Assembly (NCBI GenBank): GCA_013153605.1
Contig: JAADED010000070.1
Location: 1-35,100, forward strand
Origin: Chlorobiota bacterium
GTDB lineage: Bacteria; Bacteroidota; Bacteroidia; Flavobacteriales; Flavobacteriaceae
Direction of reading: 5' to 3'
Length of the DNA stretch: 35,100 nt
Shown: piece by piece, positions 1 through 35,100 of the stretch
Layout: each line of letters begins with the position of its first letter
Position numbering within the stretch: position 1 is the first letter of the stretch
The notes under the pieces: model-generated
Seen by the model: the letters and a program-made list of their open reading frames with translations, nothing else
Told to the model about the DNA's origin: nothing
The model's database searches: none
Translations under genes and position numbers: made by a program

Positions 1-1
1 C

Positions 2-406
2 GTGCCGGGCTCGGGTCGGCGCCTTGCTTGGACCGCCGGCGCCGAATACCAATGGCACCGCTCCATTCATATCTGGGCTGCCGGAATCGAACTCATGCAC
101 AACGCAGCTTACGGCGAATACTTGCGGTGGCTGGACATCGCTTACGGGACCTTCGGCGGCCGCCCGCCTTCGGCCTACCGAATCGCCGTTACGGGCGGAC
201 ACCTCTACAAAATGGGGCGGCTTCGCATTTACACGGGACTCGGGGTGTATATTTACGACCCTGCCCGCCTTTATGCCCCATTTTACCTCCGGCCGGGCAT
301 ACGCTACTACCCCTTCCGCCGGTGGGGTGTAGGCATTTCGCTCAAAACCCATTATTTTGCCGCCGAACAGGCGGATTTAACCCTCTTTTATAAATTTAAA
401 TTTTAA
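2..406 (+). CDS. Outer-membrane beta-barrel protein, 3' fragment (possibly PagL-like acyloxyacyl hydrolase)
   Basis: The frame is open at the left window edge, so only the last ~134 residues are visible and the true start lies outside. The visible part alternates hydrophobic and polar residues in short strands with many Tyr, Trp and Arg, and ends in Phe-Lys-Phe, as outer-membrane barrels do. A Gly-Val-Gly-Ile-Ser-Leu-Lys-Thr-His strand near the end resembles the C-terminal region of Bacteroidota proteins annotated as lipid A deacylase-like (PagL family). The neighbour 3 nt downstream is a DUF2807-like lipoprotein, a pairing I recall from flavobacterial genomes. The fold class is fairly safe. 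The enzymatic name is tentative because the N-terminal half is missing and the PagL His-x-Ser motif is not clearly present. Confidence 0.55.
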   Translation: MPGSGRRLAWTAGAEYQWHRSIHIWAAGIELMHNAAYGEYLRWLDIAYGTFGGRPPSAYRIAVTGGHLYKMGRLRIYTGLGVYIYDPARLYAPFYLRPGIRYYPFRRWGVGISLKTHYFAAEQADLTLFYKFKF

Positions 407-409
407 AAG

Positions 410-1159
410 ATGAACCGGGTTGTTTTTTTCCTCTTGATCCTGGTCACCGCGGCAAATTCTTCTTGCCGCAAAACCCGCCTGTGCGCCGATCCCGGACCCG
501 CCGTCCGCCGGGAATGGCCGCTGGGGCCGGTGGACAGCATCACCGTGGGGAGCCTTATGCGGGTCACCCTCATATACTCCGACACCAACCGGCTGGAACT
601 CCGGGCCGGCAAAACCCTTGCCGACGCTTTCGATTGGAACTTACATCACGGCCATTTGACCCTCCGGGCGGACACCGAGTGCCTCTTGCGCGATTCATCC
701 CGTATCTTGCATGTGACTCTCTACCTCCAAAACGTGCGAAAAATCATCCACCGCGGAGAGTGGCCCGTTACTTCGGCGGACACCCTCCCCTATCCCGACC
801 TCACTTTGATTTCCGAATACAACCCCCGCAAACAATCCACGGGCGCCGGCGATTTCGACTTACGGGTGCACAGCCGGCGACTTTCGGTTTCGGCCAACCA
901 CATGGCGGTTTTTCGAGTGGCGGGCCGAACGGATTCCCTATTTGTAGGCTTTTACGGCGGAATGCCGCGGTTCGAAGGTGCCTTTTTGCACGCCCGCGGC
1001 GTGCGGTTCATCCACAAAAGCGCCAACGACATCTTGTGTTTTCCCGTTCAATGCCTGTGCGGCACCCTGTATTCGACGGGTAATGTGGTGATTTTCAACG
1101 AACCCGACTCCGTTTATGTGGATTCGCGTTATACCGGCCGGCTGATACGGGCGTATTGA
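410..1159 (+). CDS. DUF2807-like (head GIN domain) lipoprotein
   Basis: The protein has 249 residues. A hydrophobic N-terminus runs into a lipobox (Ala-Asn-Ser-Ser-Cys, Cys at residue 19), so it is predicted to be exported and lipid-anchored. The rest is rich in short beta strands. Motifs such as 'VDSITVGSLMRVTLIY' near residues 40-55 and 'GTLYSTGNVVIFNEPDSV' near the end are typical of the right-handed beta-helix of DUF2807 (putative auto-transporter adhesin, head GIN domain) proteins of Bacteroidota. The biochemical role of that family is unknown. The ATG lies 3 nt after the preceding stop, so the two genes are probably co-transcribed. Family assignment rests on motif resemblance alone. Confidence 0.6.
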   Translation: MNRVVFFLLILVTAANSSCRKTRLCADPGPAVRREWPLGPVDSITVGSLMRVTLIYSDTNRLELRAGKTLADAFDWNLHHGHLTLRADTECLLRDSSRILHVTLYLQNVRKIIHRGEWPVTSADTLPYPDLTLISEYNPRKQSTGAGDFDLRVHSRRLSVSANHMAVFRVAGRTDSLFVGFYGGMPRFEGAFLHARGVRFIHKSANDILCFPVQCLCGTLYSTGNVVIFNEPDSVYVDSRYTGRLIRAY

Positions 1160-1168
1160 CTTTTTTTG

Positions 1169-1176
1169 TATATTTG
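1169..1176 (+). promoter_or_regulatory. -7 promoter box (TAnnTTTG) for tRNA-His
   Basis: TATATTTG is an exact match to the Bacteroidota sigma-ABfr -7 consensus TAnnTTTG. It ends 13 nt before the tRNA 5' end, which suits transcription starting just upstream of the mature tRNA. I see no convincing TTTG -33 element at the usual distance. Confidence 0.65.
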
Positions 1177-1189
1177 CATCGCTTATATG

Positions 1190-1263
1190 GCGACTGTAGC
1201 TCAGCTGGTCAGAGCGCCTGACTGTGGCTCAGGAGGTCGTCGGTTCGAGCCCGATCAGTCGCC
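1190..1263 (+). tRNA. tRNA-His (anticodon GTG)
   Basis: The cloverleaf folds by eye. The acceptor arm pairs GCGACTG (1190-1196) with CAGTCGC (1256-1262). The anticodon arm is CCTGA/TCAGG with loop CTGTGGC, giving anticodon GTG. The T arm carries GGTTCGAGCC. A G at 1189 lies opposite discriminator C1263, the G-1:C73 pair that marks histidine tRNAs. CCA is encoded at 1264-1266. A -7 box lies upstream and a terminator hairpin directly downstream, so this looks like a single-tRNA transcription unit. Confidence 0.97.
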
Positions 1264-1268
1264 CCAAA

Positions 1269-1298
1269 CGCCGTCCCTTCGACGGCGTTTTGTATTTT
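1269..1298 (+). terminator. Rho-independent terminator of tRNA-His
   Basis: CGCCGTC (1269-1275) pairs perfectly with GACGGCG (1281-1287) around a five-base loop. A T-rich tract TTTTGTATTTT follows. Confidence 0.85.
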
Positions 1299-1340
1299 GC
1301 ACCCTTCCCGAAAATTCCCGCCCTTTTTACCGAACCCATA

Positions 1341-1380
1341 AAAAACAGAAGGCCGCTCCGTGAAACACGGAACGGCCTTC
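1341..1380 (-). terminator. Rho-independent terminator downstream of the M1 peptidase
   Basis: GAAGGCCG (1348-1355) pairs with CGGCCTTC (1373-1380), and TCCGTG pairs with CACGGA inside it, with one C/A mismatch and an AAA loop. On the minus strand the stem is followed by TGTTTTT. An A tract on the other side (1381-1387) completes the terminator signature for the gene ending at 1442. Confidence 0.85.
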
Positions 1381-1441
1381 AAAAAAACTCAATTATGAAA
1401 AGAACCCCCCGTTAGAGTGATGCAATTACCGTGCCAAACTC

Positions 1442-3706
1442 TCAATATCCCGGTTCGGCTTTTTCTTTTTCCCGTTTTTCGCCTTCGTTCTTTTCTTCGC
1501 GGGGCCATACGTTATTGTCGGGATTAACGTCGGCGGTGATGTTTTCGGGATCGATTTCCAATTTAACGATTTCCTTGTCGGTAACGATTAATTTGCTCAC
1601 TTCCTTGTCGTTAAACCTCCAAATTTCGGCGGGATAAATTTTCTTCTCTTTGGTGCCGTCTTCATAGGTAATCACCAAAACGATGGGCATTACCAATCCT
1701 CCGTTCTTTTCGAAGGTCACGCGATAGAAATACTTGGGATATTTCACTTCGTCGGGTTTAAGGCCGTACTCTTTCTTCAAATATTCTTTGAGAGCGGGAG
1801 TCTGGCGGAGGATATCCTTCTTTTTCTTCAACGAAGGGTCGAAATCGGGGCTGTCTTCGGCCACCAGAGATACGAACACCGGAAAATCTTTCAGCTTCAT
1901 CCCGTATCCCCGGGCCATGGCCTTCACCCGCGAAGTGGGTTTATCGGTCACGTAAAAGCGCGTTACTTTTTTGATCCCTATATCGTTTACGTCGGTGGTG
2001 AAGAACCATCCGCGCCAAAACCAATCCAAATCGGTGCCCGAAGCGTCCTCCATGGTGCGGAAGAAATCGGCCGGCGTGGGATGTTTGAATTTCCAGCGGT
2101 TGGCGTAGGTCTTCAAGGCCCGGTCGAACCGGTCGTGACCCAACACCACTTCTCGGAGAATGTAGAGCCCCGCGGCGGTTTTGTGATAAGCCGTTTTTCC
2201 GCGATTATACATTTGATCGGCATTCACCATAATGGGTTGCATACGGGATTGGTCGCTCAAGAGAAAATCCACCAAATCTTTGGGATATCCCCGCGAGGGG
2301 AAACCCTTTTCCCACATTTGTTCCGAGCGCAATTGGATAAAGGTATTCAACCCCTCGTCCATCCACATCCATTGGCGTTCGTCGGAATTTACCACCATGG
2401 GGAACCAGTTGTGTCCCACTTCGTGAATAATGACGCTGATCACCCCTTTGGCCAACCGGTCCGAATAGGTGCCGTCGGGATTGGCACGTCCGTAATTCCA
2501 GGAAATCATGGGGTACTCCATTCCCTGGCGATAGACGTTCACCGCAATGGCTTTGTGATAGGGATAATCGAACAGCATGTCCGAATAAGTACGCAAGGTA
2601 TGGGCCACGGCCTTCACCCCGTATTTTTCCCAAATGGGCCGGGCTTCGGGCGGGTACATGGCGATGGCCATCTTGGTTTTTCCTCCGATTTTTACCCCCA
2701 TAGCATCATAAATGAAGCGGGGCGAAGCGGCGAAGGCAAAATCCCGCACGTCGTTGGCTTTGAATTGCCAGGTTTTATAAGTTTTTTCTCCACGGGGAAA
2801 ATTATTTTCGGCTTCTTCGGGCGTAATTACCCGCACCGGACGGTCGAAGGTGCGCATGGCCTTGAGCCACCGCATCCATTGCTCGCGCGTAAACATTTCC
2901 TGGCGATTGACCAATTTGCCCGTTCCGTCGATCACGAAATGAGCGGGCGCCTTGATGTTGACCGTATAATTTCCGAACGGAAGGGCAAATTCACCCGTAC
3001 CGATATACTGATTGGTTTGCCATCCTTCCACGTCGCTGTACACCGCCATGCGCGGAAAAAATTGGGCGATGGCATAGAGCCGCCGGCCGTCTTCGAACTC
3101 TTCGTATCCCGAACGGGCCCACCCTTGGCGCAAATTGTTGATGTTGTATTCCCATTTAATCTTAAAGGCATACTTCTCCCCGGGTTTGAGGGGTTCGGGC
3201 AAATCCACCCGCATCATGGTATAATTGATGTCGTAAGGCAAATCGCGGCCCTTGGCATCCTTCACGTAATGAATGGTATAACCTCCCTTGTACTTGCGAT
3301 CGGTAAAGCGGGCGATAAAATCGCCGGGGCGCAACATGATATTGTCGCCGTCCGAAGTGGTAAGCTCGGTAAAATTGTCTTCCATCCGGCGGTTCTGATC
3401 CAGCTGGACCCACAAATGTTGAAGCGGTTGAGGAGAATTATTGTAATAAATAATGGTTTCTTCCCCTTTTAACACCGGTTGTTCGGGATCGTCCACCAGC
3501 TCGATGTCCATCACGTAATCGGCGCGGTTCTGGAAATAAGCCGGTCCGGGTGCGCCGTCGGCACTCCGGTACATATTGGGCGTGGGCAACAAGTCGTAAA
3601 GTTGCCGGAATTTACTGGTATTGCCGTGCCCTTGCGGAATCTTTTTCTCCTGGGCTCCGGCAACCCAAAGGGCCAATGCGGTAAATATGAATAACACTTT
3701 TTTCAT
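1442..3706 (-). CDS. Secreted M1 family metallopeptidase (aminopeptidase)
   Basis: This is a zinc aminopeptidase that trims N-terminal residues from peptides. It is probably periplasmic or outer-membrane associated, given the signal peptide (MKKVLFIFTALALWVAGAQ). The zinc signature HExxH-x18-E is complete: HEVGH at about residues 428-432 and the third ligand in MDEG at about 451. The exopeptidase motif equivalent to GAMEN reads QGMEY about 30 residues upstream. The C-terminus ends in a Lys/Glu-rich tail. The longest frame begins with GTG at 3712; I prefer the ATG two codons later (3706), which starts a standard signal peptide. TAGATTTA at 3733-3726 is a 7/8 match to the -7 box and would give a short leader. 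The gene stands alone, with its own terminator downstream. Confidence 0.93.
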   Translation of the reverse strand: MKKVLFIFTALALWVAGAQEKKIPQGHGNTSKFRQLYDLLPTPNMYRSADGAPGPAYFQNRADYVMDIELVDDPEQPVLKGEETIIYYNNSPQPLQHLWVQLDQNRRMEDNFTELTTSDGDNIMLRPGDFIARFTDRKYKGGYTIHYVKDAKGRDLPYDINYTMMRVDLPEPLKPGEKYAFKIKWEYNINNLRQGWARSGYEEFEDGRRLYAIAQFFPRMAVYSDVEGWQTNQYIGTGEFALPFGNYTVNIKAPAHFVIDGTGKLVNRQEMFTREQWMRWLKAMRTFDRPVRVITPEEAENNFPRGEKTYKTWQFKANDVRDFAFAASPRFIYDAMGVKIGGKTKMAIAMYPPEARPIWEKYGVKAVAHTLRTYSDMLFDYPYHKAIAVNVYRQGMEYPMISWNYGRANPDGTYSDRLAKGVISVIIHEVGHNWFPMVVNSDERQWMWMDEGLNTFIQLRSEQMWEKGFPSRGYPKDLVDFLLSDQSRMQPIMVNADQMYNRGKTAYHKTAAGLYILREVVLGHDRFDRALKTYANRWKFKHPTPADFFRTMEDASGTDLDWFWRGWFFTTDVNDIGIKKVTRFYVTDKPTSRVKAMARGYGMKLKDFPVFVSLVAEDSPDFDPSLKKKKDILRQTPALKEYLKKEYGLKPDEVKYPKYFYRVTFEKNGGLVMPIVLVITYEDGTKEKKIYPAEIWRFNDKEVSKLIVTDKEIVKLEIDPENITADVNPDNNVWPREEKNEGEKREKEKAEPGY

Positions 3707-3854
3707 GGTCACGGGTATTTGCGTGTAAATCTAAAGATTTTCCGCACACGGAAAGAGAAAAGATGTGTTAGAATTTCCAAGGCGATTTCTTAAAGGATTC
3801 CCCGGTTTCCCAAAGGGATATGAAAAGGACCGTTTTTTTGGAAAAATTTTCCTT

Positions 3855-6719
3855 TCAATCTTTATGTTTTTCGGCTACGGCCGGATTTTTAAGCTCTTCG
3901 CGCAAGTATCGGGCGGTCTGATTATTTTCCAGCCCGATCATCTCCTCCGGCGTTCCCTCGAAGAGGATGCGCCCTCCCGCTTCGCCTCCTCCGGGACCCA
4001 AATCGATGATATGATCGGCCAGCTTCATAATATCTGTATTGTGTTCGATGACCAATACGGTGTTACCTTTATCCGTCAGGCGGTTGAGAATGTCGGCCAG
4101 AAGGCGGATGTCTTCGAAATGCAAGCCGGTGGTAGGCTCGTCGAGGATGTAAAGGGTTTTTCCCGTATCGCGCTTGGCCAATTCGGCGGCCAATTTGACC
4201 CGTTGGGCTTCGCCGCCCGAAAGGGTGGTGGACGGCTGACCCAATTTGAGATATCCCAATCCTATTTCTTCCAGGATTTGGAGCTTGCGCTTGATGCGCG
4301 GAACGGCCTCGAAAAATTTCAGAGCTTCCGACACGCTCATTTCCAACACGTCGTGGATATTTTTGTTTTTGTACACCACTTCCAAGGTTTCGCGGTTAAA
4401 CCGCTTGCCGCCGCATGCTTCGCACGTTACATGGATGTCGGGAAGGAAATTCATTTCGATCACCCGCACGCCCGCTCCTTGGCATACTTCGCACCGGCCG
4501 CCCGCCACGTTGAAAGAAAACCGCCCCGGTTTATATCCGCGGATTTTGGCTTCCACGGTTTGGGCGAACAAGCGGCGAATGTCGTCAAACACGCCTATAT
4601 AGGTGGCGGGATTGGATCGGGGCGTGCGTCCGATGGGGCTTTGGTCGATGTCGATGACTTTGTCGATATGCTCCACTCCTTCCAACCGGTCGAAAGGGAG
4701 GGGATCGTCCAGGCTTCCGTGAAGGATGCGCCGCAAAGCGGGGTACAATGTTTCGTTTATTAAAGTGGATTTGCCGCTTCCCGACACGCCGGTCACCACG
4801 ATAAATTTGCCGAGCGGTATTTCGAGGCGTACGTGTTTGAGGTTGCGGCCCCGCGCTCCTTCGAGCACGATTTTTTTGCCGCTTCCGGTCCTTCGAGTCG
4901 AAGGCACGGGAATCTCCAACCGCCCGCTCAGATATGCGCCCGTGAGCGAATCCGCGCGGGCCACCTCTTCGGGCGATCCTTGGGCCACGATTCGCCCGCC
5001 CTGCACCCCCGCTCCCGGACCCAAATCGATGATATGATCGGCCCGCCGCATCATTTCCTTGTCATGTTCGACCACCACCACCGTATTGCCGCCGTCGCGC
5101 AACCGGCGCAAGGAATCGATCAGGCGGCTGTTGTCCGACGGATGAAGACCGATGCTGGGCTCGTCCAATATGTAGAGCACGTTGACCAATCGCGCCCCGA
5201 TTTGCGAAGCCAACCGTATGCGCTGGGACTCCCCGCCCGACAGGGTGCCGGCAGCCCGGTTGAGGGTGAGGTAATCCAAGCCCACATCCCGGAGGAACGA
5301 AAGCCGCTTGCGGATTTCTTTGATCACCTCCTCCCCGATTCGGCGTTGACGTTCGTCCAGATGCGAAGGCAAATCCGCAAACCAGCGGTCCAAATCCTTG
5401 ATTTCCATTTCGGTCAATTCCCCGATGTGCTTGCCCGCAATTTTAAAATGCACGGTTTCGGGTCGCAATCGGCTCCCCCCGCACGAAGGGCATGCCTTGC
5501 GGGTCATGTAGGCCGACGCCCATCGCCTCAATTTTTTGGACTCGTCTTGACGGAATTGGGCTTCGATAAAAGGGATCAAACCGTCGAATTTCAGGCGGTA
5601 CTCCTGGGTTACGCCCGTCACGTCCGAGTGGACGGTAAGGAATTCGTCGGTGCCGTAAAGGATTTTGTTCAATCCTTCTTCAGGAATTTTTTCGATGGGC
5701 GTTTTCAGGTCGAATCCGTATTTCTTGCCGATCATTTCCAATTGGGAAGTAATCCACTTATGTGTGGCCGGATCCACGGGAGCCAATCCCCCTTGAGCGA
5801 TGCTTTTGGACGGGTCGGGAATGATTTTGGAAAGGTCGGCTTCATATACCTCGCCCAATCCTTTGCAAACGGGACAATATCCTTTGGGTGAATTGAAAGA
5901 GAAAAAATTGGGATCGGGCTCCGGAAGGGCGGTACCCGTACCCGTATCCACGATTTGCCGGCCGTAATAGGCCAATTCCCCTTCGCCGTCCCATACGGCC
6001 AATATGCCTTTGCCCAAACCGAGGGCCGTTTCCACCGCCGAAACCAAACGGGCGAACCCCTTGTCTTCCTCTTTTGAGGGCACCACCAAATGATCCACCA
6101 CGGCTTCGATGTCGTGGGTTTTGTAGCGCTCCACTTGCATGCCCGGCGTGATGTCCTTCAACATGCCGTCCACCCGCACGCGGGTAAGGCGTTTTTTGGC
6201 CAAACGTTCGAACAATTCGCGGTAATGGCCCTTACGGGCGCGGACCATGGGAGCCAGAATGTACCTCACTTCGCCGCCGTGGGCTTCCGATATCTCGCGC
6301 GCAATATCGGCAGGGGTGCAATTCCGTTCCGACACGGGCGTGTTGTCCTCTCCGGTACGGGAAATTTTGGCGTACAACAACCGGAGGAAATCGTAAATTT
6401 CGGTTACCGTCCCCACCGTGGAACGCGGATTTTTGTGCACCGTCTTTTGTTCGATGGCCACCACAGGCGGCAAGTGATCGATCTTGTCCACGTCGGGCCG
6501 CTCCATGGCTCCCACAAACTGACGGGCATAGGCCGATACCGTCTCCAAAAAGCGGCGTTGCCCTTCGGCATATAAGGTATTAAACGCCAATCCCGACTTG
6601 CCGCTCCCGCTGATGCCGGTCAATACGGTGATGCGGCGCAACGGAATGCGCACGTCTATATTTTTCAAATTATGCTCGCGCGCTCCTTTTATTTCGATAT
6701 GGGTGGGTTTACGGCTCAT
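3855..6719 (-). CDS. uvrA: Excinuclease ABC subunit A (UvrA-type ABC ATPase)
   Basis: The 954 residues form the DNA-damage recognition ATPase of nucleotide excision repair, which loads UvrB. There are two ABC modules. The first has a Walker A of GISGSGKS (35-42) and signature LSGGESQ. The second has GVSGSGKST, and LSGGEAQ at about 833. Zinc modules are present: CxxC at CPVC and CPSC in the first half, and C743/C746/C766/C769 in the second. Length is normal. Bacteroidota often carry more than one UvrA. The wording 'SAYARQFVGAMERPDVDKID' and the Gly after Walker A Ser (most have Ser) leave open whether this is the main UvrA or a paralogue. It lies 69 nt downstream of the membrane protein gene and may share its transcript. 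Confidence 0.93.
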   Translation of the reverse strand: MSRKPTHIEIKGAREHNLKNIDVRIPLRRITVLTGISGSGKSGLAFNTLYAEGQRRFLETVSAYARQFVGAMERPDVDKIDHLPPVVAIEQKTVHKNPRSTVGTVTEIYDFLRLLYAKISRTGEDNTPVSERNCTPADIAREISEAHGGEVRYILAPMVRARKGHYRELFERLAKKRLTRVRVDGMLKDITPGMQVERYKTHDIEAVVDHLVVPSKEEDKGFARLVSAVETALGLGKGILAVWDGEGELAYYGRQIVDTGTGTALPEPDPNFFSFNSPKGYCPVCKGLGEVYEADLSKIIPDPSKSIAQGGLAPVDPATHKWITSQLEMIGKKYGFDLKTPIEKIPEEGLNKILYGTDEFLTVHSDVTGVTQEYRLKFDGLIPFIEAQFRQDESKKLRRWASAYMTRKACPSCGGSRLRPETVHFKIAGKHIGELTEMEIKDLDRWFADLPSHLDERQRRIGEEVIKEIRKRLSFLRDVGLDYLTLNRAAGTLSGGESQRIRLASQIGARLVNVLYILDEPSIGLHPSDNSRLIDSLRRLRDGGNTVVVVEHDKEMMRRADHIIDLGPGAGVQGGRIVAQGSPEEVARADSLTGAYLSGRLEIPVPSTRRTGSGKKIVLEGARGRNLKHVRLEIPLGKFIVVTGVSGSGKSTLINETLYPALRRILHGSLDDPLPFDRLEGVEHIDKVIDIDQSPIGRTPRSNPATYIGVFDDIRRLFAQTVEAKIRGYKPGRFSFNVAGGRCEVCQGAGVRVIEMNFLPDIHVTCEACGGKRFNRETLEVVYKNKNIHDVLEMSVSEALKFFEAVPRIKRKLQILEEIGLGYLKLGQPSTTLSGGEAQRVKLAAELAKRDTGKTLYILDEPTTGLHFEDIRLLADILNRLTDKGNTVLVIEHNTDIMKLADHIIDLGPGGGEAGGRILFEGTPEEMIGLENNQTARYLREELKNPAVAEKHKD

Positions 6720-6788
6720 TGGAGAATGGATGTAAGTGGGCCTTTAAAAACATTCTTTTTAACAAAAACCGTTCCAACCCGTCGTCTT

Positions 6789-9015
<2,227 letters not shown>

Positions 9016-9026
9016 ATCCGGCGGAT

Positions 9027-9305
9027 ATGAAAGTGGAAATCGTATCGCCCGAAGGAAAATTGCTGGACACCGAAGCTACGCTGGTATCCCTGCCCGGCGT
9101 AAACGGGGCGTTCGAAATTCTCGACCATCACGCTCCCATCATCGCATTGCTGGGCAAAGGTACGGTGCGCGTGGTGGGCGACCGAATCACGGTGGATGAA
9201 GACGTGGAAGACAAATTCGAAATCCTTAAAGGAGAAGTGCGCTTGCCGTTCAATAGCGGGACCATCGAAATGAAGCAAAACAGATTAATCGTGTTGGTGG
9301 AATAA
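9027..9305 (+). CDS. atpC: F1Fo ATP synthase subunit epsilon (short form)
   Basis: This is the rotor-stalk subunit that bridges gamma and the c-ring. The 92 residues cover only the N-terminal beta-sandwich ('MKVEIVSPEGKLLDTEATLV', 'LPGVNGAFEILDHHAPIIA'). The inhibitory C-terminal two-helix domain of the ~135-residue enterobacterial protein is absent. Short epsilon subunits are common in Bacteroidota, so this is not a truncation. It implies that epsilon-helix inhibition of ATP hydrolysis does not operate here. The gene sits 11 nt after atpD and before a strong terminator. Confidence 0.95.
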   Translation: MKVEIVSPEGKLLDTEATLVSLPGVNGAFEILDHHAPIIALLGKGTVRVVGDRITVDEDVEDKFEILKGEVRLPFNSGTIEMKQNRLIVLVE

Positions 9306-9331
9306 TTTCACCTTCCATTCACAAAAACAAA

Positions 9332-9367
9332 GGGGCTGTCTTTCGAGTCAGCCCCTTTTTATTTTTT
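9332..9367. terminator. Bidirectional terminator between atpC and rluB
   Basis: GGGGCTG (9332-9338) pairs with CAGCCCC (9349-9355). A CT/AG extension closes a TTCG tetraloop after one T/T mismatch. T tracts follow on the plus strand (9356-9367). On the minus strand the stem is followed by TTTGTTTTTG, so it can serve both converging genes. Nearly the same sequence recurs at 34937-34972. Confidence 0.88.
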
Positions 9368-9410
9368 CATATCGCGCCGCGCGCAATCGGCTTAAGCTTT
9401 TTTCTTTTCC

Positions 9411-10223
9411 TTACAGCATTTTCAGAAAGCTCACCTCCTTGTCGGTAAGGTATCGCCACTGGCCGCGTTCCAACCCTTTTTTGGTCAGCCCGGCAAACAT
9501 CACGCGGTCCAGTTTTTTTACGTCATAACCCAGATGCTTGAAAATTCGCCGCACGATGCGGTTGCGGCCCGAATGGAGCTTCACGCCCACCTCGGAACGC
9601 GGCGCTCCCTGGATGTAAGAAATTTCGTCCACGTAAATCATGCCGTCGTTCAATTTCAATCCCTCGCGGATTTTTTGCATGTCGCTTTGTTTGAGATTGC
9701 GGTCCAAAACCACGTGATAAATTTTTTCCACCTTGTTTTTGGGATGCAACAATTTTTCGGCCAGCTGTCCGTCATTGGTCAAGAGGAGCACGCCCGTGGT
9801 TTTGCGATCGAGCCGTCCCACCGGATAGAGACGGTACTTGGAGGCGTCTTTCACCAGGTCCATTACCGTTTTGCGGTTGCGCTCGTCTTTGGTGGTGGTA
9901 ATGTAGTTTTTTGGCTTGTTGAGCAATACATACACCTTCTTTTCGGGCACCACCGGCTCGCCGCCGAAGCGCACTTCGTCTTCAGGATTCACCTTATATC
10001 CCATTTCGGTGATTACCTCTCCGTTGACGGTTACCATGCCGTTTTTGATCAACTCGTCGGCCCGGCGTCGCGAAGCGATGCCCGCATGGGCCAAATATTT
10101 ATTCAAGCGCATGGGCCATTCGGGAGCCGCCTCTTTTTTGGGACGGCGAAAACGGGGACGAAACCGTCCGCGCACCCCTCCTTTACGGGCCGGCCGCATA
10201 CGTCCTTTTTCTTTGTTTTTCAT
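9411..10223 (-). CDS. rRNA pseudouridine synthase, RsuA/RluB/RluF family
   Basis: This enzyme isomerises a specific uridine in ribosomal RNA to pseudouridine. It has 270 residues. A very basic N-terminal extension (residues 1-35, Arg/Lys/Gly rich) precedes an S4 RNA-binding domain ('MRLNKYLAHAGIASRRRADE' onward, about 38-95) and the catalytic domain. The catalytic Asp lies in GRLDRKTTGVLLLTNDG, and 'LHSGRNRIVRRIFKHLGYDV' is the family's C-terminal signature. RluB (23S U2605) is the most likely specificity, but paralogues cannot be separated by eye. The gene is monocistronic, divergent from the thioredoxin-glutaredoxin unit. Confidence 0.92.
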   Translation of the reverse strand: MKNKEKGRMRPARKGGVRGRFRPRFRRPKKEAAPEWPMRLNKYLAHAGIASRRRADELIKNGMVTVNGEVITEMGYKVNPEDEVRFGGEPVVPEKKVYVLLNKPKNYITTTKDERNRKTVMDLVKDASKYRLYPVGRLDRKTTGVLLLTNDGQLAEKLLHPKNKVEKIYHVVLDRNLKQSDMQKIREGLKLNDGMIYVDEISYIQGAPRSEVGVKLHSGRNRIVRRIFKHLGYDVKKLDRVMFAGLTKKGLERGQWRYLTDKEVSFLKML

Positions 10224-10326
10224 TTTTTCGCTTTTTTACAGCCCCCATTCCGCACAAATCATTCCAAACGGGCGCCGTGACATTTTGGCACGCAGTCCCG
10301 TGCCCGGGTCAATGGCATATTTATTG

Positions 10327-10334
10327 TAATTTTG
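10327..10334 (+). promoter_or_regulatory. -7 promoter box for the thioredoxin-glutaredoxin/groES unit
   Basis: TAATTTTG is an exact TAnnTTTG match, 25 nt before the ATG at 10360, the same spacing as at atpD. No clear -33 element is visible. Confidence 0.5.
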
Positions 10335-10359
10335 CCTTCGAAAAATCGGCACGCAAGCC

Positions 10360-10935
10360 ATGGAAATCCGCCCGTTGGCACATAAAGGTGATTTTTCGGA
10401 ACGTACGGCCCGCGGCCGCACAGCGGTTTTGTTTTTTAAACCCGCCCATCAAGCCTCCGAATGCGCCCGAAAAAATTTGGCACAAACCGAAGGCGAAGGA
10501 GAGGTGCTGGGCGTGGACGTTAGCGCCGTGCGCGACATCCATCCGCTGGTGGGCGTAACCTCCGTTCCCACCCTCGTGATCCTGGAGGACGGAAAGGTGA
10601 AAAACATCGTCAAAGGTTGCCAATCGCCGGCCTACTACAAAAAAATCATAAGCGGCGAAGGAGCATCCGTCCGCCGTGCCGACGGCAAACCCCAAAAGAG
10701 GGTTACCGTCTATACTACGCCCACGTGTCCGTATTGCAATAAGCTGAAACAATATCTCAACAAGCACGGCATCCGTTATACCGACATCAACGTGGCCGCC
10801 GACCAACGGGCCGCGCAAGAAATGGTGCGCAAAAGCGGCCAACGCGGCGTACCCCAAACCGACATCAACGGGCAAATCGTGATCGGCTTCGACGTGCCCA
10901 AAATTTCCAGACTCTTGGACATCCCTACCGAATAA
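10360..10935 (+). CDS. Two-domain redox protein: degenerate thioredoxin fused to glutaredoxin
   Basis: The protein has 191 residues. Residues 1-100 have the thioredoxin pattern (beta strand 'TAVLFFKPAH', cis-Pro loop 'VTSVPTLVILEDGKV'), but the usual CxxC is replaced by PAHQASEC, leaving one Cys (C35). Residues 113-188 are a glutaredoxin/NrdH-like domain with CPYC at 123-126 and a cis-Pro in RGVPQT. No signal peptide is present, so it should be cytoplasmic. It probably reduces disulfides or glutathione-type mixed disulfides on partners that the first domain may help to bind; that is inference. A GroES-like gene follows 20 nt downstream in the same unit. Domain calls are firm; the physiological partner is unknown. 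Confidence 0.82.
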   Translation: MEIRPLAHKGDFSERTARGRTAVLFFKPAHQASECARKNLAQTEGEGEVLGVDVSAVRDIHPLVGVTSVPTLVILEDGKVKNIVKGCQSPAYYKKIISGEGASVRRADGKPQKRVTVYTTPTCPYCNKLKQYLNKHGIRYTDINVAADQRAAQEMVRKSGQRGVPQTDINGQIVIGFDVPKISRLLDIPTE

Positions 10936-10955
10936 CCCCAAAAATCCATACGACC

Positions 10956-11243
10956 ATGAAAGAACTGACTCCGCTTAACGAAAACGTTTTACTGGAATTA
11001 AGCGACGAATTCGCCGAAAGCAAAACCGCTTCGGGAATCATCATCCCCGACACGGCCAAAGAAAAACCCGCCGTGGCCCGTGTTGTGGCATTGGGCAATA
11101 TCGAAGAACCCGCCATCGCACCCGGCGACGTGGTGCTGTATAAAAAATATGCGGGCAACAAAGTGGAACTCGACGGCAAAGAATACTTGATTTTGCCTTA
11201 CGCTGACATTTTGGCAAAAATCACCGAAGTGGAAAACATCTGA
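10956..11243 (+). CDS. GroES-like co-chaperonin, without adjacent groEL
   Basis: GroES forms a heptameric lid on GroEL. The 95 residues match the family along their length: 'LTPLNENVLLEL' (first strand), the mobile loop 'KTASGIIIPDTAKEKPAVAR', 'IAPGDVVLYKKYAGNKVELD', and 'YLILPYADILAKI'. The mobile-loop hydrophobic triplet III that docks into GroEL is present. No groEL follows. A terminator comes next, so this is either a second GroES or a split arrangement. It lies 20 nt after the glutaredoxin fusion and is probably co-transcribed with it. I leave the symbol empty because the main groES may be elsewhere. Confidence 0.87.
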   Translation: MKELTPLNENVLLELSDEFAESKTASGIIIPDTAKEKPAVARVVALGNIEEPAIAPGDVVLYKKYAGNKVELDGKEYLILPYADILAKITEVENI

Positions 11244-11270
11244 GCGGTTACTCCGCTTCGTTTCAGATCC

Positions 11271-11304
11271 GGGCCCGCACGCCTAAGAGCGGCGGGCTTT
11301 TTTA
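11271..11304 (+). terminator. Rho-independent terminator after the GroES-like gene
   Basis: GCCCGC (11273-11278) pairs with GCGGGC (11292-11297) and is followed directly by TTTTTTA. A smaller AGCGG/CCGCT hairpin lies just upstream, right after the stop codon. Confidence 0.75.
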
Positions 11305-11372
11305 TTTGCGACCGGTTCCATGGCGCGAAAGCGGGAAAATCCTTATCTTTCAAAGTCCAAACCCGTCGCCCC

Positions 11373-11684
11373 ATGTCGAGCTCCAAAGAACAACGGCTGG
11401 CCTTGCTTCCCAAAGTCATCCTCCACTTCAAGCGGCGGCGGATTCCCTTCAATGAAGAAAAATTGGAACACTACCTGGCTCACGGCCAATACGGAGACAT
11501 CCTCGAATACTACGGCTACCCCGGACTCAACGTGGTGTTCAACGTATTTTTGGAAAAGGAGCTCTACGGCGAGCTCCAACAAATGAAACAGGTGCTCGAC
11601 CGGTATAACGCCCTTCACCACACACGCCACCACCTCCGCATCTGGCCCGACGTCAAACGAACGCTCGGATTGGAAGACCAATAA
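11373..11684 (+). CDS. Small conserved-looking protein of unknown function
   Basis: I do not recognise this 103-residue protein. It is predicted mostly helical, charged and soluble, with no signal peptide or membrane segment. Residues 26-60 ('FNEEKLEHYLAHGQYGDILE', then 'YYGYPGLNVVFNVFLEK') are rich in Tyr and His. A His cluster (HHTRHH) follows at about 81-86. TATCTTTC at 11344-11351 resembles the -7 box with a final C for G and lies 21 nt before the ATG, so it may have its own promoter behind the groES terminator. Codon use looks like that of its neighbours. The frame ends at a convergent terminator shared with the superoxide dismutase side. Confidence 0.65.
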   Translation: MSSSKEQRLALLPKVILHFKRRRIPFNEEKLEHYLAHGQYGDILEYYGYPGLNVVFNVFLEKELYGELQQMKQVLDRYNALHHTRHHLRIWPDVKRTLGLEDQ

Positions 11685-11705
11685 AAAAACCTCCCCGAAG
11701 GGAGG
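11684..11705 (-). terminator. Terminator downstream of superoxide dismutase
   Basis: CCTCCC (11690-11695) and GGGAGG (11700-11705) form a perfect stem with a four-base loop (TTCG on the minus strand). On the minus strand seven T residues follow. The plus strand has no T tract, so it serves sodA. It overlaps the stop codon of the convergent small gene. Confidence 0.82.
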
Positions 11706-11730
11706 CTCGGTTACCCGGTATGATTACCCT

Positions 11731-12339
11731 TTACTTCTTGAGGGTTTCCTCGAACCGGCGGGCCACTTCCTTCCAGTTGATCACGTGGAAGAAGTCGTCG
11801 ATGTAGGCTCCGCGCTTGTTTTGATGCTTGAGGTAATAGGCATGTTCCCATACATCCATGCCCAAAACGGGCGTCCCGATGCAATCGGTGAATTTCATCA
11901 AAGGATTATCCTGGTTGGGTGTGGTGCAAATGTCCAGTTTGCCGTGGCGGCTCACCAGCCAAGTCCAACCCGAACCGAAGCGGCTCAATCCCGCTTGCTT
12001 GAAAGCTTCTTTAAACTTCTCGAACGAACCGAAATCATGGCGAATGGCGGCCGCCAATTTGCCTTCGGGCTCGCCTCCCCCGTCGGGAGACATGATTTGC
12101 CAATACAAATTGTGGTTCCAATATCCTCCGCCGTTGTTGCGGATAGCCGTTTCGTTTACATGAATGGTTTCGAGAATCTCGTCAATGGTCATGTTTTCGT
12201 AACAGGTACCTTTGATGGCGGCATTCAAGCCGTTGGTGTAACCTTGGTGATGTCCCAAGTGATGCACGCGCATGGTGGCTTCGTCTATGTAAGGTTCCAG
12301 CGCATTGTAGTCGTAAGGGAGAGGAGGTAATTCGAACAT
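11731..12339 (-). CDS. sodA: Superoxide dismutase, Mn/Fe family
   Basis: The enzyme dismutates superoxide to hydrogen peroxide and oxygen in the cytoplasm; no signal peptide is seen. It has 202 residues, normal length. Metal ligands can be placed: H26 in MRVHHLGHHQGY, H76 in GGGYWNHNLYW, and D162 and H166 in MDVWEHAYY. Q143 in PNQDNP is the C-terminal-half glutamine typical of manganese-type enzymes, although GGGYW in place of GGHAN means that metal preference (Mn, Fe or either) is best left open. The gene is monocistronic, with an exact -7 box 23 nt upstream of the ATG and a strong terminator. Confidence 0.95.
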   Translation of the reverse strand: MFELPPLPYDYNALEPYIDEATMRVHHLGHHQGYTNGLNAAIKGTCYENMTIDEILETIHVNETAIRNNGGGYWNHNLYWQIMSPDGGGEPEGKLAAAIRHDFGSFEKFKEAFKQAGLSRFGSGWTWLVSRHGKLDICTTPNQDNPLMKFTDCIGTPVLGMDVWEHAYYLKHQNKRGAYIDDFFHVINWKEVARRFEETLKK

Positions 12340-12362
12340 GGCGATTCGGTTTTTATTTAGAA

Positions 12363-12370
12363 CAAATTTA
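12363..12370 (-). promoter_or_regulatory. -7 promoter box for sodA
   Basis: On the minus strand this reads TAAATTTG, an exact TAnnTTTG match, 23 nt before the sodA ATG. The flanking sequence is AT-rich. Confidence 0.55.
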
Positions 12371-12434
12371 AATTAACTTCTTCGCCTTCGGGCGAAAGAA
12401 AGATAAAATTTTCCTATACAATATATAAAAAATT

Positions 12435-13268
12435 CTAATACCGCGCCACCAATGCCCGGACCAACTCGCGTACTACGGGTTCGGCCTTGCGGGCTTCTTT
12501 CATGACCTCCTCGTGATTGACCGATTGAATCAGTTCGGGATCGTCCACGTCGGTGATGACGGATATGCCGAACACTTCCATGTTCATGTGCTTGGCCACG
12601 ATCACTTCGGGCACCGTGCTCATGCCCACCGCATCGGCACCCATTACGCGCACCATATTGTATTCGGCAATGGTTTCGAAGGTGGGGCCTTGCAAGCCCA
12701 AATACACGCCTTTGCGGTAAAAGATTTTATGTGCTTTGGCATAATCTTCCACCACGGCAATCATTTTCTTGCTGTAAGGTTCGCTCATATTGACGAACCG
12801 CGGGCCGAAACGGGGGTCGTTCTTGCCGCGCAACGGATGTTCGGGAAAAAAGTTGATGTGATCGCGAATGATCATCACGTCGCCGATTTGAAAAGTTTTG
12901 TTCACCCCGCCCGAGGCGTTGGACACGATCAGCTTGTTGATGCCCATGAGCTTCATCACCCGCTGGGGGAAGGTTACTTCGTACATGCTGTACCCTTCGT
13001 AATAATGGAAGCGTCCGCTCATGGCCATCACGTATTTGCCCGAGAGGGTGCCGAAAATCAGCGTCCCCTTGTGCCCCTCGACGGTAGAAACGGGAAAGTT
13101 GGGAATCTCGGCATAAGGAATCTCCGATTCGATGTCGATATCCTCGGTGAGGCTTCCCAACCCGCTACCCAACACGATGCCGTATTCGGGTACTTTGCCT
13201 CCCGTTTTGTCCAGGAGAAAACGAGCGGTTTCGGAAGCTTTTTCATATAAATTTTCGGGTGTCAACAT
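12435..13268 (-). CDS. Purine nucleoside phosphorylase (trimeric type)
   Basis: This enzyme cleaves purine (deoxy)nucleosides with phosphate, for purine salvage. It has 277 residues from the ATG at 13268; a longer frame exists but adds residues unlike the family. Phosphate-binding GSGLGSL is at 34-40 and GGRFHYYEGY appears as SGRFHYYEGY. The substrate-pocket YLGLQGPTFET with VGMSTVPEVIVAKH identifies the trimeric PNP/MTAP superfamily. The purine-contacting Asn of 6-oxopurine enzymes is Asp here (VITDVDDP), which could affect base specificity. The start overlaps the lpxK stop by 26 nt, so translation is probably coupled, and it is the last gene of the BatA-domain > lpxK operon. Confidence 0.92.
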   Translation of the reverse strand: MLTPENLYEKASETARFLLDKTGGKVPEYGIVLGSGLGSLTEDIDIESEIPYAEIPNFPVSTVEGHKGTLIFGTLSGKYVMAMSGRFHYYEGYSMYEVTFPQRVMKLMGINKLIVSNASGGVNKTFQIGDVMIIRDHINFFPEHPLRGKNDPRFGPRFVNMSEPYSKKMIAVVEDYAKAHKIFYRKGVYLGLQGPTFETIAEYNMVRVMGADAVGMSTVPEVIVAKHMNMEVFGISVITDVDDPELIQSVNHEEVMKEARKAEPVVRELVRALVARY

Positions 13269-14268
13269 AATGCAATATTTTTTGGTTAAACAAATGTTCG
13301 TTTTCCACACGCATTTTTACCGGCACATATGCCAACGGCAAGCCGTAGGGGCGGAGCTTATGATAATCCTTTTCGGTGGTTACAATCCAACGGGCGCCGA
13401 TTCGTTCGGCCGCTCGGCGGATTTTTTCCGCCCGGGCGGGGCCGTATGCCGCATGGTCGGGAAATGTAAACCTCACAAAGTTAATATTTTTAGCCGAAAG
13501 GGCATCATAAAAAGGTTGAGGATCGGCTATGCCGGTGACGGCCAATACGGGAGAGGCACGCAATTCGTCCCATTTCACCCCCCCTTTATCGGTCCGGGGA
13601 AGGTCGTATTCCAAAGATGAAAAAAAGACGGGCTTCCCGAATTTTTCCAATTCCCGCCTCAATTCGGCTTTGCGGTGTTCTTGACCCTCGGGAGTTTTGG
13701 TGACCACAATCACCGAAGCGGCGGCGGCGCGGGAGGGCAGGTCCCGCAAGGTGCCGGCCGGAAACAGGCGGTCTCGCGTAAAGGGGCGATGAAAAGGGGT
13801 AAGAAGGATTTGCAATCCCGGCTCCACCCGCCGGTGCTGGAAGGCGTCGTCCATCACAATCACCCGCGGACGGCAAATGTCTTGGAGTCGGCGAATTCCT
13901 CGGCGGCGGTCGGCATCGACGGCCAAACAAAAGCGGGAGTCGCCCGAAAATTTGCGCCACATTTGCCAGGGTTCGTCCCCCAATTCTTCCAAGGCCGAAT
14001 CGGGCCGGGCCAACCTAAAACCTTTGCTCCGGCGCTTGTATCCCCGACTCAACACGGCGGTAGGGATTCCCCGGTCCAATAAGAGGCGCACCAGGTATTC
14101 GGTAAAAGGGGTTTTTCCCGCCCCGCCCAAATTCAAATTGCCCACCCCGATCACGGGCAAATCCGGCCGCCATACAGGCAACCAGCCGCGGTCGTATAAA
14201 AAATGGCGGGCGGCCAATACGCCGCGCAACGGCACAGTCAAGGGCGTCAAAAAGGGGCGGACCTTCAT
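13243..14268 (-). CDS. lpxK: Tetraacyldisaccharide 4'-kinase
   Basis: LpxK phosphorylates the 4' position of the lipid A disaccharide precursor at the inner membrane, a late step of lipid A synthesis. The 341 residues include an N-terminal membrane-associated helix, a P-loop in 'VGNLNLGGAGKTPFTEYL' (about 42-59), SRGYKR shortly after, the DDAFQHR motif, and 'VTGIADPQPFYDAL' and 'TTEKDYHKL' in the C-terminal domain. All are family signatures. Its ATG overlaps the stop of the BatA-domain gene (ATGA), and its 3' end overlaps the phosphorylase start. Presence of lpxK confirms a lipopolysaccharide-bearing outer membrane. Confidence 0.96.
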   Translation of the reverse strand: MKVRPFLTPLTVPLRGVLAARHFLYDRGWLPVWRPDLPVIGVGNLNLGGAGKTPFTEYLVRLLLDRGIPTAVLSRGYKRRSKGFRLARPDSALEELGDEPWQMWRKFSGDSRFCLAVDADRRRGIRRLQDICRPRVIVMDDAFQHRRVEPGLQILLTPFHRPFTRDRLFPAGTLRDLPSRAAAASVIVVTKTPEGQEHRKAELRRELEKFGKPVFFSSLEYDLPRTDKGGVKWDELRASPVLAVTGIADPQPFYDALSAKNINFVRFTFPDHAAYGPARAEKIRRAAERIGARWIVTTEKDYHKLRPYGLPLAYVPVKMRVENEHLFNQKILHYVDTRKFI

Positions 14269-16130
14269 ATTTTACGTTTTAAAATCCACATTTCGACCAA
14301 CAGGGCCAACAGCACACCCAGCACCGCCCACCGGACGAGGGAGTTTTTCCCTTCACCCCGGGACCTGAGTACGGCGGCATCGCTCGTCACCGCCATATGG
14401 GCGGGGAAAGGTCCGATGGAGGGAAAATGGAGGCGGCTTTCCACCGGGTCGTAGTTCCATGCGCGGAGATCCAAGGTGTCGCCGTCGCGCACGGCCGCAT
14501 ATATGCCGGGACGCCTCAATTGCTTGCCCGGAAAGAGGCGAATGCGGTCACCCCGGCGTTCCTGGTAGGGCACATAAGCCGTGCCGGGCCCTCGAATTTC
14601 CACGGGCCTCTCGGCGGGCGGAGCTTTCACTTCCCACACCGCTCCGGGACGCAAAAGGGCATATAACGCACCCGTGCCGCCGTGTTGCCACAGCGGTTTG
14701 TAAAACACGGGAATCACCAGCGGCGAAAGATAAAAGTCGGATGAAGGAGCATCCAAAGGACCGGTAAAGATCAACCATCCGCCTTTGCGGATGAGGTAAG
14801 GCATCCCGCCGCTACAGGTCAATACGGGCGAACCGCCCCGCACCCGGTACAGATCCTTGCAATAAGGAGCCCGAAACCGACGTTCGGCCCGGGTGAATAC
14901 GTCCTTGAAAAACGGATGACGAAACGGAATGCGCTCCAACCGGCGGGTGAGCGTATCGCGGCCGCTTACGGTCAATCCCGCTTCGCGGTAAAAAATTTCG
15001 TCATACCGGTCGCCGGACGGGATAAAGATGCGGGGCGGCCCTTTCCGCCATGCGTCCATGCGGTAGTAGGGCTTCCAGCCCACGATAACCGCCAAATCGT
15101 ATTCGTCCAACGATTCCCACGGCACCCGCCCCGAAGGGACGAAATCGGCTTCCACCCCGCCGCCGAACAGGCTTCGGAGATAGGAAGGTATGCTGTCGCC
15201 CGCCACCAGCACGCGCCAAGTCGTATGTTCGGGAAGGACGAAATACAAATCGTTGTCATACACGCCGAACGGGTCGCCCTCCACTTCCAGGCGGCCGCTC
15301 AATCTTTCCCGAGGCAAGGGAGTGGAAAATCGCAAGGTATCCGCCCGTCCGCTGTCGGTTACGATCCGTCGCTGAAAGAGCAATTTGCCGTTGCCGTGCA
15401 AGCGCACGGTCACCTCGCCTCCCCCGCCCGCGGTCCGAAGCCGAACCGTCCATTCCAACTGCCCGGGTGCACGCCTTACGAACAGGGTGTCGGCATACAC
15501 ATTGCGCGGAAAAGGAGGACGCCGCAAGACAAGTACATATCGCGAAGCGGTATCGGCCAAAGCGGGAGCCATAGCCTCACGACTCAGATGCTGGCCGTCG
15601 GTGAGGTACACCACCTCTTTGGGTCCCGGAGCGGCGGCTACCGCTTTCCATGCCCGCTCGTGATCGAAAGGCCACGGACCGGGAGCCCCCACAGCATATA
15701 GCCGCACCGCTTCGTCGGCTCGGACTTCTTCAAAAGAGCCGTCTTCATATAGGCGAAATCGTGCCCGAGTGCGGGCGATTTCCTGAAGGGAAGCCAATAA
15801 ATCGGTTTTGATATCCGTTTTTCCGTCCCGATACAGGATGCTGGGCGAATCGTCGGTCACCACTATCAAGGGAAGTTCACGATCGGTTCCCGCCGGACGC
15901 GGTCCCGCAAAAGCCAACACCGCCAAAGCCACCGCCGCCGTCCGCAAGGCCAATACCACATATTCCCATAGCTTGCGGCTCTTGCGCGACGACATTTCCA
16001 CTTGTTTCAAAAACGCCAAATCGGGAAAATCAACCGTGCGAAACTTCCTGAACCGCATCAAGTGGATGATCAGCGGCACGGCCACCAAAACCAAGGCATA
16101 CAAAACTTCGGGACGGGCAAAGCGGATCAT
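14265..16130 (-). CDS. BatA N-terminal domain membrane protein
   Basis: The protein has 621 residues. The first ~80 ('MIRFARPEVLYALVLVAVPL', then 'FLKQVEMSSRKSRKLWEYVV' and a second hydrophobic segment) match the N-terminal double-transmembrane domain seen in BatA/aerotolerance proteins of Bacteroidota. A degenerate von Willebrand A-like region follows ('LPLIVVTDDSPSIL', 'EVVYLTDGQHL'); the MIDAS DxSxS reads D-D-S-P-S. A large periplasmic, beta-rich region and a final helix (about 600-617) with a basic tail close the protein. The domain order fits membrane proteins co-occurring with cell-envelope operons. Function is unknown. The ATG at 16130 replaces a longer TTG-started frame. The -7 box sits only 4 nt upstream, suggesting a leaderless message. 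Confidence 0.8.
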   Translation of the reverse strand: MIRFARPEVLYALVLVAVPLIIHLMRFRKFRTVDFPDLAFLKQVEMSSRKSRKLWEYVVLALRTAAVALAVLAFAGPRPAGTDRELPLIVVTDDSPSILYRDGKTDIKTDLLASLQEIARTRARFRLYEDGSFEEVRADEAVRLYAVGAPGPWPFDHERAWKAVAAAPGPKEVVYLTDGQHLSREAMAPALADTASRYVLVLRRPPFPRNVYADTLFVRRAPGQLEWTVRLRTAGGGGEVTVRLHGNGKLLFQRRIVTDSGRADTLRFSTPLPRERLSGRLEVEGDPFGVYDNDLYFVLPEHTTWRVLVAGDSIPSYLRSLFGGGVEADFVPSGRVPWESLDEYDLAVIVGWKPYYRMDAWRKGPPRIFIPSGDRYDEIFYREAGLTVSGRDTLTRRLERIPFRHPFFKDVFTRAERRFRAPYCKDLYRVRGGSPVLTCSGGMPYLIRKGGWLIFTGPLDAPSSDFYLSPLVIPVFYKPLWQHGGTGALYALLRPGAVWEVKAPPAERPVEIRGPGTAYVPYQERRGDRIRLFPGKQLRRPGIYAAVRDGDTLDLRAWNYDPVESRLHFPSIGPFPAHMAVTSDAAVLRSRGEGKNSLVRWAVLGVLLALLVEMWILKRKI

Positions 16131-16134
16131 AAAG

Positions 16135-16142
16135 CAAATATA
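16135..16142 (-). promoter_or_regulatory. -7 promoter box abutting the BatA-domain start codon
   Basis: On the minus strand this reads TATATTTG, an exact match, but it ends only 4 nt before the ATG at 16130. Elsewhere in the window this gap is 15-25 nt. Transcription would begin at or next to the A of ATG. Confidence 0.5.
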
Positions 16143-16190
16143 AGGTCTAGCCGCCAAAAGAGGCCGAAAGGGCAATCAGGTGAATTTCGC

Positions 16191-16198
16191 TATATTTG
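16191..16198 (+). promoter_or_regulatory. -7 promoter box for the HMG-CoA reductase operon
   Basis: TATATTTG is an exact TAnnTTTG match, 19 nt before the ATG at 16218. It is divergent from the BatA-domain promoter box. Confidence 0.6.
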
Positions 16199-16217
16199 TA
16201 CTCCACAGCCGGCGCCT

Positions 16218-17540
16218 ATGCACGAGAAATTTGTCGAAGGTTTTTCCAAATGGACCAAAGCCCGGAAAATCGATTGGCTGGCGCGGCATTACCTCTCCCC
16301 CGCCGGAGCCGAAACCTTGCGGTCCTATTGGCACCGCGACCCGGCGACCCAAGAAATCCATGACGGCTTCGCCGAAAATCCGGTGAGCAATTTTTATCTC
16401 CCCTTTTCGGTGGCGCCCAATTTTTTAATCAACGACAAAGTGTATGCGGTGCCCATGGTCACGGAAGAAAGTTCGGTGGTGGCGGCCGCAGCCAAAGCGG
16501 CCAAATTTTGGTTTCCCCACGGAGGATTCCGATCTCGCGTGATCTCCAAAATCAAAACCGGACACATCCACCTCCTCTACCGCAACGATCCCGAAAAATT
16601 AAAAGCTTTTTTCGAAGCGGTCAAACACGAATACCTCCGGCGGCTCAAACCTTTTACCGAAAACATGGAAAAACGGGGCGGCGGCATCCTCTCGGTGGAA
16701 TTGGAGGATTTGACACACCTCTTACCGAACTATTTTACCGTCAGCTTCCGTTTCGACACGGCCGATTCCATGGGAGCCAATTTTATCAACACGATTTTGG
16801 AAGAATGGGCCGATTATATGGAAGAAGATTATCCCGCTTACGGGTCGCCCGAAGATTTGGAAATCGTTATGCGAATTTTGTCCAACTACAACCCCGAATG
16901 CCGGGTGAAAGTGACGGCCCGCGCCCCCGTGGAGAAGCTCAAAGTCGGAGAGAATCCGCATCGCTATGCCCGAAGGTTGGTCACGGCCATGGACATGGCA
17001 CGGGTTAACGTGTACCGCGGGGTGACACATAACAAAGGTATCATGAACGGCGTGGATGCGGTGGTGCTGGCCACGGGCAACGATTTCCGGGCGGTGGAAG
17101 CCGGCGCCCATGCCTATGCGGCCCGAAAGGGAAAATATACGGCCCTCTCCTCCGCCCGGCTGGAAGGCGACTCCCTCGTTCTGGAAATGGAACTTCCCCT
17201 TGCGTTGGGCACCGTGGGAGGCGTGACCAAAACCCACCCCCTGGCGGCGGCGGCTCTGGAAATGCTGGGAAACCCCTCCGCGGGCGAGCTGATGGAAATT
17301 GCGGCGGCCGTGGGATTGGCCCAAAATTTTTCGGCCGTCCATTCCCTTATTACCGAAGGGATTCAAAAAGGCCACATGAAAATGCATTTGAACAACATCC
17401 TCCTACAAATGCAAGCCACACCCGAGGAAAGAGCCGCCCTTACGGAAATATTCAAGGACCGCAAAGTACACGTCAAAGCGGTAAAAGACGAACTCAACCG
17501 GTTACGCAAATCGAAAAACCATGATAACCGAACCGCTTAA
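16218..17540 (+). CDS. Hydroxymethylglutaryl-CoA reductase, class II
   Basis: This enzyme interconverts HMG-CoA and mevalonate, the committed step of the mevalonate route to isoprenoids. The 440 residues carry the class II catalytic set: Glu in MVTEESSVVAAA (E83/E84), K273 in THNKGIMNGVDAV, D289 in ATGNDFRAVEAG and H386 in EGIQKGHMKMH. The dinucleotide-binding stretch 'DTADSMGANFINT' is at 180-192. Class II enzymes are often annotated 'degradative', but here the neighbour is a mevalonate-pathway-type kinase, so a biosynthetic role is more likely. The ATG at 16218 lies 19 nt after a -7 box. An upstream in-frame extension runs into the divergent gene and is rejected. The 3' end overlaps the kinase by 20 nt. 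Confidence 0.95.
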   Translation: MHEKFVEGFSKWTKARKIDWLARHYLSPAGAETLRSYWHRDPATQEIHDGFAENPVSNFYLPFSVAPNFLINDKVYAVPMVTEESSVVAAAAKAAKFWFPHGGFRSRVISKIKTGHIHLLYRNDPEKLKAFFEAVKHEYLRRLKPFTENMEKRGGGILSVELEDLTHLLPNYFTVSFRFDTADSMGANFINTILEEWADYMEEDYPAYGSPEDLEIVMRILSNYNPECRVKVTARAPVEKLKVGENPHRYARRLVTAMDMARVNVYRGVTHNKGIMNGVDAVVLATGNDFRAVEAGAHAYAARKGKYTALSSARLEGDSLVLEMELPLALGTVGGVTKTHPLAAAALEMLGNPSAGELMEIAAAVGLAQNFSAVHSLITEGIQKGHMKMHLNNILLQMQATPEERAALTEIFKDRKVHVKAVKDELNRLRKSKNHDNRTA

Positions 17541-18444
17541 ACTCTTCAGCTACGGCAAGGTTTTGCTTACGGGAGAATATGCGGTGCTCAAAGGCGCCAA
17601 AGCATTGTCGCTTCCCGTCAAATACGGGCAAACCATGATCGTAAAGCCGCAAAAAAACGATTTATTGGAGTGGAAAAGTTATTTGAAAAACAACCAATTG
17701 CTCCTGGATCTCAAAATGACCAAAGATTTGGAAGAGGTCATTTCGGTTCAACCCGAAAATGCGGGAAGCGAAATCATCGAAATCCTTCGCATTCTCAAGC
17801 GCATGCAACCCAACCTCTTTAAACGGGGTTATAAAATCGACACCAAATTCGAATTCGACCTCAGCTACGGATTGGGTTCTTCTTCCACGCTGATTGCCAA
17901 CCTTTCCAAATGGGCGCAAGTGAACCCCTTCGAATTATTGGACGCCACCTTTAACGGAAGCGGATACGACGTGGTCACCTCCCTCAGCGGCAAGCCGGTC
18001 CTGTTTCAACGCACGGGACTGGGACGGCAATGGAAATTCGTCAAATATTATCCGCGGTTCCATAAACATTTGTTTTTTATCCATCTGAACAAAAAACAAC
18101 CCACCCATCCGGTGGTGCAACGCTTCAAAAAGGTGGAAATTCCCAAGGAATATTTGGACAAAATCTCTTCGTTGACCGAACAAATTCTGGAAGCCCGCAA
18201 GCTGGAGGAATTCCAAAACCTGATCACCGAACACGAGGAAGTAACGGGTAAAATCATCCGCCAAAAGCCCGTTAAGCAACGCCTGTTTGCCGATTACGAC
18301 GGGGCGGTCAAAAGTTTGGGCGCTTGGGGCGGCGATATGATCCTGGCGGCCGGCGATCCGCAAACCACACCCGAATATTTCAAGTCCAAGGGATATGAAG
18401 TGATTTTTCCTTTCGCCAAGCTGATTCACAAAGAAAAACTTTGA
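17521..18444 (+). CDS. GYDIA-type GHMP kinase (probable mevalonate-pathway kinase)
   Basis: The protein has 307 residues. The GHMP-kinase ATP-binding motif GLGSSST is at 117-123, after the opening 'SYGKVLLTGEYAVLKG' strand-loop that binds substrate. SGYDVV at 147-152 corresponds to the GYDIA signature of a Bacteroidota subfamily, and 'GGDMILAAG' near the end is the third GHMP motif. Subfamily members sit beside HMG-CoA reductase, as here, where the ATG lies inside the reductase's 3' end (20 nt overlap). Phosphorylation of mevalonate or phosphomevalonate is therefore the likely reaction, but which of the two is not decidable from sequence. Confidence 0.88.
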   Translation: MITEPLKLFSYGKVLLTGEYAVLKGAKALSLPVKYGQTMIVKPQKNDLLEWKSYLKNNQLLLDLKMTKDLEEVISVQPENAGSEIIEILRILKRMQPNLFKRGYKIDTKFEFDLSYGLGSSSTLIANLSKWAQVNPFELLDATFNGSGYDVVTSLSGKPVLFQRTGLGRQWKFVKYYPRFHKHLFFIHLNKKQPTHPVVQRFKKVEIPKEYLDKISSLTEQILEARKLEEFQNLITEHEEVTGKIIRQKPVKQRLFADYDGAVKSLGAWGGDMILAAGDPQTTPEYFKSKGYEVIFPFAKLIHKEKL

Positions 18445-18450
18445 GCCTTC

Positions 18451-19509
18451 ATGGGCAATACTTGGGGACGCATATTACGGCTGACCACTTTCGGCGAATC
18501 CCACGGTCCGGCCACGGGAGGCGTCCTCGAGGGCATGCCCGGCGGCATTCGCATCGACACGGACTTGATCCGTCGGCAAATGGAACGGCGGCGACCCGGC
18601 CAATCGGGGCTTACCACCGCACGGCGAGAAGCCGACGAAGTGGAATTCCTCTCGGGCATATTCGAAGGGCGTACCTTGGGCACTCCCATCGCCTTTTTGA
18701 TCCGCAATCGTGACACACGCTCCCGGGATTACGAAGAGTTGAAAAATACCTACCGCCCCTCCCATGCCGATTGGACTTACGAAAAAAAATTCGGCCACCG
18801 CGATTGGCGGGGCGGCGGAAGAGCCTCGGCCCGCGAAACGGCGGCCCGCGTGGTGGGAGGAGCCCTGGCCATGCATTTGCTGGAAGGCGTTCGCATCCGA
18901 GCGGGCGTATGGGCCGTGGAAACCATACGGAGCGACAAACCGTGGGACCGCTTGGATTGGGACCGCATCGACGAAACACCCGTCCGCAGTGCCGACGCTT
19001 CGCTGACTTCCGCCTTCGAAGAAGCGGTGCGCCGCGCCCGAGCGGAAGGCGACACCGTGGGCGGCATTATCATCGGACTGATCGAAGGATTGCCTCCCGG
19101 ATTGGGAGAACCAGTATTCGACAAATTCGAAGCCCGCTTGGGCGCGGCCATGTTGAGCATCCCGGCCGCCAAAGGGTTTGAAATCGGAAGCGGATTCGAA
19201 GGAACCCGCATGCGGGGATCGGCCCACAACGACCTCTTCAACCCCGACGGTACCACCCGCACCAACCGCTCGGGAGGCGTTCAAGGGGGCATTACCAACG
19301 GCATGCCCGTTTGGTTCAAAGTAGCCTTCAAGCCGGTGGCCACCATCATGCGCCCCCAACCGACCGTGGACCGCGAGGGACGCCCCGTCGTTCTCGAACC
19401 CAAAGGCCGCCACGATCCCTGGGTACTTCCGCGCGCGGTGCCGGTGGTGGAAGCCATGGCCGCCCTCACGGTGGCGGACTTTATTCTCCTTCAAAAAACA
19501 AGACAATGA
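18451..19509 (+). CDS. aroC: Chorismate synthase
   Basis: AroC makes chorismate from EPSP with reduced FMN, the last step of the shikimate pathway. The 352 residues carry the family signatures: 'TTFGESHGPATGGVLEGMPGG' region at about 12-32, 'RPSHADWTYEKKFG' with the adjacent 'DWRGGGRASARETAARV' FMN/substrate block, and 'NRSGGVQGGITNGMP' near 272-286. It starts 6 nt after the kinase gene and its stop overlaps the transporter ATG (ATGA). It appears to be an operon passenger with no direct link to mevalonate metabolism. Confidence 0.97.
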   Translation: MGNTWGRILRLTTFGESHGPATGGVLEGMPGGIRIDTDLIRRQMERRRPGQSGLTTARREADEVEFLSGIFEGRTLGTPIAFLIRNRDTRSRDYEELKNTYRPSHADWTYEKKFGHRDWRGGGRASARETAARVVGGALAMHLLEGVRIRAGVWAVETIRSDKPWDRLDWDRIDETPVRSADASLTSAFEEAVRRARAEGDTVGGIIIGLIEGLPPGLGEPVFDKFEARLGAAMLSIPAAKGFEIGSGFEGTRMRGSAHNDLFNPDGTTRTNRSGGVQGGITNGMPVWFKVAFKPVATIMRPQPTVDREGRPVVLEPKGRHDPWVLPRAVPVVEAMAALTVADFILLQKTRQ

Positions 19510-20840
19510 GCATCAAAAAACTACCTCTCCACTGGCGCATCATGGCCGGTATGGCGGCGGGCATCGCGGCGGGCATCGCCTTAACCTACGTGCCGTGGGG
19601 CAACGACTTTACCTATAATTGGATTAAGCCGTGGGGCGACATTTTTATCCGCATGCTGAAAATGATCGCCATCCCCCTGATCCTGGCCTCCCTGGTCAAG
19701 GGGATTTCGGACATGAAAGACATCGTCAAATTTAAAACCATCGGCTTGCGCACTCTCGGATGGTACATGCTCACCACCCTCACCGCCATCATCATCGGGC
19801 TGACGCTGGCCAACCTCATTCGGCCGGGAAGCAAAATCTCGCCCGAGACGGTGCGCAAATTGGAGCAAAACCTGGGAAGCAGCCAAGCCGTAAGCCGAAA
19901 AATCGAAACCGCCCTCACTCAAAAAGAGCAACCGGCCCTCCAATTTTTGGTGGACATGGTGCCCGATAACGTGTTTAAAGCCATGAGCGACAACCGCTTG
20001 ATGTTGCAAGTGATTTTCTTTGCCGTTTTTTTGGGCATCACCATGATTTTGATCCCTCCCCACAAGGTGCGCACGGTCAAATCTTTTTTTGACGGATTCA
20101 ACGAAATCATTCTCAAAATGGTGGACCTGATCATGCTGTTCGCCCCCTGGGCGGTGTTCGCCCTCATGACGGCCTTGATCGTAAGTACCGGCGCCGACTG
20201 GGGATTGATGAAAGGGTTGCTGTGGTATGCGCTCACCGTGGTGGCGGGCCTGTTGTTGATGATCGGGTTTTACATGTTGCTCATCAAGTTTGTGGCCAAA
20301 AAAGATCCGTGGTGGTTTCTCAAACAAATCAGTCCGGCCCAGCTTTTGGCCTTTTCGACCAGCTCCAGCGCGGCCACCTTGCCCGTAACCATGGAGCGGG
20401 TGGAAGAACATGTGGGCGTGGATAAGGAAGTGGCCGGATTCGTTCTTCCGGTAGGTGCCACGGTGAATATGGACGGCACCAGTTTGTATCAGGCGGTGGC
20501 GGCGGTGTTTATTTTGGAAATCCTCTGGCCGGAAGGGCTCACCCTGACCAACCAACTCAAAATCGTGCTTACCGCCCTTTTTGCTTCGATAGGAGCGGCC
20601 GCCGTTCCGGGAGCGGGTATGGTGATGCTGGTGATCGTCCTGGATGCGGTTGGCTTTCCGCCCGATAAGCTGGCCGCCGGCTTGGCCCTCATATTTGCCA
20701 TCGACCGGCCGCTGGATATGTTGCGCACCGTGGTAAACGTGACGGGCGATGCCACGGTGTCCACCCTGGTGGCCAAAACCACGGGCAAACTTCATCGACC
20801 CAAGCCCAAAGAGTGGGACGATTATTTGGACCGTAAATGA
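19506..20840 (+). CDS. Dicarboxylate/amino acid:cation symporter (DAACS family)
   Basis: This inner-membrane carrier takes up dicarboxylates or acidic amino acids with Na+ or H+. The 444 residues start at the ATG that overlaps the aroC stop; the longer in-frame extension is a shadow of aroC. About eight hydrophobic segments and two re-entrant loops are expected. The diagnostic serine-rich loop AFSTSSSAATLPVT, the NMDGT motif (VGATVNMDGTSLYQA), the 'GAAAVPGAGMVML' hairpin and the final 'NVTGDATVS' cation/substrate site are all intact. Whether glutamate, aspartate or C4-dicarboxylates are carried cannot be told by eye. Confidence 0.93.
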   Translation: MSIKKLPLHWRIMAGMAAGIAAGIALTYVPWGNDFTYNWIKPWGDIFIRMLKMIAIPLILASLVKGISDMKDIVKFKTIGLRTLGWYMLTTLTAIIIGLTLANLIRPGSKISPETVRKLEQNLGSSQAVSRKIETALTQKEQPALQFLVDMVPDNVFKAMSDNRLMLQVIFFAVFLGITMILIPPHKVRTVKSFFDGFNEIILKMVDLIMLFAPWAVFALMTALIVSTGADWGLMKGLLWYALTVVAGLLLMIGFYMLLIKFVAKKDPWWFLKQISPAQLLAFSTSSSAATLPVTMERVEEHVGVDKEVAGFVLPVGATVNMDGTSLYQAVAAVFILEILWPEGLTLTNQLKIVLTALFASIGAAAVPGAGMVMLVIVLDAVGFPPDKLAAGLALIFAIDRPLDMLRTVVNVTGDATVSTLVAKTTGKLHRPKPKEWDDYLDRK

Positions 20841-21160
20841 CCCCTTTCGAAAAACGGGTGGTGGAACTCGTGCGCCGCATTCCGCCGGGCAAGGTGACCA
20901 CTTACGGCCTCATTGCACGGGCCGCCGGCCTGCCGCGGGGCGCCCGCATGGTGGGGTGGATTCTCAACCGCCGAAAATTCAGCCCCGACCTGCCGGCCCA
21001 CCGAGTGGTCAATCGCCATGGATTGCTGACGGGCAAAATGCATTTCGAAACGCCCACCCTCATGGCCCAACTCCTCCGCAATGAAGGAGTGCCCGTCCGC
21101 GACGATCGGATCCCCGATTTGGACAGATACTTGTGGATTCCGCCCCAAACGGACGAATAA
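20837..21160 (+). CDS. Alkyltransferase-like protein (MGMT family, active Cys replaced by Ala)
   Basis: The 107 residues match the DNA-binding C-terminal domain of O6-alkylguanine-DNA alkyltransferase: 'RIPPGKVTTYGLIARAAG' (winged-helix turn), the Arg finger region 'RGARMVGWILNR', and the active-site strand. The acceptor Cys of PCHRV is Ala (LPAHRVV, A54). It therefore cannot accept an alkyl group and is an alkyltransferase-like (ATL) protein. ATLs bind O6-alkylguanine and hand it to nucleotide excision repair. uvrA is present in this window but far away. Its ATG overlaps the transporter stop (ATGA), and a bidirectional terminator follows. Confidence 0.9.
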   Translation: MTPFEKRVVELVRRIPPGKVTTYGLIARAAGLPRGARMVGWILNRRKFSPDLPAHRVVNRHGLLTGKMHFETPTLMAQLLRNEGVPVRDDRIPDLDRYLWIPPQTDE

Positions 21161-21198
21161 AAAAACCCCGCCGAACGAACCGGCGGGGAAAGTTTTTT
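21159..21198. terminator. Bidirectional terminator between the ATL gene and ompH
   Basis: CCCCGCCG (21166-21173) pairs perfectly with CGGCGGGG (21181-21188) around AACGAAC. On the minus strand a T tract follows directly; on the plus strand TTTTTT follows after AAAG. It separates two convergent operons. Confidence 0.88.
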
Positions 21199-21212
21199 AA
21201 AGGCCGTACGGC

Positions 21213-21716
21213 TCAGAGGCCCAGCTTGCGCTTGACGTCGTTGTAGATATCCGGGCCGCGGGCCACCAACACAGCCGAAGGCGCCGAGCTGTCCAGCACA
21301 TAGTCGTAGCCCTTTTCCGCCGCCACACTTTCGATGGCGTTCATGAGCTTGTCCTGAATGGCTTTCATCTTTTCGGCCTCCTTCTTGGCCAGGTCTTCCT
21401 GGATGCGTTGTTGGGCTTGCATGATGCTTTGCTCCATCTGTTGGAGCTCCTGAGCCCGTCGCTGATTTTCTTCCTGGGTCACTTGGGAGGCTTCCTGCTG
21501 ATACTTTTGCAATTTTTCAAAATACTCCTTCTGCATTTGCTCGAACTCCTTTTGATAGGTTTGATACAATTGCTTCAGCTCGGCCTGCGCCTTCTTGTAT
21601 TCGGGCATTTCGGCCAAAATCTTTTGTACGTCGATGTGAGCGATTTTTTGTTGGGCCTGCGCCCCGATGCTCCATGCTGCCAACAGAGTCAGCAATAAGA
21701 ATTTCATGTGTTTCAT
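21213..21716 (-). CDS. OmpH/Skp-family periplasmic chaperone
   Basis: Skp-like proteins form trimeric 'jellyfish' that hold unfolded outer-membrane proteins for delivery to BamA. The 167 residues begin with a signal peptide (to about AQAQ), then 'KIAHIDVQKILAEMPEYKKA', a long Gln/Lys/Glu-rich coiled coil (about 45-120), and the closing 'AAEKGYDYVLDSS' strand typical of the family. The longest frame opens with TTG at 21722; I chose ATG 21716 (MKHMKF), though ATG 21707 is also possible. It is the last gene of the coaD...bamA block, 19 nt downstream of the second ompH. Confidence 0.9.
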   Translation of the reverse strand: MKHMKFLLLTLLAAWSIGAQAQQKIAHIDVQKILAEMPEYKKAQAELKQLYQTYQKEFEQMQKEYFEKLQKYQQEASQVTQEENQRRAQELQQMEQSIMQAQQRIQEDLAKKEAEKMKAIQDKLMNAIESVAAEKGYDYVLDSSAPSAVLVARGPDIYNDVKRKLGL

Positions 21717-21735
21717 AGTCAACTTATTTTACGTT

Positions 21736-22545
21736 TTAATCGGTTTCCTTTCCGTTTTCGTTCCGGCTTTCGCCTCGGTTTTGTTCTTTTTGACGCGCTT
21801 CGCGCTGTTTTTGCCATTGGCGCTTGCGCTCCTCGTATATTTCGCGCGCGGTTTTTTTGCGTTTGGTTTCGCCGCGTGCTTTTTCGTCGGATTTATCGCT
21901 TTCGGATTTTTTCTCCGCCTCCCGGTCCCTTTGCTTTTTCCATTCCTCTTTGCGTTGGCGGTATTTTTCTTCCAGCTCCTTGCGGCTGTTTTTCTTTTTC
22001 TTTTCGCGCAATTCTTTGGCCCGCTCCCGCTTGAGGATGCGCAATACCTGAGGAGTGATGTCCAATTTGGATGAAGCATGAATGATGCCCGCTCCCGGAT
22101 TGGATTTGTCGATTACCAAATCATAGTGGCGGAGTTCCACCAATTTGGCCACGGCATTAAACACACGGTCTTGCACGGGTTTGAGAATCAATTGTTTTTG
22201 GATCACGTAATCCCCGTTGGGACCGAATTTTTCCATTTGGAATTTCAATCGTTGCTCTTCTTTGAAGCGTATAATTTCTTCCTTTTCCTTGAGCAATTCC
22301 GCCGGGAGCATGAGCTTCTCGGCTTCGTATTCACGTTTGAGCTCTTCGATTTCAGACGTCATTTGATCCAACCGGCGCTTCCAATTTTGGACCCGTGCAT
22401 CCAGCTCTTGCATGGCCTGGGTGTATTCGGGCATGCTGTCGAGGATCATCTCCATATCCACAAAAGCGATACGGAGCTTTCCCCGCTGGGCATATCCCGC
22501 GGCCAGGGTTAAGAGAAGCGGAAGGAGCCAGATATATCGTTTCAT
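21736..22545 (-). CDS. OmpH/Skp-family chaperone with long charged C-terminal tail
   Basis: The 269 residues start at ATG 22545 (a GTG lies one codon upstream). A signal peptide precedes 'RIAFVDMEMILDSMPEYTQA', the same opening as its neighbour, then a coiled coil to about 100 and 'ELRHYDLVIDKSNPGAGIIHAS'. The ~95 residues after that are unusual: almost entirely Lys, Arg, Glu and Gln, with repeated patterns such as KEEWKKQRDRE and KRQWQKQREARQ, predicted as an extended single helix or disordered tail. Tandem ompH genes after bamA are normal in Bacteroidota, and the first copy often has an extra tail. It lies 37 nt after bamA. Confidence 0.9.
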   Translation of the reverse strand: MKRYIWLLPLLLTLAAGYAQRGKLRIAFVDMEMILDSMPEYTQAMQELDARVQNWKRRLDQMTSEIEELKREYEAEKLMLPAELLKEKEEIIRFKEEQRLKFQMEKFGPNGDYVIQKQLILKPVQDRVFNAVAKLVELRHYDLVIDKSNPGAGIIHASSKLDITPQVLRILKRERAKELREKKKKNSRKELEEKYRQRKEEWKKQRDREAEKKSESDKSDEKARGETKRKKTAREIYEERKRQWQKQREARQKEQNRGESRNENGKETD

Positions 22546-22582
22546 CACACGGTGACTTATGAAATAATTATGCCAAAGTTAA

Positions 22583-25159
22583 TTATAATTGTTGGTTCAG
22601 GATAAAGCTGGTACGCCAGCGGGGAATGTAAGGCCGCCCGAATTCGTCATACACGGGGTCGAACCCGTACCCGAAGTCGATCCCCAGCAATCCGAACATT
22701 TGCATGAAAATACGGATACCCACTCCCGCCGACCGCTTCAAGGCAAAAGGATTGTATTGGCGGGCATCCGAATAGGTATTGGCCCCTTCGGCAAAGGCCA
22801 ACACGTAGATGGAAGCCTGGGGTTTGAGGGTAAGGGGATAACGCAATTCGAGCGAAAATTTGTTATACAAAATGCCGCCTTTCACCTGGCCGGAGAGAGC
22901 TTCACGGTTGAGGGCCTCATAGCTGTACCCCCGCAAGGGAATCATGTCGCGCGAGTCCATCATAAAGCCCATGGGCATGTCGCCGCCCACGTAAAAGCGT
23001 TCGAACGGCGGGATTTCGCGCTTCTTGCTGTAGCGCCCCATCATGCCGAATTCGGTCTTGGTGCGCAATACCAATTTATCGTAAATGCGATTGTACCACG
23101 TGCCGCTGAATTTGATTTTGTAATATTCGAGCCAGCGGAATTTTTCCTGGTTGATTTTAGCATAATCGGGATTGCCGTCCTCATCCTGGTATTCGGGATA
23201 GTATTTCAATTGATCGAAATCCCGCTTATCGAACAGCGAATAGGGAGGCGTAAATTTCATCGACAGGGTGAAATCGCTTTTTTCGGTGGGAAAGATGGGA
23301 TTGGGACCGCTGGAAGGGCGCGAAATAATCAAATTATAGGTGAGGTTGTTGGTTACGCCCGTATCGAATCCGAAGATGGAGCCCACGCTGTACACCGCAT
23401 AATTTTGGAGGCGGTAGCGTTGGTACGAGAGCGATTGATAAAGTTGGAAATAATCGTCGGGCCATTTGAGGCGCTTGCCCAAACCGGTGCTTACCCCGGT
23501 GATCATAAAATATTTGTCGGGATCACGCTCGTAGTAGGAATCGGCTTTGGGCAAATAGTTTTTGGATTGATAGAAATCCACCGACAAGGCCTGGGGTTTC
23601 TTGCCGCCCAACCAGGGTTCGGTAAATCCGAAGCGATAAGAGCGGTAGAGGAACGAAAAGTTGGCGCTGATGGTCAGGCGTTGCCCCTCGCCCATGGGAA
23701 TGGGGTTCCAGGCTTTCTTTTTGAGGATATCGCTGAGGGCGAAGTTGTTGAGCGATAGGGCCAGGGTTCCCAAAAACCGGCCCGGCCCGCCGTATCCGGC
23801 CTGAAGCTGAATCTGGCTGGCGCCCCCTTCTTCCACCTTCCAATTGATGTCCACCAGCCCGTTGACGGGATCCACGTTTCGAAATTCGGGCAAGATATTT
23901 TCGGGATTGAAGTACCCCAGCTGGGCCAGTTCGCGCACCGTACGCACCACCAGGTCGCGGCTGTATTTGGCGCCGGGCAAGGTGCGCACTTCGCGCAAAA
24001 TCACGTAATCTTTGGTGCGGTCGTTGCCGCTGACGGTGATATTGTTGAAGTAAGCCACTTTACCTTCGTAAATGCGGATTTCGAAGTCGATGCTGTCGCC
24101 CTCCACCGCCACTTCCACCGGCGTGATGCGCGAAAAGAGGTATCCGTTGTTCTGGTAGAGATTGGTCAGGTTGACCGCATCGGGCTTTTGAGGGTTGGCA
24201 ATGCGTTCGTTGAGCAATTTGCCGTTATATACGTCGCCTTTTTTTATGCCCAAAATTTTGGCCAACATTTCGTCCGAATACACCGTGTTCCCCACGAAGT
24301 CGATGTTACGAAAGTAATATTTGCGGCCTTCCTGCAGCTTGATGTCGATGGCAAGCCGGTCGGGCGACACCCAATATACGCTGTCGCTGATGATGTAGGC
24401 GTTGCGAAAACCCTTGGAGCGGTAGAATTCTTCCACCAGTTTTTTGTCCTCTTCGTAATTATCGCGAATAAATTTGGAGTTTTTCCAAAAACGGAGAGGA
24501 TTCACCCGCTTGGTTTTTTTCATCTTGCGCCGCAATTTGCCCGCCTTCACCGATTCGTTGCCTTCAAACGTGATGCGGTCGATGCGTACGCGGGGCCCTT
24601 TGTCCACATATACGGTCACTTCGGCTTTGCCGGCGGAATCCTTTTTAATTTCGGGGCGGACTTTTACTTTGAGATATCCTTTGTTCACGTAATAATCCTT
24701 GATGGTACGCTCCACGCGGTTGAGGAATACGGAATTAACGTGAAAGCGCCCTTTATCGGCCTTGAGCTCTTTGATAAAAGTTTTGGCCCGCCCGCGGGGT
24801 ATCCCTTTGATTTCGAGCTTGGACAAGCGGGGCACTTCGCGCACCACGATGATGAGGTTGACTTTATCGTCGTCCAAAATTTGATAATATAATTGGACGT
24901 CTTCGAACTCGCGCGTGTTCCACAATTTTTTAACGATTTCGGCGGTTTTGTTGCCGGGTATGCGGATGATGTCCCCTTTTTTGATGCCCAATCCCGCGCG
25001 CACGGTTTGGGGATTGTAATAGGAAAGCCCTTCGAAAATGATGTCGTTGACCACGTAAATGCGGCTTTCCTGGGCCTGAATCCATCCCGTCCAGAGGAGG
25101 GCGATCCAAATCAAAAAATTACGAAATATGCTTACCGATTTGTTCACTGGTTTTACCAT
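22583..25159 (-). CDS. bamA: Outer-membrane protein assembly factor BamA
   Basis: BamA inserts barrel proteins into the outer membrane. The 858 residues contain a signal peptide (to about AQAQ at 30), five POTRA repeats (about 33-450, each opening with a pattern such as 'RIDRITFEGNESVKAGKLRR' or 'FRNIDFVGNTVYSDEMLAKI') and a 16-strand barrel. The conserved L6 loop motif VRGF is IPLRGYSYEAL here. The protein ends with Leu rather than Phe. The ATG at 25159 lies inside the uppS 3' end (41 nt overlap), giving likely translational coupling. Flanking uppS and two ompH chaperones make this the core envelope-assembly locus of the phylum. Confidence 0.97.
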   Translation of the reverse strand: MVKPVNKSVSIFRNFLIWIALLWTGWIQAQESRIYVVNDIIFEGLSYYNPQTVRAGLGIKKGDIIRIPGNKTAEIVKKLWNTREFEDVQLYYQILDDDKVNLIIVVREVPRLSKLEIKGIPRGRAKTFIKELKADKGRFHVNSVFLNRVERTIKDYYVNKGYLKVKVRPEIKKDSAGKAEVTVYVDKGPRVRIDRITFEGNESVKAGKLRRKMKKTKRVNPLRFWKNSKFIRDNYEEDKKLVEEFYRSKGFRNAYIISDSVYWVSPDRLAIDIKLQEGRKYYFRNIDFVGNTVYSDEMLAKILGIKKGDVYNGKLLNERIANPQKPDAVNLTNLYQNNGYLFSRITPVEVAVEGDSIDFEIRIYEGKVAYFNNITVSGNDRTKDYVILREVRTLPGAKYSRDLVVRTVRELAQLGYFNPENILPEFRNVDPVNGLVDINWKVEEGGASQIQLQAGYGGPGRFLGTLALSLNNFALSDILKKKAWNPIPMGEGQRLTISANFSFLYRSYRFGFTEPWLGGKKPQALSVDFYQSKNYLPKADSYYERDPDKYFMITGVSTGLGKRLKWPDDYFQLYQSLSYQRYRLQNYAVYSVGSIFGFDTGVTNNLTYNLIISRPSSGPNPIFPTEKSDFTLSMKFTPPYSLFDKRDFDQLKYYPEYQDEDGNPDYAKINQEKFRWLEYYKIKFSGTWYNRIYDKLVLRTKTEFGMMGRYSKKREIPPFERFYVGGDMPMGFMMDSRDMIPLRGYSYEALNREALSGQVKGGILYNKFSLELRYPLTLKPQASIYVLAFAEGANTYSDARQYNPFALKRSAGVGIRIFMQMFGLLGIDFGYGFDPVYDEFGRPYIPRWRTSFILNQQL

Positions 25160-25865
25160 ATCGACGTTCTCTTTTTAAATAATCGCGGACGGCCGCTTCG
25201 AAATCCGCTTTGGTGAAATCCGGCCACAACACGGGGGTGAAATACAATTCGGCATAAGCGATTTTCCACAACAAAAAATTGCTGATCCGCTGTTCGCCCC
25301 CCGTCCGAATCAATAAATCCACGTCGGGCAAATCGCCCGATTGCAAATATCGCGTAAAAATTTGTTCCGTCACCGGCGGAAGGTCCGGGTTTCGGCGGTA
25401 ATCTTCAATCAAATTCCGTACCGCTTGAAGGATTTCGGCTTTTCCGCCGTAGTTGAGCGCCAGGCTGAGGGTCATGGCGTGGTTTTGTCCCGTGCGGCGG
25501 GCTACCCGGTCGAAAATCTCCGTGACCCGGGGCGGAAGCCCTTCCTTGTCGCCGATGATCTGCACTTTGATGCCGTTTTCGATCAGGTTGGCCTCCTCTT
25601 TTTGGATGGTATCGGCCAACAGGTTCATCAGGGCGTCCACTTCCTCTTTGGGCCGTTGCCAATTTTCGGTGGAGAAAGTATAAAGAGTCAAATAGGGAAT
25701 CTCCATTTCGCGCGCCGCTTCCACGATGCGGCGCACCGTTTCCACTCCGTGCACATGGCCGTACACGCGCTCTTTACCCCGCTGTTTGGCCCAGCGGCCG
25801 TTGCCGTCCATGATCACGGCCACATGGCGCGGGTTGGCGGTCGAGCGGGCGGAATCGGATTGCAT
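25119..25865 (-). CDS. uppS: Isoprenyl transferase (undecaprenyl diphosphate synthase)
   Basis: UppS condenses isopentenyl diphosphate onto farnesyl diphosphate to make the C55 lipid carrier for peptidoglycan and glycan export. The 248 residues include the pyrophosphate-binding 'HVAVIMDGNGRWAKQRG', 'TLYTFSTENWQRP', and the C-terminal 'DLLIRTGGEQRISNFLLWKI' plus 'AYAELYF'. I start at ATG 25865, 2 nt after the stop of the preceding gene, instead of the TTG at 25889. Its isopentenyl precursor would come from the mevalonate route encoded at 16218-18444 in this window. Confidence 0.96.
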   Translation of the reverse strand: MQSDSARSTANPRHVAVIMDGNGRWAKQRGKERVYGHVHGVETVRRIVEAAREMEIPYLTLYTFSTENWQRPKEEVDALMNLLADTIQKEEANLIENGIKVQIIGDKEGLPPRVTEIFDRVARRTGQNHAMTLSLALNYGGKAEILQAVRNLIEDYRRNPDLPPVTEQIFTRYLQSGDLPDVDLLIRTGGEQRISNFLLWKIAYAELYFTPVLWPDFTKADFEAAVRDYLKRERRYGKTSEQIGKHIS

Positions 25866-25867
25866 GG

Positions 25868-26548
25868 TCAGAAAAGATTTAGATAACAAGGGAGTTTACC
25901 CCACCCGAAAGTGATCGTAAAGCCGTTGTAGATAAACCAATCGTTGGAGAGGCGGTTGGTTTTGGGAGCTTCGAGAGGATCCACCAACAGGGACCCTTCG
26001 ATGTTGTCTTTAAAACTGAATTGGGGTCGTATTTCCCACACCAGCTTCATGCGGTTGCGAAACGAAAATTTGAGACCGAATGCCAAGGGGAGATAGGCCG
26101 AATTTTCGGCATATTCTCGCCGCGCCGTGCCCGCCGTCACGGTGAGGAACGACACGTATGCGCCCAAGCCGCCGGCAATGTAGGGCGTTACCCACACCCG
26201 GTCGGGAATCCGGTAGGGATTGAGGGGCAAAAAATTGTACTCGATCATCAGGTGGAGGTCCATCACGTCGGCGGAATAGGCCCATCCCCGCTTTCGCCGG
26301 CCCAAACTTTCGGATTCCGCATCGGATTCGGATACGCGCCCCCACGTGAGCGACGTGCGCAAGCTGATCCATTCGTTGGTATTGGTGCGGTACAAACCCG
26401 TCAGAAAAAATCCTTCGGCCGGCAACAGGTAATCGCTTCCGATATCGGTGGCGAAATTGGCTATCCCTCCTCCGAATCCCAGTTCATGCAATTGGGCGTA
26501 CACGGGTGCGACGAAAAGAACGAACAATAATACCGAGCTCCCCTTCAT
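25868..26548 (-). CDS. DUF6089-type porin-like outer-membrane protein
   Basis: The 226 residues have a signal peptide (MKGSSVLLFVLFVAPVYAQ), then an opening 'LHELGFGGGIANFATDIGSD' and alternating beta strands with aromatic girdles: an eight-stranded barrel pattern. 'YSADVMDLHLMIEYNFLPLNPY' is a stretch shared by this family. Members sit between nadK and uppS across Flavobacteriia and their function is unknown. An exact -7 box lies 15 nt before the ATG, so this gene heads the uppS-bamA-ompH transcript. Confidence 0.85.
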   Translation of the reverse strand: MKGSSVLLFVLFVAPVYAQLHELGFGGGIANFATDIGSDYLLPAEGFFLTGLYRTNTNEWISLRTSLTWGRVSESDAESESLGRRKRGWAYSADVMDLHLMIEYNFLPLNPYRIPDRVWVTPYIAGGLGAYVSFLTVTAGTARREYAENSAYLPLAFGLKFSFRNRMKLVWEIRPQFSFKDNIEGSLLVDPLEAPKTNRLSNDWFIYNGFTITFGWGKLPCYLNLF

Positions 26549-26563
26549 GCTTCAATTTGTTGG

Positions 26564-26571
26564 CAAATATA
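26564..26571 (-). promoter_or_regulatory. -7 promoter box for the DUF6089-uppS-bamA-ompH unit
   Basis: On the minus strand this reads TATATTTG, an exact match, 15 nt before the ATG at 26548. It is set in an alternating AT tract, in the 50-nt gap after nadK. Confidence 0.55.
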
Positions 26572-26598
26572 CATATATATACGCTATGATAACGCCGC

Positions 26599-27489
26599 CT
26601 ATACGTTTCTATTGTCGTAGCCCCAAAACAGCTTGCGCCGCAGGGTTTTAATAAAAGAATATTCTTCCATTTGAACGAAGTTGATATGAAAAGGAGCTTT
26701 GGCCACTTCTATTTCGGTGCCGAAAGGGAGACTTTTGACTCGGGAATCCAGCGAAATGAGGAATTGTTTTTCGCGCCCGTGGGGCACCAGGCGAATGCGG
26801 TTGTGGTTGGGCAAAACCAGGGGCCGCAAAGTGAGGTTATGCGGGGCAATGGCGTTGATGATGAAATCGCGCGTATCGGGAGTGAGGATGGGGCCGCCGC
26901 AACTGAGGGAATAGCCGGTGGAACCCGTGGGGGTGGATACGATAATGCCGTCGGCCCAATAGGTGCTGAGAAATTCTTCGTTGATATACACGTCCACGTT
27001 GATCATGGACATGGTGTTTTTGCGAGAAATGGTCAGTTCGTTTAGGGCGAAATTCAATCCGTCGGGAAAGATGTCATCGGGCGATACCACGCTGAGGAGG
27101 CTTCGCGCTTGGAGATAATAATCGCCTTCGAGGTATTTTTTGGCCGCTTCGAGCGCATTTTCTTTGGGGATATTGGCCAAAAATCCCAGTCGTCCGGCGT
27201 TGATGCCGAACACGGGAATACCCGAATCGCGGATGACGGTAGCGGCCCGCAAGATGGTGCCGTCGCCCCCGTAGGTGATAAACAATTCGGCATCGCGGGG
27301 CAAGTCCTTATATCCGCTGAAGACTTCGAAAGCAATATCGGTATTCTCCAAATCGGGAGGGAGCTTGCCGTAATTGCGCTGGAGGTAAATCCGGTAGCCG
27401 CGGCCGTGAAAGAGCTGGACCACCGCCGCCAGGTAGCGGAAATCCTTTTGGGGGTCGTAGCGAAAATAGACGATGACTTTCTTGTCCAC
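26599..27489 (-). CDS. nadK: NAD kinase
   Basis: NadK phosphorylates NAD to NADP, the sole route to NADP(H). The 296 residues carry GGDGTILRAA (catalytic Asp, about 74-83), 'FGINAGRLGFLANI', 'NELTISRKN' and 'WADGIIVSTPTGSTGYSLSCGG', all family signatures. The start codon is GTG at 27489, 5 nt after the coaD stop. No in-frame ATG lies near enough to replace it. The last residues (KLFWGYDNRNV) are typical of the Bacteroidota proteins. Confidence 0.96.
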   Translation of the reverse strand: MDKKVIVYFRYDPQKDFRYLAAVVQLFHGRGYRIYLQRNYGKLPPDLENTDIAFEVFSGYKDLPRDAELFITYGGDGTILRAATVIRDSGIPVFGINAGRLGFLANIPKENALEAAKKYLEGDYYLQARSLLSVVSPDDIFPDGLNFALNELTISRKNTMSMINVDVYINEEFLSTYWADGIIVSTPTGSTGYSLSCGGPILTPDTRDFIINAIAPHNLTLRPLVLPNHNRIRLVPHGREKQFLISLDSRVKSLPFGTEIEVAKAPFHINFVQMEEYSFIKTLRRKLFWGYDNRNV

Positions 27490-27494
27490 GGCTT

Positions 27495-27962
27495 TTATTT
27501 TTTATACAAAATCGGGAGGACGGCCGCCGGCACCAGTTTGTCCACCCGCCCGCCGTTGCGAAGAATGTCGCGCACGATGCTGGAGCTGATGTGGGACGTT
27601 TCGGGCGAGGTGAGGATGAACACCGTATCCACCCCGCCTAGCATGCGGTTGGTTTGGGCGATGGATTTTTCGAATTCGAAATCGGTGGGATTGCGGAGGC
27701 CTCTCAAGATAAACTCCGCCCCTTTTTTGCGGGCATAATCCACCGTGAGGCCCGTATAATAATCCACTTTCACCTTGGATTCGTCGCCGTACACCGCTTC
27801 GATCATGCGCACGCGCGTTTCCACGTCGAACATGTATTGCTTGTTCACATTGATGCCCACCGCCACGATCAATTCGTCGAAGAGGCGAAGCGCCCGGTCG
27901 ATCACGTCGGTATGTCCCAAGGTAATCGGGTCGAAAGAGCCGGGAAAAACCGCTCGCTTCAT
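27495..27962 (-). CDS. coaD: Pantetheine-phosphate adenylyltransferase
   Basis: CoaD transfers AMP to 4'-phosphopantetheine, the penultimate step of coenzyme A synthesis. The 155 residues include the nucleotidyltransferase motif TLGH in 'AVFPGSFDPITLGHTDVIDR', the substrate loop 'ILRGLRNPTDFEFE' and 'SSSIVRDIL' (the ISSS-x-R motif). Length is normal. It precedes nadK by 5 nt, so two cofactor genes share a transcript. TAATTTTA, about 15 nt upstream, is a 7/8 match to the -7 box, immediately after the ompA terminator. Confidence 0.96.
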   Translation of the reverse strand: MKRAVFPGSFDPITLGHTDVIDRALRLFDELIVAVGINVNKQYMFDVETRVRMIEAVYGDESKVKVDYYTGLTVDYARKKGAEFILRGLRNPTDFEFEKSIAQTNRMLGGVDTVFILTSPETSHISSSIVRDILRNGGRVDKLVPAAVLPILYKK

Positions 27963-27990
27963 GGGAGGTTGTTTTCAGGGTAAAATTATG

Positions 27991-28027
27991 AAAAAAAGGA
28001 ACCCGCTCCACGAAGGAAGCGGGTTCC
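27991..28027 (-). terminator. Rho-independent terminator of ompA
   Basis: GGAACCCGCT (27998-28007) pairs perfectly with AGCGGGTTCC (28018-28027) around a ten-base loop. On the minus strand seven T residues follow directly. Confidence 0.9.
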
Positions 28028-28053
28028 CGCCATTCGGTATGATGCCGTCGGAA

Positions 28054-29409
28054 TTATTGGATGAGGATGATTTCCACGCGACGGTTTTTGGCACGTCCGG
28101 CGGCGGTGCGGTTGGAAGCGATCGGTCGGGTTTCGCCGTAACCCACGGCTTCCAAACGATCGGGCGAAATACCTTTGGAGATCAGATAATTGCGCACCGC
28201 TTCGGCACGACGTTGCGAGAGTTTGAGGTTGTATTCGGCCGAACCCACGCTGTCGGTATGACCTTCGATGCGGAAGCGGGCGGCCGGATATTTCTTCATA
28301 ATCACTACGATGGCATCCAGCACCGGATAGGTTTTGGGCGTAAACTCGGCACTGTTGGTGCGGAAGTAAATGGTGCGTGCATATTCTTTGAGTTGTTGCA
28401 CGTCTTCCTGGGAGATTTCGGGACATCCTTTGTTGTCGGCCGGACCCGGCACGTCGGGACACAGGTCGTCTTTGTCGGCTACGCCGTCGTTATCCGTATC
28501 GGGCCAAGGACATCCGGCATTGGCCACGGGACCGGGAACGTCGGGACATTTGTCTTCGATATCGGCCACGCCGTCGCCGTCGTTATCGGGACATCCTTGG
28601 AATTTGGCCGGTCCGGGCGTGTTGGGACATTTGTCGTTGCCGTCCACGATGCCGTCGCCGTCGCTGTCGGGACAGCCGTTGAATTGGGCCAATCCGGGTA
28701 CGTTGGGACAATCGTCGTCTTTGTCGGCAATGCCGTCGCCGTCACTGTCGGGACAGCCGTTGAATTGGGCCAATCCCGGCGTTTCGGGACATTCGTCTTT
28801 ATCGTCCACAATGCCGTCTTTGTCGGTATCTTTGGCACCGATGCGCAGGGCGATACCCAACGAATGCTGGAAATAATTGTGAATCAGCGGTTCAAACGAA
28901 TGTTTGTAAGCGCTTTCGAGATAAAATCCGAGGTTGTCGCCCACCCAGTATTCGGCGCCGAGGCCGGCGTTCATGGTTCCGCCGTGATTGGATCCCAACC
29001 AGTTGTATCCGCCTCCGGCAAACAGGTAAGGTTGAAGCTTTTTCTCGACCTTGCAAGGGCTGAATTTCAAAGCCAAATCCAGAGCCCAGTAAGCTTCGGA
29101 AATTTCTTTGGTGCCCAGTTTGGTGATGTCATTGGCCGAGAGGTTGGCGAAGATGGACAATTTGGGAGCGATGTACCGTCCCACGCGGAATTCGCTCAAG
29201 GCATACGCCACGTTGTAGTGGTTGAAATTGAAATAATTTTCGAACAATTTCGACCCCAGATAGGGAGCCGATCCGTTTCCGGCGGGATAGAAATCCACCG
29301 CGTTGGTTCCGATGTTAAATTGCCAGGGGTTGGTTTCGTTCTGGCCTCGCGCATGCCAGGCAAATACCAGCATGACCGCGATTACCCAAAAATGTTTTAC
29401 GTGTTTCAT
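28054..29409 (-). CDS. OmpA-family protein with five thrombospondin type-3 repeats
   Basis: This is an abundant-type outer-membrane protein that anchors the membrane to peptidoglycan. The 451 residues comprise a signal peptide (1-22), an eight-stranded barrel (about 25-192) and five Asp-rich TSP3 repeats (about 193-330, pattern D-x-D-x-D-G plus CP..PG), which bind calcium in this fold. The OmpA C-terminal domain follows (about 345-451, '[25 protein letters not shown]' region and 'GYGETRPI'), carrying the diaminopimelate-contacting Asp and Arg. Cysteines pair within the repeats. It is monocistronic with an exact -7 box, a palindrome upstream and a strong terminator, consistent with high expression. 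Confidence 0.95.
28420..28830 (-). repeat. Tandem repeat region encoding five TSP3 calcium-binding units
   Basis: Each unit is about 25-28 codons with the core D-x-D-G-D-G-(I/V). Units one and two are nearly identical at DNA level: a 32-nt perfect match occurs at 28664-28695 and 28745-28776, 81 nt (27 codons) apart. Such spacing preserves the frame if the copies recombine. Confidence 0.85.
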
Positions 29410-29433
29410 ATGCGTGTGCGTTTTATTTTCTCA

Positions 29434-29441
29434 CAAATATA
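29434..29441 (-). promoter_or_regulatory. -7 promoter box for ompA
   Basis: On the minus strand this reads TATATTTG, an exact match, 24 nt before the ATG and directly after a run of T residues. Confidence 0.6.
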
Positions 29442-29478
29442 TAAAAAAATCGCGACGGCGTCCGATGCATCGGTCAAT

Positions 29479-30093
29479 TCAAGGCAATCCCAAATATTTA
29501 TGGGTCTGAACGGAAAGTTTCCAGCGGGGATGGCGCACGATGTATTCCACGATTTCGGGAAGCATGCGCTCGCGGCGGCTCCATTCGGGTTGTAAGTAAA
29601 GGCGCGTGCCCGGGCGCACTTTGTCGGCCTGTGCTTCGGCAAAATCGAAATCGGAACGGTTGAAGACGATGATTTTGAGCTCGTCGGCCCGGTCGTAGGC
29701 TTCGGGAAGGGGCGCCTGGAATTTTTTGGGCGAAAGACATACCCAATCGAAATGCCCTTTGAACGGGCCGGTGCCCGAGGTTTCCAAATGCACGATTTTA
29801 CCCTTTTCCTTGAGCCGCCGGGTCAGATATTCCAGGGGATATTGCAACGGCTCGCCTCCGGTGATGATGACCGTATCCAAGGTATCGGGAATTTCCTCCA
29901 CGATTTGATCGACCTCTCTCAAGGGATGAAGTTCGGGATTCCAGCTCTCTTTGACGTCACACCAATGGCACCCTACATCGCATCCGCCGATCCGAATAAA
30001 AAAAGAAGGGGTTCCGGTATGGAACCCTTCGCCCTGGACGGATACGAACGTCTCCATGACGGGCAAGCGCTTTCCTTCGGGATCCCATTGCAT
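29479..30093 (-). CDS. queE: 7-carboxy-7-deazaguanine synthase
   Basis: QueE is a radical-SAM enzyme converting 6-carboxytetrahydropterin to 7-carboxy-7-deazaguanine in the queuosine/deazapurine pathway. The 204 residues start at ATG 30093 (a TTG-started frame reaches 30102). The [4Fe-4S] motif is CDVGCHWC (Cx3CxxC), with the preceding 'VQGEGFHTGTPSFFIRIGG' and 'VIITGGEPLQYPLEYL' that bind SAM. The C-terminus ends 'LSVQTHKYLGLP', as in the family. No other queuosine gene is in the window. It follows the DUF3570 gene after 36 nt and may be read through from that operon. Confidence 0.95.
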   Translation of the reverse strand: MQWDPEGKRLPVMETFVSVQGEGFHTGTPSFFIRIGGCDVGCHWCDVKESWNPELHPLREVDQIVEEIPDTLDTVIITGGEPLQYPLEYLTRRLKEKGKIVHLETSGTGPFKGHFDWVCLSPKKFQAPLPEAYDRADELKIIVFNRSDFDFAEAQADKVRPGTRLYLQPEWSRRERMLPEIVEYIVRHPRWKLSVQTHKYLGLP

Positions 30094-30129
30094 GGCTTGC
30101 AAAGATAGGGATTTCGCGCGGGACCGCCT

Positions 30130-31617
30130 TTAATCCCACACCAAATTCATGTACCACGACACGATATGGGCCCTCAATCCGTTGGAGCGCCGGTAGTGGT
30201 TATAATCCAAATGCATGCTCTTGATACCCAGTTTCCACAATTTCCACTTGGTAAAAATGTCGGTGTATTTGATCCCCGCCCCGAATTGATGAGCGTCGAA
30301 AGCCGAAAGGTCGTAGTCGGAGGTGTAATAGGTTTGGGTGGACAAATGGGTTTCGTAAGGGGCAAAGTAACGGGCCGCCGTTTGAGTATAAAAGCGGTAT
30401 GCGGGATACAGCGTAAACCGGTCGGATATTTTGAGAGGAATTTCCAGATTGAGGGTGTGCGACCGAATGCCCCAATCGTCGAAGTAATAGCGGTAATAGG
30501 TGCGCACCACCGCCGTTTCGTTCACGTAATAATGCAACCGCATACCCAAAGGCACCTTGAAACGGGTTCGCGGTAATTTTTCGTAATCATCGGCCAATTG
30601 GAACACTCCCGTATTGGAGGGGTCGGTATAGCGGGGAATATCTTCGGGCCGCCCGATGTAGTAGTTGGGACGGTCGGCAAAATAAACCCGTTGCATGGGA
30701 TTGGCCAGCCACCCGGTCTGATAGGTAATGTCGGTCATGAGCGACATTTGAGCTCTGGGACTCAATACTTGCGAAAAACTCAGGCTCAACACGTAGGTAT
30801 TGCGCCGTTTGTCGTCGATCAACCCGGTGCTGACGGGTTTCCACGTGGGTCCGTTGATTTTGTCGGTGGGATTGCCCTGTTGGTCCAAAATGGGTACGCC
30901 TTGGAAGAAATCGGCATTGAGGTTGCCTCCGGTTTCGAACCATGTTTTGATTTCGGTGGGATATTCGGGTCGCCATTTGTCCAAAAATATTTGGGCACCC
31001 ACCGTGATTTCCGAATTTTTTTGGTTGAATTGCGAAGTGAAGGAGGCGTTCATTCCTTTGGAAAAATAATCGAATTCGTTGGCAATGCTGATGCCGGCGC
31101 TGTAGATTTTGTTGCGGTCGGCCGAGTAGTGGCTGTACCCGGCGTTGACGTTCACCCACACGTCTTTGCGCGAAGCGCCGGACGAAGCCACCCAAGGCGA
31201 CCCGGTGACGGGCACTCGGTTTTCGTCGTCATCGCGGCGGGCGGGACGATCGTCGTCGTCATCCTCTTCGTCATCGTCATCATCTTCCTCTTCCCCGCGC
31301 GAAGCGCCGGAAAAAGGGTTGAGATTGCTCGAAGATGCCGAGGTATAACCCGAAATGGTAAGGTCCACGTTGAGCACCCCGTCCTCTTTGACGGGAATGT
31401 TCAGTTGGATGTTTTGGGCCACGTCGGTAAGTTGTTCGGTTCCGATTCCGCCCGTCACGGCCGCATGGGGCCCGTCCTGGCCGTACACGCTGAGAATCCA
31501 ATTCACTTCCGTATTGTCGAGGGCCCGTTTTTTAAACACGCCGCCGTCCTGAGCAAACAGGGCGGTGATGGCTGTACTCCATCCCAATCCCACGAGAAGA
31601 TATATCAGTCGCTTCAT
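30130..31617 (-). CDS. DUF3570 outer-membrane protein with Asp/Glu tract
   Basis: The 495 residues have a signal peptide (to about FAQ, 23) and many amphipathic strands, predicting a large outer-membrane barrel of the DUF3570 family, whose function is unknown. The early segment 'LTISGYTSASSSNLNPFSGA' is family-typical. Residues 109-123 are all Asp or Glu, followed by a second acidic run (129-132). Two SGAS motifs flank this region (103-106 and 146-149) and resemble the S/T-G-A-S/T sites modified by ApbE. The gene lies 14 nt after a DUF4266 lipoprotein, and both lie downstream of apbE. A link to flavin attachment or extracytoplasmic redox work is inference. Confidence 0.87.
   Translation of the reverse strand: MKRLIYLLVGLGWSTAITALFAQDGGVFKKRALDNTEVNWILSVYGQDGPHAAVTGGIGTEQLTDVAQNIQLNIPVKEDGVLNVDLTISGYTSASSSNLNPFSGASRGEEEDDDDDEEDDDDDRPARRDDDENRVPVTGSPWVASSGASRKDVWVNVNAGYSHYSADRNKIYSAGISIANEFDYFSKGMNASFTSQFNQKNSEITVGAQIFLDKWRPEYPTEIKTWFETGGNLNADFFQGVPILDQQGNPTDKINGPTWKPVSTGLIDDKRRNTYVLSLSFSQVLSPRAQMSLMTDITYQTGWLANPMQRVYFADRPNYYIGRPEDIPRYTDPSNTGVFQLADDYEKLPRTRFKVPLGMRLHYYVNETAVVRTYYRYYFDDWGIRSHTLNLEIPLKISDRFTLYPAYRFYTQTAARYFAPYETHLSTQTYYTSDYDLSAFDAHQFGAGIKYTDIFTKWKLWKLGIKSMHLDYNHYRRSNGLRAHIVSWYMNLVWD
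31168..31311 (-). repeat. In-frame direct repeat flanking a GAY/GAR triplet tract in the DUF3570 gene
   Basis: The 15-mer GCGCGAAGCGCCGGA (plus-strand reading) occurs perfectly at 31168-31182 and 31297-31311, 129 nt (43 codons) apart and in frame. Between them, 31249-31293 is a run of Asp/Glu codons (GTC, ATC, TTC, CTC triplets on the plus strand), a slippage-prone microsatellite. Confidence 0.8.
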
Positions 31618-31631
31618 TTGTTCCTTACTTT

Positions 31632-31868
31632 TTAGTTACAACCGCATCCGCCTCCCGATTTGCCGCCGTTGGCACCCGAAGCCCCTTCGCGATATACCTG
31701 GAAGGTGGTAACGAATTTTTTCACCTTCAGGGGGCGCAATTCCATGTCGGGGTCGTTGAGGTTCACCTGATTGTAGGGCTTGACCACCGTACAGGAGGAG
31801 AGCCATGCGGCCGCAAATCCCGTCAACACGAGAAGACGAAAAAATTTTTTTCCTTTCCCTTTATTCAT
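31632..31868 (-). CDS. DUF4266 small lipoprotein with Gly/Cys tail
   Basis: The 78 residues start at ATG 31868; the longer frame overlaps apbE too far. A hydrophobic N-terminus ends in the lipobox LSSC (C26), so the mature protein is a membrane-anchored peptide of about 53 residues. 'NLNDPDMELRPL' and the C-terminal SGGGCGCN are the DUF4266 hallmarks. The two closing Cys could bind metal or form a disulfide. The ATG overlaps the apbE stop region by 8 nt, so the operon is tightly coupled. Family function is unknown; co-occurrence with DUF3570 and ApbE is a pattern I recall from Bacteroidota and other Gram-negatives. Confidence 0.88.
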   Translation of the reverse strand: MNKGKGKKFFRLLVLTGFAAAWLSSCTVVKPYNQVNLNDPDMELRPLKVKKFVTTFQVYREGASGANGGKSGGGCGCN

Positions 31869-32862
31869 TCTTATCGATTTTGTCGGTTTGTATGGAAATA
31901 CCCGCCGAGGTGTGCACTTTGCCTTCCTCGTCCACAATGACGGCTTCGATTCCCGGCAATTGGTTCACGCGATCGATTCCCGCCTCGATTCCCATCACGA
32001 ATACGGCGGTGGCCAAGGCGTCGGCCAATTCCGCCGTGGGTGCAAAGACGGTAACGCTCACCGTACCCGTCACGGGCCACCCGGTTTTGGGGTTGATAAT
32101 GTGGGCATAACGCACGCCGTCGAACATGACGTATTTTTCGTAATCTCCCGAAGTGGCCACTGCGCCGTCGCGCATAGGGACGGTAGCGAAAGCCGTTTTT
32201 TTGTTGAAAGGGTTTACGATGGCCACGGTCCAAGGGCGGCCGTCGGGGGTGGTTCCCCATACGTTCATGTCGCCCGAGGCGTTGATAATCCCTCCTTTGA
32301 CGCCGCGGGAAATCAGCAATTGCTTGGCCTTGTCGGCGGCATATCCTTTTCCAATCCCGCCGAAGCCGATTTTCATACCTTTATGTTTGAGAAACACCGT
32401 TTTGCGAACCGAGTCCAACACCACGTTTTCATATCCCACCAAGCGGACGGATCGCGCCACCTCTTCGGGCGAAGGCTTGGTTTTCATCGACCCGTCGAAC
32501 CGCCAGATTTTGTCCATGGATGCAAAAGTGATGTCGAAAGCGCCGTCGGTGATGCGGGAAATAGCCAACGAGCGGGCGATGAGGGAGAACAGTTCGTCGC
32601 TCACCTTGACGGGGCGTATGCCCGCCATGCGATTGATGCGGGAGGTCTCGGAATCGGGATCCCAGGACGATATGAGTTTTTCGATCCGTTTGATTTCATT
32701 TACGGCGGCATCGATATGGGCTTGCGCCGAGAGGCTGTCGTCGTCCGTCACCATGATTTCAAACGCACTCCCCATCAACAGGAGACGACGGGTGAACAGG
32801 CGATCCTGGGCCTCCGCGCTCCCCATCGCCAAAAAAAGCAAAAGGAGGTAAACAACCCTCAT
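31861..32862 (-). CDS. apbE: FAD:protein FMN transferase
   Basis: ApbE hydrolyses FAD and attaches FMN covalently, through a phosphoester, to Thr or Ser of target proteins in the periplasm. The 333 residues have a signal peptide ending near AEAQ without a lipobox Cys. Family motifs follow: 'LISSWDPDSETSRINRMAG', 'GAFDITFASMDKIW', 'IGFGGIGKGYAADKAKQLL', 'INASGDMNVWG', 'ATSGDYEKY' and 'HIINPKTGWPV', which together hold FAD and Mg. It sits between a thioredoxin-like gene (ATGA overlap) and the DUF4266 gene (8 nt overlap). No Nqr, Rnf or FMN-binding-domain target is in the window, which makes the DUF3570 neighbour the nearest candidate. Confidence 0.96.
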   Translation of the reverse strand: MRVVYLLLLFLAMGSAEAQDRLFTRRLLLMGSAFEIMVTDDDSLSAQAHIDAAVNEIKRIEKLISSWDPDSETSRINRMAGIRPVKVSDELFSLIARSLAISRITDGAFDITFASMDKIWRFDGSMKTKPSPEEVARSVRLVGYENVVLDSVRKTVFLKHKGMKIGFGGIGKGYAADKAKQLLISRGVKGGIINASGDMNVWGTTPDGRPWTVAIVNPFNKKTAFATVPMRDGAVATSGDYEKYVMFDGVRYAHIINPKTGWPVTGTVSVTVFAPTAELADALATAVFVMGIEAGIDRVNQLPGIEAVIVDEEGKVHTSAGISIQTDKIDKNE

Positions 32863-33305
32863 AAGGAATCGAAATACTTGATATAATCGGCCGGGGTTTT
32901 GTCCTTATCGTATCCCGTGGTGCCCAACACCTTGCCGTCGGGTGACAATACCACGATCAGGGGAAAGTATCCTTGAGGATTGTATTTCTCGGCCAATGCG
33001 TTGTTATGGGCCCGTTGGGCGGGCGGAAGTTGATTCTTCTTTTTTCGAGGAAAATCGGCACGCACCATTACGTAATGTTCCTTGGCATGTGCAATGAAGT
33101 CGGGCGAAGTCCAAATATATTTTTCCAATTTGATACACGGTACGCACCAATCCGAACCCGAAAATACGAGAATGATTTTCTTATTTTCGGCTTGAGCGAT
33201 GCGGTGGGCTTCATCCATGTTATACACCCAATCCTGGGCTTGCATTTGCCATACTCCCGCCAAAAAAAGCACAAACACCAGTTTCTTCATCTTTATCGAT
33301 TTCAT
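32859..33305 (-). CDS. Exported thioredoxin-family protein
   Basis: The 148 residues begin with a signal peptide (MKKLVFVLFLAGVWQMQAQ). Two ATGs are possible, 33305 and 33290; I list the longer frame. A thioredoxin fold follows: 'KIILVFSGSDWCVPCIKLEK' with the redox pair C54/C57, then 'FPLIVVLSPDGKVLG' containing the cis-Pro. It resembles the short thioredoxin-like proteins that reduce extracytoplasmic disulfides. It heads the operon with apbE, DUF4266 and DUF3570. The closing Cys pair of the DUF4266 lipoprotein would be an obvious but unproven substrate. The promoter is unclear; GATATTTC upstream is a poor -7 match. Confidence 0.9.
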   Translation of the reverse strand: MKSIKMKKLVFVLFLAGVWQMQAQDWVYNMDEAHRIAQAENKKIILVFSGSDWCVPCIKLEKYIWTSPDFIAHAKEHYVMVRADFPRKKKNQLPPAQRAHNNALAEKYNPQGYFPLIVVLSPDGKVLGTTGYDKDKTPADYIKYFDSL

Positions 33306-33379
33306 TTTTTAACGTGTGAAATATCGGCTTATTTCATTGGTTGGAAATGTTACAAAAAACGTGCCACAAACGAGCGAGA

Positions 33380-33407
33380 GGAAACTTTTAGGAAGTCAAA
33401 AGTTTCC
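33380..33407. other. Perfect 10-bp inverted repeat in the divergent intergenic region
   Basis: GGAAACTTTT (33380-33389) and AAAAGTTTCC (33398-33407) are perfect complements around AGGAAGTC. A run of T residues starts at 33415 on the plus strand. No plus-strand gene ends before it, so it is not explained as an ordinary terminator. It lies between the thioredoxin-like start (33305) and the asnS promoter box (33462). Confidence 0.6.
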
Positions 33408-33461
33408 CGCATTGTTTTTTCTTCCGTTTTTTTTCCATCCGGCGAGTCCGTTCGAAATGGT

Positions 33462-33469
33462 TATATTTG
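33462..33469 (+). promoter_or_regulatory. -7 promoter box for asnS
   Basis: TATATTTG is an exact TAnnTTTG match, 23 nt before the ATG at 33493. No clear -33 element is seen. Confidence 0.6.
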
Positions 33470-33492
33470 TGCACTTTTAACACGAGCGGAAT

Positions 33493-34929
33493 ATGAGAAA
33501 ACAACCGCAACGCATCGCGGAATTATTGGAAAGCCCGCGCACCAACATTCCGGTGGTGACGGCGGGATGGGTCAAAACCTTTCGCAACGACCGGTTTATC
33601 GCCCTCAACGACGGGTCCACCCTCGAAAATCTTCAATTGGTGATCGACCCCGAAAAATATCCCGAAGACATCCGCAAAAAAATCACCACGGGCGCAGCCG
33701 TTTATGCCGAAGGAGAGCTCGTGCCCAGTCCGGGTAAGGGGCAAGCGGTGGAGGTGCAAGTGGAAAAATTGGAAATTCTCGGAGAAGCCGACGCCGAAAC
33801 CTATCCCATCCAACCCAAGCGCCACAGTTTGGAATTCTTGCGCGAAAAGGCCCACCTTCGGGGCCGCACCACCCTGTTCGGTGCCATCATGCGGGTACGC
33901 AGCCGCCTGGCATACGCCATTCACACTTATTTCCAAGAAAAAGGATTCATTTACCTCCACACCCCCATCATCACGGCCATCGATGCCGAAGGGGCGGGAC
34001 AAATGTTTCAGGTAACCACCCTCGATTTGGAAAATCCCCCTCGAAACGAAGAAGGAAAAGTGGATTACAAAAAAGACTTTTTCGGCAAAAAGGCAAACCT
34101 CACCGTATCGGGACAGCTGGAAGCCGAAACCTACGCCATGGCCTTGGGACAAGTATATACCTTCGGACCCACCTTCCGGGCCGAAAATTCCAACACCACC
34201 CGCCACCTGGCCGAATTCTGGATGGTGGAACCCGAAGTGGCCTTCCTGGATTTGCACGGTAACATGGATTTGGCCGAAGATTTTGTCAAATACATCATCC
34301 GCGACGTGATGAAGGAGCGTCCCAAAGATTTGGAATTTTTGGAAAAACGCCTGTTGCAGGAAGAAAAAAACTTACCTCAAGCCAAGCGGAGTCCCATGCC
34401 CCTGAGGGAAAAATTGCAATTCGTCCTGGACAACCGGTTCGTGCGCATTACCTACACCGAAGCTATCGAAATTTTGCGAAATTCCAAGCCGTTTAAAAAG
34501 AAGAAATTCCAATATCCCGTGGAATGGGGCCTCGACCTCCAGAGCGAACACGAGCGCTACCTGGTGGAAAAACATTTCAAAAGCCCGGTGATTATCTACG
34601 ATTACCCGGCCCGAATCAAAGCCTTCTACATGCGCCTCAACGATGACGGAAAAACGGTGCGGGCCATGGACGTGCTCTTCCCGGGCATAGGGGAAATCAT
34701 AGGCGGATCCCAACGGGAAGAACGGCCGGACGTGCTGTTGAAAAAAATGGAAGAAATGGGCATCGATCCCGAAGAATTGTGGTGGTATGTGGACCTCCGC
34801 CGCTACGGCACCGCCTACCACAGCGGGTTCGGATTGGGCTTCGAGCGCATGGTCCAGTTCGTCACGGGCATGGGCAACATCCGGGATGTGATTCCTTTTC
34901 CGCGATATCCGAAAAACGCCGAGTTTTAA
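33493..34929 (+). CDS. asnS: Asparaginyl-tRNA synthetase
   Basis: AsnS charges tRNA-Asn with asparagine. The 478 residues have an N-terminal OB-fold anticodon-binding domain (about 15-105, 'VTAGWVKTFRNDRFIALNDG') and a class IIb catalytic core: motif 2 in 'TFGPTFRAENSNTTRHLAEFWMVEPE' and motif 3 'GFGLGFERMVQFVTGMGNIRDV' near the C-terminus. The sequence 'FHLAEFWMVEPEVAF' type and ending 'PFPRYPKNAEF' separate it from AspRS. The gene is monocistronic with its own promoter box and terminator. Confidence 0.97.
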   Translation: MRKQPQRIAELLESPRTNIPVVTAGWVKTFRNDRFIALNDGSTLENLQLVIDPEKYPEDIRKKITTGAAVYAEGELVPSPGKGQAVEVQVEKLEILGEADAETYPIQPKRHSLEFLREKAHLRGRTTLFGAIMRVRSRLAYAIHTYFQEKGFIYLHTPIITAIDAEGAGQMFQVTTLDLENPPRNEEGKVDYKKDFFGKKANLTVSGQLEAETYAMALGQVYTFGPTFRAENSNTTRHLAEFWMVEPEVAFLDLHGNMDLAEDFVKYIIRDVMKERPKDLEFLEKRLLQEEKNLPQAKRSPMPLREKLQFVLDNRFVRITYTEAIEILRNSKPFKKKKFQYPVEWGLDLQSEHERYLVEKHFKSPVIIYDYPARIKAFYMRLNDDGKTVRAMDVLFPGIGEIIGGSQREERPDVLLKKMEEMGIDPEELWWYVDLRRYGTAYHSGFGLGFERMVQFVTGMGNIRDVIPFPRYPKNAEF

Positions 34930-34936
34930 CAGGTTC

Positions 34937-34972
34937 GGGGCTGTCTTTCAAGTCAGCCCCTTTTTCTTTTTT
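34937..34972 (+). terminator. Rho-independent terminator of asnS
   Basis: GGGGCTG (34937-34943) pairs with CAGCCCC (34954-34960), with the same T/T mismatch and CT/AG extension as the hairpin at 9332; the loop is TTCA. TTTTTCTTTTTT follows. The remaining bases to 35100 hold no gene or clear signal that I can support. Confidence 0.88.
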
Positions 34973-35100
34973 AAGATTGGGCGATTAGGATTAAAAGTTG
35001 TTGTTTATCCAAAAAGATGTCGCTTAAACACCTTAAAAGTCGTTTTTTTATCTTTTTAATGGGATTTTTAGGTAAATAAAAGTCTATTTGGGCCATCAGT

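Follow-up and report, generated by a model that had tools for sequence, protein, structure and literature searches.

The operon at positions 30130–33305 of the window (the whole 35,100-nucleotide stretch of DNA analysed here) raises the question of whether its four genes encode an extracytosolic flavin redox system and, if so, which residues would carry the flavin. An ORF check placed all four genes on the minus strand, and the ORF positions and Pfam matches bear out the original prediction in this respect (Table 1). The genes had been described as overlapping, which is true of the start and stop codons of the successive Trx-like, ApbE and DUF4266 genes (the DUF4266 start ATG at 31868 overlaps the ApbE stop), but the DUF3570 gene is set off from DUF4266 by a gap of 14 nt. 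The gene order Trx–ApbE–DUF4266–DUF3570 is shared by 76 of 80 named relatives when loci with an extra Trx or DUF3570 copy are included, these being the best 80 of 579 confirmed matches and weighted to near relatives. We note that the Trx-like domain is fused in frame to ApbE at one locus (L050:3003–4433), and we count this for the flavin electron-transfer reading set out below. Several DUF3570 genes lie close together and carry extra SGAS motifs in the Chlorobi-like genomes L055–L059, which have up to 9 DUF3570 matches per genome, with some genes matching in two pieces.

Table 1. Positions in the window of the operon genes and of the motifs and candidate sites in their products.
Feature	Position	Strand	Description or evidence
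Trx-like gene	32859..33305	minus	Exported DsbH/Thioredoxin_7-like protein, 148 aa; Pfam PF13899 2.2e-13
Trx-like active site WCVPC (C54 and C57); CVPC redox motif, residues 54–57	33135..33146	minus	Sequence
ApbE, FAD:protein FMN transferase	31861..32862	minus	333 aa; Pfam PF02424 7.6e-89
DUF4266 lipoprotein	31632..31868	minus	78 aa, lipobox C26, Gly-rich tail; Pfam PF14086 1.2e-17
DUF4266 C-terminal CGCN	31635..31646	minus	Sequence end ...GGGCGCN
DUF3570 outer-membrane beta-barrel	30130..31617	minus	495 aa; Pfam PF12094 2.7e-43
Candidate site 1, T92-S93-A94-S95, loop L2	31333..31344	minus	SAS in 110/110
Extra SGAS 103–106, lineage-specific	31300..31311	minus	Extra GAS between sites 1 and 2 in 68/110
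Acid-rich run, residues 109–132, loop L2	31222..31293	minus	Varies between relatives; low model confidence
Candidate site 2, S146-G-A-S149, loop L2	31171..31182	minus	S149 invariant in 30/30

A DUF3570/ApbE/Trx/DUF4266 cluster has already been described by Meheust et al. 2021 together with the DUF4266 CxC motif, for which redox cycling was suggested (PMC8238504), and the four genes are a further copy of this published DUF3570/ApbE flavinylated barrel system. In C. luteolum, the cognate ApbE flavinylates the DUF3570 protein on serines of two SGAS motifs, and the modification is abolished only when both serines are replaced (PMC8238504). The original prediction, in which ApbE acts on the barrel and the Trx-like protein and CGC lipoprotein are thiol partners, matches this account but had been presented as open, and is mostly a rediscovery. 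No other account of DUF3570/DUF4266 was found in the open full-text literature, though later work may exist, and the section of a later structural survey covered here does not show DUF3570 (PMC11334425). The core interpretation is correct but published, and what is new is a corrected map of the sites, operons free of the canonical motif, a predicted topology, and the co-occurrence of DUF4266 with DUF3570.

The ApbE protein retains the catalytic Ser/His/Asp residues (S238, H254 and D281), its TSG, AHI and ADA motifs align to solved FMN transferases (7esa, 2e-52), and it has a signal peptide without a lipobox. The Trx-like protein matches NCBIfam DsbH at 5.7e-25, which is below the cut-off, and PDB 2ju5, ‘Thioredoxin Disulfide Isomerase’, at 1.6e-15; WCxPC is present in most members of its family. 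The lipobox of the DUF4266 protein, LSSC, ends at C26. This lipoprotein had been said to end in CGC, and the CGC is indeed in the tail but the very end is CGCN, with GCGCN terminating 78/78 DUF4266 proteins among the named relatives (the best 80 of 579 matches). In a sample of 296 genomes of the phylum, DUF3570 is found in 86 and DUF4266 in 83, with no genome having DUF4266 without DUF3570, and the partnership is near-obligate. DUF4266 was also considered as a target of ApbE and rejected, as its SGAN is without an acceptor serine.

The DUF3570 barrel contains two [S/T]GA[S/T] motifs, at residues 103–106 and 146–149 and with Asn at −3 of the first, exactly as had been reported for it, and when the residues of the barrel are shuffled the mean is 0.05 motifs with at least two in 0.1% of shuffles. 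However, the first of these (NPFSGAS) is not supported as the key site: in the larger set of proteins the extra GAS is absent from 42 of 110 relatives, and of the two motifs only the one at 146–149 occupies a position that is conserved throughout the Bacteroidota set. Conservation is found instead at S93-A94-S95 and S149, which are invariant in an alignment of 30 Bacteroidota proteins, and site 1 reads TSAS, SSAS or ASAS throughout the 110 proteins (it should be noted that a regular expression missed site 2 in 13 proteins of this set, most of which read SSAS-like in linkers). We also compared the barrel with the homologue L160, which we tentatively take to be the protein of C. luteolum DSM 273, with which its gene order agrees. 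An hhalign comparison (A1 vs A2) aligned TSAS 92–95 with SGAS 119–122 of L160 (probability 99.7%, E 2e-25), and by this alignment S95 corresponds to one of the serines at which flavinylation was tested in the C. luteolum-type protein. Judged by sequence, the family-wide candidate serines are S95, in a TSAS overlooked in the original prediction, and S149, rather than that of the first SGAS. A link between the acid-rich run and the extra SGAS was considered and rejected, the raw counts being strong but having no independent support on the tree.

It had been proposed that SGAS should be conserved in the DUF3570 proteins found next to apbE, and taken literally this fails: in 17 SSAS-type operons the DUF3570 protein is without a canonical [S/T]GA[S/T], yet ApbE and DUF4266 are present in every one (17/17). 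The relaxed pattern [STA][GS][AP]S is found next to apbE throughout at site 1, and the difference between G and another residue at the second place of site 2 is accounted for by one change on the tree. An ApbE motif was looked for in the Trx and DUF4266 proteins of the SSAS-class operons, and none has it. In a Klebsiella enzyme, loss of the motif Asp has a minor effect and a Gly to Ala change leaves about half of flavinylation (PMC12052999), and since ApbE partly tolerates such substitutions, [STA]SAS could by analogy serve as a flavinylation site. A literature search for precedents of SSAT-type motifs gave nothing that we adopted. Several ApbE residues separate the SGAS from the SSAS operons, but these follow one clade split and prove nothing. 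We note that at L047, L070 and L071 the TSG of other ApbE proteins is replaced by TAG, together with barrel sites that read ASAS and SSPS/STPS, which is possibly a joint decay of enzyme and motif.

The AF2 model of the window's DUF3570 protein (mean pLDDT 82.5) has an N-terminal helix at residues 2–20 and 16 strands counted from DSSP, as does that of L160 in strand number (pLDDT 82.2), and the top Foldseek matches of the window's barrel are outer-membrane barrels, the best being FadL, OccK and OmpG; by sequence, no solved DUF3570 homologue was convincing. The prediction thus has the N-terminal signal, even strand number, and both termini on one side that are expected of an outer-membrane barrel. 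All three candidate serines of the window's protein lie in the loop at 93–152 between strands 3 and 4, which is modelled with low confidence, while L160 has its sites in loop 1 and where strand 3 ends, and in the models of both proteins all sites are opposite both termini. In outer-membrane proteins the barrel end opposite the termini usually faces the outside, and by this rule the flavin sites are predicted to be at the extracellular end. In the window's group, 27% of outer-half positions (56/211) are at least 90% conserved compared with 8% of inner-half positions (11/141), and this greater conservation of the outer half is unusual for such barrels; the Chlorobi set showed no such bias (p = 0.9).

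We consider it somewhat more probable than not that the operon encodes a DUF3570-type extracytosolic flavin electron-transfer system, and infer the flavinylation of the window's barrel, the thiol-to-flavin step, the direction of the electrons, the extracellular placement and the acceptor as follows. Going by its signal peptide, ApbE is a soluble enzyme of the periplasm; it would put FMN on the serines of unassembled DUF3570, most likely S149 (SGAS) and S95 (TSAS) and perhaps also S106, and a periplasmic ApbE is compatible with extracellular flavins only if flavinylation precedes insertion. The flavinylated protein would then fold into the 16-stranded barrel, whose predicted outward-facing end would hold the flavins in loop L2. 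DUF4266 would have its lipid anchor in the inner leaflet of that membrane, and its flexible Gly-rich CGCN tail could act as a swinging dithiol, accepting electrons from the Trx-like protein (CVPC) and handing them on to the flavins of the barrel. These in turn would reduce an acceptor that is either outside or at the outer membrane itself, with a metal ion as our first guess. A bolder version, which we offer tentatively, is that electrons cross the outer membrane through a cytochrome-free conduit made of DUF4266 and DUF3570, in which the lipid-anchored, Gly-rich CGC arm enters the barrel from the periplasm and reduces FMN on the extracellular loops, and that non-canonical [STA]-S-[AP]-S sites are flavinylated across a large part of the Bacteroidota.

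No acceptor gene was found in the window, and the neighbours of the operon at other loci vary. CzcA/CusA-type RND pump genes are within about 6 kb of the operon in 14 loci (L036, L037, L041, L042, L044, L049, L067, L068, L069, L071, L078, L127, L146 and L150), often accompanied by CusRS-like two-component genes, which in Flavobacterium are downstream of the operon, and VIT1 is near the operon in 5 loci. A Rieske-like lipoprotein gene is just upstream of the Trx gene at L037, L039, L048, L066, L069, L071 and L116 (part of the cluster ligands are apparently missing from the L071 protein), and the word Rieske is absent from the text of Meheust et al. 2021 (PMC8238504). A FecI/FecR-like sigma/anti-sigma pair and a TonB-receptor-like gene are divergently upstream of the operon in about 13 loci, which include L081, L083, L085, L091 and L094 and come mostly from Flavobacteriaceae. 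As raw counts, the RND metal pumps, CusRS-like genes, VIT1 and Rieske lipoprotein give a hint of metals, and they bear on an alternative reading in which the CGC tail and acid-rich loop bind Cu, Fe or another metal whose oxidation state is changed by the flavins at the surface for uptake or detoxification. We think this unlikely: the pump, CusRS-like and VIT1 genes found near the operon at other loci, and VIT1 in 25 DUF3570 clusters (PMC8238504), are in its favour, but all three are absent from the neighbourhood of the window's operon, the neighbour-gene numbers are raw counts, and many relatives have no acid run, whose association with the extra SGAS is not independent of phylogeny.

The source of the electrons is a weakness of the flavin electron-transfer reading. 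No DsbD above the cut-off was found in the window or in its 1.6 Mb genome, which is 96% complete, and the only PF02683 match in this genome is a 260-aa CcdA-like protein. The electrons could instead originate in disulfide formation, with the operon encoding a cell-envelope thiol oxidase which follows an Erv/QSOX-like logic: the Trx-like protein would be oxidised and its electrons passed via DUF4266 and the flavins to an outside acceptor, the purpose being disulfides and not acceptor reduction. The lack of a detected DsbD to feed a reductive pathway would suit this arrangement, as would the resemblance of the CXC shuttle and flavin to Erv2, which has a C-terminal CXC shuttle near a flavin (PMC4019985). 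We nevertheless regard it as decidedly improbable, as the closest family to the Trx-like protein is DsbH, a disulfide reductase by its NCBIfam name, and many clusters of this kind include DsbD (PMC8238504).

The original prediction had found no classic ApbE target nearby. Genome-wide, FMN_bind, NQR2/RnfD and DUF2271 have no match in the 96%-complete genome and DUF3570 is the only one present of the four substrate families searched, which strengthens the case for the barrel as the target. The genome has two ApbE genes, the second of which encodes a lipoprotein (L074:6374–7390; G000:C20). It is very improbable that ApbE acts on another protein in this lineage and leaves the barrel unflavinylated, as although this second ApbE has no known substrate and SSAS-type DUF3570 proteins have no canonical motif, the window's barrel has two canonical SGAS motifs and shares its operon with an ApbE, and the genome contains none of the other substrate families searched.

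The DUF3570 system is widespread in the phylum (86/296 sampled genomes), and should the predicted topology hold, surface flavins fed by thiol exchange may be displayed by bacteria that have no outer-membrane cytochromes. For mutagenesis the alignment points to S95 and S149, and the SSAS-type operons offer a direct test of how the ApbE motif is defined.

The closest known systems are the ‘DsbD systems’, with which the window has in common the same four families, their gene association, the SGAS motifs of the barrel and the CXC end of DUF4266 (PMC8238504). The clusters with DsbD contain DUF3570 (227), DUF4266 (221) and Trx (183), and 316 clusters of this kind are without DsbD (PMC8238504), which is thus optional there; no DsbD was found in the window's genome. 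The window also differs in having three candidate serines in one loop rather than two tested SGAS motifs, TSAS at site 1, and a long acid-rich run between the sites. L160 has a homologous barrel with the same modelled strand count, and one tested site that aligns with S95, whereas its other SGAS is at residues 75–78 in loop L1, S149 is without a counterpart there, and the gene order is Trx–DUF4266–DUF3570–ApbE–long Trx protein. The Erv2/QSOX thiol oxidases offer a working likeness with a thiol donor protein, a flavin and, in Erv2, a C-terminal CXC shuttle (PMC4019985). They have no barrel, and ApbE plays no part in attaching their FAD; we draw this as an analogy with no claim of sequence relationship. 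The porin–cytochrome conduits of the MtrCAB type carry electrons through an outer-membrane barrel, and it is this idea that the window's operon, which is without a cytochrome gene, would have in common with them.
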